Positions 1 through 55,576 of a stretch of 55,576 bases of DNA are shown here, one piece after another. Position 1 is the first letter of the stretch. Every line of letters starts with the position of its first letter. A model generated the notes under the pieces. The model saw only the letters and a list, made by a program, of their open reading frames with translations, was not told the DNA's origin and ran no database searches. The position numbers were made by a program, and so were the translations under genes. This stretch comes from Oscillospiraceae bacterium (lineage in GTDB: Bacteria; Bacillota; Clostridia; Oscillospirales; Acutalibacteraceae): assembly GCA_015066515.1 (NCBI GenBank), contig SVOH01000014.1, positions 1-55,576 of the forward strand, in the 5' to 3' direction.

Positions 1-1378
1 AAAGGGCGACAAAGGCGACAAGGGTGATAAAGGCGACCAAGGCGAACAGGGTATTCAAGGTATACAGGGTGAGCAAGGTATTCAAGGCGAAAAGGGAGAC
101 AAAGGTGACACAGGTGCTACAGGTGCCGCAGGTAAAGATGGTGTTGGTATTGCAAGCGTAGCGCTCGATAATAACGAGCTTGTAATTACTCTTTCTGATA
201 CAACTGTCATAAACCTTGGTAACGTTAAGGGAGAAAAAGGCGACAAAGGCGAAAAGGGAGACAAAGGTGACACAGGTGCTACAGGTGCCGCAGGTAAAGA
301 TGGTGTTGGTATTGCAAGCGTAACACTTGATGCTGACGGTAATTTAAGCGTTACCTTTACAACAGGTACTACCATTGACCTTGGCAATGTTAAGGGCGCT
401 GATGGCGCTGACGGCGTTGGCATTGCCGAAATGTATATCCAAGACGGCAACCTTTACGTTCGCAAAACAAACGAAACCACAGCCCAAAGCCTCGGCTCTG
501 TAAAGGGCGATAAAGGTGATAAGGGCGATACTGGTGCTACAGGTGCACAGGGCGAACAAGGTATTGCGGGTAATGATGGTACAAACGGTGTAGATGGAAA
601 GTCTGCATACGAACTTTATAAAGAAACTTATCCCGATTATACAGGCACTATGGAGGAATGGATTGAAAGTCTTAAGGGCGAAGACGGTGCTGATGGTAGA
701 GGTATTGAAAGTACTGAGGTAATAGACGGATATTTATGGATAACGTATACAGATGGCATGACCGAAAATGCAGGAAAAGTAAGTGAAAACTATTCGTCCG
801 AGGGAACACTTGGTTCTGCTTTTAAATTTGAGTTATTAGATGATGGAACATACGGTGTAAAAGCAGGTGCTAATTCAGTGCTTTACAGCAAGTTGATAAT
901 TCCTGATACATACAATGGTATTGCAGTTACACAGATTTTAAAAAGTGGATTTGCAGACCTTGATTATTTGGAACAAGTGGTGATTCCGTCAAGTATTACG
1001 ACTATAAATTCAGATGCTTTTGAATCCTGTGGTGCTTTGAATAGTGTTGATATTCCTGAAAGCGTTACAACTATAAACTCGGAGGCATTTTATTGTTGTG
1101 AGAGCCTTACAAGCGTTACTATACCTAAAAACGTGACATACATTGGAGCATACGCATTTAAGATAAATGCATTAAAAAACGTATATTTTGAAGATATAAC
1201 GACATGGAAAAAACATTATCCTCATTCTTCATATGGATCACCCATAACATATACTTCCGCACAGGTCAGTGATTCGGAGTATATGGCACAACAGTTAAAA
1301 AGTTCGTATGCATATTCAACTAGCAACAATGGTGTAACTTCAACTGCTTATTTGGGATGGATTTTCAAAAAAACTTAA
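1..1378 (+). CDS. collagen-like repeat / BspA-type leucine-rich repeat surface protein (3' part)
   Basis: The reading frame is open from the first base and ends at a TAA at 1376-1378, so the start lies outside the window. The visible N-terminal half is collagen-like, with repeated Gly-X-Y triplets such as KGDKGDKGD and QGEQGIQG, interrupted by beta-rich spacers of the type GVGIASVTLDADGNL and TIDLGNVKG. From about 860 to 1200 the protein changes to BspA/TpLRR-type leucine-rich repeats (LRR_5): three successive units resembling LEQVVIPSSITTINSDAF and LTSVTIPKNVTYIGAYAF. Collagen-like plus LRR_5 proteins of gut Firmicutes are usually surface-exposed, and a role in adhesion or matrix is inference. 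No C-terminal anchor (LPXTG or SLH) is visible. The stop codon lies in the first copy of a 15-bp repeat, so the present C-terminus may have been set by that repeat. Confidence 0.85.
   Translation, partial: KGDKGDKGDKGDQGEQGIQGIQGEQGIQGEKGDKGDTGATGAAGKDGVGIASVALDNNELVITLSDTTVINLGNVKGEKGDKGEKGDKGDTGATGAAGKDGVGIASVTLDADGNLSVTFTTGTTIDLGNVKGADGADGVGIAEMYIQDGNLYVRKTNETTAQSLGSVKGDKGDKGDTGATGAQGEQGIAGNDGTNGVDGKSAYELYKETYPDYTGTMEEWIESLKGEDGADGRGIESTEVIDGYLWITYTDGMTENAGKVSENYSSEGTLGSAFKFELLDDGTYGVKAGANSVLYSKLIIPDTYNGIAVTQILKSGFADLDYLEQVVIPSSITTINSDAFESCGALNSVDIPESVTTINSEAFYCCESLTSVTIPKNVTYIGAYAFKINALKNVYFEDITTWKKHYPHSSYGSPITYTSAQVSDSEYMAQQLKSSYAYSTSNNGVTSTAYLGWIFKKT
86..322 (+). repeat. in-frame direct repeat (75-bp copies, 54-codon period) in collagen-like gene
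   Basis: Positions 86-160 and 248-322 read as identical 75-bp copies, 162 bp (54 codons) apart. Each encodes a block of Gly-X-Y triplets ending in GVGIASV. The spacing keeps the reading frame, so recombination between copies would add or remove whole modules of collagen plus beta spacer. The adjoining GGCGACAAAGGCGA-type stretches are also nearly identical. Confidence 0.85.
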
Positions 1379-1430
1379 CACAGGGGACGGTAACACAGGG
1401 GACGGTGTTCTCGGTAACACAGGGGACGGT
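1377..1430. repeat. three copies of a 15-bp AACACAGGGGACGGT repeat
   Basis: AACACAGGGGACGGT occurs at 1377-1391, 1392-1406 and 1416-1430. The first two copies are directly abutted and the third follows after nine bases. The last copy runs into TCTCTG. From memory, ACAGGGGACGGTTCT-like words resemble dispersed REP-type repeats associated with RAYT (Y1/TnpA_REP) transposases, but no transposase is present here, so that origin is a low-confidence inference. The stop codon of the collagen-like gene lies at the edge of copy 1. Confidence 0.7.
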
Positions 1431-1455
1431 TCTCTGATTGACAAGTAAAATGCAG

Positions 1456-1485
1456 CAAAGCGCGGAATATTCCGCGCTTTGTTTA
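1456..1485 (+). terminator. intrinsic terminator of the collagen-like gene
   Basis: A perfect 26-nt inverted repeat (CAAAGCGCGGAAT followed by ATTCCGCGCTTTG, 1456-1481) is followed by a short T-rich tail. It lies about 80 bp after the stop codon. Confidence 0.7.
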
Positions 1486-1516
1486 TAGGGGATTGAATTT
1501 TCCTACATTTTAATTG

Positions 1517-1692
1517 CGGCAAAGCCGTGGATGTAACCAATGCGAAGCATTGTATGTAATTGCAACGCAAGTTGCGTATGTAATCAAGCCGCAGAGAGAA
1601 CATACAAGACTGCCGTCTTGATGACATACAGTTTGCAAAGCAAACTGATTACATTCCGCTAACGCGGATTACATACCAAGCCTTCGGCTTGG
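1517..1692. repeat. array of small hairpins separated by conserved ATGTAAT / ATTACAT spacers
   Basis: Seven short perfect stem-loops follow one another, each with a different stem: 1517-1527, 1538-1552, 1562-1575, 1605-1620, 1629-1647, 1655-1668 and 1676-1692. Between 1585 and 1605 a unit without a stem occupies the centre. The spacers are conserved: GATGTAAC, GTATGTAAT and GTATGTAAT on the left, and ACATAC, GACATAC, ATTACAT and ATTACATAC on the right. Left and right spacers are reverse complements of each other, so the array can fold as one long branched structure. It lies between two convergent transcription units, and no function is known to me. It is not a CRISPR, because stems vary and spacers are 7-9 nt. 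Confidence 0.75.
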
Positions 1693-1694
1693 AT

Positions 1695-1730
1695 AAAAAA
1701 CAAGACAGTCCAAAGACTGCCTTGTTTTTT
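1695..1730. terminator. bidirectional intrinsic terminator between hairpin array and tRNA-Ala
   Basis: AAAAAACAAGACAGTC (1695-1710), loop CAAA, then GACTGCCTTGTTTTTT (1715-1730), with a single A/C mismatch in the stem. The A-run and T-run make it work on both strands. On the minus strand it starts directly after the tRNA 3' end. Confidence 0.8.
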
Positions 1731-1805
1731 GGTGGAGCTAAGGGGATTCGAACCCCTGACCCCCACACTGCCAGTGTGGTGCGCTACCAACTGCGCTATA
1801 ACCCC
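1730..1805 (-). tRNA. tRNA-Ala (anticodon GGC)
   Basis: The minus strand gives a complete 76-nt cloverleaf beginning GGGGTTATAGCGCAGTTGG. The acceptor stem is GGGGTTA/TAGCTCC, the D-arm GCGC/GCGC, the anticodon stem CCACA/TGTGG with loop CTGGCAG, so the anticodon is GGC, and the T-arm AGGGG-TTCGAAT-CCCCT. Discriminator A and a genomically encoded CCA follow. The acceptor stem contains the G3:U70 pair, the classic alanine identity element, which supports the assignment. It would read GCC and GCU codons. It stands alone, convergent with the collagen-like gene. Confidence 0.96.
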
Positions 1806-1925
1806 AAGTGTTAAATAATATGTATAAGAAATAATATTAAAGTTGCATTTATATTATTATACTATCATATAAGTGTTAGAAAATCAAGAGTACAATAAAA
1901 ATTTGCTAAAACACTTACTTTTTTA

Positions 1926-1954
1926 TTGACTTTTTTGGCTGCTTAGGTTATAAT
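1926..1954 (+). promoter_or_regulatory. sigma-A promoter of rpmH-rnpA cluster
   Basis: TTGACT at 1926-1931 and TATAAT at 1949-1954 are separated by exactly 17 bp. The -10 box lies 74 bp upstream of the rpmH start. Confidence 0.85.
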
Positions 1955-2028
1955 CCTTAATTACAAGGGGTATTTTGCCCCAACAAAATTTATGTATATT
2001 TATGTCTCGGACAAGGAGGTTAGTAATA

Positions 2029-2169
2029 ATGATCGGAAAAAGAACTTATCAGCCTAAGAAATTACATCGCAAAAAAGAGCATGGTTTCCTTAAGAGAATG
2101 GCAACATCCAACGGTCGTAAGGTTTTATCACGCCGTAGAGCAAAGGGAAGAAAGCAGTTATCTTACTAA
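2029..2169 (+). CDS. rpmH: 50S ribosomal protein L34
   Basis: A 46-residue, strongly basic protein whose sequence [20 protein letters not shown] is the L34 signature, followed by [22 protein letters not shown]34 is usually 44-46 residues and binds 23S rRNA in the large subunit. The ATG at 2029 is preceded by AAGGAGG at proper distance. An open frame extends upstream to 1975, but the Shine-Dalgarno site and family length fix the start here. It opens the rpmH-rnpA-yidD-yidC-khpB cluster, which in many Firmicutes lies next to oriC/dnaA. Here the upstream neighbour is a tRNA and the collagen-like gene instead. Confidence 0.98.
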
Positions 2170-2181
2170 AGATTACTAAAG

Positions 2182-2210
2182 AAAAGCCACTTCCATGTGG
2201 CTTTTACTTT
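2182..2210 (+). terminator. hairpin between rpmH and rnpA, probable partial terminator
   Basis: AAAAGCCAC (2182-2190), loop TTCCAT, GTGGCTTTT (2197-2205), followed by ACTTTTATTT. It is a canonical intrinsic terminator shape directly after rpmH. Partial termination here would give the expected excess of rpmH over rnpA transcripts, which is inference. Confidence 0.65.
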
Positions 2211-2227
2211 TATTTATTGGTGAGATT

Positions 2228-2566
2228 ATGAGAGCTTACGCAAAACTAAAACAAAATTGGGAATTTCATCGCGCATATAAACGCGGCGCCGCGTTTGTTT
2301 CACCCGAGTTTGTGCTTTACGTAGTAAAGGGCAAAAAAGGCGAGCTTCGTCTTGGAATTACACCGGGCAAAAAGCTGGGTACGGCAGTGAATCGTAACCG
2401 CGCAAAGCGGGTTATTACTGCGGCTTTTGATATATGCGCGCCACATATTCCTACAGGGCACGATTGCGTTATTGTTGCCCGCACCCGAATTCTAGACACA
2501 AAGAGTAATTTGGTCGCCGTAAATATTGAGCGACATCTTAAAAAAGCAAATCTATGGGTAGAATAA
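2228..2566 (+). CDS. rnpA: ribonuclease P protein component
   Basis: 112 residues. RNase P protein assists the catalytic RNA (rnpB) in removing 5' leaders from pre-tRNA. The family motif is present as [11 protein letters not shown] (RNR core), preceded by [15 protein letters not shown] and an N-terminal [17 protein letters not shown]. The frame is open from 2195, but the hydrophobic extension MWLLLLFIGEI comes from the terminator hairpin region. The ATG at 2228 matches family length. The Shine-Dalgarno site (GGTGAG) is weak. The 3' end overlaps yidD by 13 bp, as is common in this cluster. Confidence 0.96.
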
Positions 2567-2814
2567 AGAATCCCGTGAGCCGAGTTTTTATCGGACTTAT
2601 CAAATTTTATCAGAAACACATTTCACCTCATAAAATTCCATGTTGCCGTTTTACACCAAGTTGTTCGGCTTATGCGGTAGAGGCTATTACCGTGCACGGC
2701 GCATTTAAGGGACTGTTACTGAGTATTAGAAGAATTTTGAGGTGCAATCCATTATGCAAGGGTGGGTATGACCCCGTTCCCGAGCGCAAAGACAGACACA
2801 AACACATTAAATAG
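2554..2814 (+). CDS. yidD: membrane protein insertion efficiency factor YidD
   Basis: 86 residues with the whole YidD signature: [12 protein letters not shown], then [39 protein letters not shown]. YidD is a small, membrane-associated helper of YidC-mediated insertion. The conserved cysteines (in CRFTPSCS and RCNPLCKGG) are present. It overlaps the end of rnpA and is followed 14 bp later by yidC, implying translational coupling. The basic C-terminal tail (RKDRHKHIK) is typical. Confidence 0.96.
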
Positions 2815-2828
2815 GAAGGTTTAAAAGT

Positions 2829-3881
2829 ATGTTTCAAGGACTTTTTAACATAATAAACATACCGCTTGGCTACGTTATGCGCTTTTTAGCAGGCATTTTC
2901 AATAATGATTTTGCCGCAGCGGTTGCAGTTTTTACATTGCTTATTAACGTTGTGTTAATTCCTCTTAGCATCAAGAGTCAGAAGTCTTCTGTTCAGCAGA
3001 TGCGTATTAAGCCAAAAATGGATGAGCTTCGCAAAAAATATGGCGATGACCGTCAAAAAATGGCAATGGCTCAACAAGAGCTTTACCAGCAAGAAGGCGT
3101 TTCTATGTCGGGCGGTTGCTTGCCAATGCTTATTCGCCTTGCGCTTATGATGAGTATTTATTGGCTTATTATGTCACCGTTCACCTATATGGCAGGCGCT
3201 GATGCAAAGAATATTGACAATATTTATAACAAGATTACCTCAGCTAAGGAATACAATGACGAATATAAGGATGCTCTGGGTTGGGATAAAGTAACTACTA
3301 ATAACAAAGAACTTGCTATCATTGGTAATTTAAGAGAAGATGGCAATATTTTTGAAGAGGTATTATCTCCGGAACTTTATGCCGAGATTAAGCCTGATGT
3401 TGAAAAACTTATCGAGATAGATAATGACAATAAGACTCATATCAACTTTTATCTTTTTGGAAATAAAGATTTAGACCTTACAAAGACACCTAAATTCTCA
3501 TTTAACATTTTTAAAGAAGCACAGCTTTTATGGCTTATACCAATCGGTGCATTTTTGGCACAGCTTCTTACAAGCCTTATTTCAATGCGCGTAAACAAAA
3601 TCAATAATCCTGAGGCACCATCAATGATGGGTATGATGCTTACTATGCCACTTATTTCGCTATTTATAGGTTTTGGTTTGCCGGCGGGTGTTGGTTTTTA
3701 CTGGATATGCTCATCACTTATAGGCGGTCTTATTCAGTCAGGCGTACAGCTTTGGTACGGACCGCACAAATTACTTGCACGCGAGCGCGCAAAAGAGCTT
3801 GGTGTACAGTGCGATTTTGAGACTAAGCAGCTTAACAAATTTAACAATAATGAAGATTCAGAGTCTGTTATAAAAGACTAA
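2829..3881 (+). CDS. yidC: membrane protein insertase YidC/SpoIIIJ/Oxa1 family
   Basis: 350 residues. The insertase domain is recognisable: a first transmembrane helix ending in VVLIPLSIKSQKSS, a cytoplasmic hairpin with KYGDDRQKMAMAQQELYQQ, then GGCLPMLIRLALMMSIYWLI, and further membrane segments near residues 233-260 and 268-305. Between residues about 115 and 225 there is an unusually long, charged, extracytoplasmic insertion before the third membrane segment, longer than in the usual 250-290-residue Gram-positive protein. No lipoprotein signal peptide is visible at the N-terminus. The start ATG at 2829 follows AGGAAGG. It lies between yidD and khpB, the standard order. Confidence 0.95.
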   Translation: MFQGLFNIINIPLGYVMRFLAGIFNNDFAAAVAVFTLLINVVLIPLSIKSQKSSVQQMRIKPKMDELRKKYGDDRQKMAMAQQELYQQEGVSMSGGCLPMLIRLALMMSIYWLIMSPFTYMAGADAKNIDNIYNKITSAKEYNDEYKDALGWDKVTTNNKELAIIGNLREDGNIFEEVLSPELYAEIKPDVEKLIEIDNDNKTHINFYLFGNKDLDLTKTPKFSFNIFKEAQLLWLIPIGAFLAQLLTSLISMRVNKINNPEAPSMMGMMLTMPLISLFIGFGLPAGVGFYWICSSLIGGLIQSGVQLWYGPHKLLARERAKELGVQCDFETKQLNKFNNNEDSESVIKD

Positions 3882-3899
3882 TTTAAGGAGGATATTCCC

Positions 3900-4838
3900 T
3901 TGATTAAAGAAGCAATAGGCTTCGGTGCTACAGTTGACGAAGCAAAGGAAGACGCCATTTTAAAGCTTGGCGCTAAAATAGAAGAAGACGTACAAATTGA
4001 AATAATTTCATTACCAAAAAAGAAGGTTTTGGGGCTCTTTGGTGGCGCACAGGCTGAGGTTAAGGCATATGTAGAGCGCCCCGACAAGCCTGCAAAAAAG
4101 AATAACAAGCCTGCTAAAAAAGCAGAAACACAGGCAAAAACTGAAAAGAAAGAAAAGTCACAAAAACAAGAGCCTAAAAAGGCTGAACCAAAGGTAGAAA
4201 AGGCAGAGATAGAGGCTGTTGACCAGTCGCTTATCGACGCTACTTCTCCAACAGGTAAGGCTATTGCATATCTTAATGCAATACTTAAAAATCTTGGCTG
4301 TGAAAACTTAAACGTTAAGGCCGCTGTTCGTGAAAACGGCGCAATTATTATTGTTGAAGGTGAAGGTCTTGGTGTTGTGATTGGTCACCGTGGCGAAACA
4401 CTTGATGCATTACAGCATTTGGTAAGTCTTGCAGCTAATAATTCTGGTGGATACTTTAAGGTAACTCTTAATATAGGTGACTACCGTGAAAAACGCGAAG
4501 AGACACTCAAGGGCTTAGCAACACGTGTTGCTGATCAGGTTAAACGCAATTCGCGCAACCGTGCGCTCGAGCCTATGAGCGCTTATGAGCGTCGTATAAT
4601 TCATACAGCTGTTCAAGAGATTGAAGGTGTGTGCTCGGCATCGATTGGTGAAGGTAAAAACCGTCGCGTAGTTATCTTCCCAGAGGGTGGTACACCAAAT
4701 ATGCCGCGTCGCGAGGGCGGTCGCCGCAGAAATGACCGTGGTGGTCGTAAACCTTCAAACACTGTAGCAAGTGCTCCAACCCGTGAGCCAAAGCGTGATA
4801 CAGATATTCCACTTTACGGTAAGATTTCAAAAGAATAA
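3900..4838 (+). CDS. khpB: RNA-binding protein KhpB (Jag; Jag_N, KH and R3H domains)
   Basis: 312 residues starting at TTG 3900, eight bases after AAGGAGG. Domains in order: Jag_N (about 1-55, with VLGLFGGAQAEVKAYVE), a Lys/Glu-rich linker (about 60-115), a KH domain with the GxxG-type loop in VIGHRGETLDALQHL, and an R3H domain (NRALEPMSAYERRIIHTAVQE ... GKNRRVVI). A disordered, Arg/Gly-rich tail follows. KhpB/Jag binds RNA together with KhpA and affects cell division and elongation in several Firmicutes. It is the last gene of the rpmH cluster and is followed by a hairpin terminator. Confidence 0.95.
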   Translation: MIKEAIGFGATVDEAKEDAILKLGAKIEEDVQIEIISLPKKKVLGLFGGAQAEVKAYVERPDKPAKKNNKPAKKAETQAKTEKKEKSQKQEPKKAEPKVEKAEIEAVDQSLIDATSPTGKAIAYLNAILKNLGCENLNVKAAVRENGAIIIVEGEGLGVVIGHRGETLDALQHLVSLAANNSGGYFKVTLNIGDYREKREETLKGLATRVADQVKRNSRNRALEPMSAYERRIIHTAVQEIEGVCSASIGEGKNRRVVIFPEGGTPNMPRREGGRRRNDRGGRKPSNTVASAPTREPKRDTDIPLYGKISKE

Positions 4839-4851
4839 TATTAATTATAAA

Positions 4852-4896
4852 CACATCCTTTTAGGGAATAATAGTCCTGAAAGGATGTGCTTTTTT
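4852..4896 (+). terminator. intrinsic terminator after khpB, with the next gene's Shine-Dalgarno in its 3' arm
   Basis: CACATCCTT (4852-4860) pairs with AAGGATGTG (4881-4889) and is followed by C and six T. The AAAGGA in the 3' arm is the only Shine-Dalgarno-like sequence for the ATG at 4897, so one hairpin both ends the khpB transcript and can mask the next ribosome binding site in read-through RNA. Confidence 0.8.
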
Positions 4897-5331
4897 ATGG
4901 TAGAGCAAGACACAATAAAACTTCTTCGCGAATGTGATGCTGGAATAAAGATGGGCGTTACGTCTATACACGATGTTTACGAGCATATAAATTCGCAAAA
5001 ACTACGTGATATACTAAACGCAAGTAAAGACCAACACGATAAACTGGATAAGGAACTGCAGGAATTATTGGGAAGTTATAATGATGAGGGTAAAAATCCA
5101 AATCCGATTGCCAAAGGTATGTCTTGGATGAAAACTACTGTTAAGCTTGGAATGGACGACTCAGATAAAACTGTTGCCGACCTTATGACCGATGGCTGTG
5201 ATATGGGTATAAAATCGCTTAATCGTTACCTAAATCAGTATGAGGCGGCAGATGAAAAATCTAAGAATATTTGCAAGCGACTAATAAAATTAGAAGAAGA
5301 ATTACGCGCACAAATGCAAGAATTTTTATAA
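4897..5331 (+). CDS. small predicted helical-bundle protein, function unknown
   Basis: 144 residues, no signal peptide or membrane segment, almost entirely charged/amphipathic helices: DTIKLLRECDAGIKMGVTSI, then KLRDILNASKDQHDKLDKELQ, a middle region with KGMSWMKTTVKLGMDDSDKTV, and a C-terminal helix rich in Lys/Glu. The layout suggests a four-helix, ferritin-like bundle similar in style to DUF2383-type proteins, but I do not recognise a named family with certainty. The ATG at 4897 directly follows the T-run of the preceding terminator. The ribosome binding site AAAGGA is 11 bp upstream, within the terminator stem. A second terminator follows, so the gene is a unit on its own. Confidence 0.75.
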   Translation: MVEQDTIKLLRECDAGIKMGVTSIHDVYEHINSQKLRDILNASKDQHDKLDKELQELLGSYNDEGKNPNPIAKGMSWMKTTVKLGMDDSDKTVADLMTDGCDMGIKSLNRYLNQYEAADEKSKNICKRLIKLEEELRAQMQEFL

Positions 5332-5336
5332 AATTG

Positions 5337-5370
5337 AAAAGGTATCAACTAAATCTAGTTGATACCTTTT
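5337..5370. terminator. bidirectional terminator between convergent genes
   Basis: AAAAGGTATCAACT (5337-5350), loop AAATCT, AGTTGATACCTTTT (5357-5370): a perfect 14-bp stem with A-run and T-run. It separates the plus-strand small gene from the minus-strand GH99-like gene whose stop lies at 5374. Confidence 0.88.
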
Positions 5371-5373
5371 GCT

Positions 5374-6486
5374 TTATTCTTCGTCTATGAATACTTTTTT
5401 AATAGCCTCCAGATATCCGTAACCGTTAATGTTATCGGGTAATAGATAGCTTGTTTCGGTCCATTCGTTCCAACTGTTAATAGTGATAAGTGAAACACCG
5501 GTTTTATTAGCAAAATCCTTTGCTTCGCGTAGTGCCGTTTCAAAATTTTGCGGCGTGTTGTTTTTACAAACGCCCCAGCTATAATCTTTAAAACGTGGGT
5601 TGTTGTCCCAACCTATTGAAACGTGGGGAAAGTAGGGAACATCATAAATATCAGCTACCGTTTCCCATTCTTTTTTAACGTCGGGCAAAATTTCTAAATA
5701 GTCGCGGTCGATAGGTGTAAAGTGAACGAACTGATAGTGTGTAAGCGAAGAAAATCCAAGTTCTGAAATAAGCTCGTTTGTAGTCTCGATTGTGCTGCCG
5801 TCTACGCCTGATATATTTTCGCTTTTACCGTTCCAACGCACAAACTGAAAGTGCACGCCGTCAAAACCCTCTTTTTTGCATTCTTCATCAAGCCATTTCA
5901 TAGCATTTTTTGTGTTTTCAAGACTGCCAAAGCCTTTTACAAAGTTTTTAAGGTCATATATGCTTATAACGGGCTTATTGTTTAGCTTATAATAGTTTTC
6001 ACATTTAAAATACTGTTCTATCCATCTACGACCTATCTTATAAAATTGCTCTGTGGTAACATCGCCACGCCAGATAGTATCCCACAGCTTGCCGGCATTT
6101 CTGCGGTCCCAAGTGTAGTTTGCATTGTGGTTTGCCCACATAATGTAAAACTTTATATCTTTACAGTTGGCGGCCTTCAAAAAGCCGTCGTTAAGACATT
6201 GTTCAAGGAATGGACGGTCATCGTACCAATACCAGTCATATATAAAAACATTCACACCGTGCGAAAGTGCTAAGTCTATTTGCTGTTCCATAACCTTTGG
6301 GTCGGCTTCGTTTTGAAAACCTAAAAGCGGCTTGCGTTCCCATACGTAGCCGTTATTCTTAACATAGCCACAAGCATCACGAACAGTTTGCCATTCGCCA
6401 ATACCCTCATCCCAAAAGATTTTAGTTCTAGGTTCATCTCCGGTATAGGCCGGCCATATATAAGCTGCAATGTCATATTTACCCAT
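5374..6486 (-). CDS. glycoside hydrolase family 99-like / WbsX-type protein
   Basis: 370 residues without a signal peptide. The N-terminal motif AAYIWPAYTGDEPRTKIFWDEG, followed by GEWQTV, PLLGFQNEADPKVMEQQIDLA, HGVNVFIYDWYWYDDRPFLE and IMWANHNANYTWDRR, is typical of the Glyco_tran_WbsX/GH99-like family. A C-terminal NSWNEWTE motif completes the predicted TIM barrel. Family members occur in polysaccharide biosynthesis loci and as endo-acting alpha-mannosidase-like hydrolases. The substrate is unknown here. The neighbour transcribed before it is manA, which supplies mannose-6-phosphate, so a mannose-containing glycan is a reasonable inference. The gap of 51 bp suggests co-transcription. Confidence 0.85.
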   Translation of the reverse strand: MGKYDIAAYIWPAYTGDEPRTKIFWDEGIGEWQTVRDACGYVKNNGYVWERKPLLGFQNEADPKVMEQQIDLALSHGVNVFIYDWYWYDDRPFLEQCLNDGFLKAANCKDIKFYIMWANHNANYTWDRRNAGKLWDTIWRGDVTTEQFYKIGRRWIEQYFKCENYYKLNNKPVISIYDLKNFVKGFGSLENTKNAMKWLDEECKKEGFDGVHFQFVRWNGKSENISGVDGSTIETTNELISELGFSSLTHYQFVHFTPIDRDYLEILPDVKKEWETVADIYDVPYFPHVSIGWDNNPRFKDYSWGVCKNNTPQNFETALREAKDFANKTGVSLITINSWNEWTETSYLLPDNINGYGYLEAIKKVFIDEE

Positions 6487-6537
6487 AATAATACTCCTGA
6501 TTAATGTGAAACGGCAACGATTGGGTGCCGTTTATAA

Positions 6538-7494
6538 TTACATATGTGTGTAAAGCATTTCTGCTGTGCCGCAGATACTTACTTTAAGACCTGCGGGCAA
6601 AAATACACTGTCGCCTTTTTTAAGACGCATCATACCGCCTGTATATGAAAGCGAGGCTTGACCGTCTAAAACAAGTAGAGATATAAAGCTGTCGTTATCA
6701 TAAATACCAACATTACCATTAAGATTAATGAGTTCGGTGGTGAAGTATTGGCAAGCGGAAAGCTCACGCACTGTACCAAAAGGATAAATTGTTACGTCAC
6801 CGATATTACCGTAAGCACGAGCAGGCTTTTGTGTTTTGGTAACTTCGACCGCCTGCTTTATATGAAGCTGTCGTGGTTTACCGTCGGCACCAAGTCTTCC
6901 GTAGTCCGATACTCGATAGGTGGTATTAGAATTTTGCTGAACCTCGGCTATAAGTATGCCCTTACCGATAGCGTGCATTGTACCGGCTTCAATAAAGAAG
7001 ACATCACCTTTTTTTACAGGAACATAGTTACACACCGGTGAAAGATTGTTATTGTTAATTCTTTCTAAAAATTCACCGCGAGATATATCTTGATTAAAGC
7101 CATATATTAATTGTGCGCCTTCTTCACAATCAACTATATACCACATCTCAGTTTTACCATATTCGCCTTCGTGACTGAGCGCATATTCGTCGTCGGGATG
7201 TACCTGTACCGAAAGCCTGTCCTTTGCATCAATTAGCTTTATAAGAATTGGGAAATAATCAAATTTTTCAGCCTTTTTGCCTAGAGCCTTTTTGCCCCAA
7301 AAATCTATTGCGTGTTGCAAAGTCATTCCCGCAAACTCGCCGTTGCGAACAATGCTATGGCCATCTTTATGACATGATAGCATCCAACCCTCAGCGGCAA
7401 CATCCTTTTCGCTTTCAAAATTAAATTCATCTATAAGTCTTCTTCCGCCCCATAAATAATCCTTTAAGGGAGCTTTTAGTAGTAGTGGATACAT
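6538..7494 (-). CDS. manA: mannose-6-phosphate isomerase, class I
   Basis: 318 residues, the short Firmicutes form of type I phosphomannose isomerase. It interconverts fructose-6-phosphate and mannose-6-phosphate and needs zinc. The zinc-site motifs are visible: SVQVHPDDEYA (Gln and His), KTEMWYIVD (Glu) and IEAGTMHAIGKG (His), together with the substrate-site sequence TYRVSDYGR. It starts with MYPLLLKAPLKDYLWGGRRL, a standard N-terminus. AGGAGGT lies just upstream on the minus strand, and a full promoter lies at 7540-7568. It heads an operon with the GH99-like gene. Confidence 0.95.
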   Translation of the reverse strand: MYPLLLKAPLKDYLWGGRRLIDEFNFESEKDVAAEGWMLSCHKDGHSIVRNGEFAGMTLQHAIDFWGKKALGKKAEKFDYFPILIKLIDAKDRLSVQVHPDDEYALSHEGEYGKTEMWYIVDCEEGAQLIYGFNQDISRGEFLERINNNNLSPVCNYVPVKKGDVFFIEAGTMHAIGKGILIAEVQQNSNTTYRVSDYGRLGADGKPRQLHIKQAVEVTKTQKPARAYGNIGDVTIYPFGTVRELSACQYFTTELINLNGNVGIYDNDSFISLLVLDGQASLSYTGGMMRLKKGDSVFLPAGLKVSICGTAEMLYTHM

Positions 7495-7539
7495 AAAATT
7501 TCAAACCTCCTACTGTTCATAATTATAATATTATATATA

Positions 7540-7568
7540 ATTATAGCATCATATTTTGGCGTGTTCAA
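7540..7568 (-). promoter_or_regulatory. sigma-A promoter of manA
   Basis: On the minus strand TTGAAC (7568-7563) and TATAAT (7545-7540) are separated by 17 bp. The -10 box lies about 45 bp upstream of the manA ATG. Confidence 0.8.
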
Positions 7569-7946
7569 GAGAATATTGAAAAAATATGTCAAATAATTAG
7601 AAAAAGCGGTGAAAAAGTATTAAATATTCTTATAAAACTGACAAAAATTTTATCAAAAAAAGTGGTTAAAAATTTTTGTTTTGTTTTACATAAATATTTT
7701 ATTCAGTTTATGTATGCATATAGTGTTTTCCCACTTATTAACCGAGTTATCCACCGAAATATTGTCGAAAAAGGGCATAAAACCATCAAAATGACCTTTT
7801 TACTGTGGAATACTTGGTGGATAAAGTGGAAAACTTTTATGGTTGTTACAGTTTACATAATGCTTAAAAATGCAAAATTTTCCATAAAAATTGTAACCAT
7901 TTTGTAACTTGATTTTTTAGTGCGTTTAGGCTTGTGCCGTTTAGAA
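7569..7946. other. AT-rich non-coding spacer with a cluster of DnaA-box-like sites
   Basis: No convincing gene is present here. Within it, TTATCCACC occurs on the plus strand at 7747-7755 and on the minus strand at 7816-7824, TATTCCACA on the minus strand at 7804-7812, and TTTTCCACT on the minus strand at 7825-7833. TTTTCCCAC lies near 7727. All are one to three changes from the DnaA box TTATCCACA. The flanks are long A/T runs that could unwind. The rpmH-rnpA cluster, often beside oriC, lies 3 kb away. However, dnaA/dnaN are absent and the gene orientation does not support an origin here, so this is only a candidate DnaA-binding region. Confidence 0.4.
7892..7908 (+). promoter_or_regulatory. 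WalR-like direct repeat TGTAAC-N5-TGTAAC
   Basis: TGTAAC at 7892-7897 and again at 7903-7908 (11-bp period) matches the WalR/YycF consensus TGTWAH-N5-TGTWAH. The same arrangement occurs at the M23 peptidase promoter (36122-36138). No gene starts directly downstream, so the target is unclear. Confidence 0.35.
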
Positions 7947-8174
7947 CTAAAAAAGTATATAGGCAAGGGCAAAAACGAGCAGCATATCTGCTTTGTCACT
8001 ATACAATATATACATTAGCGCGAGTATAACCAGAGTATCTGAATCGAGCGATAATAGAGTGGAATTGAATATGTTATTTTGTTGAGTGGGTGATTTTTTT
8101 GCGCGTTTATTCATATCGAGCATTTCGGCAATGGCTTTTTGCTTGTTTATAGAATAATTATGCATATCGGTCAT
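7947..8174 (-). CDS. small protein with hydrophobic C-terminus, unknown
   Basis: 75 residues, third gene of a small minus-strand operon. The N-terminal part is polar (MTDMHNYSINKQKAIAEMLD, NKRAKK). The C-terminal 30 residues form a hydrophobic stretch (LVILALMYILYSDKADMLLV) that could be a hairpin of two short membrane segments. It follows the preceding gene with a 23-bp gap. I do not recognise the family. Similar small trios occur in spore-forming Clostridia, to my recollection, but that is not proof of a role. Confidence 0.6.
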   Translation of the reverse strand: MTDMHNYSINKQKAIAEMLDMNKRAKKSPTQQNNIFNSTLLSLDSDTLVILALMYILYSDKADMLLVFALAYILF

Positions 8175-8197
8175 AAACGCAATCAGTCCTTTTAAAA

Positions 8198-8557
8198 TTA
8201 TAATTCAAACATTCCGCTTTCACGTAACAGGGGTAATAGATCAATAAGCTTTAAAAGCTTTATTGCGGTATCCACCTTTTCACGTCTTGGTGCGCTAAGG
8301 TGTGGTTTTAGTGCGAGTAAAAGCTGTGATCGATTATCAAGGTTATTTGATTTTAATTTAGATACAATCGACATTATTTTACTAAGCTGTAGCGGATCAA
8401 TACCTTCACCAAAAAGTGAGTCTGTACCGGCAAGAGGTGGTGTGTTATCGGCTTTTTTACTATCAGTATCTAATATGTTCTCTGCCATTTTTTGAACACG
8501 ACTCATTGTATCGGGGTCGTTGAGTAATTCGGCGAGCTTTTGACTCAAGTCATCCAT
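8198..8557 (-). CDS. conserved Clostridia protein, function unknown
   Basis: 119 residues, soluble. It begins MDDLSQKLAELLNDPDTMSR, followed by VQKMAENIL, a low-complexity Asp/Pro linker, then a helical half with LSKIMSIVSKLKSN, DNRSQLLLALKPHLSAPRRE and KVDTAIKLLKLIDLLPLLRE. The pattern 'short N-terminal helix, linker, LLLALKPHL, KLLKLIDLLPLL' is familiar from small uncharacterised proteins of Clostridia, but no function is known to me. It overlaps the preceding gene by 8 bp, so the two are translationally coupled. Confidence 0.75.
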   Translation of the reverse strand: MDDLSQKLAELLNDPDTMSRVQKMAENILDTDSKKADNTPPLAGTDSLFGEGIDPLQLSKIMSIVSKLKSNNLDNRSQLLLALKPHLSAPRREKVDTAIKLLKLIDLLPLLRESGMFEL

Positions 8558-8759
8558 TTTTTATGTCCCCATTTAAAAATTTAATAAGTTGACGTGCGGT
8601 ATTACTGTTTAATATTTGATTTAATTTGTTTTTATCGGCAATAATCTCTTCTATCTTTTTTCTGTCTGCTGGGTTGATGTTTTTTAAAATATTTTCTGTA
8701 TCACCGCGTTTTGCTGCATCTAAAATATTTTTATCAAGATTGTCAAAATTTTTATTCAT
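8550..8759 (-). CDS. small helical protein, function unknown
   Basis: 69 residues, charged and predicted helical: FDNLDKNILDAAKRGDTENI, then NPADRKKIEEIIADKNKLNQ and a C-terminal NTARQLIKFLNG. The motif 'ILDAAKRGD..NIL..INPADRKKIEEI..D' and the ending 'ARQLIKFLNG' occur in small Clostridia proteins without known function. It is the first gene of the operon. The minus-strand Shine-Dalgarno AGGAGGAATTTCA precedes the ATG at 8759. It faces the divergent yfcE-like gene across about 60 bp of AT-rich promoter region. Confidence 0.7.
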   Translation of the reverse strand: MNKNFDNLDKNILDAAKRGDTENILKNINPADRKKIEEIIADKNKLNQILNSNTARQLIKFLNGDIKNG

Positions 8760-8823
8760 TGAAATTCCTCCTGGAATGAAGTATTATATGTATATATAAT
8801 TTATGATGAAGGCAGGTGCTTTT

Positions 8824-9297
8824 ATGCGGATTGTGGTGATTTCGGATTCGCACGGACACGGTAGTATAGTAGATAGAATTATCCGACGTGAAAGTAGCGC
8901 CGATATTATTATATTTTTAGGTGACGTAACGAGTGATATTGAGGACTTTACATATGAATATACCGATAAGAAGTTTTATATAGTAAGTGGCAATTGTGAT
9001 ATATTTCCAAGCTTTCCGTATACTACTGTAGCGGACGTAAATGGGACAAAAATTTTTATAACACACGGTCATACGCTTGGTGTAAAAAGCAGCACGGCAA
9101 CTTTATCAGCTGCAGCGAGGCAATCTGATTGCAAGATTGCTTTATACGGTCATACACACGTATCCAATATAAAATATGAGGACGGCTTGTATATTGTGAA
9201 TCCCGGTTCTTGTGCACGTTCGCGTGATGGGGGAAACAGTTATGCTGTTATTGACATACGTGACAATGGAATTTTACCGACTATTATAAAAATATGA
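8824..9297 (+). CDS. YfcE/MJ0936-family metallophosphoesterase
   Basis: 157 residues, a compact calcineurin-like phosphodiesterase. The metal-binding motifs occur in order: ISDSHG (D-x-H), FLGDV (GD), SGNCD (GNCD), ITHGH (GH) and YGHTHV (GHTH). The family hydrolyses phosphodiesters in vitro with Mn2+; the physiological substrate is unknown. A frame opens at 8803 (MMKAGAF), but AAGGCAGGTG stands at proper distance before the ATG at 8824, so that start is chosen. In many Firmicutes this gene follows rdgB. Here it precedes glmM and is separated from it by a hairpin. Confidence 0.92.
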   Translation: MRIVVISDSHGHGSIVDRIIRRESSADIIIFLGDVTSDIEDFTYEYTDKKFYIVSGNCDIFPSFPYTTVADVNGTKIFITHGHTLGVKSSTATLSAAARQSDCKIALYGHTHVSNIKYEDGLYIVNPGSCARSRDGGNSYAVIDIRDNGILPTIIKI

Positions 9298-9309
9298 TTG
9301 TATTTATTT

Positions 9310-9343
9310 CCCTCTTTTCCGCATACTATTATGCGAAAGAGGG
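9310..9343 (+). terminator. hairpin between YfcE-like gene and glmM, holding the glmM Shine-Dalgarno
   Basis: CCCTCTTTTCCGCATA (9310-9325) pairs with TATGCGAAAGAGGG (9330-9343) with a small asymmetry, followed by TTTAATT. The AGAGGG of the 3' arm is also the only Shine-Dalgarno-like sequence for the glmM ATG at 9353. Confidence 0.65.
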
Positions 9344-9352
9344 TTTAATTAT

Positions 9353-10738
9353 ATGAAAAACAAATATTTTGGTACAGATGGCTTTCGCGGAGAAGTAAAC
9401 GTTAATTTAACAGCGGAACACGCCTACAAAATTGGCAGATTTCTAGGCTGGTATTTTACCTCGGAACTTTGTAAAGCCGACAAGGCAAAGGCTAAGCCGC
9501 GTATTGTAATAGGTAAAGACACTCGCCGTTCAAGCTATATGCTTGAATATGCACTGTGCTCGGGAATTATTGCGTCGGGCGGGGATGCGTATATATTGCA
9601 CGTAACCACAACTCCCAGTGTGTCATACGTTGTGCGCACGGAGGGTTTTGATTGTGGAATTATGATTACTGCATCGCACAATCCGTTTTTTGATAATGGA
9701 ATTAAGATTATAAACAGATACGGTGAAAAGTTTGATGATTGTGCTGCGGCTCTGATAGAAAAATATATAGATGGCGACCTAAAGGCTTTGGGATTGGATT
9801 GCAATGATTTGCCGCTTGCGCAACGTGAAAAAATTGGCGCTGTAGTTGATTTTGTATCCGGTAGAAACAGATACGTAGGTTACCTTATATCATTGGCATC
9901 TCACTCATACAAGCATTTAAAAATAGGTCTTGATTGTGCAAATGGTGCAAGTTGGAGCATAGCACGGGCAGTATTTGATGCATTGGGAGCCACCACCTAT
10001 GTTGTGGGTGATAAGCCAAACGGAACAAATATAAACGATGGTTGCGGTTCGACTAATATCGATAATTTGCGAAAACTGGTAATAGGACACCATCTAGATG
10101 TTGGATTTGCTTTTGACGGCGATAGTGACCGTTGCATTGCTGTTGATGAAAAAGGTAATACTGTAGATGGAGATAAAATGATGTATATTCTGGCACATCG
10201 TCTTAAGGCTCGGGGGATGTTGTCAAAAGATACGGTAGTAGCTACAGTAATGTCAAACAGTGGTTTTGTAAATAGCCTTAAGCAATCGGGAATAGAGTGT
10301 GAGCTTACCACAGTGGGTGACCGTTTTGTGTACGAAAGAATGCAACAAAAGGACTTTGACTTGGGTGGCGAACAGTCTGGTCATATAATAATTAAAAAAT
10401 ATGCTACAACGGGCGACGGAATACTGACTGCAATAATGATTACAGAAGAACTGTGTGATAAAAAGACAACTCTTTCAAAACTATGTGAAAATGTAAATTT
10501 ATATCCGCAGTTTACAATAAATGTGAAGGTAGCAAACAAAAAAGCCATAATGGAAGACAGTAGCGTTTTAAATGCGGTACGCGAGGTTGAAGAAAAAATA
10601 AACGGTAAAGGAAGAGTACTGCTGCGTGAAAGCGGCACCGAACCTGTAATACGAGTGATGGTAGAGTGTGAAAACGAAGAAAAGTGTCAAGATTACGCAC
10701 GCTACATTGCTGAAAAAATAGAACAGGTCACATCTTAA
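9353..10738 (+). CDS. glmM: phosphoglucosamine mutase (alpha-D-phosphohexomutase family)
   Basis: 461 residues. GlmM converts glucosamine-6-phosphate to glucosamine-1-phosphate for UDP-GlcNAc and peptidoglycan synthesis. All four family signatures are present: N-terminal KYFGTDGFRGEVN, the phosphoserine loop TASHNP (Ser108), the Mg2+ loop FDGDSDRC, the sugar-binding GGEQSGH and the phosphate-binding RESGTEPVIRVMVE. The FGTDGFRG and GGEQSGH forms favour GlmM over phosphomannomutase. The length fits the family (about 445-460). The start is fixed by the N-terminal motif. A strong terminator overlaps its stop codon. Confidence 0.93.
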   Translation: MKNKYFGTDGFRGEVNVNLTAEHAYKIGRFLGWYFTSELCKADKAKAKPRIVIGKDTRRSSYMLEYALCSGIIASGGDAYILHVTTTPSVSYVVRTEGFDCGIMITASHNPFFDNGIKIINRYGEKFDDCAAALIEKYIDGDLKALGLDCNDLPLAQREKIGAVVDFVSGRNRYVGYLISLASHSYKHLKIGLDCANGASWSIARAVFDALGATTYVVGDKPNGTNINDGCGSTNIDNLRKLVIGHHLDVGFAFDGDSDRCIAVDEKGNTVDGDKMMYILAHRLKARGMLSKDTVVATVMSNSGFVNSLKQSGIECELTTVGDRFVYERMQQKDFDLGGEQSGHIIIKKYATTGDGILTAIMITEELCDKKTTLSKLCENVNLYPQFTINVKVANKKAIMEDSSVLNAVREVEEKINGKGRVLLRESGTEPVIRVMVECENEEKCQDYARYIAEKIEQVTS

Positions 10739-10757
10739 ACGATGTGACCTGTTCTAT
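10718..10757. terminator. bidirectional terminator of glmM and the convergent cohesin-like gene
   Basis: A perfect 17-bp stem, ATAGAACAGGTCACATC (10718-10734) with GATGTGACCTGTTCTAT (10741-10757). The loop TTAAAC contains the glmM stop codon. Flanking A and T runs make it bidirectional. Confidence 0.9.
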
Positions 10758-10768
10758 TTTATAAACTA

Positions 10769-12022
10769 TTAGTTCGATTTTTTATTACGAAGTATAAGCA
10801 ATACGCCAAGCACTACTATACCAACACTAAGTATTACGCCCAAGATGGTTGTAATTATTCCTCCCGTTGTAGAAAGGAAAGAGGGCTCTTTATTTTGGGT
10901 GGTAGTGTCATTATTTTGTATAACGCCGGTTGTTACATCGGAACTATTGGGTGTAGTATCTGACGAAGTATTGTTTTCGGGGATGCTATTCTCGGTATCG
11001 GGTTTAATAATTTGCTCATAATCTTCAAATTTTTCTGCTTCTTCAATAGGCACCTTTTCGCCAACAATATTATTTATGTTAGGTTTTTTATTTGGTGCGG
11101 CTTGGTTTGATGTGTCTGATGAAGTGTTGTCAACAGTAATTGATGAAGTATCGCTTCCGGTTAAATTGCTTTCATTTGATGTAATTTCGCTTGAAGAGTC
11201 ATCATCGCTTGGCATATTATCAGACTCCTCCTCGTTAGAAGAATCATCATCGCCGCTTATTTCTTCATAGCTAAAGGTTATTTTGTCGGTAACTGCATCG
11301 CATTTTGTACAGTGACGAGACATTATTCCGTCTTCCTCAGGTGTTGCGGCTTTGTCTACAGTCCACTCCGCTTCAAAATCGTGTGATGCGGGAATATTTT
11401 CTTCCTCAAATGTTGAGCAGCGTTCACATAGTCTGTTTTTAAGTCCTGTAGTTGTACAAGTTGCAGGGTATACTACGTTCCATTCGGTATAATCGTGTCC
11501 TGCGTTTTCACAGGTTTCGGCTACGGTAACACCGCCCGAAGTCACTATTGGTACAACAAATTGCTGCTTAGAGTTCGAAAAACTATTATGAAGCTTTTTT
11601 CCGTGTCGGTCGATATTGCTATTTGCAAGGGCGATAGTGTGTTTTCCGGGAGCGGCATCCTCTTTAACTTCAAATAAGATTGAAATTATTGTGCCATCAG
11701 TAGAATTGTCCTTGTTTTCAACATTTACAAAAGACACATATCCCTTATCACTGTGATCCTTTACAGTATAGCTTGTAAGATAGCCTTTGGAAAAGTTTTT
11801 GTAAACAAGAGAATCGTTGTCGTATGTAATGCAAAAAGCCATCGCCATAATTCCGGGATTGTTGGAAATATCCACATTAATAGTGATAGAATCTCCCGGC
11901 ATAGCATCTGCGCTTGAAACCGTTATCTTTGCGGTATCGGTTGCAGCAAATGCTGAAAGGCAAAAAGAAAAGACAAAAATAGTGCATATAAGTAGGGCAA
12001 AAAGATTTTTTATTACTTTCAT
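10769..12022 (-). CDS. cohesin-domain-like, membrane-anchored surface protein
   Basis: 417 residues. A Sec signal peptide (MKVIKNLFALLICTIFVFSF, cleavage near AFA) is followed by a cohesin-like beta domain at about 27-150 (SADAMPGDSITINVDISNNP ... GIMAMAFCITYDNDSL ... GTIISILFEVKEDA). Residues about 165-250 hold two cysteine-containing repeats of the type GHDYTEW / ATCTTTGLKNRLCERCS common in gut Firmicutes surface proteins. A long Ser/Thr/Asp/Glu-rich linker (about 255-385) leads to a C-terminal membrane helix (GGIITTILGVILSVGIVVLG) and a basic tail RNKKSN. No dockerin or catalytic domain is seen. It may display or bind extracellular partners, but a true cellulosome role cannot be claimed from one domain. 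Confidence 0.82.
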   Translation of the reverse strand: MKVIKNLFALLICTIFVFSFCLSAFAATDTAKITVSSADAMPGDSITINVDISNNPGIMAMAFCITYDNDSLVYKNFSKGYLTSYTVKDHSDKGYVSFVNVENKDNSTDGTIISILFEVKEDAAPGKHTIALANSNIDRHGKKLHNSFSNSKQQFVVPIVTSGGVTVAETCENAGHDYTEWNVVYPATCTTTGLKNRLCERCSTFEEENIPASHDFEAEWTVDKAATPEEDGIMSRHCTKCDAVTDKITFSYEEISGDDDSSNEEESDNMPSDDDSSSEITSNESNLTGSDTSSITVDNTSSDTSNQAAPNKKPNINNIVGEKVPIEEAEKFEDYEQIIKPDTENSIPENNTSSDTTPNSSDVTTGVIQNNDTTTQNKEPSFLSTTGGIITTILGVILSVGIVVLGVLLILRNKKSN

Positions 12023-12171
12023 ACATATACCTCAACATATCTTGTTATTTTACTTTAATATAACATCTATTTGAAAAATTGTCAATTGATTGGGGGCTTT
12101 AGGTAAAAAAACACAAAAACAAAGGGTAAAAGATTTGTGAAAGTTGCCATATAACATTTTCTGTTTTAATA

Positions 12172-12180
12172 TGTTATAAT
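12172..12180 (+). promoter_or_regulatory. extended -10 promoter element of the CarD-family gene
   Basis: TGTTATAAT (TGn plus TATAAT at 12175-12180) stands 23 bp before the start codon. No good -35 box lies at 17 bp, which fits an extended -10 promoter. The upstream tract is A-rich. Confidence 0.5.
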
Positions 12181-12202
12181 TTTATAAGAAGGGGTGAGTG
12201 AC

Positions 12203-12691
12203 TTGTTTAAAATAGGCGATACAGTGGTTTATGGTGCACAAGGTATTTGCAAAATTGATTGTATTGAAACCAAACAAATCGGAAGACAGAAACAGGATTA
12301 TTACGTATTAAAACCAATTTTTAATCAAAACACATCTGTTTTTGTGCCCGTGGATAACGAGGTACTTACCGCCAAAATGCTTAGTGCTTTAACCAAGGCA
12401 CAAATAAATGACTTGGCTAAAAAAGTGACCAATATAGAAATTATTAAAGCAAATGACGAAAATCAAAAACGAGAGTTTTATAAGTCTATATTATCTAGCG
12501 GTAATCGCGAACAGCTAATATCTCTCATAAAAACAGTTCGCCTCGAAAGAGATACTCGACGAGAGGCGGGCAAAAAGCTTAACATAAGCGATGAGCAAAC
12601 GTTGCGCAAGGCGGAGACGCTTTTATATAACGAAATAGCTTTTGTCTGCGGTGTAGAGCCTGATGAAGCTAAAAACATAATAAATATTTAA
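12203..12691 (+). CDS. CarD/CdnL-family transcriptional regulator
   Basis: 162 residues. CarD/CdnL proteins bind the RNA polymerase beta subunit through an N-terminal Tudor-like domain shared with Mfd (TRCF) and stabilise open complexes. The N-terminal half matches: MFKIGDTVVYGAQGICKID, DYYVLKPIF, VFVPVDNE. The rest is a helical DNA-binding domain (LRKAETLLYNEIAFVCGVEP). The reading frame can start at GTG 12194, but the family begins MFKxGD and AAGGGG lies eight bases before the TTG at 12203, so TTG is taken as the start. It is single-gene and terminated by a hairpin. Confidence 0.9.
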   Translation: MFKIGDTVVYGAQGICKIDCIETKQIGRQKQDYYVLKPIFNQNTSVFVPVDNEVLTAKMLSALTKAQINDLAKKVTNIEIIKANDENQKREFYKSILSSGNREQLISLIKTVRLERDTRREAGKKLNISDEQTLRKAETLLYNEIAFVCGVEPDEAKNIINI

Positions 12692-12697
12692 AGTATT

Positions 12698-12739
12698 CGG
12701 TATTTTATGCAAAACTCAAGTATAAAATACCGATTTTTT
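12698..12739 (+). terminator. intrinsic terminator of the CarD-family gene
   Basis: CGGTATTTTAT (12698-12708) pairs with ATAAAATACCG (12722-12732), followed by ATTTTTTC. It isolates this gene from the aromatic operon promoter that begins at 12741. Confidence 0.85.
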
Positions 12740-12740
12740 C

Positions 12741-12769
12741 TTGACAAACTCAAAAAAAGGGAGTAAAAT
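12741..12769 (+). promoter_or_regulatory. sigma-A promoter of the aromatic amino acid operon
   Basis: TTGACA (12741-12746), 17-bp spacer, TAAAAT (12764-12769). It is one of the strongest promoter matches in the window. The predicted start near 12776 places the leader peptide ATG about 25 nt into the transcript. Confidence 0.9.
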
Positions 12770-12800
12770 CTTTCATATACTTTAGAGAGGAGACAAAACT

Positions 12801-12875
12801 ATGCTTTTTAATAATAGCTTTTATTTTTATTACTTTAAGCAGGACTGTCTTACCTCTTTTAAGAAAGCAAATTAA
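12801..12875 (+). CDS. Phe/Tyr-rich leader peptide of the aromatic operon attenuator
   Basis: A 24-codon open frame: MLFNNSFYFYYFKQDCLTSF followed by KKAN and TAA at 12873-12875. A good Shine-Dalgarno (AGAGAGGAG, 12784-12792) lies eight bases before the ATG. Of the first 12 codons, four are Phe and three are Tyr, five of them consecutive with a closing Phe (FYFYYF). This is the classic design of a pheA-type attenuator leader, where shortage of charged tRNA-Phe or tRNA-Tyr stalls the ribosome. The downstream RNA contains mutually exclusive hairpins and a terminator, and the operon makes Phe and Tyr. The peptide itself is not expected to have a function. Confidence 0.88.
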   Translation: MLFNNSFYFYYFKQDCLTSFKKAN

Positions 12876-12905
12876 TTTGCAGCTTAATAGATAAAAGGAC
12901 AGTCC
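12842..12905 (+). promoter_or_regulatory. antiterminator helix of the aromatic operon attenuator
   Basis: GGACTGTC (12842-12849, inside the leader coding sequence just after the Phe/Tyr codons) is complementary to GACAGTCC (12898-12905). Between them lies the small palindrome GCAAATTAATTTGC (12867-12880). The distal strand overlaps the first bases of the terminator's 5' arm, so the two helices exclude each other. A ribosome stalled at FYFYYF leaves 12842-12849 free to pair. A ribosome reaching the stop codon covers it. Confidence 0.75.
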
Positions 12906-12954
12906 GCAACCGTTTGTGCATAAAAATGCATTTTACTCGGTTGGCGGATTTTTT
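12903..12954 (+). terminator. attenuator terminator upstream of the aromatic operon
   Basis: TCCGCAACCG (12903-12912) pairs with CGGTTGGCGGA (12938-12948) with one bulged G, followed by TTTTTT. The loop contains a further small stem (TGCAT/ATGCA). It lies 23 bp before the first structural gene, so it must be read through for operon expression. Confidence 0.85.
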
Positions 12955-12976
12955 CACTTTATTAGGAGATGTGATT

Positions 12977-14161
12977 ATGATAAACAAAAAAATGGCAGAG
13001 CTTGGTAATCAACCGTCGGTAATAAGATCTATATTTGAGTATTCACTCAAACGCAAGGCCGAAATCGGTGCTGAAAACGTGTATGATTTTAGCCTCGGTA
13101 ATCCAAGCATACCGGCACCAAAAATGGTTGACGATACTATAAAAGAATTGGTAGAGTCGGGAGATAGCGTAGCGCTTCACGGTTATACCTCGGCTCAGGG
13201 TGCTATGCCTGTACGTGAGCAGATAGCTGCAAATATAACTGCCCGTTTTGGCTGTGAAGCAAGTGCTAAAAACATCTATATTACTTGTGGTGCCGCCGCT
13301 TCTCTTACATCAACGCTAAAGGCTGTTGTAAACGACGGTGACGAGATAATTCTTTTAGCGCCGTTTTTCCCCGAGTATAACGTGTTTTGCGCCAATACAG
13401 GAGCTAAAACTGTTGCAGTTCTTGGCACGGGAGATAATTTTTCACTCGACTTTGATGCGCTCGACAAAGCAATAAACAAAAACACAGCGGCAATTATTGT
13501 AAACTCACCAAACAATCCAACGGGTGCAATAATTCCCGAAAGCGATATTATAAAGCTTGCTTCTTTGCTTAACAAGAAAAGTCAAGAGCTTGGCAGAGCA
13601 ATTTATATTATTGCCGACGAGCCTTACCGTGAGCTTACCTACGGTGACGAAGTACCGTATATACCGAATTTTTATAATAACACGGTGGTTTGTTATTCAT
13701 ACAGTAAATCATTGTCGCTTCCGGGTGAGCGAATAGGTTACGTGTTTGTGTCACCGAAATGTGACGATGCCGACGATTTGTTTGCCGCAGTTTGTGGTGC
13801 TGCTCGCAGTATGGGTTACGTTTGTGCGCCAAGCCTTATGCAGCGTGTAATTGCTAAATGCGACGGAATGACTGCTGATGTTTCCCTATACAATAAAAAC
13901 CGTGAATTGCTTTACAATTCGCTTAGCGAAATCGGCTACGAGGCTGTAAAACCGCAGGGCGCATTTTACCTGTTTATGAAGGCGCTCGAGGATGACGCAA
14001 ATGCCTTTTGTGAAAAGGCTAAAAAGCACGAGCTTTTGCTTGTTCCGGCTGATAGCTTCGGTGCAAAGGGTTACGTTAGAATTTCGTACTGCGTAGCTTA
14101 TGACACAATTAAAAATTCAATTCCCGCTTTCAAAGCGTTATATGATGAATATAAAGGATAA
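12977..14161 (+). CDS. PLP-dependent class I/II aminotransferase (probable aromatic aminotransferase)
   Basis: 394 residues, fold type I. Key motifs: NSPNNPTGAIIPE, YIIADEPYRELTYGD (Asp and Tyr contacting PLP) and YSYSKSLSLPGERIGY with the Schiff-base Lys at about 244. A conserved arginine in GYVRISYCV near the C-terminus binds the substrate carboxylate. The frame extends to 12914 through the attenuator, but AGGAGATG just before the ATG at 12977 fixes the start. As first structural gene behind a Phe/Tyr attenuator and directly before pheA, it most likely transaminates phenylpyruvate and 4-hydroxyphenylpyruvate (or prephenate). Sequence alone leaves the amino-group specificity open. Confidence 0.88.
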   Translation: MINKKMAELGNQPSVIRSIFEYSLKRKAEIGAENVYDFSLGNPSIPAPKMVDDTIKELVESGDSVALHGYTSAQGAMPVREQIAANITARFGCEASAKNIYITCGAAASLTSTLKAVVNDGDEIILLAPFFPEYNVFCANTGAKTVAVLGTGDNFSLDFDALDKAINKNTAAIIVNSPNNPTGAIIPESDIIKLASLLNKKSQELGRAIYIIADEPYRELTYGDEVPYIPNFYNNTVVCYSYSKSLSLPGERIGYVFVSPKCDDADDLFAAVCGAARSMGYVCAPSLMQRVIAKCDGMTADVSLYNKNRELLYNSLSEIGYEAVKPQGAFYLFMKALEDDANAFCEKAKKHELLLVPADSFGAKGYVRISYCVAYDTIKNSIPAFKALYDEYKG

Positions 14162-14166
14162 TTTTT

Positions 14167-15255
14167 ATGACAGAACTTGAAAAGGCAAGACAAACCATAA
14201 ATGATGTTGACAAACAAATGGCAGAGCTGTTTGAGCAAAGAATGGATGCTGCCCGTATTGTTGCCGAATATAAAAAAGAAAACGGACTTAAAATAGACGA
14301 TTTTGCACGCGAAGAACAAATCATTGCAAAAAATACGTCACTTATAAAAGACGAGGATTATAAGTCTTATTATGTGAATTTTCTTAAAGAAACAATAACC
14401 CTTTCAAAACTGTTGCAGCACCGCTTACTCGAGGGTATGCGTGTAGCATATAGCGGAGTCTCGGGTGCGTTTGCTAATATTGTAGCCGAGCGCATTTTCC
14501 CCGATGCAAATTGCGTGGGTTATGCCGATTTTACTGCGGCTTATAATGCGGTTGTAAACGGTGAATGTGACTGTGCCGTTTTGCCGATTGAAAACAGCTT
14601 TAACGGTGATGTTGGCAAGGTAATGGATTTAAGTTTTTTTGGTTCGCTTTTTGTAAACGGATTATATGAAGCCGAGATTGTTCAAAATTTGCTTGGTGTA
14701 AAGGGCGCTAAAAAAGAGGATATAAAAACGGTAATAAGTCATTCACAGGCGCTCGGTCAAAGTGCTGCTTATATCGAGAAAAACGGTTTTGAAACTCAAG
14801 AAGCGGTAAATACTGCCGTTGCCGCAAAGCAGGTTGCCGAAAACGGCGATAAAACCGTTGCGGCCATTGGTAGTGTAGAGGCGGCTCAAAAATTTGGTCT
14901 TCAAATAATAGAGTCACACATAAACGAAAGCAATCAAAATTCAACTCGCTTTGCCGTATTTTCTCGCAGCGAAAAGGCGCATCTTGCTACCGACAACCAC
15001 TTTATAATGCTTTTTACCGTAAACAATGCGGCAGGCTCGCTTGGTAAGGCAATATCGGTAATAGGTGAGTATGGCTTTAACCTTAGGGCACTTAAAAGCA
15101 GACCTACAAAAGAGCTTGTTTGGGACTATTATTTCTACGCCGAGGGCGAGGGAAACATTGGTGGCGAGCAGGGTAAAAAGATGCTTGCTGAACTGTCTAA
15201 ATGCTGTTCTAACTTAAAAATTCTTGGAAGTTTTGAAAAAGAAGTAAAGGTGTAA
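14167..15255 (+). CDS. pheA: bifunctional chorismate mutase / prephenate dehydratase (P-protein)
   Basis: 362 residues. Chorismate mutase AroQ-type domain at about 1-85 (LEKARQTINDVDKQMAELFE), prephenate dehydratase at about 90-270 with GVSGAFANIVAERIFP, VLPIENSFNGDV and the catalytic Thr-Arg-Phe in NSTRFAVF, then a C-terminal ACT domain at about 277-355 (NAAGSLGKAISVIGEYGFNL, KSRPTK). It converts chorismate through prephenate to phenylpyruvate. The ACT motifs (GALV and ESRP in the Escherichia coli enzyme) appear as AGSL and KSRP, so Phe feedback is likely but may be altered. The gene starts five bases after the aminotransferase stop. Confidence 0.95.
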   Translation: MTELEKARQTINDVDKQMAELFEQRMDAARIVAEYKKENGLKIDDFAREEQIIAKNTSLIKDEDYKSYYVNFLKETITLSKLLQHRLLEGMRVAYSGVSGAFANIVAERIFPDANCVGYADFTAAYNAVVNGECDCAVLPIENSFNGDVGKVMDLSFFGSLFVNGLYEAEIVQNLLGVKGAKKEDIKTVISHSQALGQSAAYIEKNGFETQEAVNTAVAAKQVAENGDKTVAAIGSVEAAQKFGLQIIESHINESNQNSTRFAVFSRSEKAHLATDNHFIMLFTVNNAAGSLGKAISVIGEYGFNLRALKSRPTKELVWDYYFYAEGEGNIGGEQGKKMLAELSKCCSNLKILGSFEKEVKV

Positions 15256-15259
15256 ATTT

Positions 15260-16261
15260 ATGATAATACCTGTAAAATGCGAAAGTGGCGGTTATAATAT
15301 TTATCTTGAGCGTGGTGCATTATCACGCGCAAAGGAATATTTTGATCTCAACCGCAACGTGCTTATTGTTACCGATAGCGGTGTGCCGTGCGAGTATGCA
15401 GAAACGGTAGCCTTGCAGTGCCGTGAATCTATGACTGTGGTGTTTCCCGAGGGTGAGGCGTCAAAAAATTTTGACACCTATAAAAGCATACTTGAAGCGC
15501 TGGTAAAGGGCGATTTTACACGTACCGACTGTGTTGTAGCGGTAGGCGGCGGTGTAACGGGCGATATGGCGGGCTTTGCCGCGGCGACCTTTATGCGCGG
15601 CATAGATTTTTACAACATCCCTACTACCGTATTGTCACAGGTTGATTCGTCGGTTGGTGGTAAAACGGCCATTGATTTTGGTGGACTTAAAAATATTGTT
15701 GGCGCATTCCATCAGCCAAAGGGTGTAATAATTGACCCCGACACGTTAAAAACCTTGCCCGACAGACAAATTTCTAACGGTCTTGCCGAAGCGGTTAAAA
15801 TGGCGCTTACTCACGATAAAGAGTTATTTTCTATGTTTGAGGCTGACAGCTTTGATATTGACACGGTAATTGAGCGTTCTATAAAGATAAAACAATCGGT
15901 TGTAGAAGCCGATGAAAAGGAATCAGGACTGCGAAAAGTATTAAACTTTGGGCATACGGTAGGTCACGCTATCGAGAGCAATACGCCCGCTCTTTACCAC
16001 GGCGAATGTGTAGCGCTTGGTATGCTTCCTATGTGTAGCGAAAAGGTAAGGGCAAGACTTATTCCTGTGCTAAACAAATTAAATTTACCAACATCTGTCG
16101 ATTGTGACGCTGAAAAGATTATTGAAACTATGAGTCACGACAAAAAAATGGCAGGTGACACAATTTCGGTAATTCGAGTGGAAAATGTTGGTGAATTCAA
16201 TATAACAAAAGTAAAATTCACAGATTTTTCTAATGAGATAAAGGCGGTGTATAAAAAGTGA
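15260..16261 (+). CDS. aroB: 3-dehydroquinate synthase
   Basis: 333 residues. AroB cyclises DAHP to 3-dehydroquinate, using NAD+ and a divalent metal. Diagnostic motifs: VAVGGGVTGDMAGFAAATFM, PTTVLSQVDSSVGGKTAID, GAFHQPKGVIID, then the metal-binding LNFGHTVGHAIE and YHGECVALGM. The length is slightly below the usual 345-360. Its Shine-Dalgarno (AAAGGTG) overlaps the pheA stop codon, and its own stop overlaps the GTG of aroC, so the run pheA-aroB-aroC is translationally coupled. Confidence 0.97.
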   Translation: MIIPVKCESGGYNIYLERGALSRAKEYFDLNRNVLIVTDSGVPCEYAETVALQCRESMTVVFPEGEASKNFDTYKSILEALVKGDFTRTDCVVAVGGGVTGDMAGFAAATFMRGIDFYNIPTTVLSQVDSSVGGKTAIDFGGLKNIVGAFHQPKGVIIDPDTLKTLPDRQISNGLAEAVKMALTHDKELFSMFEADSFDIDTVIERSIKIKQSVVEADEKESGLRKVLNFGHTVGHAIESNTPALYHGECVALGMLPMCSEKVRARLIPVLNKLNLPTSVDCDAEKIIETMSHDKKMAGDTISVIRVENVGEFNITKVKFTDFSNEIKAVYKK

Positions 16262-17274
16262 AAAACACCATAGGAAACAGTCTTACGGTAACCCTTTTTG
16301 GCGAGAGTCACGGTAAGGCGATAGGTGCGGTGCTTGACGGAATGCCAAGCGGTATTAAGGTGGACGAAGAATACATTGCTTCGCAGCTTACCCGCCGCAG
16401 ACCAAAGGACGCGCTATCTACACCGCGTCAAGAAAAGGATGAGTTCAGCATTTTAAGCGGTGTTTTTGAAGGCCGTACCACAGGCACACCAATTTGTATT
16501 ACAATTCCAAACGCCGATACTCATTCGTCAGATTACGGTGAAATGCAGTATAAAATGCGCCCCTCGCACGCTGATTACACCGCTAACTGCCGTTATAACG
16601 GTTTTCAGGACTATCGCGGTGGCGGACACTTTAGCGGCAGAATAACTGCGGCTCTTGTAGCGGCAGGTGCGTTGGTTTTGCCCGCACTTAACAAAAAAGG
16701 AATTTGTATAAATACTAATATTTTAAGTGTTGCAGGTGAAACAGCAGAAGAAAAAAGAAACGAGAAAATTCTTGCAGCAAAATCAGAGGGCGACAGTGTA
16801 GGCGGTGTGCTTGAAACCTTGATTACAGGCGTTCCTGCCGGTGTGGGTGAGCCTTGGTTTGATACGGTTGAGGGTATGCTTTCGCACGCAATATTCTCTA
16901 TTCCCGCAGTAAAGGGAATAGAGTTTGGTTTAGGCTTTAACTTTGCCGATAAAAAGGGAAGCGAAGCAAATGACCAAATGTATGCAGACGGTGACAGTGT
17001 AAAATGCTACACCAACAATAACGGCGGTGTAATGGGTGGCATAACAAACGGTATGCCAATAGTTTTTCGCACTGTTATTAAGCCAACACCAACAATATCT
17101 AAAGAGCAAAAAACAGTGGATATAAGCACTATGCAAAACACAACAATATCAGCTCGCGGCAGACACGACCCGTGTATTGTGCACCGTGCGTCAGTTGTGG
17201 TTGAAAGTGTTACGGCATTAGTTATTGCTGATATGTTAAGTGCAAAATACGGCACAGATTGGTTGGCAAAATAA
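16258..17274 (+). CDS. aroC: chorismate synthase
   Basis: 338 residues beginning at GTG 16258, which overlaps the aroB stop (GTGA). AroC removes the 3-phosphate of EPSP to form chorismate, with reduced FMN as catalyst. Signatures: TLFGESHGKAIGAVLDGMPS, LTRRRPKDALSTPRQEKDE, MRPSHADYT, YRGGGHFSGRITA, and the C-terminal ARGRHDPCIVHRASVVVES. The internal extended loop is short, giving a compact enzyme against the usual 360 residues. Its stop overlaps the next ATG (TAATG). Confidence 0.97.
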   Translation: MKNTIGNSLTVTLFGESHGKAIGAVLDGMPSGIKVDEEYIASQLTRRRPKDALSTPRQEKDEFSILSGVFEGRTTGTPICITIPNADTHSSDYGEMQYKMRPSHADYTANCRYNGFQDYRGGGHFSGRITAALVAAGALVLPALNKKGICINTNILSVAGETAEEKRNEKILAAKSEGDSVGGVLETLITGVPAGVGEPWFDTVEGMLSHAIFSIPAVKGIEFGLGFNFADKKGSEANDQMYADGDSVKCYTNNNGGVMGGITNGMPIVFRTVIKPTPTISKEQKTVDISTMQNTTISARGRHDPCIVHRASVVVESVTALVIADMLSAKYGTDWLAK

Positions 17275-18512
17275 TGGAATACGGATGTATTGGCGAAAAG
17301 CTGACACACAGCTTTTCTAAAGAAATTCACGCCCAGCTTTTTGATTATGATTATGAAATTAGGGAAATTCCAAAGGGCGAGCTTAAAGCCTTTATGACCG
17401 AAAGAAATTTTAAGGCAATAAACGTAACCATACCTTATAAGCAGGACGTAATACCTTATTTAGACTGGCTTAGCGATACCGCAAAGCAAATCGGCGCTGT
17501 AAATACAATAGTAAATCGCGGCGGTAAGCTTTATGGTTATAATACTGATTTTGCGGGTATGACTGCTCTAATAAAGCTAAACGGTATAGAAATTAGCGGC
17601 AAGCTCGTATTGGTTTTGGGTAGCGGCGGTACCTCTAAAACTGCGGTTGCCGTGGCAAAAAGTCTTGGCGCACGTCAGGTGGTTCGCGTATCACGTACTG
17701 CAAAAGAAGATTGCATTACATACGAAGAAGCATATAAAAATTTTGCTGATGCCGAGGTTATAATTAACACCACCCCCTGCGGTATGTATCCCAATATTAT
17801 AGGCGAGCCTGTTGATATTGATGCGTTTAAAAACTGCGAAGCAGTAGTTGATGCTATTTATAATCCGCTTTGTTCAAACCTTGTAATAAGGGCAAAAGAC
17901 AGGGGTATAAATGCTACGGGCGGTCTTTATATGCTTGTAGCTCAAGCTGCGGTAGCTGCAGAGCTGTTTATAGACACTACTGTTAGTGAAGCAAAAATTT
18001 ACGATGTTTATAAAAAAATAGTTGCCACTAAGCGTAACATTGTGCTTACGGGTATGCCGTCGTGTGGAAAAAGCACAATTGGCAAACGCTTGGCGGATGA
18101 ACTTGGAATGCAATTTGTTGATACCGATGATGAGATTGTAAAAATGGCAGGCAAGCCAATTTCTCAAATTTTTGCGGATTTGGGCGAAGTCGGTTTTCGT
18201 GATATAGAATCACAGGCTATTGCCGCAGTTTCGGCAAAACAAAACTGCATTATTGCAACGGGTGGCGGCGCCGTTTTACGTGAGCAAAATATTACCTTGC
18301 TTAAAGGCAACGGCACGATATATTTTATCGACCGTCCACTCGAAAAACTCGTAAGTACTGATGACCGACCGCTTTCGAGCAATCGCGACGACCTTGTAAA
18401 GCGATATCACGAGCGGTATGATATATACTGCAATACAGCAGATAAAAGATTAGTGAATGATGGTGAGATTGAAACTCTCATAAATGCAATAAAGGAAGAT
18501 TTTTTAAAATGA
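17274..18512 (+). CDS. aroE-aroK: shikimate dehydrogenase - shikimate kinase fusion
   Basis: 412 residues, two enzymes in one chain. Residues about 1-255 are shikimate dehydrogenase: GEKLTHSFSKEIHAQLFDYD, catalytic Lys in NVTIPYKQDV, Asp in YNTDFAGM, the dinucleotide loop VLGSGGTSKTAVAV and a C-terminal GGLYMLVAQA. Residues about 258-412 are shikimate kinase: Walker A GMPSCGKSTIGKRLA, DTDDEI, GFRDIE, the glycine-rich GGGAV and the lid DRPLSS. Together they convert dehydroshikimate to shikimate-3-phosphate. ATG 17274 overlaps the aroC stop; an earlier ATG at 17259 would lie inside aroC and lacks a ribosome binding site. Fusion of these two steps is known in some lineages but is not the usual arrangement. 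Confidence 0.93.
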   Translation: MEYGCIGEKLTHSFSKEIHAQLFDYDYEIREIPKGELKAFMTERNFKAINVTIPYKQDVIPYLDWLSDTAKQIGAVNTIVNRGGKLYGYNTDFAGMTALIKLNGIEISGKLVLVLGSGGTSKTAVAVAKSLGARQVVRVSRTAKEDCITYEEAYKNFADAEVIINTTPCGMYPNIIGEPVDIDAFKNCEAVVDAIYNPLCSNLVIRAKDRGINATGGLYMLVAQAAVAAELFIDTTVSEAKIYDVYKKIVATKRNIVLTGMPSCGKSTIGKRLADELGMQFVDTDDEIVKMAGKPISQIFADLGEVGFRDIESQAIAAVSAKQNCIIATGGGAVLREQNITLLKGNGTIYFIDRPLEKLVSTDDRPLSSNRDDLVKRYHERYDIYCNTADKRLVNDGEIETLINAIKEDFLK

Positions 18513-18940
18513 AAATACTTGTAATTAATGGTCCAAACCTTAATATGCTTGGTATTCGCGAGCCTGACATTTACGGCAAAAATACATATAACGATTTATG
18601 TGAGCTTATCACTGACTATGCCGATAAAAAAGGCGTTGAGGTAAAGCTTTTTCAGTCAAATCACGAGGGTGCTTTAGTGGATGAAATTCAGGCGGCTTAT
18701 GGCAATTTTGCCGGCATTGTTATAAATCCTGCGGCATATACACACACAAGCGTAGCAATTTTAGATGCCGTAAAATCGGTAGGTATACCGACAGTTGAAG
18801 TGCATATTTCTGCGGTAGAAACACGCGAGGATTTCCGTCAGGTTAGTTTTGTTCGCAAGGCTTGTATCAAGACTATTACGGGTCTTGGCTTTGACGGGTA
18901 TTTAAGGGCTATTGACACCCTTACCCAAAACGGAAAGTAA
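18509..18940 (+). CDS. aroQ: type II 3-dehydroquinate dehydratase
   Basis: 143 residues, dodecameric type II family by sequence: VINGPNLNMLGIREPDIYG (catalytic Tyr in IYG and Arg), FQSNHEGALVDEI, GIVINPAAYTHTSVAI and PTVEVHISAVETREDFR. It dehydrates 3-dehydroquinate to 3-dehydroshikimate. The ATG overlaps the stop of the aroE-aroK fusion (ATGA) and the next gene, aroA, follows after two bases. Confidence 0.97.
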   Translation: MKILVINGPNLNMLGIREPDIYGKNTYNDLCELITDYADKKGVEVKLFQSNHEGALVDEIQAAYGNFAGIVINPAAYTHTSVAILDAVKSVGIPTVEVHISAVETREDFRQVSFVRKACIKTITGLGFDGYLRAIDTLTQNGK

Positions 18941-18942
18941 TT

Positions 18943-20142
18943 ATGATAGTAACTATAAAAAAATCAAATGCCAAAGGCACTGTTGCCGCACCGCCGTCAA
19001 AATCTATGGCGCACAGAGCGCTTATTTGCGGCGCGCTATCGGGTGGTAGTGAGATTTACAATATAGAATATTCAAACGATATTCTTGCAACGCTTGATTG
19101 CCTTACCGCTTTGGGCGCAAAAATGGAAATTCAAGGTAGCAAAATAAAATGCGGCGGACTAAATCCTTTTAACTCAAAAGAAGCAACTCTTGACTGTCGC
19201 GAAAGCGGCAGCACACTACGCTTTATGATACCGCTTGCGTTTTTGTCGGGCGCAAAAATCACTCTTACCGGCAGCGAAAGGCTTTTTGCTCGCAATCTTA
19301 CAATTTATGAAGAAATCGCAAAGCAAAATGCTATTATCTTTGAAAAGGGTAAAATCAGCCTTACCGTTTGCGGCAAGCTTAAAAGCGGCAATTATAAAAT
19401 AGCAGGTAATATATCAAGTCAGTTTATATCGGGGTTACTTTTTGCATTATCGCTTTTAGATGGCGACAGCACGCTCGAAATCACGGGTGAGTATGAAAGC
19501 GAGCCTTATGTAGACTTGACAATAAAATCTTTAAGTGATTTTGGTGTAACAATAGAAAAATGTGGTCGCACATATAAAATTAAAGGCAACCAAAAGTACG
19601 AAACTAAAAACATAACAGTCGAGGGCGATTATTCTAACGCGGCATTTTTAGATGGCTTTAATCTTTTGGGCGGTGATGTTTTGGTTACCGGTCTTGATGA
19701 AAGCTCATTGCAGGGCGACAAGATATACAAGAAAATGTATGAAGGGCTTAAAAACGGCGAAAAGCAGTTTGATTTATCAAATTGCCCTGACCTTGCTCCT
19801 GTTATGTTTGCACTATCGGCAGTTTATGGTGGCACACACTTTACGGGTACAAAACGCCTTAAAATAAAAGAAAGTGACCGCGCGGCTGCTATGAAGCAAG
19901 AGCTTGCAAAGTTTGGCATAAAGGTTGACGTTAGTGATAATGATGTTACGGTATATGGTGGCGAATTGAAAGCACCGAGCGAAACACTTTGTGGGCATAA
20001 TGACCACCGTATAGTAATGTCTCTTTCACTGCTTTGCACGCTTACGGGTGGCAGTATAAATGATGCGCAGTCGGTAGCCAAAAGTTATCCTGATTATTTT
20101 GAAAAAATTAAATCTCTTGGAATAGTGATAGGCAGGCGATAG
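18943..20142 (+). CDS. aroA: 3-phosphoshikimate 1-carboxyvinyltransferase (EPSP synthase)
   Basis: 399 residues. It transfers the enolpyruvyl group of PEP to shikimate-3-phosphate. The active-site motifs are APPSKSMAHRALICGALSGG (Lys and Ser contacts), DCRESGSTLRFMIPLAF (a LDCRESGSTLRF variant of the glyphosate-sensitive signature GNAGTAMRPL, as in class II enzymes), NCPDLAPVMFALSA and HNDHRIVMS. The spacer pattern (DCRESGSTLRF) places it in the class II-like group of Firmicutes. The stop at 20140 is followed not by tyrA directly but by a 264-bp structured spacer. Confidence 0.95.
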   Translation: MIVTIKKSNAKGTVAAPPSKSMAHRALICGALSGGSEIYNIEYSNDILATLDCLTALGAKMEIQGSKIKCGGLNPFNSKEATLDCRESGSTLRFMIPLAFLSGAKITLTGSERLFARNLTIYEEIAKQNAIIFEKGKISLTVCGKLKSGNYKIAGNISSQFISGLLFALSLLDGDSTLEITGEYESEPYVDLTIKSLSDFGVTIEKCGRTYKIKGNQKYETKNITVEGDYSNAAFLDGFNLLGGDVLVTGLDESSLQGDKIYKKMYEGLKNGEKQFDLSNCPDLAPVMFALSAVYGGTHFTGTKRLKIKESDRAAAMKQELAKFGIKVDVSDNDVTVYGGELKAPSETLCGHNDHRIVMSLSLLCTLTGGSINDAQSVAKSYPDYFEKIKSLGIVIGRR

Positions 20143-20406
20143 TCGAACGCGTCACGCCTGACAAATAATAATTTTTAATTTTTGCTTGTCTCATCACTTG
20201 TAATACAAAAGTATTACTTCGTTCTTCGACTTCGCCTCTCTTTGAAATTATTTATTTGGCAGGTCAAAGAGTTTCTCCGCCGCCTTTTTGTGAAAAGGCG
20301 AAGCGTGAGATTTGCAGCAAGGTGTTACCTTGCAAAAATAAACGCGAGAAAGGTGCGAAAAGACGGCGAGCGAAACCGTAACGGGATCGACTCTCGTCTG
20401 CCTCAA
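20143..20406 (+). other. structured spacer inserted between aroA and tyrA
   Basis: All other structural genes from the aminotransferase to the DAHP synthase are separated by five bases or overlap; this gap is 264 bp. It holds several hairpins: CAGGCG/CGCCTG around the aroA stop (20133-20160), GTAATAC-AAAA-GTATTAC (20200-20217), CGCCTTTT-TGTG-AAAAGGCG (20281-20300) and GCAAGGT-GTT-ACCTTGC (20317-20333). The tyrA frame is open through it (from 20182), giving an Arg/Lys-rich, low-quality translation. The base composition after 20270 is richer in G+C than the flanks. It may be a dispersed repeat or a processing/regulatory element. No terminator or known riboswitch is recognised. Confidence 0.55.
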
Positions 20407-21276
20407 ATGAATCTTAATGAAATAAAAAATGTTTTAATTGTAGGCTTGGGCCTTTTGGGTGGTAGTTACGCAAAGGCTCTTACAAGAAACGGCTTTGACG
20501 TAAAGGTAATAACCTTAAATCAAGACGATATTGATTATGCAATGGGCGAAGGCTTTATATCGGGTGGCACAACCGAGGTTGACCCCGAGCTTATTGCCAA
20601 TTCACAGCTTATAATCTTTGCGCTTTATCCGCATACATTTATAGAGTGGATTGAGCAATACGGCAGTCTAATAAAATCCGGTACCGTTATAACCGACGTT
20701 ACGGGTGTTAAAGGCTGTATTGTCGAAAAGGTGCAAAATATGTTGCCTAGTGGTGTCGAATTTATTTCGGCTCACCCAATGGCAGGTAAAGAGACCTGCG
20801 GTGTACGTAATGCCGACGACAGTATATTTAAAAAAGCTAACTATATTGTTGTGCCTACCAACCGCAACACACCCGACGGTATCAGACTTTGCTGTGATTT
20901 AGGGCGAGTGCTTGGCTTTAACGATATTTCAAGTCTTACCGTTCGTCAACACGACGAAATGATAGCCTTTTTGTCACAGCTCACTCACGGTATTGCTATA
21001 TCGCTTATGTGTGCAAACGGTGACCCAAACCTAGTGCGATATACGGGCGACTCGTTCCGTGACCTTACCAGAATTGCTAACATAAATGACGAAATGTGGA
21101 GCGAACTGTTTTTGGCTAATCGCGAGGCACTACTACTTGAAATGGACGGCTACCGTGAGGCTTTTGACAGGCTTTACGATACAATAAAATTGGGCGACCG
21201 AGACGCAATGCGAGATATGATGAAGCTCTCCAGCGCCCGCAGAAAGACCTTTAACGAAGGAGAGAAACTAATATGA
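20407..21276 (+). CDS. tyrA: prephenate dehydrogenase
   Basis: 289 residues. It oxidatively decarboxylates prephenate to 4-hydroxyphenylpyruvate for tyrosine. An N-terminal Rossmann motif, VLIVGLGLLGGSYAKALTRN, is followed by SAHPMAGKETCGV (substrate-binding His) and FLSQLTHGIAISL (catalytic His region). The upstream in-frame extension to 20182 comes from the inserted spacer, so the ATG at 20407 is chosen; a clear Shine-Dalgarno is missing, which is unusual here. No ACT domain is present, so control may rest on the attenuator. The stop overlaps the next ATG (ATGA). Confidence 0.93.
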   Translation: MNLNEIKNVLIVGLGLLGGSYAKALTRNGFDVKVITLNQDDIDYAMGEGFISGGTTEVDPELIANSQLIIFALYPHTFIEWIEQYGSLIKSGTVITDVTGVKGCIVEKVQNMLPSGVEFISAHPMAGKETCGVRNADDSIFKKANYIVVPTNRNTPDGIRLCCDLGRVLGFNDISSLTVRQHDEMIAFLSQLTHGIAISLMCANGDPNLVRYTGDSFRDLTRIANINDEMWSELFLANREALLLEMDGYREAFDRLYDTIKLGDRDAMRDMMKLSSARRKTFNEGEKLI

Positions 21277-22304
21277 GTATGGATTTTAAACGCAAATTAC
21301 CAATTCCAAAGGAGATTAAGGAGCAATACCCCGTAACCGAAGAGCTTGCAAAAATTAAGGCTCAACGTGACACCGATATCAAGGCTGTATTTACGGGTGA
21401 GTTGGATAAGTTTTTGCTTATAATCGGTCCTTGCTCTGCTGACAACGAGGAAGCCGTTCTTGACTATATGGGCAGACTAAAAAAAGTAGCGGATGAGGTT
21501 AGTGATAAAATAATAGTTATTCCACGCGTTTATACCAATAAACCACGTACTACGGGTGAAGGCTACAAGGGTATGCTACACCAGCCAAACCCCGACGAAA
21601 AACCCGATATGTTAAAGGGAATTCTTGCTATTCGTGATTTACATATGAGGGCACTCGCCGACTACGGTTTTACCTGTGCTGACGAAATGCTTTATCCCGA
21701 AAATTACCGCTATTTGTCTGACCTTTTGTGCTATGTTGCTATTGGTGCGCGTTCGGTAGAAAATCAACAGCATCGCCTTGTTGCAAGTGGTATATCAATT
21801 CCTGTCGGTATGAAAAATCCAACAAGCGGTGACCTTACCGTTATGATGAATTCGATTAAAGCGGCGCAAAACAGCCACACGTATTTGTATCGTGGTTGGG
21901 AGGTTACAAGCTCGGGTAATGAAACCGCCCACGCAATACTTCGCGGTTATATGGATTTTGGCGGCAGAAATATATCAAACTACCATTATGAAGATATCGC
22001 TCATCTTTGCGAGCTTTACGAGGAATACGGACTTAAAAATCCTGCAGTTATTATCGACGCTAACCACGCAAACTCTTCTAAGAAGTATCTTGAACAAATT
22101 CGCATTTCAAAGGACGTTATCTACAGCCGTAACCACAACGACAACATCAAGCATCTTGTAAAAGGTCTTATGATCGAAAGCTATATTGAGGATGGTGCTC
22201 AAAAGATTGGCGAGCACGTTTACGGCAAATCTATTACCGACCCGTGTCTTGGTTGGGAAAAGACTGAAAATCTTATTTACAAAATTGCAGACACCTTGGA
22301 GTGA
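21273..22304 (+). CDS. 3-deoxy-7-phosphoheptulonate (DAHP) synthase, type I alpha
   Basis: 343 residues of the AroF/AroG/AroH class (type I alpha), the entry enzyme of the shikimate pathway: PEP plus erythrose-4-phosphate gives DAHP. Motifs: LLIIGPCSADNEEA, IPRVYTNKPRTTGEGYKG, ADEMLYPENY, IGARSVENQQHR, GMKNPTSGD and IDANHANSSKK. The length agrees with the E. coli enzymes (350). Such enzymes are usually inhibited by Phe, Tyr or Trp at an N-terminal site, and the allosteric effector cannot be read from sequence. It is last of the pathway genes, coupled to tyrA by a four-base overlap. Confidence 0.94.
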   Translation: MSMDFKRKLPIPKEIKEQYPVTEELAKIKAQRDTDIKAVFTGELDKFLLIIGPCSADNEEAVLDYMGRLKKVADEVSDKIIVIPRVYTNKPRTTGEGYKGMLHQPNPDEKPDMLKGILAIRDLHMRALADYGFTCADEMLYPENYRYLSDLLCYVAIGARSVENQQHRLVASGISIPVGMKNPTSGDLTVMMNSIKAAQNSHTYLYRGWEVTSSGNETAHAILRGYMDFGGRNISNYHYEDIAHLCELYEEYGLKNPAVIIDANHANSSKKYLEQIRISKDVIYSRNHNDNIKHLVKGLMIESYIEDGAQKIGEHVYGKSITDPCLGWEKTENLIYKIADTLE

Positions 22305-22308
22305 TAAA

Positions 22309-22569
22309 ATGTTGGCATTTATTATTGCTTTTGCTTTTGCGGTAGGGCAGGTATGTCTTACTGAGCAATTGGTTTATGCGTTTAATAAAAGAGATAGTAA
22401 AAAAATAATGTTGTTTTTCGGCATAAAATTTTTGGCATACGCTATAGGTATTGGTCTTGTTGTGCTTAAATTTGTGTGGCACACAGGTCTGGTGCTGTGC
22501 GGCTTTGCCGCAGGTGTGCCGCTTGCTGCGATAGGTTTATTTGTGTATAAGACAATTTATAAAAAATAG
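22309..22569 (+). CDS. small integral membrane protein, unknown
   Basis: 86 residues with three hydrophobic segments (AFIIAFAFAVGQVCLTEQL, IMLFFGIKFLAYAIGIGLVV, TGLVLCGFAAGVPLAAIGLF) separated by short basic loops. The ATG at 22309 has GGAGTG upstream and stands four bases after the DAHP synthase stop, so it is part of the operon; the frame is open further upstream only as a shadow of that gene. I do not recognise the family. A transporter or regulator of aromatic amino acids is possible from position but not supported by sequence. Confidence 0.75.
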   Translation: MLAFIIAFAFAVGQVCLTEQLVYAFNKRDSKKIMLFFGIKFLAYAIGIGLVVLKFVWHTGLVLCGFAAGVPLAAIGLFVYKTIYKK

Positions 22570-22577
22570 GTGGTATT

Positions 22578-22862
22578 ATGCGATTTGGTATGGGATTTTT
22601 TACTCGGTGCAAAACGTTATCTAATGTTTTAAAGCTTGTTTGCCTAGTTATTGCAATAATTCTTGCCATTAATATTTCTACCGGAATAGATGATATTAAG
22701 ATGGGCTATGATAGCGGAATTTATTATATTTTAGGTTGTGTTATATTTGCCTTTATGCTTATTACTGTTGTGATTTTGGAATGTATTGTAAAGGATGCAA
22801 AAGAGGATTTTGAAGCATTGCTACGAACGATAGAACATACCAAGGAAAAGAAAGATAAATGA
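22578..22862 (+). CDS. small two-helix membrane protein, unknown
   Basis: 94 residues. Two membrane helices (VLKLVCLVIAIILAINISTG and YILGCVIFAFMLITVVILEC) and a charged C-terminal tail (KDAKEDFEALLRTIEHTKEK). AGGTGGT lies before the ATG, eight bases after the preceding stop. It is the last gene before the terminator at 22954, hence a probable operon member. No family recognised. Confidence 0.72.
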   Translation: MRFGMGFFTRCKTLSNVLKLVCLVIAIILAINISTGIDDIKMGYDSGIYYILGCVIFAFMLITVVILECIVKDAKEDFEALLRTIEHTKEKKDK

Positions 22863-22953
22863 TATATTGATAAAAACAGTATATCGTTAAGAAGCTTTAA
22901 ATTGATTTTGCAGGGGAGTGCTCACTCCTTATGTTAGATAGAACGAATTTGAT

Positions 22954-22982
22954 TGGGAGGCGAAATGCCTCCCATACTTTTT
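22954..22982 (+). terminator. intrinsic terminator at the end of the aromatic operon
   Basis: TGGGAGGC (22954-22961), loop GAAAT, GCCTCCCA (22967-22974), then TACTTTTT. A second small palindrome, GGAGTG-CT-CACTCC, lies 25 bp upstream (about 22915-22928). Confidence 0.85.
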
Positions 22983-23002
22983 GTAAACTTTTTATTTTTC
23001 AA

Positions 23003-23031
23003 TTGACTTTAATATTCCAATATTGTAAAAT
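23003..23031 (+). promoter_or_regulatory. sigma-A promoter of the pyrH-frr operon
   Basis: TTGACT (23003-23008), 17-bp spacer, TAAAAT (23026-23031), 38 bp before the pyrH start. The usual upstream partners rpsB and tsf are absent, so pyrH needs this promoter. Confidence 0.82.
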
Positions 23032-23069
23032 AATAATTGTTATAATATATAATATTGGGGGAGTTATGT

Positions 23070-23774
23070 ATGAAACCCGTTTACAAGCGTATTTTGCTAA
23101 AATTAAGTGGTGAGGTTTTAGCGGGAGAAAAGGGAACAGGCATTGACTTTGACAAGGTTAACGAGGTTTGCACAGCAATAAAGGAATGCGTTGATTTAGG
23201 AGTTGAAATCGCAATTGTCGTAGGTGGAGGTAATTTTTGGCGCGGACGTTCAAGCGGACAAATGGACCGCACCCGTGCAGACCATATGGGTATGCTTGCC
23301 ACAACCATTAACTCACTGGCTCTTTGCGATACACTCGAGCAGTTAGGTGTTACAACACGTGTTCAAACCGCTATAGAAATGCGTCAAATAGCAGAGCCGT
23401 ATATTCGAAATAAAGCGGTTCGTCACCTTGAAAAAGGTAGAGTAGTAATCTTTGGTTGCGGTACCGGTAATCCGTTCTTTTCTACCGACACAGGTGCTGC
23501 TTTGCGTGGCGCAGAAATTTGCGCTGACGTAATCTTTAAGGCTACAAATGTTGACGGTGTTTATGACAGCGACCCAAGAACAAATCCTAACGCTAAAAAG
23601 TACGATACTCTTACCCACCACGATGTTTTGGCGAAGGAACTTCATGTTATGGATTCTACTGCGGCTTCGCTTTGTATGGACAATGGTATTGATATATTGG
23701 TATTTAACCTTAACGATCCGCATAACATTGTTGATGCCGTATGTGGTAAAGCAATAGGCACTTTAGTAAAATAA
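23070..23774 (+). CDS. pyrH: UMP kinase
   Basis: 234 residues, amino-acid-kinase fold. It phosphorylates UMP to UDP with ATP. Motifs: [68 protein letters not shown] and [13 protein letters not shown]. The frame can begin at TTG 23055, but GGGGGAG directly before ATG 23070 and the family N-terminus ([15 protein letters not shown]) decide the start. It is the first gene of a long operon that runs into lipid and isoprenoid genes. Confidence 0.97.
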
Positions 23775-23792
23775 TTTTAAAGGAGAAACTTT

Positions 23793-24347
23793 ATGAACGA
23801 GCTAATTAAAAATACCGAAGAAAGAATGGGCAAGTCTATTGATGCACTTGACCGCGAATATAAATCTATAAGAGCAGGCCGCGCAAATGCTGCTGTGCTT
23901 GACAGGGTTAACGTTGATTATTACGGTGTTCCTACACCTGTTCAGCAGATGGCTGCAATTTCGGTTCCGGAGCCACGCACCCTTCTCATTACTCCGTGGG
24001 ACAAATCAACACTTAAGGATATTGAAAAGGCTATACTTACCTCTGAAATTGGTATCAATCCTCAAAACGATGGTACCTGCATTCGCCTTAATTTCCCACC
24101 TCTTACCGAGGAGCGTCGTAAGGATATTGTGAAAGATATTCGCAAAAAAGGCGAGGATGCAAAGGTTGCTGTTCGTAATCAGCGTCGTGATGCGCTTGAT
24201 AAGTTAAAGGCACTTAAGAAAAACAACGCTATTACTGAAGATGATGAATCAAACGGAGAGAAGAAAATTCAAAATCTTACCGACAAGTTCTGCAAGGAAA
24301 TTGATGAACTTGCAAACGTAAAAGAAAAAGAGATAATGGAAATTTAA
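23793..24347 (+). CDS. frr: ribosome recycling factor
   Basis: 184 residues, the usual size. RRF with EF-G splits the post-termination ribosome. Recognised by ERMGKSIDALDREYKSIRAG RAN, VDYYGVPTPVQQMA, ISVPEPRTLLITPWD, NDGTCIRLNFPPLTEERRKD and the C-terminal NLTDKFCKEIDELA. A good Shine-Dalgarno (AAAGGAG) lies eight bases before the ATG. It follows pyrH directly, the standard order. A hairpin without a T-run (24354-24377) separates it from uppS. Confidence 0.97.
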   Translation: MNELIKNTEERMGKSIDALDREYKSIRAGRANAAVLDRVNVDYYGVPTPVQQMAAISVPEPRTLLITPWDKSTLKDIEKAILTSEIGINPQNDGTCIRLNFPPLTEERRKDIVKDIRKKGEDAKVAVRNQRRDALDKLKALKKNNAITEDDESNGEKKIQNLTDKFCKEIDELANVKEKEIMEI

Positions 24348-24353
24348 GACATA

Positions 24354-24377
24354 AGAGCGGGTTTTTAAATCCGCTCT
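24354..24377 (+). other. intercistronic hairpin between frr and uppS
   Basis: AGAGCGG (24354-24360) pairs with CCGCTCT (24371-24377), with additional A/T pairs inside. No T-run follows, so it is more likely an RNA-stability or processing hairpin than a terminator. Confidence 0.5.
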
Positions 24378-24403
24378 AATTGTCACTAAAAGAGGTTTTT
24401 TAA

Positions 24404-25120
24404 ATGCCTATTTTTAAGCGTAAAGAAACAACAGAACGCATACTGCCTACACATATTGCTATCATTATGGATGGCAATGGTCGTTGGGCAAAAAAGCGTT
24501 CCTTACCTCGTACCGCGGGTCATGCGGCAGGTAGTAAAAATTTTAAGGATATTGCACGATATTGCAATAAAATAGGGCTTAAGTATCTGACTGTTTACGC
24601 CTTTTCTACTGAAAACTGGAAGCGACCAAAAGAAGAGGTCGACAACATAATGAAAATCTTTAAAGAGTATCTTGAAGACGCCAAAAATTTTAAGGATGAG
24701 AATATACAGGTTCAGTTTATAGGCGACCGAAGTGTTTTGGACCCCGAAATTCAACGTCTTATGAAGGAGTCAGAGGATGCATCGCGCGATGCTACGGGAC
24801 TTCACCTTAACATTGCTATAAATTACGGTGGGCGAGATGAAATTGTTCACGCTGTTAGAAGTCTAATAAATAGCAATGCTAAGGCAGAAGATATTACAGA
24901 GGAAGCGATTTCACAAAATCTATATACTGCCTCACAGCCTGACCCTGACTTTATTATTAGGCCTAGCGGTGAGTATAGACTTTCTAACTATCTTATATGG
25001 CAGTCGGCCTATGCTGAATATTGGTTTTCTGATATTTTGTGGCCTGATTTTAAACCAAAGGATTTAGAAAAAGCAATAGATGAATACAACCGTCGCAACC
25101 GTCGTTTCGGCGGAGTTTAG
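24404..25120 (+). CDS. uppS: undecaprenyl diphosphate synthase (isoprenyl transferase)
   Basis: 238 residues, cis-prenyltransferase family. It extends farnesyl diphosphate to the C55 carrier lipid precursor for peptidoglycan and wall polymers. Motifs: HIAIIMDGNGRWAKKRSLPR (catalytic Asp and Gly-Arg), GHAAGSKNF, LTVYAFSTENWKRP, INYGGRDEIVHA, and the C-terminal PDFIIRPSGEYRLSNYLIWQ with YAEYWF. The start follows AGAGG. Next gene cdsA begins within 11 bases of its stop. Confidence 0.96.
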   Translation: MPIFKRKETTERILPTHIAIIMDGNGRWAKKRSLPRTAGHAAGSKNFKDIARYCNKIGLKYLTVYAFSTENWKRPKEEVDNIMKIFKEYLEDAKNFKDENIQVQFIGDRSVLDPEIQRLMKESEDASRDATGLHLNIAINYGGRDEIVHAVRSLINSNAKAEDITEEAISQNLYTASQPDPDFIIRPSGEYRLSNYLIWQSAYAEYWFSDILWPDFKPKDLEKAIDEYNRRNRRFGGV

Positions 25121-25131
25121 GAGTGTGTTTT

Positions 25132-25986
25132 ATGAAACAACGTATTATATCAGGCGTCGTTATGGGCGGCATAGTGGCACTTGTTCTTGTGTTGGGGCTT
25201 TGGGTTAAAAGTGTTATTCTAACTACTTTTGTGGCACTTATAGCGGCACTTGGCGTGTTTGAATTGGTGGGCAATGCCGCAAAAATCGATAATATTGTTT
25301 TTAGAATTGTTTCGGCTGTGTATACGGTAATAATGGTGTTTTTGTTTTGTGGTATGAATGAAAATCTCTACAAACTTAATCTTACCAATTATGAATATTT
25401 TGAAATAAGCTCGTTTGTATGGGCAATAATTGTGTCTGTTGTGTATATAATAGCGACAGCAATTTTAATACTTGTAAAGCAAGCAGAGATGGACCTTGCA
25501 AAAATTACTGTGCTTTGCGGTATGCCAATACTTTATGCCTATGCTTTTTCAACTATATCGACTATTATAATTGCTACGGGTGGAATATACTATTTATTGT
25601 TGGTACTTAACTTTGCCTGTGTTTGCGATATGGGGGCTTATTTTGTTGGAGTTAGCTTGGGCAAGACAAAGCTTTGTCCTGAAATTAGTCCTAAAAAGAC
25701 GGTAGAAGGAGCTTTAGGCGGTATTATTTCGAGCGTTATTGTATCGCTTGTAATAACACTTTGCTTTAGCAAGTTTAATAAAATATTACCGGTTATGTTG
25801 CTCACCGTTCCACTTTGTGCTGTTGGTATGGCCGGTGATTTGTTTGCGTCAATTATTAAGCGTAAGGTAGGTATAAAAGATTACGGTAATCTAATTCCGG
25901 GTCACGGCGGAATACTTGACCGTGTAGACAGTGTATTATTTATTTCTCCGCTTGTTTACTGTCTTATGCTTATAGGTGTGATTTAA
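25132..25986 (+). CDS. cdsA: phosphatidate cytidylyltransferase
   Basis: 284 residues, polytopic membrane protein with about seven or eight hydrophobic segments. It makes CDP-diacylglycerol from phosphatidic acid and CTP. The C-terminal signature is present: CDMGAYFVGVSLGKTKLCPE, SPKKTVEGALGG, AGDLFASIIKRKVGIKDYGN, LIPGHGGILDRVDS. A GTG at 25123 is in frame, but AGGAG is correctly placed for the ATG at 25132. Its stop overlaps the dxr ATG by one base (TTTAATGA region), so the genes are coupled. Confidence 0.95.
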   Translation: MKQRIISGVVMGGIVALVLVLGLWVKSVILTTFVALIAALGVFELVGNAAKIDNIVFRIVSAVYTVIMVFLFCGMNENLYKLNLTNYEYFEISSFVWAIIVSVVYIIATAILILVKQAEMDLAKITVLCGMPILYAYAFSTISTIIIATGGIYYLLLVLNFACVCDMGAYFVGVSLGKTKLCPEISPKKTVEGALGGIISSVIVSLVITLCFSKFNKILPVMLLTVPLCAVGMAGDLFASIIKRKVGIKDYGNLIPGHGGILDRVDSVLFISPLVYCLMLIGVI

Positions 25987-27125
25987 TGAAAAAACTTATT
26001 ATTTTGGGTTCTACAGGTTCTATTGGAACTCAGGTACTAGACATAATTAGAGCAAATCCCGATAAATATGAGGTTGTCGCATTGGCGGCAGGCAAAAATG
26101 CTGATTTGTTACAAAAACAGGCGAGAGAATTCAAGGTTAAGGCTGTAGCACTTTTTGATGAAAATACTGCATCAGATTTAAAAATTTGTCTTGCCGATAC
26201 TAACATAAAAGTGTTATCAGGCTCTGACGGTGTATGCGAATTAACTTCATTTGATTGTGATATAGTGCTCAATGCTATTGTTGGTATTGCGGGACTGCGT
26301 CCTACACTTGCTGCAATTGATGCTGGGCATACTATTGCACTCGCTAACAAAGAAACACTTGTAACAGGCGGCGAAATAGTAAACCGCAAGTTAAAAGATA
26401 AGGGTGTAACACTACTTCCTGTAGATAGTGAGCACTCGGCAATTTTTCAATCTCTACAAGGCGCACCGGCGGGTAGTCTTAAAAAGATTTTGCTTACTGC
26501 ATCGGGCGGTCCGTTTTTTGGTAAAACGCGTAAAGAACTCCAAAATGTTACCGTAAAAGAAGCACTGGCGCATCCAAATTGGTCGATGGGAGCTAAAATC
26601 ACCATAGATAGCGCAAGTCTTATGAACAAGGGTCTTGAAGTTATAGAAGCGGTGCATTTGTTTGGTGTTCCGGCATCACAAATTGAGGTTTTAGTTCATA
26701 GACAAAGCATATTGCACTCGGCAGTAGAGCTTTCCGACGGCGCAGTTATAGCCCAACTTGGCACACCCGATATGAAGTTGCCTATACAATATGCGCTGAC
26801 ATATCCCGAGCGTGATATGTGTTTTGAAAGTCTTGATTTGTTTAAAGTGGGTGCACTCACATTTGAACGACCCGATTACGAAACATTTCGTTTGTTGCCA
26901 TTGTGTATAGAGGCAATAAATCGCGGTGGACTTTACCCAACCGCCATTAACGGTGCTAATGAGGAATCGGTTAAATTGTTCTTAGAGGGTAGAATTAAAT
27001 TTTTACAAATAGCAGAGCTTAATGAAAAGGCTATGAATATGTGCGAGAATAAAAAAGATTTTACAGTTGATGACATTTTTGCGGCAGATAAAGCTGCACG
27101 ACAAATTGTAAGAGAGGCTGTGTGA
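25986..27125 (+). CDS. dxr: 1-deoxy-D-xylulose 5-phosphate reductoisomerase
   Basis: 379 residues. It catalyses the first committed step of the MEP isoprenoid pathway, DXP to MEP, with NADPH and a divalent metal. Motifs: ILGSTGSIGTQVLDIIRANP (NADPH loop), ALANKETLVTGGEIV, LLPVDSEHSAIFQSLQG, LTASGGPFFG, HPNWSMGAKITIDSASLMNK (metal and substrate) and INGANEESVKLFLEG. It feeds uppS upstream in the same operon, with ispG further down. The length is typical. Confidence 0.97.
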   Translation: MKKLIILGSTGSIGTQVLDIIRANPDKYEVVALAAGKNADLLQKQAREFKVKAVALFDENTASDLKICLADTNIKVLSGSDGVCELTSFDCDIVLNAIVGIAGLRPTLAAIDAGHTIALANKETLVTGGEIVNRKLKDKGVTLLPVDSEHSAIFQSLQGAPAGSLKKILLTASGGPFFGKTRKELQNVTVKEALAHPNWSMGAKITIDSASLMNKGLEVIEAVHLFGVPASQIEVLVHRQSILHSAVELSDGAVIAQLGTPDMKLPIQYALTYPERDMCFESLDLFKVGALTFERPDYETFRLLPLCIEAINRGGLYPTAINGANEESVKLFLEGRIKFLQIAELNEKAMNMCENKKDFTVDDIFAADKAARQIVREAV

Positions 27126-27128
27126 GAT

Positions 27129-27809
27129 ATGAAACAAATAGATAAGAATACCGTTAAGGCTGAAAATCAGCTAAGAGATAAACACGATGTAACCTTTGAG
27201 TGTGAAAAAAACACCGGCATACGCGTAATGATGGCGGGAAATTCTATTACTTTACATGAACCCAGTCCTACAATTGGTTGGAACAATCAATGGGGTATGG
27301 CGGCATCTGCTAAAGAAAAGGACTACGTTCACGTGCTTAAAAGTCATATTCAAAGTGTAAAACCTGACGCAACCTTTTGTATTTGTCAGGCATATAAATG
27401 GGAACGCGATTTTGCAAACGGCAAACAGGCATATCCAATTTATGAGGATGCCCGTAATTTTAATGCTGATATAATTATTGTTCGCTTTATAGAAAACTGT
27501 CCTCGCAATGATTTTGACCCTGATGTTTTCAAGCGGGAATATGTTGATTTTATAAATTACCTTAACAAAAGTGGTAATGCTAAAATTGTTCTTACCACTA
27601 GCTTTTGGGAGCATACGGCAGACAGCGTTATAGCTGAAATTTCTAAAGAAAAAGGCTGGCCACTGGTTGTTCTTAATGACTTGGGCGAGCTTGACGAGAT
27701 GAAGGCACTAGGTCTTTTTGAGCATTATGGTGTTGCAAATCATCCGGGAGATCTTGGTATGAAAACAATAGCTGACAGAATCTTTGAAGAGGTTAAAAAT
27801 TTACTTTAA
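27129..27809 (+). CDS. SGNH/GDSL-like hydrolase, unusual operon member
   Basis: 226 residues, no signal peptide. A flavodoxin-like SGNH hydrolase is suggested by IRVMMAGNSITLHEPSPTIG (block I, GNS instead of GDS), DADIIIV-type strand (FNADIIIVRFIENCP), IVLTTSFWEH, and the C-terminal HPGDLGMKTIADRI supplying the catalytic His (with Asp before it at D-x-x-H spacing not fully clear). Such enzymes are esterases or deacetylases of glycans and lipids. It starts three bases after dxr and ends eight bases before rseP, so it is co-transcribed with lipid-carrier genes. Other Firmicutes have dxr directly followed by rseP. A cytoplasmic esterase acting on a cell-envelope precursor is possible, but this is inference. 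Confidence 0.7.
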   Translation: MKQIDKNTVKAENQLRDKHDVTFECEKNTGIRVMMAGNSITLHEPSPTIGWNNQWGMAASAKEKDYVHVLKSHIQSVKPDATFCICQAYKWERDFANGKQAYPIYEDARNFNADIIIVRFIENCPRNDFDPDVFKREYVDFINYLNKSGNAKIVLTTSFWEHTADSVIAEISKEKGWPLVVLNDLGELDEMKALGLFEHYGVANHPGDLGMKTIADRIFEEVKNLL

Positions 27810-27817
27810 TTTAGGTT

Positions 27818-28882
27818 GTGATTATTATTTCTGGCATTATTTCATTTATTGGTGACAATGTGTTACCATACGTTATAGCAGTATTGCTTTTTTTGATATT
27901 GATTTTTATTCACGAGTTTGGTCATTTTATTGCGGCAAAGCTATTGGGAGTTCGTGTTAATGAGTTTGCCTTAGGTATGGGACCAAAACTGCTTAAATGG
28001 GGAAAGGGAGAGACTAAATACTCCATTAATCTATTGCCTATTGGTGGTTATTGCGCTATGGAAGGCGAGGATGAATCAAGTGGCGATGAGCGCGCCTTTT
28101 GTAACAAAAAGCCTTGGCGTAGATTTCTTATCGTTGTTATGGGTGCTGTGTTTAATCTAATACTGGGTTTAATACTCGTTGGCGTTACTCTCATACCGCA
28201 AGAACGTTTTACTACTACAACGGTCGATTCTTTTCATGAAAGTTCTGTAAGTTCTGGATACGGACTTCAAGAGGGCGATAAGATTATAAGGGTGGACGGT
28301 AGAAAAATTTTTACCACCTATGATTTAAGTTATGCATTTAGTAATGTGGATGATGGCGAGATAGATATTACCGTAAAGCGTGACGGTAAAAAGGTTGAAC
28401 TTAAAAATGTAAAATTTGCAAGTGAAAAAATAGAGGGAATTAACTATTTAACAGTAGATTTTTATGTTAAAGGGCGCGAAAAAACCTTTACAAGCTTTAT
28501 TGAGCACACCTTTGATACCGCAATTTCTAACTGTGCGGTGGTTTACCGTTCACTTGCTGATTTGCTGACGGGTCGATATGGAATAAGTGCTATGTCCGGT
28601 CCTGTGGGTGTTACAGCGGCTATAGGTGATGTAGCAAAGCAAAATATTTTTGACATTATACCGATTATGGCTCTTATAACCATAAATTTAGGCCTATTCA
28701 ATTTATTACCGCTTCCAGCTCTTGATGGTGGTAGACTGATGTTTATTTTGTTTGAAATGATTTTCAGAAAGCCGGTTCCACAAAAATTTGAGGCGGCAGT
28801 ACACGCTATAGGCTTGTTATTACTTGTCGGACTTATACTAATTATTACTTTTAAAGATATCTGGATGTTGATTGCAGGGTGA
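27818..28882 (+). CDS. rseP: site-2 intramembrane metalloprotease RseP/RasP
   Basis: 354 residues starting at GTG 27818. The zinc motif HEFGH is in FIHEFGHFIAAKLLGVRVNE in the first membrane helix. A PDZ domain lies at about 130-200 (SGYGLQEGDKIIRVDGRKI), and the second metal motif (LDG) is in NLLPLPALDGGRLMF. Membrane segments lie near residues 15-40, 100-125, 280-300 and 325-345. It cleaves anti-sigma factors and remnant signal peptides in the membrane. An ECF sigma/anti-sigma pair lies 5 kb downstream, a possible but unproven client. The neighbours dxr and ispG are standard. Confidence 0.96.
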   Translation: MIIISGIISFIGDNVLPYVIAVLLFLILIFIHEFGHFIAAKLLGVRVNEFALGMGPKLLKWGKGETKYSINLLPIGGYCAMEGEDESSGDERAFCNKKPWRRFLIVVMGAVFNLILGLILVGVTLIPQERFTTTTVDSFHESSVSSGYGLQEGDKIIRVDGRKIFTTYDLSYAFSNVDDGEIDITVKRDGKKVELKNVKFASEKIEGINYLTVDFYVKGREKTFTSFIEHTFDTAISNCAVVYRSLADLLTGRYGISAMSGPVGVTAAIGDVAKQNIFDIIPIMALITINLGLFNLLPLPALDGGRLMFILFEMIFRKPVPQKFEAAVHAIGLLLLVGLILIITFKDIWMLIAG

Positions 28883-28886
28883 TTTT

Positions 28887-29942
28887 ATGTATACAAATGC
28901 TACAACTAAAAAGGTGTACGCGGGTGACGTAGCTATTGGCGGAGGCGCGCCTATTAGCATACAGTCAATGCTTTGCGCACACGCACACGATATTAACGGC
29001 AATGTGGCTCAGGCTCTTGCTTTGCAAGAGGCGGGGTGCGATATTGTTCGTGTGTCTGTACCTGATATAGAAACAATAAAAACCATTGAGGCATTAAAGA
29101 AAAACATTACCATTCCGCTTGTGGCAGATATTCATTTTGATTGGCGATTAGCTCTTGAAAGCGTTGCCGCAGGTGTTGATAAGGTTCGCATAAACCCTGG
29201 TAATATTGGTGATGAAAATAAGGTTTATGAGGTTGCACGAGTTTGTCGTGAAAAAAATATACCTATAAGAATTGGCGTAAATTCCGGTTCTTTGGAAAAA
29301 GAAATTTTATCAAAGTACGGTTCGGCCACGCCTGAAGCAATGGTTGAAAGCGGGCTGTATCATATATCACTTTTGGAAAAGTATGATTTTGATAACATTG
29401 TATTGTCACTAAAATCGTCAAACGTAAAGCGTATGTACGATGCGTATGTGTTAGCGGCCGAAAAATGTCCATACCCACTGCACCTTGGCGTTACCGAGGC
29501 AGGCACCGAAAATATGGGTGTCATAAAATCTTCGGCAGGTATTGGCGGGCTTCTTCTTCGCGGAATTGGCGATACACTTCGCATTTCGCTTACCGATGAA
29601 CCAATTAAAGAGGTTGAGGCCGCCCAAAAACTGCTTAAAGCGTTGGGAATAAGACAAGGCGGCATAAAGTTTGTATCTTGCCCTACTTGCGGCAGAACCG
29701 AGATTGATTTGATAGGTCTTGCAAAGCAAGCCGAGGAACGCTTTGCAAAAATAGATAAAAATTTAACCGTGGCCATTATGGGCTGTGTTGTGAATGGACC
29801 GGGTGAAGCCAGTGCTGCCGATATAGGAATAGCAGGCGGTAAGGACTGTGGCGTTATTTTTAAGGGCGGAAAAATACTTTATAATAAAGTGCCCGAAGAT
29901 AAACTTTTAGATTTGTTAGAACAAGAAATAAATAAAATGTGA
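28887..29942 (+). CDS. ispG: 4-hydroxy-3-methylbut-2-enyl diphosphate synthase (flavodoxin/ferredoxin)
   Basis: 351 residues. It reduces MEcPP to HMBPP in the MEP pathway, using a [4Fe-4S] cluster. The N-terminal TIM barrel shows GGGAPISIQSMLCAHAHDI, RVSVPDIETI, LVADIHFDWRLAL and KVRINPGNIGDE. The cluster cysteines are in SCPTCGRTEID and MGCVVNGPGEASAADIG. A frame opens at 28872, but AGGGTGA precedes ATG 28887. It follows rseP by four bases and precedes polC by nine. Confidence 0.97.
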   Translation: MYTNATTKKVYAGDVAIGGGAPISIQSMLCAHAHDINGNVAQALALQEAGCDIVRVSVPDIETIKTIEALKKNITIPLVADIHFDWRLALESVAAGVDKVRINPGNIGDENKVYEVARVCREKNIPIRIGVNSGSLEKEILSKYGSATPEAMVESGLYHISLLEKYDFDNIVLSLKSSNVKRMYDAYVLAAEKCPYPLHLGVTEAGTENMGVIKSSAGIGGLLLRGIGDTLRISLTDEPIKEVEAAQKLLKALGIRQGGIKFVSCPTCGRTEIDLIGLAKQAEERFAKIDKNLTVAIMGCVVNGPGEASAADIGIAGGKDCGVIFKGGKILYNKVPEDKLLDLLEQEINKM

Positions 29943-29951
29943 GGAATTTAA

Positions 29952-32900
29952 ATGTGCTCTTTTGAGGAGTTGTTTGCTACATATTTGAACAAAAATACAG
30001 TCGAAATATTTAGCGGTGTTAACGTATACGAATGTAAACTTAATAGCGATACACGTAGTCTTGATTTTAAACTGTTTAGTAAAAATTATATAACGCTCGC
30101 AAGTGTTAACCTTTTAAAAGAAGAAATCAAGCATGCGCTACAGCTTGAAAGTGTAGCGGTAGAATGTACTTTTCCAAGTGAGGTTTTTAACGTTGATGCT
30201 GCGGCAGATATTGTTGCTGAAATACGCACTAAAAATATAATATTTAATGGTTTTTTCAATGAGGCTCAATATTCACTTGATGGGAATAATTTAAAAATAA
30301 CTTTAAAATACGGCGGCTACAACACAATTAAGGACGGTAACTTTGAAAAACTGTTTAAAACACTTGTTCAGAGCCGTTTTGGTTTAAAAACAGCTATTGA
30401 AGTATCCTTTGATGGTGTGCTGGAGGATGCGCCTATCGAACTGCCCGAACCAGTTATTGTGCATAGTGCACCCGAAAAGAAAAAATCAGAGCCCAAAGAC
30501 GAAGAAAACGAAAAGAAATATGACTACAAGCCAAAGGACGGCTTGCCTGTATATCTTGAAAGCGCAAAGCTGTTTTACGGTAGAAAAATAGATACCAATG
30601 TAAAAAAATTAACATCTGTTATGTTGCCGCAAAACGATGGTGAAAGTGTATATGTAAGCGCGTGGGGCGAGGTGTTTGGACTTGAAAGCAAGGTGCTCGA
30701 TACCAAACGCGGCGGCAAGATGGTAAAAATTAAGTTTTACTTTAGTGACACCACAAATTCATTTGCAGCATCGGTTACAAAGTTTTTTGATGCTAAATAC
30801 ACCAACAATCTAGATCAGGCGGCAAGTGAATTCTTAAACTCAATGTCTGCACTTAAAAATGGTGCATGTGTTGTTGTAAACGGTGATTATTCTTATGATA
30901 GCTGGAGTCGTGACTTTGTTCTTGATGTTAAGGCGCTGGCTACCATAAAGAAATATGAAGAAACCGACGATTTTGACGGTCAAAAGCGCGTTGAATTGCA
31001 TTGTCATACTAATATGTCGGCAAAAGACGCCGTTGCAAGTGCGGGTGACATTATAAACCGTGCATACAAATGGGGCCACAAGGCTGTTGCCATTACCGAC
31101 CACGGTGTTGTACAGGCGTATCCGGCAGTGGCTGAGGCGGTTGGAAAAATCCGCAAGGGTGGCGGCGAATTTAAAGCAATTTACGGCGTAGAAAATTATT
31201 TTATTGATGATACGCGTTTTGATATTTCAAATCTTACCAACAAAGAAATTGCAAAGCTACGTAATCACCAAATTTTGCTTGTTAAGGATTTAGTAGGTCT
31301 TAAAAATTTATATCAGCTTATATCTGAGGCGCATCTTCATAACTTTTACGGCAGACCTATTATTTTGCGCTCACAGTTAGATGCTCATCGCGAGGGACTG
31401 ATTGTGGGCTCTGCTTGTGAGCAGGGCGAATTGTACCGCGCAATAATTGACGGCAAGGACGAAAAAACACTTTTAGAAATTGCCGATTATTATGATTATC
31501 TTGAAATACAACCACTTGGTAACAACGAGTTCATGGTGCGTGATAGCGCTAATCCTGATAAGGTCGATAAAAAGGGGAACGTTACACCAAACCGCTTTAA
31601 GCACGTTACAAGTATTGAGGTTGTAAAGGAATTTAACCGCAAGGTTGTAGAAATTGCTGACAAGTTAGGCAAGATGGTTGTAGCAACGGGTGACGTACAC
31701 TTCCTTAAAAAGCAAGATGGTATTATCCGCCAGATAGTTATGGCGGGACAGGGCTTTGACGATATTGAAAATCAGGCACCGCTTTACTTTAAATCTACTA
31801 CCGAAATGCTTGAAGACTTTTCATATTTTGGTGATCGTGTATACGAGTTTGTAGTAGAAAATCCAAACAAAATAGCACAAATGGTATCGGACGATGTTAT
31901 CCCTGTGCCAAAGGGCAACTATCCGCCTGTTATTGAAGGCTCGGACGATTTGCTTCGCGAGATATGTTGGCGCAATGCCAAAGCTATGTATGGCGACCCT
32001 GTGCCCGAAATAGTTGAAAAGCGTCTAAACAAGGAACTTAACTCAATTATTAATAACGGCTTCTCTATAATGTATATATCGGCGCAAAAGCTTGTGGCCA
32101 AGAGCGAAGAACTCGGCTACTATGTTGGTTCGCGTGGTTCGGTAGGCTCGTCCTTTGTTGCAACAATGGCAGGTATATCCGAGGTTAACCCATTAGCACC
32201 TCACTATGTATGTCCTACCTGTCAGTACAGCGAATTCTTTACCGACGGTTCTGTGGGTTCGGGTTTTGACCTACCCGAAAAGAACTGTCCGCATTGCAAT
32301 ACTCCACTTAACCGCAACGGTCACGATATACCATTTGAAACCTTCTTGGGCTTTAAGGGTGACAAGGTGCCGGATATTGACCTTAACTTCTCAGATGAAG
32401 TGCAAAACACAATTCAAGAATATACCAAAACACTCTTTGGTGCTGAAAACGTTTATAAGGCAGGTACAATCTCTACAATAGCCGAAAAAACCGCATTTGG
32501 TTTTGCTAAAGCCTATGCCGAAAAAATGAACGTAGTACTCTCTCAGCCCGAGCTTAATCGCTTGGCAAGTATGGTAGAGGGCTCAAAGGTTAAAACCACT
32601 ACCGGTCAGCACCCCGCAGGTATGATTATTGTGCCACAGGGTATGACAATTTACGATTTTTGCCCAGTGCAGCATCCTGCCGACGATACTGAGAGCGACA
32701 TTATTACAACCCACTTTGATTTCCACTCTATTCACGATACAATTCTCAAGCTTGATGAACTCGGCCACGTGGTGCCTACTACATATAAATATCTTACCGA
32801 GTATTCGGGTATTGACGTAAACGATGTATCTATGAGCGACCCCAAGGTTTATAGCCTGTTTACCTCGACCGAGGCTTTGGGTGTAACACCCGAAGATATT

Positions 32901-33821
32901 GAGTCAAACACAGGCACATTTTGCTTGCCCGAATTTGGCACCTCGTTTGTACGCGGAATGCTTGTTGACTGTAAACCAAAGAATTTCTCTGACCTACTTC
33001 AGATATCGGGTCTTTCACACGGTACCGATGTTTATCTTGGTAATGCAAAGGACCTAATTGATAACGGCACCTGTACCATTTCTGAGGTTATAGGTACTCG
33101 TGATAACATAATGGTTTACCTTATACATCAGGGTATGGACGAGGGCAGAGCCTTTAAGATTACCGAAACGGTGCGTAAAGGCTTGGTTGCTAAAGGTAAG
33201 GTGTCTAAAGAAGAATGGGGACAAATGGAAGAAGATATGCGAGCAGTTGGCGTGCCCGAGTGGTACATAGGCTCTTGCTATAAGATTAAGTATATGTTCC
33301 CTAAGGCCCATGCGGCAGCCTACGTTATCTCGGCTATTAAACTTGGTTGGTATAAGGTATATAGACCGCTCGAATTTTACTGTGCCTACTTTACCGCTCG
33401 TCCTGAGGACGTTGACGTGCCCACCGTTATTAAGGGTAGGGGCGCCGTGCTTGCCAAAATGAACGAGATTAAGGCAAAGGGTAAAGAGGCTACTAAAAAA
33501 GAGCTTGATACCTATGACGTATTGCTTATAATCAACGAAATGATGGCGAGAGGTATCGAGATACTGCCTATTGATATCAAGCATTCCCACGCTATGAAGT
33601 TCTTGCCCGAAAACGGCAAGATGCGTCTACCTTTCGGCGCGCTTTCGGGCGTTGGTGAAAAGGCGGCATACTCGATTTACGAAGCCGCACAAAAGGGCGA
33701 TTTTGTATCACGCGAGGATTTTGCCGTTGAAGCAGGTGTTTCAAAAACAATTATCCAGAATCTTGCAGACCTTGGCGCTATGGATGAATTACCCGACACA
33801 AATCAAATGTCGTTGTTTTAA
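29952..33821 (+). CDS. polC: DNA polymerase III alpha subunit, PolC type, lacking the inserted exonuclease domain
   Basis: 1289 residues, against about 1430-1465 for typical PolC. Domains: N-terminal domain (about 1-170), OB domain (about 200-335), PHP (from VELHCHTNMSAKDAV at about 348), then the PolC zinc module with CPTC and CPHC, the palm with KVPDIDLNFS, fingers with TTGQHPAGMIIVPQG, and a C-terminal tail ending in NQMSLF (a beta-clamp-binding-like end). Canonical PolC has a DnaQ-type exonuclease of about 170 residues inserted in PHP after the YGLE strand. Here YGVENYFIDD (about 411-420) is joined by about 20 residues (31200-31262) to the region LLVKDLVGLKNLYQLISEAH. No DVETTG, HNA or HRA-type exonuclease motif exists. 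PHP metal residues HCH, ITDH and GDVH remain. Proofreading would have to come from another protein. Confidence 0.93.
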   Translation: MCSFEELFATYLNKNTVEIFSGVNVYECKLNSDTRSLDFKLFSKNYITLASVNLLKEEIKHALQLESVAVECTFPSEVFNVDAAADIVAEIRTKNIIFNGFFNEAQYSLDGNNLKITLKYGGYNTIKDGNFEKLFKTLVQSRFGLKTAIEVSFDGVLEDAPIELPEPVIVHSAPEKKKSEPKDEENEKKYDYKPKDGLPVYLESAKLFYGRKIDTNVKKLTSVMLPQNDGESVYVSAWGEVFGLESKVLDTKRGGKMVKIKFYFSDTTNSFAASVTKFFDAKYTNNLDQAASEFLNSMSALKNGACVVVNGDYSYDSWSRDFVLDVKALATIKKYEETDDFDGQKRVELHCHTNMSAKDAVASAGDIINRAYKWGHKAVAITDHGVVQAYPAVAEAVGKIRKGGGEFKAIYGVENYFIDDTRFDISNLTNKEIAKLRNHQILLVKDLVGLKNLYQLISEAHLHNFYGRPIILRSQLDAHREGLIVGSACEQGELYRAIIDGKDEKTLLEIADYYDYLEIQPLGNNEFMVRDSANPDKVDKKGNVTPNRFKHVTSIEVVKEFNRKVVEIADKLGKMVVATGDVHFLKKQDGIIRQIVMAGQGFDDIENQAPLYFKSTTEMLEDFSYFGDRVYEFVVENPNKIAQMVSDDVIPVPKGNYPPVIEGSDDLLREICWRNAKAMYGDPVPEIVEKRLNKELNSIINNGFSIMYISAQKLVAKSEELGYYVGSRGSVGSSFVATMAGISEVNPLAPHYVCPTCQYSEFFTDGSVGSGFDLPEKNCPHCNTPLNRNGHDIPFETFLGFKGDKVPDIDLNFSDEVQNTIQEYTKTLFGAENVYKAGTISTIAEKTAFGFAKAYAEKMNVVLSQPELNRLASMVEGSKVKTTTGQHPAGMIIVPQGMTIYDFCPVQHPADDTESDIITTHFDFHSIHDTILKLDELGHVVPTTYKYLTEYSGIDVNDVSMSDPKVYSLFTSTEALGVTPEDIESNTGTFCLPEFGTSFVRGMLVDCKPKNFSDLLQISGLSHGTDVYLGNAKDLIDNGTCTISEVIGTRDNIMVYLIHQGMDEGRAFKITETVRKGLVAKGKVSKEEWGQMEEDMRAVGVPEWYIGSCYKIKYMFPKAHAAAYVISAIKLGWYKVYRPLEFYCAYFTARPEDVDVPTVIKGRGAVLAKMNEIKAKGKEATKKELDTYDVLLIINEMMARGIEILPIDIKHSHAMKFLPENGKMRLPFGALSGVGEKAAYSIYEAAQKGDFVSREDFAVEAGVSKTIIQNLADLGAMDELPDTNQMSLF

Positions 33822-33825
33822 TTAA

Positions 33826-33863
33826 AAGCGAGAAGATTCGATTGAATCTTCTCGCTTATGTTT
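33826..33863. terminator. bidirectional terminator after polC
   Basis: AAGCGAGAAGATTC (33826-33839), loop GATT, GAATCTTCTCGCTT (33844-33857), then ATGTTTTTT. The perfect 14-bp stem separates polC from the convergent anti-sigma-like gene. Confidence 0.9.
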
Positions 33864-33864
33864 T

Positions 33865-35379
33865 TTATGCTGGGGGTTTAGGATTATTGATTATATCACC
33901 AATATCTATATCGTTATTATTATCGGTATTATTATGACTATTGTGTTTGTTTATAAAATATTCTTCGTACCCCTCAACCTCTACAGCTGGGACATAGGTT
34001 TTTGCATATATTATATTGCCATTTTCGGCAGTGCCTAAGTTTTTATAGAAGGCATAATAGGGTAACGTTAAATCACCGACATTAATGCCGCCCTTGTATT
34101 CAAAAGATACATAGTCGTAATTGGTAAAGTCAATGGGCGATTGTTCGTCTTGACATGCCGGACAGCCCCGATATGCTAAAACATAACCTTTGTTTAAGTA
34201 TTCCTTGGCTTTTTCTAACGGTAATATATTCTTTTGTGCTATAGGTTTTGAATAAGAACCATTTTCGGTGCGGAACGACCAATACCAAATATTGCTTGCG
34301 TAATATAAATCATTCGACTCGTTTTCATAATCATTAAATGCAATTGAAATATAATCGGTATGTGGTCCATCACCTTGTAATTTGTTTAAGGGATGTTTTT
34401 CTGCATTGTATAAATAAACGATGTAGTCATCGTAAACATTGTCGAAATGACGAACTACCTTTACGTCATCGAACGAAACTTTAAATAAATCAAAGAGTTT
34501 TATTTTTAAATTTGAAAGCGAATTGATGATTTCTGCATCGCTTTGATTTTTTTGTATATAAAAGGTTTCGTTGTCGAGGGTTAATGGATTCTTAAAATTA
34601 GAAAAATTAACAGTATTTCTATTAAGTGCATTTGTTACGCCCATACTTATTCCGTAATAATCATTGTTTGTAAATTTATCCTCTATATTAATGTGTGAAG
34701 AATATGAATGTACAATATACTCGGGCGTGTCTATATTTAGAAACTTTGCAATTTTTGGAAAGAATTCATCGACAAGAGAGAGAGCTTCTTGCTGATTAAT
34801 TTGTTTTTCATAATACCCTTTATATATTGTTATATATTTATCGTTAGGAATAGGATTGATATATAAATACTTTTCGTTTGGAGAAAATACTCTTTCATAG
34901 GAAATGGTTGAACCATTTGAATCTGGAGCATTTGGATTTAAAAAATACAAATCATCAATCGTAATAGTTATTTTGTCAGAATCTGTGCCGGCTGAGATAT
35001 GACCGCTTGACCCCGCTGCGTTGCTTATGCCTAAGCTTTTGTCACTGCTGTCGGGATTATTGTTTGTGCTTTGCATCTCGTTTTTATGCTGTTCATTTTT
35101 GGCGGGTTCACTTTGTGTCTGTTCGGTTGAAGATTCTCCGTTTATAATTTCGGTTATAATCTCTGTATCATCCGATTCGGTGAATTTGTTATCGTTTAAA
35201 TCGCTTATTACCTTAGTTGACGGTATCGCTACTAAAACTGCAGCGACACAAGCGGCGATGGTACTAATTGCAACCTTTTTTCGTCGGGCGGCGATTTTGA
35301 TTTCAGGGGATTTGGCTTCGGCTATAAGCTCGTCGTCGATAGCGTCAAACGCATTTTGAAATAGGTTATTACCGTTCAT
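33865..35379 (-). CDS. membrane-anchored anti-sigma-factor-like protein
   Basis: 504 residues. A short cytoplasmic N-terminus (LFQNAFDAIDDELIAEAKSP ... KIAARRKKV) is followed by one membrane helix (VAISTIAACVAAVLVAIPS, about 36-54). A Ser/Thr/Asn/Glu-rich linker (about 65-125) leads to an extracellular domain of about 350 residues, with a GCPACQDE cysteine pair and an Asn/Asp-rich tail. This topology, together with the four-base overlap with the sigma gene in front, is typical of ECF anti-sigma factors in Clostridia. The cytoplasmic part has no clear zinc-binding HCC motif. I do not recognise the extracellular domain. A signal sensed outside is inference. Confidence 0.8.
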   Translation of the reverse strand: MNGNNLFQNAFDAIDDELIAEAKSPEIKIAARRKKVAISTIAACVAAVLVAIPSTKVISDLNDNKFTESDDTEIITEIINGESSTEQTQSEPAKNEQHKNEMQSTNNNPDSSDKSLGISNAAGSSGHISAGTDSDKITITIDDLYFLNPNAPDSNGSTISYERVFSPNEKYLYINPIPNDKYITIYKGYYEKQINQQEALSLVDEFFPKIAKFLNIDTPEYIVHSYSSHINIEDKFTNNDYYGISMGVTNALNRNTVNFSNFKNPLTLDNETFYIQKNQSDAEIINSLSNLKIKLFDLFKVSFDDVKVVRHFDNVYDDYIVYLYNAEKHPLNKLQGDGPHTDYISIAFNDYENESNDLYYASNIWYWSFRTENGSYSKPIAQKNILPLEKAKEYLNKGYVLAYRGCPACQDEQSPIDFTNYDYVSFEYKGGINVGDLTLPYYAFYKNLGTAENGNIIYAKTYVPAVEVEGYEEYFINKHNSHNNTDNNNDIDIGDIINNPKPPA

Positions 35380-35927
35380 ATAAACACCTCCTGCTTTTCA
35401 AGGTGGTCAAGCAATTTTTGCCGTGTACGCAATAATATCATTTTGACCTTGCTTTGTGTAAATCCAAATTGACGGGATATATCCTTTATGGAGTCGCAGT
35501 ACCAATAGTGACAAATAAACACCTGTCGGTCGCGCGTGGGTAATTCACGTAAAAAGGCGTTTAAAATCTCGGTGATTTCAAGCTCGGATATAGCGTTTGT
35601 GTTGTCGGGTATAAGGTTGGCAAGTTCGTCGATAGGCAATGATTGATTGCCGCCGCCACGCTTTTGCGCAGTATTAGCCTTTAACTTTTTAAATGAGAGA
35701 TTACGTGTAATTCGGCTTAAAAAGGCGGAAAGCACCTGTGGCTTTGTGGGCGGTATTTGGTCCCACGCCGCCAAATATGTATCGCTTTCACATTCTTCGG
35801 CATCCTCGTGGGTCTTTAAAATATTGTAAGAAACCGAATATAGAAGTTTACCGTATTTTTGTTTGGTCTCATTTATCGCAGAGTTATCGCGCGCGAAATA
35901 CAGCTCTATTATTCTGCTGTCATCCAT
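35376..35927 (-). CDS. ECF-type RNA polymerase sigma factor
   Basis: 183 residues. Region 2 is recognisable (YGKLLYSVSYNILKTHEDAE ECESDTYLAAWDQIPP), as is region 4 with a helix-turn-helix (LRELPTRDRQVFICHYWYCD, IKDISRQFGFTQSKVKMILL RTRQKL). Regions 1.1 and 3 are absent, as expected for the ECF group. The frame is open from 35957, but AAAGGGGTG on the minus strand just before 35927 fixes the start MDDSRIIELYF. It overlaps the anti-sigma-like gene by four bases. It is preceded by a sigma-A-type promoter and a 14-bp palindrome. Confidence 0.92.
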   Translation of the reverse strand: MDDSRIIELYFARDNSAINETKQKYGKLLYSVSYNILKTHEDAEECESDTYLAAWDQIPPTKPQVLSAFLSRITRNLSFKKLKANTAQKRGGGNQSLPIDELANLIPDNTNAISELEITEILNAFLRELPTRDRQVFICHYWYCDSIKDISRQFGFTQSKVKMILLRTRQKLLDHLEKQEVFI

Positions 35928-35996
35928 AAAATTCACCCCTTTACTTAACAAGTACACTTTTAAAAGCAGTCGGTCACAAATTCTTTATACATTTTA

Positions 35997-36025
35997 ATTA
36001 TATATACAACGATTTGCATTGTAAA
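35997..36025 (-). promoter_or_regulatory. sigma-A-like promoter of the ECF sigma operon
   Basis: On the minus strand TTTACA (36025-36020), 17-bp spacer, TATAAT (36002-35997). The leader to the start codon is about 65 nt. Confidence 0.7.
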
Positions 36026-36028
36026 GTA

Positions 36029-36042
36029 GTGCAATATTGCAC
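36029..36042. promoter_or_regulatory. 14-bp palindrome GTGCAATATTGCAC, possible operator
   Basis: A perfect palindrome three bases upstream of the -35 box of the minus-strand sigma promoter, and 38 bp upstream of the -35 of the divergent M23 gene. A dimeric regulator site is likely; the protein is unknown. Confidence 0.5.
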
Positions 36043-36080
36043 AAAATTTACGTAATATTTAAAATTTTTCACAAAAAAGG

Positions 36081-36108
36081 TTGCAATTTTGTAACCTTTT
36101 GGTATAAT
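36081..36108 (+). promoter_or_regulatory. promoter of the M23 peptidase gene
   Basis: TTGCAA (36081-36086), 16-bp spacer, TATAAT (36103-36108). The promoter is embedded in inverted repeats (see next entry). Confidence 0.75.
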
Positions 36109-36138
36109 AAGAATATAAAAGGTTACAAAATTGTAACA
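36089..36138. promoter_or_regulatory. operator region with inverted TTGTAACC repeats and a WalR-like direct repeat
   Basis: TTGTAACCTTTT (36089-36100) and AAAAGGTTACAA (36117-36128) are perfect inverted repeats flanking the -10 box. Just after, the minus strand of 36122-36138 reads TGTTAC-AATTT-TGTAAC, a full match to the WalR consensus TGTWAH-N5-TGTWAH. WalR in Firmicutes controls M23-type wall hydrolases, and the gene downstream is one. The position overlapping and downstream of the start site suggests repression. A WalR in this genome is not seen in the window. Confidence 0.5.
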
Positions 36139-36158
36139 ATTTCGAGAGGAGAATGGTT

Positions 36159-37394
36159 GTGGGTGATGTAATTACGCTGATTATAGACAGTATAAAAAGC
36201 GCGGCATCTACAATTAAAAATAGTTCAAGAAGAGCAAAACAGGGTATGTTTGCATGTGTTGCAGTAATAGCAATACTTGCGAGTCTTTCTTTTACGGGTA
36301 CACGTATAGCATACAAGGTAGACTATAGTGGCAGTAAAATTGCTACCGTTAGCAGTAAAAAACAGTTTAATGATGCGTTAGATCTTGTTGCTCAAATGGT
36401 AGAAGGCGATGATGTTGCAAACGCTGTTGAAGAACCAAAGTTTAGTGCGACGGTTGTTTTAGGTGACGACATTAACGACACTCAAGAGGTAGCAAACGCT
36501 ATCATTGATAATACCGATGAAATTGTTGCAGCAACTGTTATTAAGGTTGATGACAGTATTGTTGCACGTGGTGAGAAAGAAACGGTTGATACAATTATAT
36601 CCACAAGACTTAATATATTTAACAGCGATGAAGGTGTATGTACAAGCCGTTTTGTAAAAGATGTAAAATGTGAAGACGGTTATTTTATTAAAAGTGAGCT
36701 TGACGGTGAGAGGGCTATTGAGGGTGTTGTGAATTCGCTTGATGTAGTTACCGAAATGCGTAAAACTACCGACATCATTGTTCCTTTTAAAAGCACTACA
36801 CAAAAAACCAATGAACAAATTGTTGGTTACAGCAAGGTAACTGTTACAGGCGTTTCGGGCGTAAACCGAGTAACTCAGGATGTTATTATGGTAAACGGCG
36901 AGATTCAATCTTGTGTTGAGGTTAGCAATGAAGTTGTAGTAGCACCTGTTAACGAGGTTATTGTAAAGGGCACTGCAAAAACACTTGCATCTGCCAAACA
37001 AAAACAGCAAGCTCATGCTGCAGGCTTTATATTTCCGCTACCCAGCGGCACTTGGCGCGTTAGCTCATATTATGGCGATGGTAGAAATCACAAGGGTGTA
37101 GATATTTGTGCAAAAGGCGGCACCTCTATTTATGCCGTAGCAGACGGTACTGTTGTTCACTCTGGTTGGAAGGGTGACTACGGTTATTGTGTAATTGTTG
37201 AACACGAGGGCGGTATGCGTACACTCTATGCACACGCGAAACAGCTTTGCTGTAATGTGGGCGATACCGTATCACAAGGCGAGGTAATAGCGCTTGTTGG
37301 CACAACAGGTCAGTCAACGGGTAACCATCTTCATTTTGAGGTTATTGTAAACGGTAGAAATTATGACCCTGCACCATATATTAACTTAGATTAA
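36159..37394 (+). CDS. membrane-anchored M23 peptidoglycan endopeptidase with G5-like region
   Basis: 411 residues. One N-terminal membrane helix (GMFACVAVIAILASLSFTG), a long extracytoplasmic region with a G5-like segment at about 205-280 (STTQKTNEQIVGYSKVTVTG ... EVIVKGT), and a C-terminal LytM/M23 domain. Zinc-site motifs: NHKGVDICAKGG (His and Asp), and HLHFEV at GNHLHFEVIVNG; LYAHAKQL provides the other catalytic His. It would cleave peptide bridges in the wall or its septum or cortex. ATG 36153 lies only one base after GAGAGGAG, so GTG 36159, seven bases from it, is the likelier start. Terminator 37412-37442 ends the unit. Confidence 0.92.
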   Translation: MGDVITLIIDSIKSAASTIKNSSRRAKQGMFACVAVIAILASLSFTGTRIAYKVDYSGSKIATVSSKKQFNDALDLVAQMVEGDDVANAVEEPKFSATVVLGDDINDTQEVANAIIDNTDEIVAATVIKVDDSIVARGEKETVDTIISTRLNIFNSDEGVCTSRFVKDVKCEDGYFIKSELDGERAIEGVVNSLDVVTEMRKTTDIIVPFKSTTQKTNEQIVGYSKVTVTGVSGVNRVTQDVIMVNGEIQSCVEVSNEVVVAPVNEVIVKGTAKTLASAKQKQQAHAAGFIFPLPSGTWRVSSYYGDGRNHKGVDICAKGGTSIYAVADGTVVHSGWKGDYGYCVIVEHEGGMRTLYAHAKQLCCNVGDTVSQGEVIALVGTTGQSTGNHLHFEVIVNGRNYDPAPYINLD

Positions 37395-37411
37395 TTTTTA
37401 AAATTGCATTT

Positions 37412-37442
37412 AAATCCTCTGCATTGCGCAGAGGATTTTTTG
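37412..37442 (+). terminator. intrinsic terminator of the M23 gene
   Basis: AAATCCTCTGC (37412-37422), loop ATTGC, GCAGAGGATTT (37428-37438), then TTTTGTG. Confidence 0.88.
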
Positions 37443-37453
37443 TGTATTTAACC

Positions 37454-37483
37454 TTGACTAAACCACCATATTTAGTGTATAAT
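37454..37483 (+). promoter_or_regulatory. promoter of the type IIA topoisomerase pair
   Basis: TTGACT (37454-37459), 18-bp spacer, TATAAT (37478-37483), about 54 bp before the start codon. Confidence 0.8.
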
Positions 37484-37536
37484 GTATACTGTATATTAAT
37501 GTGAAAAAATATTGCTAATTGCAAGGAAGTGTAATT

Positions 37537-39525
37537 TTGGCTAAAGCAAAACCACAATATGACAATACAAGTATTCAAAAACTTGAAGGCCCTGACCGAG
37601 TACGAAAACGTCCCGGTGTAATATTCGGCTCCGACGGTCTTGACGGCTGTGAGCATTCGGTTTTTGAAATAATATCTAACTCTATCGACGAAGCGCGCGA
37701 GGGCTATGGTAAAAAGATAGTTATTACCTACCACAGCGACAATTCAATCGAAGTGCAAGACTTTGGCCGTGGTTGCCCCGTAGATTACAACTCTAAATAC
37801 GATTGCGAAAACTGGGAAATGGTTTTCTGCGAGATGTATGCAGGCGGTAAATACGGCACCGACGAGGGCTCTAACTACAGCACCTCAATCGGTCTTAACG
37901 GTTTGGGCCTATGCGCTACACAGTATGCTGCTGAGTGGATGGACGTTGAGGTAAAACGTGACGGCTTTAAGTATAACCTTCATTTTGAAAAGGGCTTTAA
38001 TAAAGGTGGACTTACAAAAGAGGCATACACCGGTCGAGATACGGGCACCAAAATTCGTTGGAAGCCTGATATCGAAGTGTTTACCGATATAAATATTCCA
38101 CGCGATTATTTTATCGACACACTTAAAAGACAGGCTATTGTAAATGACGGCTTGCTGTTTGAGTTCCGTGAGCAGCAGGGTGCTCGTTATATAACACAAG
38201 ATATTATTTACGAAAACGGTATTACCGATTACGTTAACGAAACGGTAGGCGAGGAAAAGCTTACTTCAGTACAGTTTTGGTCTGCCGAGCGTAAGGGTCG
38301 TGACCGCGAGGATAAACCCGAATACAAGGTAAAGATAAACGCGGCGCTTACATTCTCTAACCGCCATACAAAAAAAGAGTATTACCACAACTCAAGCTGG
38401 CTTGAGTACGGCGGTGCGCCCGAACGCGCTGTGCGAAACGCATTTGTTTACCAAATTGATGCTTATTTAAAACAAAACAATAAATATAAAAGCGGTGAAA
38501 GCAAGATAACCTTTTCTGATATAGAAGAATGTTTGGTGCTTGTTGTGTCGTCGTTTTCACCCGGTGGTCTTGTTTCGTACGAGAACCAGACCAAAAAGAG
38601 CATCACCAACAAGTTTATCGGTGACGCTATGACCGAATTTTTCCGTCACCAGCTTGAAATCTATTTTATAGAAAATAAAGCCGAGGCCGAAAAGATTGCC
38701 GAGCAGGTACTTATAAACAAGCGTAGCCGTGAGCGTAGTGAAAAAGAAAGAATCAACCTTAAAAAGACGTTGGCTACAGGCAACACAATGGCAGATCGTG
38801 TGCAAAAATTTGTCGACTGCCGCAGTAAAGACGTAAACGAGCGCGAGCTTTATATAGTTGAGGGTGACTCGGCTCTTGGCTCTTGTAAGCTTGCTCGTGA
38901 CGCGGCTTTTCAGGCTATTATGCCCGTACGCGGTAAAATACTTAACTGCCTAAAGGCTGAATATGATAAGATTTTCAAAAGCGAAATCATCACCGATTTG
39001 CTTAAGGTATTAGGCTGTGGTGTAGAGGTTAAGTCAAAGGCAAACAAAAACCTTTCTAACTTTGATATGGCAAATCTTCGTTGGAACAAGATTATTATAT
39101 GTACCGATGCCGACGTCGACGGCTTTCACATTCGCACACTTATTCTTACAATGATTTACCGCCTTATGCCAACGCTTATAAGTGAAGGCAAGGTGTTTAT
39201 AGCTGAAACACCGCTTTATGAAATAAACACCAAAGCAAAAACTTATTTTGCCTATGACGAAAACGAAAAGACTGACATACTTACCGAAATAGGCGAAGAA
39301 AAATACACCCTACAACGTTCAAAGGGACTTGGTGAAAACCAACCCGATATGATGAACCTTACTACTATGAACCCCGAAACACGTCGTCTTATAAAGATAC
39401 TTCCCGAAGATGCCGAATACACAAGCGAGATGTTTGATTTGCTGCTCGGCGATAATCTTGCTGGAAGAAAAGACTACATTTCGGAATACGGCTATCTATA
39501 TATGGATGACGCCGATATTAGCTAA
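37537..39525 (+). CDS. divergent type IIA topoisomerase ATPase/TOPRIM subunit (ParE/GyrB-like)
   Basis: 662 residues. GHKL ATPase domain: SIQKLEGPDRVRKRPGVIFG, FEIISNSIDEAREGYGK, VQDFGRGCPV, then AGGKYGTDEGSNYSTSIGLN GLGL. TOPRIM domain: EGDSALGSCKLARDAAFQAI (Glu442), the Mg-binding DADVDGFHIRT (Asp524) and the end motif LQRSKGLGENQPD. The usual EGDSAGGSA, DADVDGAHI and RYKGLGE appear in altered form, so this is not the main gyrase. In Clostridia such pairs are often annotated as topoisomerase IV or 'toprim domain protein'. TTG 37537 lies seven bases after AAGGAAG; an upstream TTG at 37519 is less well placed. It is 14 bp upstream of its partner. Confidence 0.88.
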   Translation: MAKAKPQYDNTSIQKLEGPDRVRKRPGVIFGSDGLDGCEHSVFEIISNSIDEAREGYGKKIVITYHSDNSIEVQDFGRGCPVDYNSKYDCENWEMVFCEMYAGGKYGTDEGSNYSTSIGLNGLGLCATQYAAEWMDVEVKRDGFKYNLHFEKGFNKGGLTKEAYTGRDTGTKIRWKPDIEVFTDINIPRDYFIDTLKRQAIVNDGLLFEFREQQGARYITQDIIYENGITDYVNETVGEEKLTSVQFWSAERKGRDREDKPEYKVKINAALTFSNRHTKKEYYHNSSWLEYGGAPERAVRNAFVYQIDAYLKQNNKYKSGESKITFSDIEECLVLVVSSFSPGGLVSYENQTKKSITNKFIGDAMTEFFRHQLEIYFIENKAEAEKIAEQVLINKRSRERSEKERINLKKTLATGNTMADRVQKFVDCRSKDVNERELYIVEGDSALGSCKLARDAAFQAIMPVRGKILNCLKAEYDKIFKSEIITDLLKVLGCGVEVKSKANKNLSNFDMANLRWNKIIICTDADVDGFHIRTLILTMIYRLMPTLISEGKVFIAETPLYEINTKAKTYFAYDENEKTDILTEIGEEKYTLQRSKGLGENQPDMMNLTTMNPETRRLIKILPEDAEYTSEMFDLLLGDNLAGRKDYISEYGYLYMDDADIS

Positions 39526-39539
39526 AGGAGATATAAAAA

Positions 39540-41783
39540 TTGGCTCCAAGAAAGAAAAAAGAAACAGAACAAAAGTCTAAAAAGCCACAAAGCAATGCAT
39601 ATATTGCGGGTGCGGGCACAGTGGTAGAAAGCTTGGTTACCGAAACACTTAAATCAAACTTTATGCCGTATGCTATGAGCGTTATTATTTCGCGTGCCAT
39701 TCCTGAAATAGATGGTTTTAAACCGTCGCACCGCAAACTGCTTTATACAATGTATAATATGGGCTTGCTTAAGGGCAATACCATAAAGTCGGCTAATATT
39801 GTTGGTCGCACTATGCAGCTTAACCCTCACGGTGATGCCGCAATCTATGAAACTATGGTGCGACTAAGTGAAGGTAACGAAGCGCTACTGCATCCTTATG
39901 TTAAATCTAAGGGTTCGTTTGGTAAAGCATATTCACGCGATATGCAGTGTGCGGCTTCACGTTATACCGAGGCAAAGTTGGCTCCCATAGCTGAAGAGCT
40001 TTTTGTAGATATCGACAAGGATACCGTTGATTTTGTAGATAACTACGACGCTACAATGAAAGAACCGGTGCTGTTCCCCGTAACGTTTCCGTCAATACTT
40101 GTAAATGCAAATATGGGTATCGCGGCAGGTATGGCAAGCAATATTTGCCCATTTAATCTACGCGAAGTGTGTGAAACTACCATTGCATATATTAAAGATA
40201 ATGATATAAACGTGGCTGACACACTTTTAGCTCCGGATTTTCCAATAGGTGGCGAGTTGCTATACGACCGCAGCGAAATGGAAAAAATTTACGAAACAGG
40301 TCGCGGCAGCTTTAAAGTGCGTGGCACCTACGAGTATGACAAGTCAAACAACTGTATCGATATAAAATCTATTCCACCTACCACTACAACCGAAGCGATA
40401 ATTGAAAAGGTAATTGATCTTGTAAAGGCGAAAAAGATTACCGAAATTAACGATATTCGTGATGAAACCGACCTGGGTGGTCTTCAAATTACAATAGATT
40501 TAAAACGTGGTGTTGATGCGGAAAAGCTTATGAAAAAGCTTTTCAAAATGACACCTTTACAAGATAGCTTTTCTTGCAACTTTAACATTCTTATCGCCTC
40601 AAGCCCGATGGTCTTGGGTGTAAAAGACATCATAAGTGAGTGGGTTGCGTTTCGTAGTGAATGTGTACGCCGCCGAGTTTACTTTAAGCTTGAAAAAGCA
40701 AAGGGTAAATTACATTTACTTAAAGGTATGGAGAAGATACTTCTCGATATTGATAAGGCTATTAAAATTGTTCGTGACACCAAAGAAGAAAAAGAGGTTG
40801 TGCCAAACCTTATGATTGGCTTTGGCATTGACGAGACACAGGCTGAATATGTAGCCGAAATTAAGTTGCGTCACTTAAACCGCGAATATATATTAAAGCG
40901 TCTTGACGAAATAGAAAATCTACAAAAAGAAATCGAAGAGATGCAGTCTATTCTTGATTCAAAGGCAAAAATCAAAAAGATTATTGTAAAAGAACTCGAA
41001 GAAGTTATCAAAAAATACGGTCAAGACCGTAAAACACAAATCGTTTCTGCCGAAACTGAGGACACAACAAACGAGCCTGAGGTGGTAGACGAGTCACCTG
41101 TAACACTATTCTTTACAAAAGACGGTTACTTTAAAAAGATTACACCGCTATCACTTCGTATGAGTGGCGAGCAAAAGCTTAAAGAAGGCGACGAAATCAC
41201 ACAGGTAATTGAGTCAACCAATGCTCACGATTTATTGTTCTTTACCACAAATGCGCAGGTTTACAAAAGTCGTGTTTTTGATTTTGTCGACGGCAAAGCA
41301 AGTACGCTTGGTGACTTTGTTGCAAGTAAACTCGAATATGACGAGGGCGAGCAAAGTCTTTATATGGTGCATACCCGTGACTATAGCGGATTTATGATAT
41401 TTGTTTTTGATAACGGACGAATAGCCAAGGTTCCGCTTAAATCATACGAAACAAAAACGAACCGTAAAAAGCTTATTAAAGCGTACTGCGAAAAGCATAA
41501 AATTCATACAATTCTTTATTTTGAAAAGGATTGTGATTTGTTGCTAAAATCAACGAACAATCGTATGCTGCTTGTCAATACGGCGCTTATTCCCGCAAAG
41601 GCTACCAAAGATAACGGGGGTATTGCGGTTATGACTCAAAAGAAGGGTCAGCGCATATTTACAGCCGAGCCTTATGTAGACGAAGCGTTAGAAAATCCGC
41701 ACCGCTATCGCACAAAGAATTTGCCTGCTGCCGGTGCACTACCACAAAAGGGCCAAGCAACACAAACCGCACTTGACATATAA
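39540..41783 (+). CDS. divergent type IIA topoisomerase cleavage subunit (ParC/GyrA-like)
   Basis: 747 residues beginning at TTG 39540 after AAAGGAG. A basic N-terminus (MAPRKKKETEQKSKKPQ) precedes the winged-helix domain NFMPYAMSVIISRAIPEIDGFKPSHRKLLY, with catalytic Tyr at about 142 in CAASRYTEAKLA. A coiled-coil (KRLDEIENLQKEIEEMQSIL) follows. The C-terminal part (about 505-720) has beta-pinwheel-like blades (LFFTKDGYFKKITPLSL, DNGRIAKVP) but no GyrA box (QRRGGKG), favouring topoisomerase IV-like decatenation. At about residue 72 the usual RRIL is HRKLLY, in keeping with the divergent subfamily. It forms an operon with the ATPase subunit. Confidence 0.88.
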   Translation: MAPRKKKETEQKSKKPQSNAYIAGAGTVVESLVTETLKSNFMPYAMSVIISRAIPEIDGFKPSHRKLLYTMYNMGLLKGNTIKSANIVGRTMQLNPHGDAAIYETMVRLSEGNEALLHPYVKSKGSFGKAYSRDMQCAASRYTEAKLAPIAEELFVDIDKDTVDFVDNYDATMKEPVLFPVTFPSILVNANMGIAAGMASNICPFNLREVCETTIAYIKDNDINVADTLLAPDFPIGGELLYDRSEMEKIYETGRGSFKVRGTYEYDKSNNCIDIKSIPPTTTTEAIIEKVIDLVKAKKITEINDIRDETDLGGLQITIDLKRGVDAEKLMKKLFKMTPLQDSFSCNFNILIASSPMVLGVKDIISEWVAFRSECVRRRVYFKLEKAKGKLHLLKGMEKILLDIDKAIKIVRDTKEEKEVVPNLMIGFGIDETQAEYVAEIKLRHLNREYILKRLDEIENLQKEIEEMQSILDSKAKIKKIIVKELEEVIKKYGQDRKTQIVSAETEDTTNEPEVVDESPVTLFFTKDGYFKKITPLSLRMSGEQKLKEGDEITQVIESTNAHDLLFFTTNAQVYKSRVFDFVDGKASTLGDFVASKLEYDEGEQSLYMVHTRDYSGFMIFVFDNGRIAKVPLKSYETKTNRKKLIKAYCEKHKIHTILYFEKDCDLLLKSTNNRMLLVNTALIPAKATKDNGGIAVMTQKKGQRIFTAEPYVDEALENPHRYRTKNLPAAGALPQKGQATQTALDI

Positions 41784-41801
41784 CGGTTTTAGCGGTAAAA
41801 T
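41773..41801 (+). promoter_or_regulatory. sigma-A promoter of the valS leader RNA
   Basis: TTGACA (41773-41778, inside the end of the topoisomerase gene), 17-bp spacer, TAAAAT (41796-41801). It predicts transcription from about 41808, ten bases before the structured RNA described next. Confidence 0.82.
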
Positions 41802-41807
41802 AAAAAA

Positions 41808-41962
41808 CCGTCCGAAAAGCCACATACCTTGAATGTTTTCAAAGTAAAATTCGCATCTCGGGCGGTGTGTCCGCCTCGAAATGCAAACGCTGTTACTCGT
41901 GGCTGACAATATTAATATTAACAATTAGAATTCAATTATACTTATTTGGAGTTGGTAAATTT
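41808..41962 (+). ncRNA. structured 5' leader of valS, candidate three-way-junction RNA element
   Basis: Between the promoter and the valS ATG lies a 155-nt leader. AGCCAC (41818-41823) pairs with GTGGCT (41899-41904) as closing helix. Inside are two hairpins: CTTGAA/TTCAA(A)G at about 41828-41844, and a long stem at 41853-41884 (GCAT/ATGC plus TCGGGCGG/CCGCC(T)CGA with loop TGTGT). No T-box signature (AGGGTGGNACCGCG) is present, although aminoacyl-tRNA synthetase genes in Firmicutes often have one. No terminator follows, so control, if any, would act on translation or stability. The exact class is not recognised. Confidence 0.5.
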
Positions 41963-44596
41963 ATGAATAAAGAACTCGCAAAGCAGTATGACCCAAAGGA
42001 CGTTGAAGACCGCATTTATAAAATGTGGCTTGACGAAAAATACTTTCACGCAAAATGTGAAGAGGGCAAAGACACTTATACAATAGTTATTCCGCCACCA
42101 AATATTACCGGTCAGCTTCATATGGGACATGCTCTTGACAACACTTTACAGGATATTCTTATCCGTTTTAAGCGTATGCAGGGCTTTGACACGCTTTGGC
42201 TTCCGGGCACTGACCACGCATCTATTGCGACAGAAGCCAAAATTGTTGAGGCAATGAAAAAGGAAGGTATCACAAAAGAAGATATTGGCCGTGAGGGCTT
42301 CCTTGAGCGTGCATGGGACTGGAAGCGTCAATACGGCGGCAGAATTATCGAACAGCTTAAAAAGCTTGGTTCTTCTTGTGACTGGGACCGTGAGCGTTTT
42401 ACACTTGACGAAGGCTGTAACAAAGCCGTTCGTGAAGTGTTTGTAAACCTTTACGAAAAGGGTCTTATCTACCGTGGTGAGCGCATCATTAACTGGTGCC
42501 CACACTGTAAAACCTCTATTTCTGATGCCGAGGTTGAATATGAGGAACAGGCAGGTCATTTTTGGCATTTGCGGTATCCGTTTACCGATGGCAGCGGTTA
42601 CCTTGAACTTGCTACAACCCGTCCTGAAACATTACTTGGCGATACTGCAGTTGCAGTAAACCCAAATGATGAAAGATATAAAGATTTAATCGGTAAAGAG
42701 CTTGACCTTCCAATTGTTCACCGTAAGATACCGGTTGTTGCCGACGATTATGTTGAAATGGATTTCGGTACAGGCGTTGTTAAAATTACACCTGCACACG
42801 ACCCCAACGACTTTGAGGTTGGTCTTCGCCACAATCTGCCTGTTATTTGTGTTATGACCGACGATGCGAAAATTGTTGATGATTATCCAAAGTATGCAGG
42901 TTTAGACCGCTACGAAGCTCGCAAGGCTATTGTTGCAGATTTAGAGGCAGAGGGCGCACTCGTTAAGGTAGAGGATTATACCCATAATGTTGGCACCTGC
43001 TACCGTTGTGGCACTACCGTTGAGCCTGCCGTTTCAAAGCAGTGGTTTGTAAAGATGAAGCCACTAGCAACTCCTGCAATTGACGCTGTTAAAAACGGTG
43101 AAACAAAGTTTGTTCCACAGCGTTTTGAAAAGGTATATTTCCACTGGCTTGAAAATATTCGTGACTGGTGCATTTCGCGTCAGCTTTGGTGGGGACACCG
43201 TATTCCCGCTTGGTACTGTGAAGAGTGCGGCGAGATAACTGTATCTCGTGAAGATGTTCACAAGTGCGCACACTGCGGCAGTGAAAAGATTGTTCAAGAC
43301 CCCGATACACTTGACACTTGGTTTTCATCTGCTCTTTGGCCATTCTCTACTTTGGGTTGGCCTGATAACACCGAAGATTTAAAACACTACTACCCAACAA
43401 ACACACTCGTTACTGGTTATGACATTATTCCTTTCTGGGTAATGCGTATGATGTTCTCAGGACTGGAGCATACAGGTGAGGTTCCGTTTGATACCGTTCT
43501 TATTCACGGTCTTGTTCGTGATTCGCAGGGTAGAAAGATGTCAAAGTCACTGGGCAATGGTGTTGACCCTCTCGAAGTAATCGACACCTACGGTGCTGAT
43601 GCGCTTCGCTTCTCACTTGCTACGGGCAACAGCCCAGGTAACGATATGCGCTATATTCCTGAGCGCGTAGAGGCAAGCCGTAACTTTGCAAATAAGATTT
43701 GGAACGCCGCAAGATTTATTATGATGAACCTTGACAGCGATAAGGTATTGCCGGTTGACATTAACGCCTTAGCGCTCGAAGATAAGTGGATTATTTCAAA
43801 ATACAATACACTTGTTCGTGACGTCACCGAAAACCTTGACAAATTTGAACTTGGATTAGCAGTTCAAAAGCTTTATGACTTTATTTGGGACGTGTTCTGC
43901 GACTGGTATATCGAAATTTGTAAGGCTCGCTTAAATGGTGATGATGAGGCGGCAAAAAACACTGCTCGCAGCGTGCTTGTGTATGTGTTTACAAATACGC
44001 TTGCACTCCTTCATCCGTTTATGCCATTTATTACTGAAGAAATTTGGCAAAGCTTACCACACGGCGACGGTAAAGCACTTATGGTAACCGAGTGGCCTGA
44101 ATTCTGCGAAGAATTTAATTTCTCTGAGCAGGAAGCAGAATTTGAAAAGATTATGCTTGTAATCAAGGCCATCAGAAACCGCAGAGCCGAAATGAACGTG
44201 CCACCTTCTAAAAAAGCAAAGGTTTGCATTCAAACAAACTTTGCCGACACATTTAGTACAGGTGCATCATACATTTGTCGCTTGGCTTCTGCTTCTGAAG
44301 TTGAAATAGGCGACAGCTTTGACGCTGAGGGTGCTATTCGTGTAGTTACCGATGCGGCTACAGTTTATATGCCAATGAAGGAGCTTGTTGATATCGACGG
44401 TGAAATAGCAAGACTAAATAAGGATTTGCAAAAGGCTATCGTTGATAAAGAGTTCTTTGAAAAGAAGCTAAATAATGCCGGCTTTGTAGCAAAGGCACCT
44501 GCCGCTGTTATAGAGCAGCAGCGCGCAGGTCTTAGCAAAGCGCTTGATAGAATAAAGATGATTGAAGACAGTATCGCTGACCTCAAGGCTCTTTAA
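41963..44596 (+). CDS. valS: valyl-tRNA synthetase
   Basis: 877 residues, class I synthetase. The HIGH signature is in [20 protein letters not shown], the KMSKS signature in [20 protein letters not shown]. The editing CP1 domain is present ([37 protein letters not shown]). Zinc-ribbon-like cysteines are present ([19 protein letters not shown]). The C-terminal coiled coil ([20 protein letters not shown]) that binds tRNA is intact. The frame extends upstream to 41867 through the leader, but the family N-terminus [19 protein letters not shown] and GGAG upstream set the ATG at 41963. Confidence 0.97.
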
Positions 44597-44613
44597 TTAA
44601 AAAACAAAACTTT

Positions 44614-44646
44614 AAAAGAGAGCCAAATTAATTGGCTCTCTTTTTT
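44614..44646 (+). terminator. intrinsic terminator of valS
   Basis: AAAAGAGAGCCAA (44614-44626), loop ATTAA, TTGGCTCTCTTTT (44632-44644), then TT. The stretch 44647-44785 up to folC holds only a small inverted repeat AAGGATTA/TAATCCTT near 44710-44730. Confidence 0.9.
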
Positions 44647-44785
44647 ATTACGGTAAATGTATTTTTCTCTATTAAATTAATAAGCTTTAAATATATTCAC
44701 CGTATTAAAAAGGATTAATTGCTTAATCCTTGATAGTATTATGTGATATTTATTTTAAAATTTTCAAGTAAAATTTTGGTGTTTT

Positions 44786-46000
44786 ATGAAATATATAGAA
44801 ACTTTAAATTATATACATTCGCTTGGTGCTTTTTCGCATAAAGCCGGTCTTGGACGTATAACCGCTGTGTGTCAAAAGCTTGGTAACCCCCAAAACAACT
44901 TTAAAGCAATTCATATTGCGGGCACTAACGGCAAAGGCTCGGTTAGTATTTTTGTATCAAGCGCTTTAAAAGCAGCAGGGTATAAGGTTGGCACCTTTGT
45001 ATCACCATACATTGTTGATTTTTGCGAGCGAATACAAATAAACGGTGAGTATATAAGTCAAGAAGATTTGTGCCGACTATCACAAAAGGTTATTGACACA
45101 AAAGTAGAATTGACAGAGTTTGAATTTATAACCGCAGTTGGTTTTTTATATTTTAGTGAAAACAATATAGATATTGCTGTGCTTGAAACGGGTCTTGGCG
45201 GCCGATTTGATGCTACAAATGTAATAGATGCACCTCGGGTTTCTGTTATTGCTAAAATTGGACTTGATCATACCGCAATTCTTGGCGATACAATCGAGCA
45301 AATTGCCAAAGAAAAGTGTGGTATTATAAAAGGTAATACCGTTGTTACAACCCATACTCAACCGCAATCGGCATATGATGTTATAAAATCATATTCGCAA
45401 AATGTAATAACACCAAATATAAATGATTTAACAAATGTTAATACTTCGGTTTTGGGCAACAGCTTTACTTATAAAAATCAAAACTATAAAACAAATCTTG
45501 GCGGAAAGTATCAGGTTGAAAATGCGCTTATTGCAATCGAAACACTTAAAAACTGTGGACTAAGTGTTGGTGAAGATAATATAAAACAAGGTTTAAAAAA
45601 TGCTTTTATACCCGCACGACTTGAGGTGGTATCACAAACTCCTCTTATTGTAATAGACGGCGCTCATAATCCCGATGGAGCTTATGCTCTTTACAGTGTG
45701 CTCAAAGAGTACAAAAATATTACTGCTATTGTAGGCGTTATGCGTGATAAAAACTATAATGAGGTATTAGCTAAAACGTTGCCACTTTGTGAGAATGTAG
45801 TTTGTGTGACGCCAAATGTACGGCGTGCACTACCGGCAAAGAAATTATCGACTGTAGCACGACGGTACTGCAAAAATATCTTTGTTGCTGATAGTTTAGA
45901 TGACGCATTAAAAATTGCAAAGCAAAACAGTAACCAAATATTTATTTTTGGTTCGCTTTATCTAGCAAGCGAAATACGATCGCTTTTAAACGATAAATAA
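44786..46000 (+). CDS. folC: bifunctional folylpolyglutamate synthase / dihydrofolate synthase
   Basis: 404 residues, Mur-ligase family. The ATP loop is HIAGTNGKGSVSIFVSSAL, followed by KVGTFVSPYIVDFCERIQIN, ETGLGGRFDATNVID, and Mg-binding IGLDHTAILGDTIEQIAKEK CG. The C-terminal ligase motif VIDGAHNPDGAYAL is present. It adds Glu to dihydropteroate and polyglutamylates folates. It is often next to valS in Firmicutes, as here. It has its own terminator (46041-46080). Confidence 0.95.
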   Translation: MKYIETLNYIHSLGAFSHKAGLGRITAVCQKLGNPQNNFKAIHIAGTNGKGSVSIFVSSALKAAGYKVGTFVSPYIVDFCERIQINGEYISQEDLCRLSQKVIDTKVELTEFEFITAVGFLYFSENNIDIAVLETGLGGRFDATNVIDAPRVSVIAKIGLDHTAILGDTIEQIAKEKCGIIKGNTVVTTHTQPQSAYDVIKSYSQNVITPNINDLTNVNTSVLGNSFTYKNQNYKTNLGGKYQVENALIAIETLKNCGLSVGEDNIKQGLKNAFIPARLEVVSQTPLIVIDGAHNPDGAYALYSVLKEYKNITAIVGVMRDKNYNEVLAKTLPLCENVVCVTPNVRRALPAKKLSTVARRYCKNIFVADSLDDALKIAKQNSNQIFIFGSLYLASEIRSLLNDK

Positions 46001-46040
46001 AACTATAATATGACAATTCAATGTGACAAATTTTACCCAG

Positions 46041-46080
46041 ACAAGCTTTTATAATATTATAAAAGCTTGTTTTTATTTTT
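46041..46080 (+). terminator. intrinsic terminator of folC
   Basis: ACAAGCTTTTATA and its exact reverse complement form a near-continuous palindrome over 46041-46070, followed by TTTTATTTTT. Confidence 0.9.
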
Positions 46081-46099
46081 ATATTTTAAATTCCTCATA

Positions 46100-46143
46100 A
46101 GGCCCCCTTGCATAAAGGGGGTTGTCACCGCAGGGACTGGGGA
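46100..46143. repeat. REP-like palindromic element upstream of spoIIAA
   Basis: CCCCCTT-GCATA-AAGGGGG (46103-46121) is followed by TTGTCACCGCAGGGACTGGGGAT. G-run elements of this kind (AAGGGGG...GTCAC...ACTGGGGAT) look like dispersed repeats of gut Clostridia from memory; no second copy exists in the window. It fills almost the whole space between the folC terminator and the spoIIAA ribosome binding site. Confidence 0.5.
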
Positions 46144-46160
46144 TAGAAAGAGGTGTTTTT

Positions 46161-46487
46161 ATGTCAGTAGATATTAGTGTGAACGGGGAGGTAACAACCG
46201 CTTATTTATGTGGTGAAATAGATCATCATTCGGCGGCGGGTATTCGTTCTGCGATTGATAATGCGGCCGAACTTAATATGCCCTCACTGCTCGTTCTTGA
46301 TTTTACCCGTGTCAGTTTTATGGACAGCTCGGGCATAGGTCTTGTTATGGGTAGGTACCGTAATTTATCGCGGCGTGGTGCAAAGCTTCATATTACGGGA
46401 ACCTCACCACAAATATACAAAGTAATGCGACTTTCAGGCATCGAAAAATTGTCAACCATTGATGAACCAAAGATTAAGGAGATGTAA
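46161..46487 (+). CDS. spoIIAA: anti-sigma F factor antagonist SpoIIAA
   Basis: 108 residues, STAS domain. Unphosphorylated SpoIIAA removes SpoIIAB from sigma F in the forespore. The phosphorylation motif is SFMDSSGIGLVMGRY with serines at 56-57. Other conserved parts: AYLCGEIDHHSA and LHITGTSPQIYKVMRLSGIE. An upstream in-frame start at 46122 comes from the REP-like element; AAAGAGGTG precedes the ATG at 46161. It is the first gene of the spoIIA operon. A clear sigma-H promoter could not be found upstream. Confidence 0.96.
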   Translation: MSVDISVNGEVTTAYLCGEIDHHSAAGIRSAIDNAAELNMPSLLVLDFTRVSFMDSSGIGLVMGRYRNLSRRGAKLHITGTSPQIYKVMRLSGIEKLSTIDEPKIKEM

Positions 46488-46489
46488 AT

Positions 46490-46933
46490 ATGGAAATTAT
46501 AAATAAATTCAGTATGAACATACTATCACGCTCGGCAAATGAAGGCTTTGCACGCGCCACCGTTGCGGCGTTTGTGACACAGCTTGACCCAACGCTCGAA
46601 GAGATAAACGATATTAAAACCGCAGTTAGTGAGGCTGTTACAAACTGTATTGTTCACGCCTATCGTGAAAATTTGGGTAAGATTTACATAAGTGGCGAAA
46701 TCACTGACACCAATATAATAAAAATTAAAATTCGCGATAATGGATGCGGTATTGAAAATGTAGAAAAGGCTATGGAGCCACTTTATACCACCGTAGGTGG
46801 CGAGCGAGCAGGACTTGGCTTTGCCGTTATGCAATCATTTATGGATTCAATACGCGTGCGCTCTTGCGTGGACAAGGGAACGACTGTAACTATGCTTAAA
46901 AAAATAGCTCGTCGATACACAGTAAATGGTTGA
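46490..46933 (+). CDS. spoIIAB: anti-sigma F factor / serine kinase SpoIIAB
   Basis: 147 residues, GHKL-fold serine protein kinase that holds sigma F and phosphorylates SpoIIAA. Motifs: DIKTAVSEAVTNCIVHAY (N box), IKIRDNGCGIENVEKAMEPL (G1 box) and GERAGLGFAVMQSFMD (G2 box). The gene begins two bases after the spoIIAA stop and overlaps sigF by eight bases, a coupling that balances SpoIIAB and sigma F amounts. Confidence 0.96.
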   Translation: MEIINKFSMNILSRSANEGFARATVAAFVTQLDPTLEEINDIKTAVSEAVTNCIVHAYRENLGKIYISGEITDTNIIKIKIRDNGCGIENVEKAMEPLYTTVGGERAGLGFAVMQSFMDSIRVRSCVDKGTTVTMLKKIARRYTVNG

Positions 46934-47597
46934 TTCAAAATTACGTGACAGTTTTATAGAAAGCAATCTGCCGCTTGTCCATTCGCTTTGCAAACGATTT
47001 ACAGGGCGAGGAATAGAGTACGACGACCTATATCAAGCGGGATGTATTGGACTTATAAAGGCAGCTGACGGCTTTGATGAGGATAGGGGACTTTGCTTTT
47101 CTACTTATGCAGTACCTGTGATTTTGGGCGAAATCCGCCGTATGTTTCGCGACGGCGGTTCAGTTAAGGTTTCACGTAGTTTAAAGGAATTATCGTTAAA
47201 GATTACACGCACAAAATCCGTTTTGGAATTAAAGCTTTCTCGCGAGCCTACCGTAAACGAGTTGGCAACAGAGCTTGGTGTTACACCCGAAGAGATAACC
47301 GAGGCACAATCGGCGTCTCAACCAACGGTATCGCTCACGTATGAAAGTGACGATAGAACAACCCAAATAGATATTTCGGTTTCGGGACCTGAAGATTTGC
47401 TTACAAACAAGCTGCTTCTTGAGCGGGCATTTAAGCATTTGAATAATATCGAACAGCAGATAATCAGATATCGTTATTTTGAATACCTTACTCAAAACGA
47501 AACAGCAACCAAACTTGGTATGTCGCAGGTACAGGTGTCGCGTGCTGAAAAGAAAATACTGCTCAAATTACGCAACGTTATTGGCTCGGTTGCTTGA
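46926..47597 (+). CDS. sigF: RNA polymerase sigma-F factor (early forespore)
   Basis: 223 residues. Region 2: NLPLVHSLCKRFTGRGIEYD DLYQAGCIGLIKAADGFD and FSTYAVPVILGEIRRMFRDG. Region 3: LSREPTVNELATELGVTPEE. Region 4: RYFEYLTQNETATKLGMSQVQVSRAEKKIL. The order spoIIAA-spoIIAB-sigF and the overlap identify it as sigma F rather than sigma G or B. It directs early forespore transcription. This operon is direct evidence that the organism can sporulate. Confidence 0.96.
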   Translation: MVDSKLRDSFIESNLPLVHSLCKRFTGRGIEYDDLYQAGCIGLIKAADGFDEDRGLCFSTYAVPVILGEIRRMFRDGGSVKVSRSLKELSLKITRTKSVLELKLSREPTVNELATELGVTPEEITEAQSASQPTVSLTYESDDRTTQIDISVSGPEDLLTNKLLLERAFKHLNNIEQQIIRYRYFEYLTQNETATKLGMSQVQVSRAEKKILLKLRNVIGSVA

Positions 47598-47648
47598 CAA
47601 AAAATACTACAGGATATATTATATATATGTAATGAAAGGGGATGTAAA

Positions 47649-48602
47649 ATGAAACCCATATTATATATTGTAATACCTTGCTACAACGAGCAAGAGGTAT
47701 TGCCGGTTACAGCGCCTATGTTTTTACAAAAGATAAACGATCTTTATATTGAAGGTAAAATCAGCGAGCATAGCCGTATACTTTTTGTAAACGACGGCAG
47801 TAAGGACCGTACTTGGAGCATAATTACCGAATTATCACAGCTCGACGAGCATTACTGCGGTATTTCACTAAGCCGCAACCGCGGTCATCAAAACGCATTG
47901 CTTGCGGGTCTTATGGAAGCGAAAAATAAATGCGATATTTCGGTTTCGGTTGACTGTGACGGTCAGGACGATATTGACGCTATCGACAAAATGATAGACG
48001 AGTATCTATCGGGTAGTGACATAGTTTACGGTGTTAGAAGTGACCGTAAAACCGATACCGCTTTTAAACGCGGTACAGCGCAATTTTTTTATAAATTAAT
48101 GCGAGGTATGGGCGTTGATATGGTGTATAACCACGCAGATTATCGCCTTATGTCAAAACGCGCTCTTGAGGGCCTTTCGCAGTTTGAAGAAGTTAACCTG
48201 TTTTTACGTGGGCTTGTTCCAATGGTTGGGTTTAAATATTCTTGTGTAGAATATTCTCGAAAAGAGCGTCTGGCTGGTAAAAGCAAATATCCACTCAAAA
48301 AGATGTTGTCCTTTGCCATTGACGGCATAACCAGTCTTTCGGTAAAACCAATTCGCCTTATAACAGCAGTTGGCTTTATTGTTGCAATACTTAGCGTTAT
48401 TGGTATTATATGGTCGGTAGTTACACGCCTTGTTACCGGACACACTGGTGGTTGGGCTTCTACTATTAGCATTATCTGCTTTCTTGGCGGTGTTCAACTA
48501 CTTAGTCTTGGCGTTATCGGTGAATATATCGGTAAAATATATCTCGAGGTAAAACGCAGACCGCGTTTTATTATAGATAAAAAAACAGATGATATTAAAT
48601 AA
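47649..48602 (+). CDS. GT2 family polyprenyl-phosphate glycosyltransferase (GtrB/DPM1-like)
   Basis: 317 residues. GT2 catalytic domain at about 1-235: IVIPCYNEQEVLPVTAPMF, FVNDGSKDRTWSII, SRNRGHQNALLAGLMEA, VSVDCDGQDD (DxD-like), and NHADYRLMSKRALEGL. Two C-terminal membrane helices (AVGFIVAILSVIGIIWSVV and ISIICFLGGVQLLSLGVIGE) end in YIGKIYLEVKRRPRF. Such enzymes transfer glucose or a similar sugar to undecaprenyl phosphate at the membrane. It stands between the spoIIA and cotJ operons with its own Shine-Dalgarno (AAAGGGGATG) and terminator. A link to sporulation is only positional. Confidence 0.9.
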   Translation: MKPILYIVIPCYNEQEVLPVTAPMFLQKINDLYIEGKISEHSRILFVNDGSKDRTWSIITELSQLDEHYCGISLSRNRGHQNALLAGLMEAKNKCDISVSVDCDGQDDIDAIDKMIDEYLSGSDIVYGVRSDRKTDTAFKRGTAQFFYKLMRGMGVDMVYNHADYRLMSKRALEGLSQFEEVNLFLRGLVPMVGFKYSCVEYSRKERLAGKSKYPLKKMLSFAIDGITSLSVKPIRLITAVGFIVAILSVIGIIWSVVTRLVTGHTGGWASTISIICFLGGVQLLSLGVIGEYIGKIYLEVKRRPRFIIDKKTDDIK

Positions 48603-48614
48603 ATATATATGTAT

Positions 48615-48644
48615 AAGGAACGGCTGCGTGGTCGTTCCTTTTTT
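48615..48644 (+). terminator. intrinsic terminator of the GT2 gene
   Basis: AAGGAACG (48615-48622) pairs with CGTTCCTT (48633-48640), then TTTT. Confidence 0.85.
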
Positions 48645-48709
48645 CACCTTTTTACTTATTGTTTAATAAACTGTATAGAGGACGTAAATTGTAAAAAGGA
48701 GAAAATGCT

Positions 48710-48895
48710 ATGAACTATACAGATACCAACTACCGTATGCCACGTGATATGGCAACGGAAAATGGCGTTCTTGCTATGGCGTTTGTAAATTCGCAAAAAA
48801 TCAATTCCGTATACGATGTTGATACGGGATTCACGTGCGGAACTATATATCCTTGTCTTAATAAACCGTTAAGTGCAGGAGGCGTATGGCGATGA
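48710..48895 (+). CDS. cotJA: spore coat-associated protein CotJA
   Basis: 61 residues. The family core is recognisable in LAMAFVNSQKINSVYDVDTG and GTIYPCLNKPL (compare MAYVPxQxxxxxYxxxxGLxxGTIFPxLxxPF). CotJA is needed for deposition of CotJC in the spore coat of Bacillus. The ATG at 48710 follows AAAAGGAG. The last bases overlap cotJB. Confidence 0.88.
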   Translation: MNYTDTNYRMPRDMATENGVLAMAFVNSQKINSVYDVDTGFTCGTIYPCLNKPLSAGGVWR

Positions 48896-49149
48896 ACGAA
48901 AAAATGATGATTAAAAAGCGAATTCACGCTTACGATTTTGCTATACACGAAACAGAACTCTTTCTCGACACCCATCCTCGTGACCCCAAAGCATTGCATA
49001 TGCTGCGCGAATACCGCCGTCGTAGGCAAGACGAGGTCGCAAAGTACGAAACTCGCTTTGGCAAATATATTGTAACCAGCAACGACGTACCGGCCGATAA
49101 TTGCTGGGAATGGGTAGATTCTCCGTGGCCATGGGAAAGGCAGGTATAA
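48892..49149 (+). CDS. cotJB: spore coat protein CotJB
   Basis: 85 residues. Typical parts: KRIHAYDFAIHETELFLDTHPRD, ALHMLREYRRRRQDEVAKYE, and the aromatic end NCWEWVDSPWPWERQV. Two ATGs are possible; AGGAGG at 48877-48882 is three bases before ATG 48886 but nine before ATG 48892, so the second is preferred. It overlaps cotJA and precedes cotJC by three bases, the conserved cotJABC order. Confidence 0.92.
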   Translation: MNEKMMIKKRIHAYDFAIHETELFLDTHPRDPKALHMLREYRRRRQDEVAKYETRFGKYIVTSNDVPADNCWEWVDSPWPWERQV

Positions 49150-49152
49150 CGT

Positions 49153-49731
49153 ATGTGGAAATATGAAAAGAAATTACAGTACCCTGTAAACATTAAAAAT
49201 CCAAATCCTAAGCTTGCAAAAATAATTATAAGTCAGTACGGCGGCCCCGACGGTGAGCTTGGCGCATCTATGCGTTATCTTACTCAACGCTACGGTATGC
49301 CATACAACGAGGTAAAAGGAATTCTTACCGACATCGGTACCGAAGAGCTTGCTCATATGGAAATGATCTGCGCTATGGTGTATCAGCTTACACGCAATCT
49401 TACTCCGGAGCAAATTAAAGCGTCGGGCTTTGACACCTATTTTGTAGATCACACAGCGTCCGTTTATCCTGTAGCGGCATCGGGTCTACCTTGGAGAGCC
49501 GAGTATATTCAGTCCAAGGGTGATATAATCGCCGACCTGCACGAAGATATGGGCGCCGAGCAAAAGGCACGTGTGACCTATGATAACCTCATCCGTCTTA
49601 TTGACGACCCCGATATACTTGACCCACTCAAATTTCTTCGCCAGCGTGAGATAGTCCATTACCAGCGTTTTGGTGAAGCACAGCAAACAAAGTGGAATGA
49701 CAACGGCGGAGCAGCTGACAAAACCGCTTGA
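49153..49731 (+). CDS. cotJC: spore coat manganese catalase-like protein CotJC
   Basis: 192 residues, ferritin-like di-manganese fold. Ligand motifs: Glu in GPDGELGASMRYL, the EELAHMEMI helix (ExxH), and later HEDMGAEQKARVTYD and RQREIVHYQRFGEA. It is a coat protein with similarity to Mn catalases, probably active against peroxide. It completes a mother-cell expressed cotJABC operon; a sigma E or K promoter was not confidently located. Confidence 0.94.
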   Translation: MWKYEKKLQYPVNIKNPNPKLAKIIISQYGGPDGELGASMRYLTQRYGMPYNEVKGILTDIGTEELAHMEMICAMVYQLTRNLTPEQIKASGFDTYFVDHTASVYPVAASGLPWRAEYIQSKGDIIADLHEDMGAEQKARVTYDNLIRLIDDPDILDPLKFLRQREIVHYQRFGEAQQTKWNDNGGAADKTA

Positions 49732-49767
49732 AATAAGGCTTTTTTAAGTACATAATGGAGATTTAAA

Positions 49768-49938
49768 ATGAAGCTATTTAAGTGTATTGTTATGTTGATT
49801 TTAGTTTTAATTACTATTCGGACAGGCTATCTCGCACTTTTGTATAAGGTATCAACAGCAACAGGTGCTTTTCTTATCTCCTTAGGTATCACCTTGTTTG
49901 TTGCAAGTGATGGCGGTCTTGAAAGAAAATCAAATTGA
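49768..49938 (+). CDS. small two-helix membrane protein, unknown
   Basis: 56 residues: MKLFKCIVMLILVLITIRTG, then YLALLYKVSTATGAFLISLG and ITLFVASDGGLERKSN. Two hydrophobic segments with a basic start. GGAGAT lies seven bases before the ATG at 49768. It falls between cotJC and the accessory island and is too short for an automatic ORF list. No family recognised. Confidence 0.6.
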   Translation: MKLFKCIVMLILVLITIRTGYLALLYKVSTATGAFLISLGITLFVASDGGLERKSN

Positions 49939-49970
49939 ATCATTGCTATCCTGATTACAGCATAGTTATA

Positions 49971-50026
49971 ATTAACCTACAAATTTTCAAATTTTTGTTG
50001 ATTTGTAGGTTAATTTGTGATATACT
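49971..50026 (+). promoter_or_regulatory. 14-bp inverted repeat and -10 box upstream of the antitoxin-Fic operon
   Basis: ATTAACCTACAAAT (49971-49984) and ATTTGTAGGTTAAT (50001-50014) are perfect inverted repeats with a 16-nt loop. A -10-like TATACT follows at 50021-50026, 24 bp before the first start codon, with only a poor -35 (TTGTTG, 20-bp spacer). The palindrome inside the promoter fits an operator for autoregulation, as common for toxin-antitoxin operons. It lacks a T-run, so a terminator for the preceding gene is less likely. Confidence 0.55.
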
Positions 50027-50049
50027 ATTAGTAGTCAGGAGGTAATAGT

Positions 50050-50571
50050 ATGACTGATATTATTTTTGAGTATAAAGAATTACTTGCATCAAAACTTGAA
50101 ATTGAGCAAAAGCTTAGTGTTTTGCCAAAAGGATATATTTCTAAAAAGACGATTGGCGGTAAGCAATATTTATATTTGCAAACCCGTAATGGTGATACGG
50201 TTGAGAGTAAATATATTAAGGCGGAAGATGCAGAAGAAATAACAAGTCAGCTTTCCTTAAGAAAAGAATACGAGGCAGAGTTGCCCGAAGTTATTATAAG
50301 ACTTGCAGATATTGAAACCGCCGCGGAGTTGTTAGACAAGACATTGCTTCGTAAATTAAAAATGTTAAAGCTCACAAGCGGTATGGATAGCATTTCTGCT
50401 GACGAAAAAGAAAAACGAATTTCCTTTTCCGATGCTATGACATCAATAGAGGGCGTTCCCGTAAGTGATAGAGTTAAAAGCGATCTTGCCAATTGGAAAA
50501 ACGGAAACATAACATTTTTGTCTGTTTTCGAGCAAACACTTAGAAGATACGGTTTTGTAACGGAGGTATAA
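50050..50571 (+). CDS. VbhA-like antitoxin domain protein (partner of Fic)
   Basis: 173 residues, soluble. The N-terminal part (about 10-95) resembles the small 'GKQYLYLQTRNGDTVESKYI' domain type (DUF6788-like) with a following helix EEITSQLSLRKEYEAELPEV. The C-terminal 50 residues (FSDAMTSIEGVPVSDRVKSD, LANWKNGNIT) look like the VbhA/FicA antitoxin helix-turn pattern, whose inhibitory motif is (S/T)xxxE(G/N). Here E134-G135 is present, but the residue four before is Met, with Thr131 and Ser132 closer, so the motif is shifted. It precedes the Fic gene by three bases, the standard antitoxin-toxin order. Confidence 0.7.
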   Translation: MTDIIFEYKELLASKLEIEQKLSVLPKGYISKKTIGGKQYLYLQTRNGDTVESKYIKAEDAEEITSQLSLRKEYEAELPEVIIRLADIETAAELLDKTLLRKLKMLKLTSGMDSISADEKEKRISFSDAMTSIEGVPVSDRVKSDLANWKNGNITFLSVFEQTLRRYGFVTEV

Positions 50572-50574
50572 CAA

Positions 50575-51288
50575 ATGCGTGACCCTTATTTATATGATGA
50601 TGTAAACGTACTCAAAAACTTAGCTGATATTAAAAATTCAGAACTGCTACGCAAGGCAGAAGCCGATATTACCGGTCTTGCTATGGCGGCGATTTATGAT
50701 TATAAATATGATAAGTTTAACACCGAAACTTTGCAGGATATTCACCGCAATATCTTCGGTCAGATATTTGATTGGGCGGGAGAATTCCGCACTATTCAAA
50801 TGGTGAAATATGAAGATGTACTTGGCGGTGATACCGTTCGTTATGCTTATCCTAAAGAAATTAAAAAGCAACTGAATGAAACAATGAAAGAAATTGCCAA
50901 GCTCAAAAGAACCGGCAATAATGATAAGGATATCGTTTTCAAGCTTGTTCGTATCATAGCAAGTATTTGGCAAACCCACCCGTTCCGTGAGGGCAATACA
51001 AGAACGGTTATAGTGTTTGCTGTGCTTCTTGCAAAATCATTAGGTTTTGAAGTGGAACACGAACTATTTAAAACAAACTCAGCCTATGTTCGTAACGCCC
51101 TCGTTTGGGCATCACAAGGCATTTATTCAAAATATGAATACCTGGAGCGTATCTTCTTCGATGCAATTCTCGGTGAAGATAACGAAACCGATAATCCCAC
51201 CGAAACAAAATCAAGCAAATACGAAACCATCGGCGAGTACAAAGTTAATGACTATAAAGAACGCCCGCATGAGTATACGGAAGACTAA
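50575..51288 (+). CDS. Fic family protein (probable AMP- or NMP-transferase toxin)
   Basis: 237 residues. The N-terminal Fic_N-like part shows IHRNIFGQIFDWAGEFRTIQ. The active-site loop is HPFREGNTR (His135 to Arg143), within the Fic consensus HxFx(D/E)GNxRxxR, with Thr where many have Gly and Ile in place of the final Arg. The flap before it (DVLGGDTVRYAYPKEI) is present. Fic enzymes transfer AMP, or other nucleotide groups, to hydroxyls of target proteins; many serve as toxins held by an antitoxin. The last 30 residues are a charged tail. It is followed after 11 bp by the HEPN protein, indicating a three-gene operon. Confidence 0.9.
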   Translation: MRDPYLYDDVNVLKNLADIKNSELLRKAEADITGLAMAAIYDYKYDKFNTETLQDIHRNIFGQIFDWAGEFRTIQMVKYEDVLGGDTVRYAYPKEIKKQLNETMKEIAKLKRTGNNDKDIVFKLVRIIASIWQTHPFREGNTRTVIVFAVLLAKSLGFEVEHELFKTNSAYVRNALVWASQGIYSKYEYLERIFFDAILGEDNETDNPTETKSSKYETIGEYKVNDYKERPHEYTED

Positions 51289-51299
51289 AGGAGTAAATT

Positions 51300-53033
51300 A
51301 TGTTATTAGTAAAATTCTTTGCAGAATCAGATTCTACTTCAATTTCAAACTATGCAGAATATGTCACCAACATTTGCAAAACCCTTTATGATTCTGGCTT
51401 AGTAACCGAGTATGATTACGATGGCAAATGGGGTGATGAACTAGAAGATTCAATTGAAGAAGTAGAAGAAAATATATGGGTATGGAACATTAAATTTTGT
51501 GATAAAACCACTTGCGGTAAATTTTCATTGTTCTTTGAATTTGGCACATACAGTTGTTCAACGCAGTTTACCGTAAAAATTTATTCCGATGATTATATCC
51601 CGTCTCCTACTGATAAATATCTTGAACAGTTAAAGCTAACCATCAAAAAAGAAATCAAAAGCGATTGGGAAAAGATTGTTTGGTTGGTAGATGAAGATGC
51701 CGCCACTTTATCAGTATCTTTATATCCTATAATTTACTCCGTCGAAAATCTTGCAAGGCAACTAATAAACGAAGTAATGACCAAAGAATATGGAATCACT
51801 TGGTGGGATAGATTTGTTCCGATCAGCATTAAAGAAAAACATCAAAATAGGTTTGTTGTATATAAGCAAAGTGTGCCAAATTTCAATAATATTGATGAGC
51901 GCTTACTAACGATTGATATAGCAGACTTGCAAAAAATATTTACTTACTGCAGTAAAAAATGGAAACCAGCTCCTGATGCGGATATAGATCGCTATTTGTC
52001 TGAATTGACAGCATTAACAAACGAAAGAATTATTGAAAAAATCAAATCCAATAGTGAAATAGAATTAGATTTATGGTTGGAGCACTTTTCAAAATATCTT
52101 CCAGTAGATTTTCTAGAAAGATTCGAAGATTTTTCGAAAGATAGGAATCATGTGGCACACAATAAATTATTGGATAGAAATATACATGGCAAAATTTTAG
52201 CAAACGCTAAACATCTTGAAAAAGATCTCGTAACTGCACTTGAAAAGGTCGACAAAATAGTAGTTTCCAAGGAACAGAAGGAAATAATTGCAAAAGAAAC
52301 TTATCGATTAGAACAAGAAGCACTTGCACACGAACACAGAATTATGGAACAAGAAGCTAACATATCAGTGAGAGATCAAACGGAAATAATTGAATTTATT
52401 AACGAATTCTTATATGAAAAATACAGTATAATTTTAGATAATATTAGGTTTAGGGATGATATTGAACTTTCCGAATTTACTGAAATTGAAGACGCTCAAT
52501 ATAGTGGAACATTGTTTGATATAACTTATAAAATTTCACAAGAGACTGTTTCGGTCGAATACCATATTGATTGTTTGGATGACGAACCGGGCAGCGAAAG
52601 CGTCTGCAGAGTTGGCATTAATGATAAGTTTATTGATATTTCTTATTCTAATGGTGAAGCAGAATTTAATGACGATGTAGGTTGTTATGTTCCAATAACC
52701 CAAGATGAAATATTAGAGGACATAGACTTAGCAGAATGGGTAACGGACTACATTGGTATTCATTTTGAAAATTTGCGTGAAAAAGTTGATTCAGATATGT
52801 ATTCAATTATTAAGGATGGTGGAATTAGCCCAATATTAGAGTTTGGATGTTGGGAATGTGGTGAACCATATATTTGCATTGATGATGAATATGCACCATT
52901 TGGAACATGCTTAAATTGTGGAGCGCATAACGACATCGTAAAATGCGATAGGTGTGAACAATATTTTGAAGGTGAGGATAACGGAGAATTTAATTTATGT
53001 GAAAATTGTGAATATGATATTGAGCGTCAATAA
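51300..53033 (+). CDS. HEPN-like protein with C-terminal double zinc ribbon, unknown
   Basis: 577 residues. The middle (about 135-320) looks like a HEPN domain: a helix LYPIIYSVENLARQLINEVM, WWDRFVP, and the HEPN ribonuclease-type motif Rx4H in KDRNHVAHNKLLDRN (Arg282, His287). A coiled coil at about 320-355 joins it to a beta-rich region. The C-terminus has four CxxC pairs: C517/C520, C537/C540, C549/C552 and C567/C570, which would form two zinc ribbons. HEPN proteins with the Rx4-6H motif are often RNases in toxin-antitoxin and phage defence systems. Nothing is known to me about this architecture. It has its own AAAGGAG, and is more AT-rich than the housekeeping genes, consistent with acquired DNA. 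Confidence 0.65.
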   Translation: MLLVKFFAESDSTSISNYAEYVTNICKTLYDSGLVTEYDYDGKWGDELEDSIEEVEENIWVWNIKFCDKTTCGKFSLFFEFGTYSCSTQFTVKIYSDDYIPSPTDKYLEQLKLTIKKEIKSDWEKIVWLVDEDAATLSVSLYPIIYSVENLARQLINEVMTKEYGITWWDRFVPISIKEKHQNRFVVYKQSVPNFNNIDERLLTIDIADLQKIFTYCSKKWKPAPDADIDRYLSELTALTNERIIEKIKSNSEIELDLWLEHFSKYLPVDFLERFEDFSKDRNHVAHNKLLDRNIHGKILANAKHLEKDLVTALEKVDKIVVSKEQKEIIAKETYRLEQEALAHEHRIMEQEANISVRDQTEIIEFINEFLYEKYSIILDNIRFRDDIELSEFTEIEDAQYSGTLFDITYKISQETVSVEYHIDCLDDEPGSESVCRVGINDKFIDISYSNGEAEFNDDVGCYVPITQDEILEDIDLAEWVTDYIGIHFENLREKVDSDMYSIIKDGGISPILEFGCWECGEPYICIDDEYAPFGTCLNCGAHNDIVKCDRCEQYFEGEDNGEFNLCENCEYDIERQ

Positions 53034-53266
53034 ATAAATATAACCCCAAAATATAATTTTTCTTGTCAATTAAATTTTTTCAGATACCCCAAATAGTAAA
53101 AATTCTTATATAGTAAAATCAATTTGTCGCTATCTCAAGAAACGAAGCGGTTACATCTCATGCTAAAATGGCGATACCTAATTTGTGTGTTGATTCTACG
53201 AAAAATTCGACTGAATTTTAATTGTTCAAGACTCTATACGGAAAACGAAAGCAAAGGATGAGTACA

Positions 53267-54331
53267 ATGAGTAAGGATATTTCTATTAATCAAATTATTA
53301 AAGAAATGGAATCAATGTCTTTCAGTCAAATTATGGATTTAATATTAAATGATTTACATATTTCTTGTGAGGATGATATAGATAGAAATCTTAATTTGGA
53401 TGAATACGGATTTATAGTTCAAGACTTGATAGATGAGCCCACAAAAATATTGTTGTATTTAGCATGTAAACGTGCAACAAAAAACGCAATAAAGGCACAT
53501 GCGAATCAAAAACAGTTTTTCTTTCATAAACATATATATTTTGATGAGAATACCGATTATATAAACACTTATGCAACACTCTTTCCCGGAAGATTTGTTT
53601 TATATACACCAGATATTTATCTTAATGGCAAATTGTCAATTGAAAAATCCAAAAAAACATTAGGAATGAATATAGCTTCTGGAACCGGCTTGATAAGATA
53701 TTATGTCAGACATAAAGAATTATTGAAAAATGAGGAGTTTTTTATATTTCCTCAATCTGTTTTTGATGCTTCTAAATCATCAAAATATGTTACTGTTCCT
53801 AATCTTGCTAATCGAAAAAACAAATGTTTTCTTGATATTATAGAAAATAAATTAGAGATAATACCAAAGACAAACCATCTTAACTTAATACTAGAACTTC
53901 CCTGGCTAAAAAATGCTCGTATAGAAGATTTTTTTGAATTGCGTGAAAAATATAAAACGGAATATGAACATTTTTTGATACAAACAGATAAATTAATGCT
54001 GGCATCAAAAAACGGCAAGGCCATAGAGTCCATTTTGGCAAAAGAATATAATGAGGCTGCACTAGAAATACGCAATACAATGCTAAAACAGAAAACTTTA
54101 TTAAAAAACAAGGGATTAGATGTGGCATTAGGTGCTGTATGTACAATCGTACCGATTGCCTTAGAACAAGTAGGTTTCGATTTATTTGATCCTAAAATTT
54201 TAAGTTCTGTAGTTGGTGGAACGACCGTTTATAATGGAATAAAACAGTTTTTTGAAATCAGCAATATGGCTAAAGAGAATCCGTATTGGATCTTATATCA
54301 ATGGGAAGAAAAAACAAATAGATTATCATAA
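53267..54331 (+). CDS. protein of unknown function in accessory island
   Basis: 354 residues, not recognised. N-terminal region with ISINQIIKEMESMSFSQIMD, then a Tyr/Phe-rich part (HKHIYFDENTDYINTYATLF, LNGKLSIEKSKKTLGMNIAS) and helices with EYEHFLIQTDKLMLASKNGK. One hydrophobic segment lies near the C-terminus (VALGAVCTIVPIALEQVGFD), followed by FFEISNMAKENPYWILYQWE, an ending of a kind seen in some membrane-linked defence proteins, in my recollection. Starts are possible at TTG 53222, ATG 53258 and ATG 53267; AAAGGA at 53253-53258 best serves 53267. A 233-bp AT-rich gap with no clear feature separates it from the HEPN gene. Confidence 0.7.
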   Translation: MSKDISINQIIKEMESMSFSQIMDLILNDLHISCEDDIDRNLNLDEYGFIVQDLIDEPTKILLYLACKRATKNAIKAHANQKQFFFHKHIYFDENTDYINTYATLFPGRFVLYTPDIYLNGKLSIEKSKKTLGMNIASGTGLIRYYVRHKELLKNEEFFIFPQSVFDASKSSKYVTVPNLANRKNKCFLDIIENKLEIIPKTNHLNLILELPWLKNARIEDFFELREKYKTEYEHFLIQTDKLMLASKNGKAIESILAKEYNEAALEIRNTMLKQKTLLKNKGLDVALGAVCTIVPIALEQVGFDLFDPKILSSVVGGTTVYNGIKQFFEISNMAKENPYWILYQWEEKTNRLS

Positions 54332-54505
54332 GCCATTAATTACATGGATAAAAGTCAACGGAATCTAAATCTTTCACTAATTTCATGTTTTATAATTGTA
54401 TTATGTGAAGTTAATAATTTAGCTGTTAAAATTAACTATAATGACAAATTTATTCGAATGTGTGAGCATATAGAAATATTTTATAATACTTCAATTCAAC
54501 AAATG

Positions 54506-54546
54506 ATAACGCAATATCACTTGATTGGTATTGCGTTATTTTTTGT
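54506..54546 (+). terminator. terminator after the unknown gene
   Basis: ATAACGCAATA (54506-54516) pairs with TATTGCGTTAT (54529-54539), then TTTTTTG. The gap from 54332 to here holds no convincing gene; the open frame at 54344 runs into this hairpin. The 3' arm also contains the -35 of the next promoter. Confidence 0.8.
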
Positions 54547-54559
54547 TTTGTGATATAAT
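54531..54559 (+). promoter_or_regulatory. sigma-A promoter of the structured RNA
   Basis: TTGCGT (54531-54536), 17-bp spacer, TATAAT (54554-54559). Transcription should start about 54566, exactly at the first base of the long stem. Confidence 0.78.
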
Positions 54560-54565
54560 ACCAAA

Positions 54566-54708
54566 TGCGACACAGTTTAATATTGCTCTGAACAGGCATA
54601 CTATTGGTAAAAATGTATGCCTTGATATCATTTCCTGTTTGGAGTGAACTGTGTCGCAACAGATCAGGCTACGTTTTTCGGTGCGTAGCTTTGGCTGCGC
54701 ACTTTTTT
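54566..54708 (+). ncRNA. structured RNA ending in an intrinsic terminator: riboswitch-like attenuator or small RNA
   Basis: A closing stem TGCGACACAGTT (54566-54577) pairs over 70 nt with AACTGTGTCGCA (54647-54658), 12 bp perfect. Inside, GGCATAC/GTATGCC (54595-54601 with 54615-54621) and AACA/TGTT (54591-54594 with 54636-54639) form a second arm with an asymmetric bulge. After it, GCTACG (54668-54673) can pair with CGTAGC (54684-54689), which is also the 5' arm of the terminator GTGCGTAGC/GCTGCGCAC (54681-54702) followed by TTTTTT. So a terminator and an antiterminator compete, and the LiaF-like gene starts 26 bp later. No known riboswitch class was recognised. It may also be a free small RNA of about 145 nt. 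Confidence 0.6.
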
Positions 54709-54733
54709 ATTTATCAAGAAAAGAGGAAAAGAA

Positions 54734-55411
54734 ATGAAAAAAATCAGTAGTGTAATTTGGGGAATCGTGCTTATTGTAGCAGGTGCATTATTTGCACTGA
54801 ACGCATTAAACATAACGAACATTGACATCTTTTTTGATGGTTGGTGGACATTGTTCATCATCGTGCCCTGTGCCGTAGGTTTGTTTACCGAACGAGAAAA
54901 GACAGGTAATATTATTGGTGTTGCGGTTGGTGTATTCCTGCTGTTGTGTTGCCAGGATATATTAAGTTTTTCTATGCTTTGGAAGCTTCTTGTACCTGCC
55001 ATTATTGTAATTGTGGGACTTAAGATGGTTTTCACAGGTCTTTTTGGCAACAAAGCAAATGAAATTATAGCCAAGATTAAACAAGACGGCGGCGAAACCA
55101 AGGTCGGCTGTGCCACCTTCTCCGGTTGTGATCTGAATTATGACGGTGAAGTATTTGAGGGTGCTGAGCTGACTGCTACCTTCGGCGGTGTGAAGTGCGA
55201 TCTCCGAAATGCTATTATCGAAAAAGATTGTGCCATTCAGGTGTCGGCTATCTTTGGCGGTATTGATATTTTTGTTCCCGACAACATCAATGTAAAGGTA
55301 AGCTCCAACTGTATCTTTGGTGGCATCTCTAACAAGACTTTCGTACACAAGGATGCTCCTACCATCTATGTAAGCGGTACTTGTATGTTTGGAGGCGTTG
55401 AAATTAAATGA
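54734..55411 (+). CDS. LiaF-like membrane protein (cell-envelope stress family)
   Basis: 225 residues. The N-terminal half has four hydrophobic helices (LiaI/DUF5668-like: GIVLIVAGALFALNALNITN, WWTLFIIVPCAVGLF, VAVGVFLLLCC, LLVPAIIVIVGLKMVFTGLF). The C-terminal half is the beta-helical LiaF-type domain with repeated ATFGGVKCDLRNAIIEKDC, SAIFGGIDIFVPDNI, CIFGGISN and CMFGGVEIK. In Bacillus LiaF inhibits the LiaRS response to wall damage; in Clostridia the role is less clear. AGAGGA precedes the ATG. Codon use is more GC-rich than in the island before it. The stop overlaps the next ATG (ATGA). Confidence 0.85.
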   Translation: MKKISSVIWGIVLIVAGALFALNALNITNIDIFFDGWWTLFIIVPCAVGLFTEREKTGNIIGVAVGVFLLLCCQDILSFSMLWKLLVPAIIVIVGLKMVFTGLFGNKANEIIAKIKQDGGETKVGCATFSGCDLNYDGEVFEGAELTATFGGVKCDLRNAIIEKDCAIQVSAIFGGIDIFVPDNINVKVSSNCIFGGISNKTFVHKDAPTIYVSGTCMFGGVEIK

Positions 55412-55576
55412 CCAATTTTCAAAAAACAGTAAAATATATAGCAATGGCTTTTGCTATCTTTCTCACAGTTAGCATTATCGGAGGAATTTTAAGTATGTTT
55501 GGTCTGTTCGGTGGATTTTTCGGCGGCGATGCTGTGACCGAAGATATAAAAACTTATTCAGTATCATCAGAGATAC
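55408..55576 (+). CDS. membrane protein, cut by the window end (possible DUF4097/LiaG-like)
   Basis: The first 56 codons are visible: MTNFQKTVKYIAMAFAIFLT, then a hydrophobic segment VSIIGGILSMFGLFGGFFGG and DAVTEDIKTYSVSSE. One membrane anchor followed by an extracellular domain start. It overlaps the LiaF-like gene by four bases, so the two are coupled. In similar operons a DUF4097 (LiaG-like) protein stands here; this identification rests on context only. Confidence 0.6.
   Translation, partial: MTNFQKTVKYIAMAFAIFLTVSIIGGILSMFGLFGGFFGGDAVTEDIKTYSVSSEI

Follow-up and report, generated by a model that had tools for sequence, protein, structure and literature searches.

A clostridial PolC replicase that lacks the DnaQ-type exonuclease retains a complete set of PHP metal ligands

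Results

The polC locus and the missing exonuclease

The stretch of DNA analysed here, referred to as the window, comprises positions 1 to 55,576 of contig SVOH01000014.1 from an Oscillospiraceae bacterium (assembly GCA_015066515.1, G000 herein), and encodes on its forward strand polC, the DNA polymerase III alpha subunit of PolC type (29952..33821). The 1289-aa product is without the DnaQ-type exonuclease insert. A domain scan placed ispG/gcpE directly upstream (28872..29942, forward strand), and ahead of it a forward-strand run of an AA-kinase, frr, uppS, cdsA, dxr and an M50 protease (23055..28882), the scan covering this run apart from the ORF at 27129-27809. We take the AA-kinase to be pyrH-like and the protease to be rseP-like. 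A pyrH-like/frr/uppS/cdsA/dxr/rseP-like run is the usual clostridial neighbourhood of polC.

The protein scored above both NCBIfam equivalog cut-offs (TIGR01405, 1255.9 versus 1043.45 bits; PRK00448, 1371.9 versus 873 bits). At E ≤ 10, Pfam identified a PHP domain at residues 348-514 along with polymerase, finger and HhH domains, and two weak matches at the N-terminus besides these. Residues 292-1289 align to 3F2B, a structure of Geobacillus kaustophilus PolC. Using this alignment and a count of ligands, the PHP domain region was assigned to residues about 345-640 (30984..31871, forward strand) with nine metal ligands, while Pfam and the same alignment placed the polymerase core, HhH and a C-terminal QMSLF, presumably the clamp-binding motif, at 31950..33818 on the same strand. 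The original prediction that the remainder of the enzyme is intact was thus borne out for the polymerase parts and the PHP ligands.

Our analysis also confirmed the central claim of that prediction, that the DnaQ-type exonuclease is gone from this PolC. Pfam detected neither RNase_T nor any other exonuclease family in the protein even at E 10, and the PRK00448 profile aligned over positions 19-420 and 610-1444, skipping the exonuclease portion between them. The PHP ligands E414 and H439 are separated by 24 residues (codons at 31194..31265, forward strand) at what is the exonuclease site in active relatives, compared with 199-237 residues in 88 PolCs with an active exonuclease and 10-39 in 68 with an excised one. 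The two flanks had been described as joined directly; instead, a short loop is kept, much like the short linker found at the same place in 3F2B, from which the exonuclease is also absent. All exonuclease motifs had been said to be missing from the 1289 residues, and this held for DxETTG, HNA and HxAxxD, but the looser HxxxD occurs three times (908, 925 and 1059), each within the polymerase part. Bacillus subtilis PolC, the orthologous replicase, differs from the window protein in having the internal exonuclease. Natural Geobacillus PolC, unlike the 3F2B structure, carries the domain as well (PMC5636811).

A DnaQ-type exonuclease inserted in the PHP domain is a hallmark of PolC, although not a strict requirement, since 6% of PolCs are without it, nearly all of them from Clostridia and Negativicutes (Timinskas and Venclovas, NAR 2013, PMC3919608). 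The exonuclease-less share rises to 16% within PolC+DnaE1 systems (PMC3919608). The original prediction implied that a clostridial PolC of this kind was new, which the 2013 publication contradicts: the window protein is another case of the published architecture, with the insert absent, a DnaE-type partner and a conserved PHP metal site, and no difference from it was found in the consulted parts of that paper. The same parts held no counts of losses or of decayed domains. What this analysis adds is the spread of the loss over the genus and its nearest genera, its recurrence, the intact PHP site in all 217 PolCs counted, and the existence of genomes without a match to PF00929.

The exonuclease-less form is not an assembly artefact

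Assembly deletion was ruled out as the cause by the same break across the window's genus and in four public MAG PolCs, which share the exonuclease-less form and are 87-92% identical over the whole protein. In at least 52 of 61 same-genus genomes, an over-cut-off PolC match starts at profile position 598-614, the break seen in the window. Among the matches listed for the other nine, five genomes had PolC in pieces only and four (G003, G012, G028 and G060) had nothing above DnaE-level matches. No PolC spanning the exonuclease was found in the genus among the matches listed, the one exception being a chimera at a contig end of G000. A ruminant gut site was given for 16 of 21 related public loci.

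The possibility of a second full-length PolC in G000, raised beforehand in the original prediction, was rejected, as the assembly holds one complete PolC and its sole other piece, at the C29 contig end, covers profile positions 403-766. There, a phage terminase large subunit (PF04466) is in frame with a PolC fragment that contains exonuclease motifs and runs off the contig end (L001:724-2562). The remainder of this fusion was not found in the G000 assembly, and among the PolC domains compared its exonuclease part reaches at most 58% identity, with the closest ones coming from other families. A chimeric assembly of the contig end, or contamination, is the probable origin. Terminase-internal and junction patterns had no match in viral contigs, a result that carries no weight either way. 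Incomplete additional PolC-like ORFs (about 740-920 aa) without the N-terminal part were seen at L132, L133, G030:C2, G056:C12 and G019:C139, and possibly derive from phages or decayed copies.

Exonuclease loss recurs across Clostridia

Loss of the exonuclease is common to the window's genus and the nearest genera. Among 120 genomes of the window's family (f1), the PolC match extends across the exonuclease in 68 (the 67 used for the genome-size comparison below plus G081, cut by a contig end), the full catalytic set DEDHD having been read in 30 of these (L065-L094) and the others being classed as active by profile span only. The break was found in 38 (36 used for the genome-size comparison, G000 and G052), a decayed insert in two (G073 and G174), fragments in four (G074, G128, G152 and G177) and no PolC-level match in eight. 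Excision also occurs in families f2, f16, f22, f26, f29, f31, f63 and f64, and both states were found within single genera, g12 (L082 and L103) and g288.

A quick IQ-TREE phylogeny of PolC itself was built from 187 PolC cores with the exonuclease columns unused. Active versus not active required at least 21 changes of state, 15 of them forced by well-supported branches, counts that on a PolC tree cannot tell loss from regain or transfer. Counted separately, the excised state needs 16 changes (12 forced) and the decayed state five (4 forced); an earlier 139-row tree gave 16 changes, 13 of them forced. Given the wide occurrence of the active form across the class, and the decayed intermediates, we infer that loss is the natural direction of change. 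It followed two routes among the 187 rows: excision in 68, and decay of the active site in 31 from seven genera. In the 139-row tree, the excision in the window is common to a clade of 14 rows (support 98), and the sister row of this clade, L079, has the exonuclease.

The 187-row set and a 169-row set used for the PHP signature consist of ORFs of at least 850 aa with strong PolC similarity, and 139 of the 187 are also in the 169. Left out were near-identical copies (L044, L045, L047, L048, L051, L052, L054 and L061), two broken or odd rows (L058 and L059, whose truncated N-termini left gaps in the ligand columns), fragments and duplicate copies (L001, L003-L005, L012, L013, L132 and L133) and, likewise, DnaE loci; the 187-row set is also without most own-genus rows. 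Earlier motif-filtered passes comprised 60, 106 and 151 rows.

Decayed inserts are related to the active exonuclease

Inserts were called decayed if longer than 100 residues and without the full D-E-D-H-D set in one MAFFT alignment. The 31 such rows have inserts of 179-347 residues, with no catalytic letter left in 8, one in 16, two in 4 and three in 3, although single letters shift with the alignment. They belong to g14 of the window's family (2 rows; L129 and L130), to g217 (14; L174-L176, L263-L267 and L270-L275) and g292 (1; L268) of f54, and to g272 (7), g275 (3), g288 (1) and g295 (3) of f73 (L244, L245, L248, L249, L251, L252, L254 and L256-L262). Genus g288 contains both active (L238 and L242) and decayed (L262) forms.

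Against 88 active domains, profile comparison gave 99.8% for the g288 insert, 99.7% for g272, 98.7% for g14, 97.5% for g217, 95.7% for g275, 90.8% for g292 and 69.8% for g295, the last reaching 96.3% against the g272 insert, while three control segments of the same proteins gave 0.2-0.3%. When five decayed inserts were scanned singly, PF00929 matched the one from g288 (1.8e-9), RNase_H_2 weakly matched another (E 0.018), one had a chance-level match to another family and two had no match. The idea that the f54 insert is a new domain was rejected: a three-sequence profile matched the active domains weakly (4.5%, E 0.009; controls E 0.07-0.69), and a 14-sequence one matched them clearly (97.5%, E 7e-12). 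By eye, the g217 insert (288-347 residues) shows good conservation from species to species, as though retained as a structural element. No description of decayed-exonuclease PolCs was found in the open-access literature or in the consulted parts of the two Timinskas papers, and these PolCs of relatives seem undescribed.

The PHP metal site is intact in all PolCs counted

The window protein has nine of nine PHP ligands (H350, H352, D359, H384, E414, H439, C489, D581 and H583). The corresponding signature, HHDHEHCDH, was intact in 169 of 169 PolCs (98 excised, 66 active and 5 decayed) and in 48 of 48 further PolCs, a total of 217 of 217. HHDHEH[C/H]DH was scored as an active PHP by Timinskas 2026 (PMC12926913). 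In Mycobacterium tuberculosis DnaE1, nine residues (5 H, 3 D/E and 1 C) hold three metals, and D23 and D226 mutants are inactive (PMC5636811). This enzyme (5LEW) and the window protein are both C-family replicases with a nine-ligand site of the same composition; they differ in that one is a DnaE1 whose activity was tested and the other a PolC known from its sequence. Geobacillus PolC, in which one PHP ligand is mutated, has no exonuclease activity (PMC5636811). The alignment with 3F2B and with the PolC of PDB 9qpc, which covers codons D581-V-H583 (31692..31700, forward strand), shows N in both proteins in place of D581 of the window.

As the signature is equally intact in exonuclease-bearing and exonuclease-less clostridial PolCs, its conservation does not show proofreading, nor does it separate the two states. 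Clostridial PolCs may have had two potential editors, and a second editor in the PHP domain may be the reason that the DnaQ site was lost so often. In the literature searched, no demonstration of PHP editing by a PolC was found; such editing has been shown for mycobacterial DnaE1.

Free DnaQ-type exonucleases

PF00929, the one family used for this search, can miss divergent DEDD nucleases and misses most decayed inserts. In G000 it matched the chimeric contig-end fragment and one intact 299-aa protein only. We take the latter to be KapD-like, a type also present in exonuclease-bearing genomes. The search covered 48 genomes in which PolC has no active exonuclease (44 excised and 4 decayed), and 12 of the 44 excised ones, 93-100% complete and sequence-checked, had no PF00929 match; all of the PF00929-negative genomes were of the excised kind. 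As a control, 37 of 37 exonuclease-bearing genomes matched, eight of them through PolC's own domain only. Free PF00929 proteins were not enriched after excision (32/44, G000 chimera counted, versus 29/37). In a further set from f54 and f73, 6 of 40 decayed-exonuclease genomes had no match, the PolC sequence having been read for 28 of the 40 and 5 of the 6, but not for G495 or 11 g217 genomes. G433, exonuclease-bearing by profile span, has a PolC without a PF00929 match.

Strong free PF00929 proteins were found in some excised-exonuclease genomes, among them all three of g122, G302 and G261, and in some decayed-exonuclease f54 genomes. Those of the three exonuclease-less g122 genomes searched (L199, L200 and L203) are small DnaQ-like exonucleases (ORFs of 176-207 aa), and none of this kind was found in two exonuclease-bearing genomes of the sister genus g132. 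An origin by relocation from the PolC of that genus was rejected, since the PolCs that they match best (40-47% identity) belong to other families.

Discussion

On balance we think it probable that an ancestor of this lineage of gut Clostridia, whose chromosomal PolC the window would encode, excised the DnaQ-type (DEDDh) 3'-5' exonuclease from the PHP-domain loop, leaving 24 residues, and that the putative PHP site, with its nine ligands kept, proofreads PolC as an intrinsic zinc-dependent 3'-5' nuclease, as in mycobacterial DnaE1. A DnaE-type polymerase and MutS accompany PolC in the same genome: G000 encodes MutS, and the polymerase at G000:C40 has the same PHP signature intact when read by eye, which suggests a DnaE1 rather than a DnaE3. 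PHP proofreading is favoured because the nine ligands are intact here and in all 217 PolCs, because the window has D where the inactive Geobacillus PolC has N, and because loss recurs and 12 of 44 excised-exonuclease genomes have no PF00929 match. Against it stand the KapD-like exonuclease of G000 and a faster PolC in the window's own clade. We extend this reading to Clostridia more tentatively: PolC proofreading could have passed repeatedly from DnaQ to PHP (15 to 21 changes) by excision or decay, with the dead inserts of 180-350 residues structural, a proposal that we find about as easy to doubt as to accept.

The original prediction offered proofreading in trans, by PHP or a DnaQ protein, or lower fidelity, and of these PHP proofreading is the one favoured by our data. 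A DnaQ-type exonuclease acting in trans may serve some lineages; for G000, where the sole intact candidate is KapD-like, it is not supported. Nor is it the general answer, given the genomes without any PF00929 match among both excised (12/44) and decayed (6/40) forms, the lack of enrichment, and g122 proteins that are not relocated PolC domains, and we regard it as improbable. Equally hard to credit is replication of lower fidelity, with PolC errors escaping both DnaQ and PHP and being left to mismatch repair and selection. The faster PolC of the window's clade, whose branch is about twice that of its exonuclease-bearing sisters (0.59 versus 0.29), is also what reduced fidelity or relaxed constraint would lead one to expect. 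Uncorrected for ancestry, excised genomes of f1 are smaller (median 1.8 Mb, n = 36, versus 2.3 Mb, n = 67, for active) and their PolC root-to-tip distances longer (0.89, n = 39, versus 0.69, n = 30), as are those of decayed over active f54 PolCs (1.19, n = 15, versus 0.99, n = 3). However, PolC branches were longer after loss in 17 of 28 clade comparisons (p = 0.34; Wilcoxon p = 0.16), which overlap in some of their reference rows and are only partly independent; branch lengths thus gave no overall effect in favour of lower fidelity. An unused PHP site would also be expected to decay, yet the signature is intact in 217 of 217 PolCs.

Somewhat less remote, although still unlikely in our judgement, is a demotion of PolC, as raised for PolC+DnaE1 systems by Timinskas (2013, PMC3919608), in which DnaE1 copies most of the chromosome and a PolC with a minor role tolerates the loss of its editor. 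In f73, decayed-exonuclease PolCs occur beside g282 and g290, whose best matches stay at DnaE level (E 1e-27 to 1e-36) in all 14 genomes. No over-cut-off PolC match was found in f8 (9/9 genomes), f25 (5/5) or f51 (2/2), and PolC-level matches are absent from 4 of 61 own-genus genomes, among the matches listed, and from 8 of 120 in the family. In f8, f25, f51, g282, g290 and these four own-genus genomes, again among the matches listed, PolC seems to be lost altogether or is missing from the assembly. Demotion is countered by the at least 55 of 61 own-genus genomes that keep a PolC over the family cut-off, by the usual locus and the intact polymerase and PHP residues of the window PolC, and by branches that are not consistently longer after loss.

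The mutation rate depends in part on which nuclease edits the replicase. A proofreading-deficient B. subtilis polC allele has been used to make hypermutators (PMC11890065). Repeated loss of the DnaQ site, an unbroken PHP site and genomes with no detectable DnaQ-family protein open PHP editing to direct test in another kind of replicase, and if PHP proofreading is correct, exonuclease-less species without a detectable DnaQ protein would be natural tests of the zinc PHP site alone. As PolC is a drug target (PMC12592400), the identity of the clostridial PolC editor may also bear on nucleotide-like inhibitors.

Beyond polC in the window, the reverse strand (33865-35957) encodes a 504-aa ORF with no Pfam match that overlaps by 4 bases the end of a same-strand sigma-70-like gene (35376-35957); the two are possibly a sigma/anti-sigma pair.
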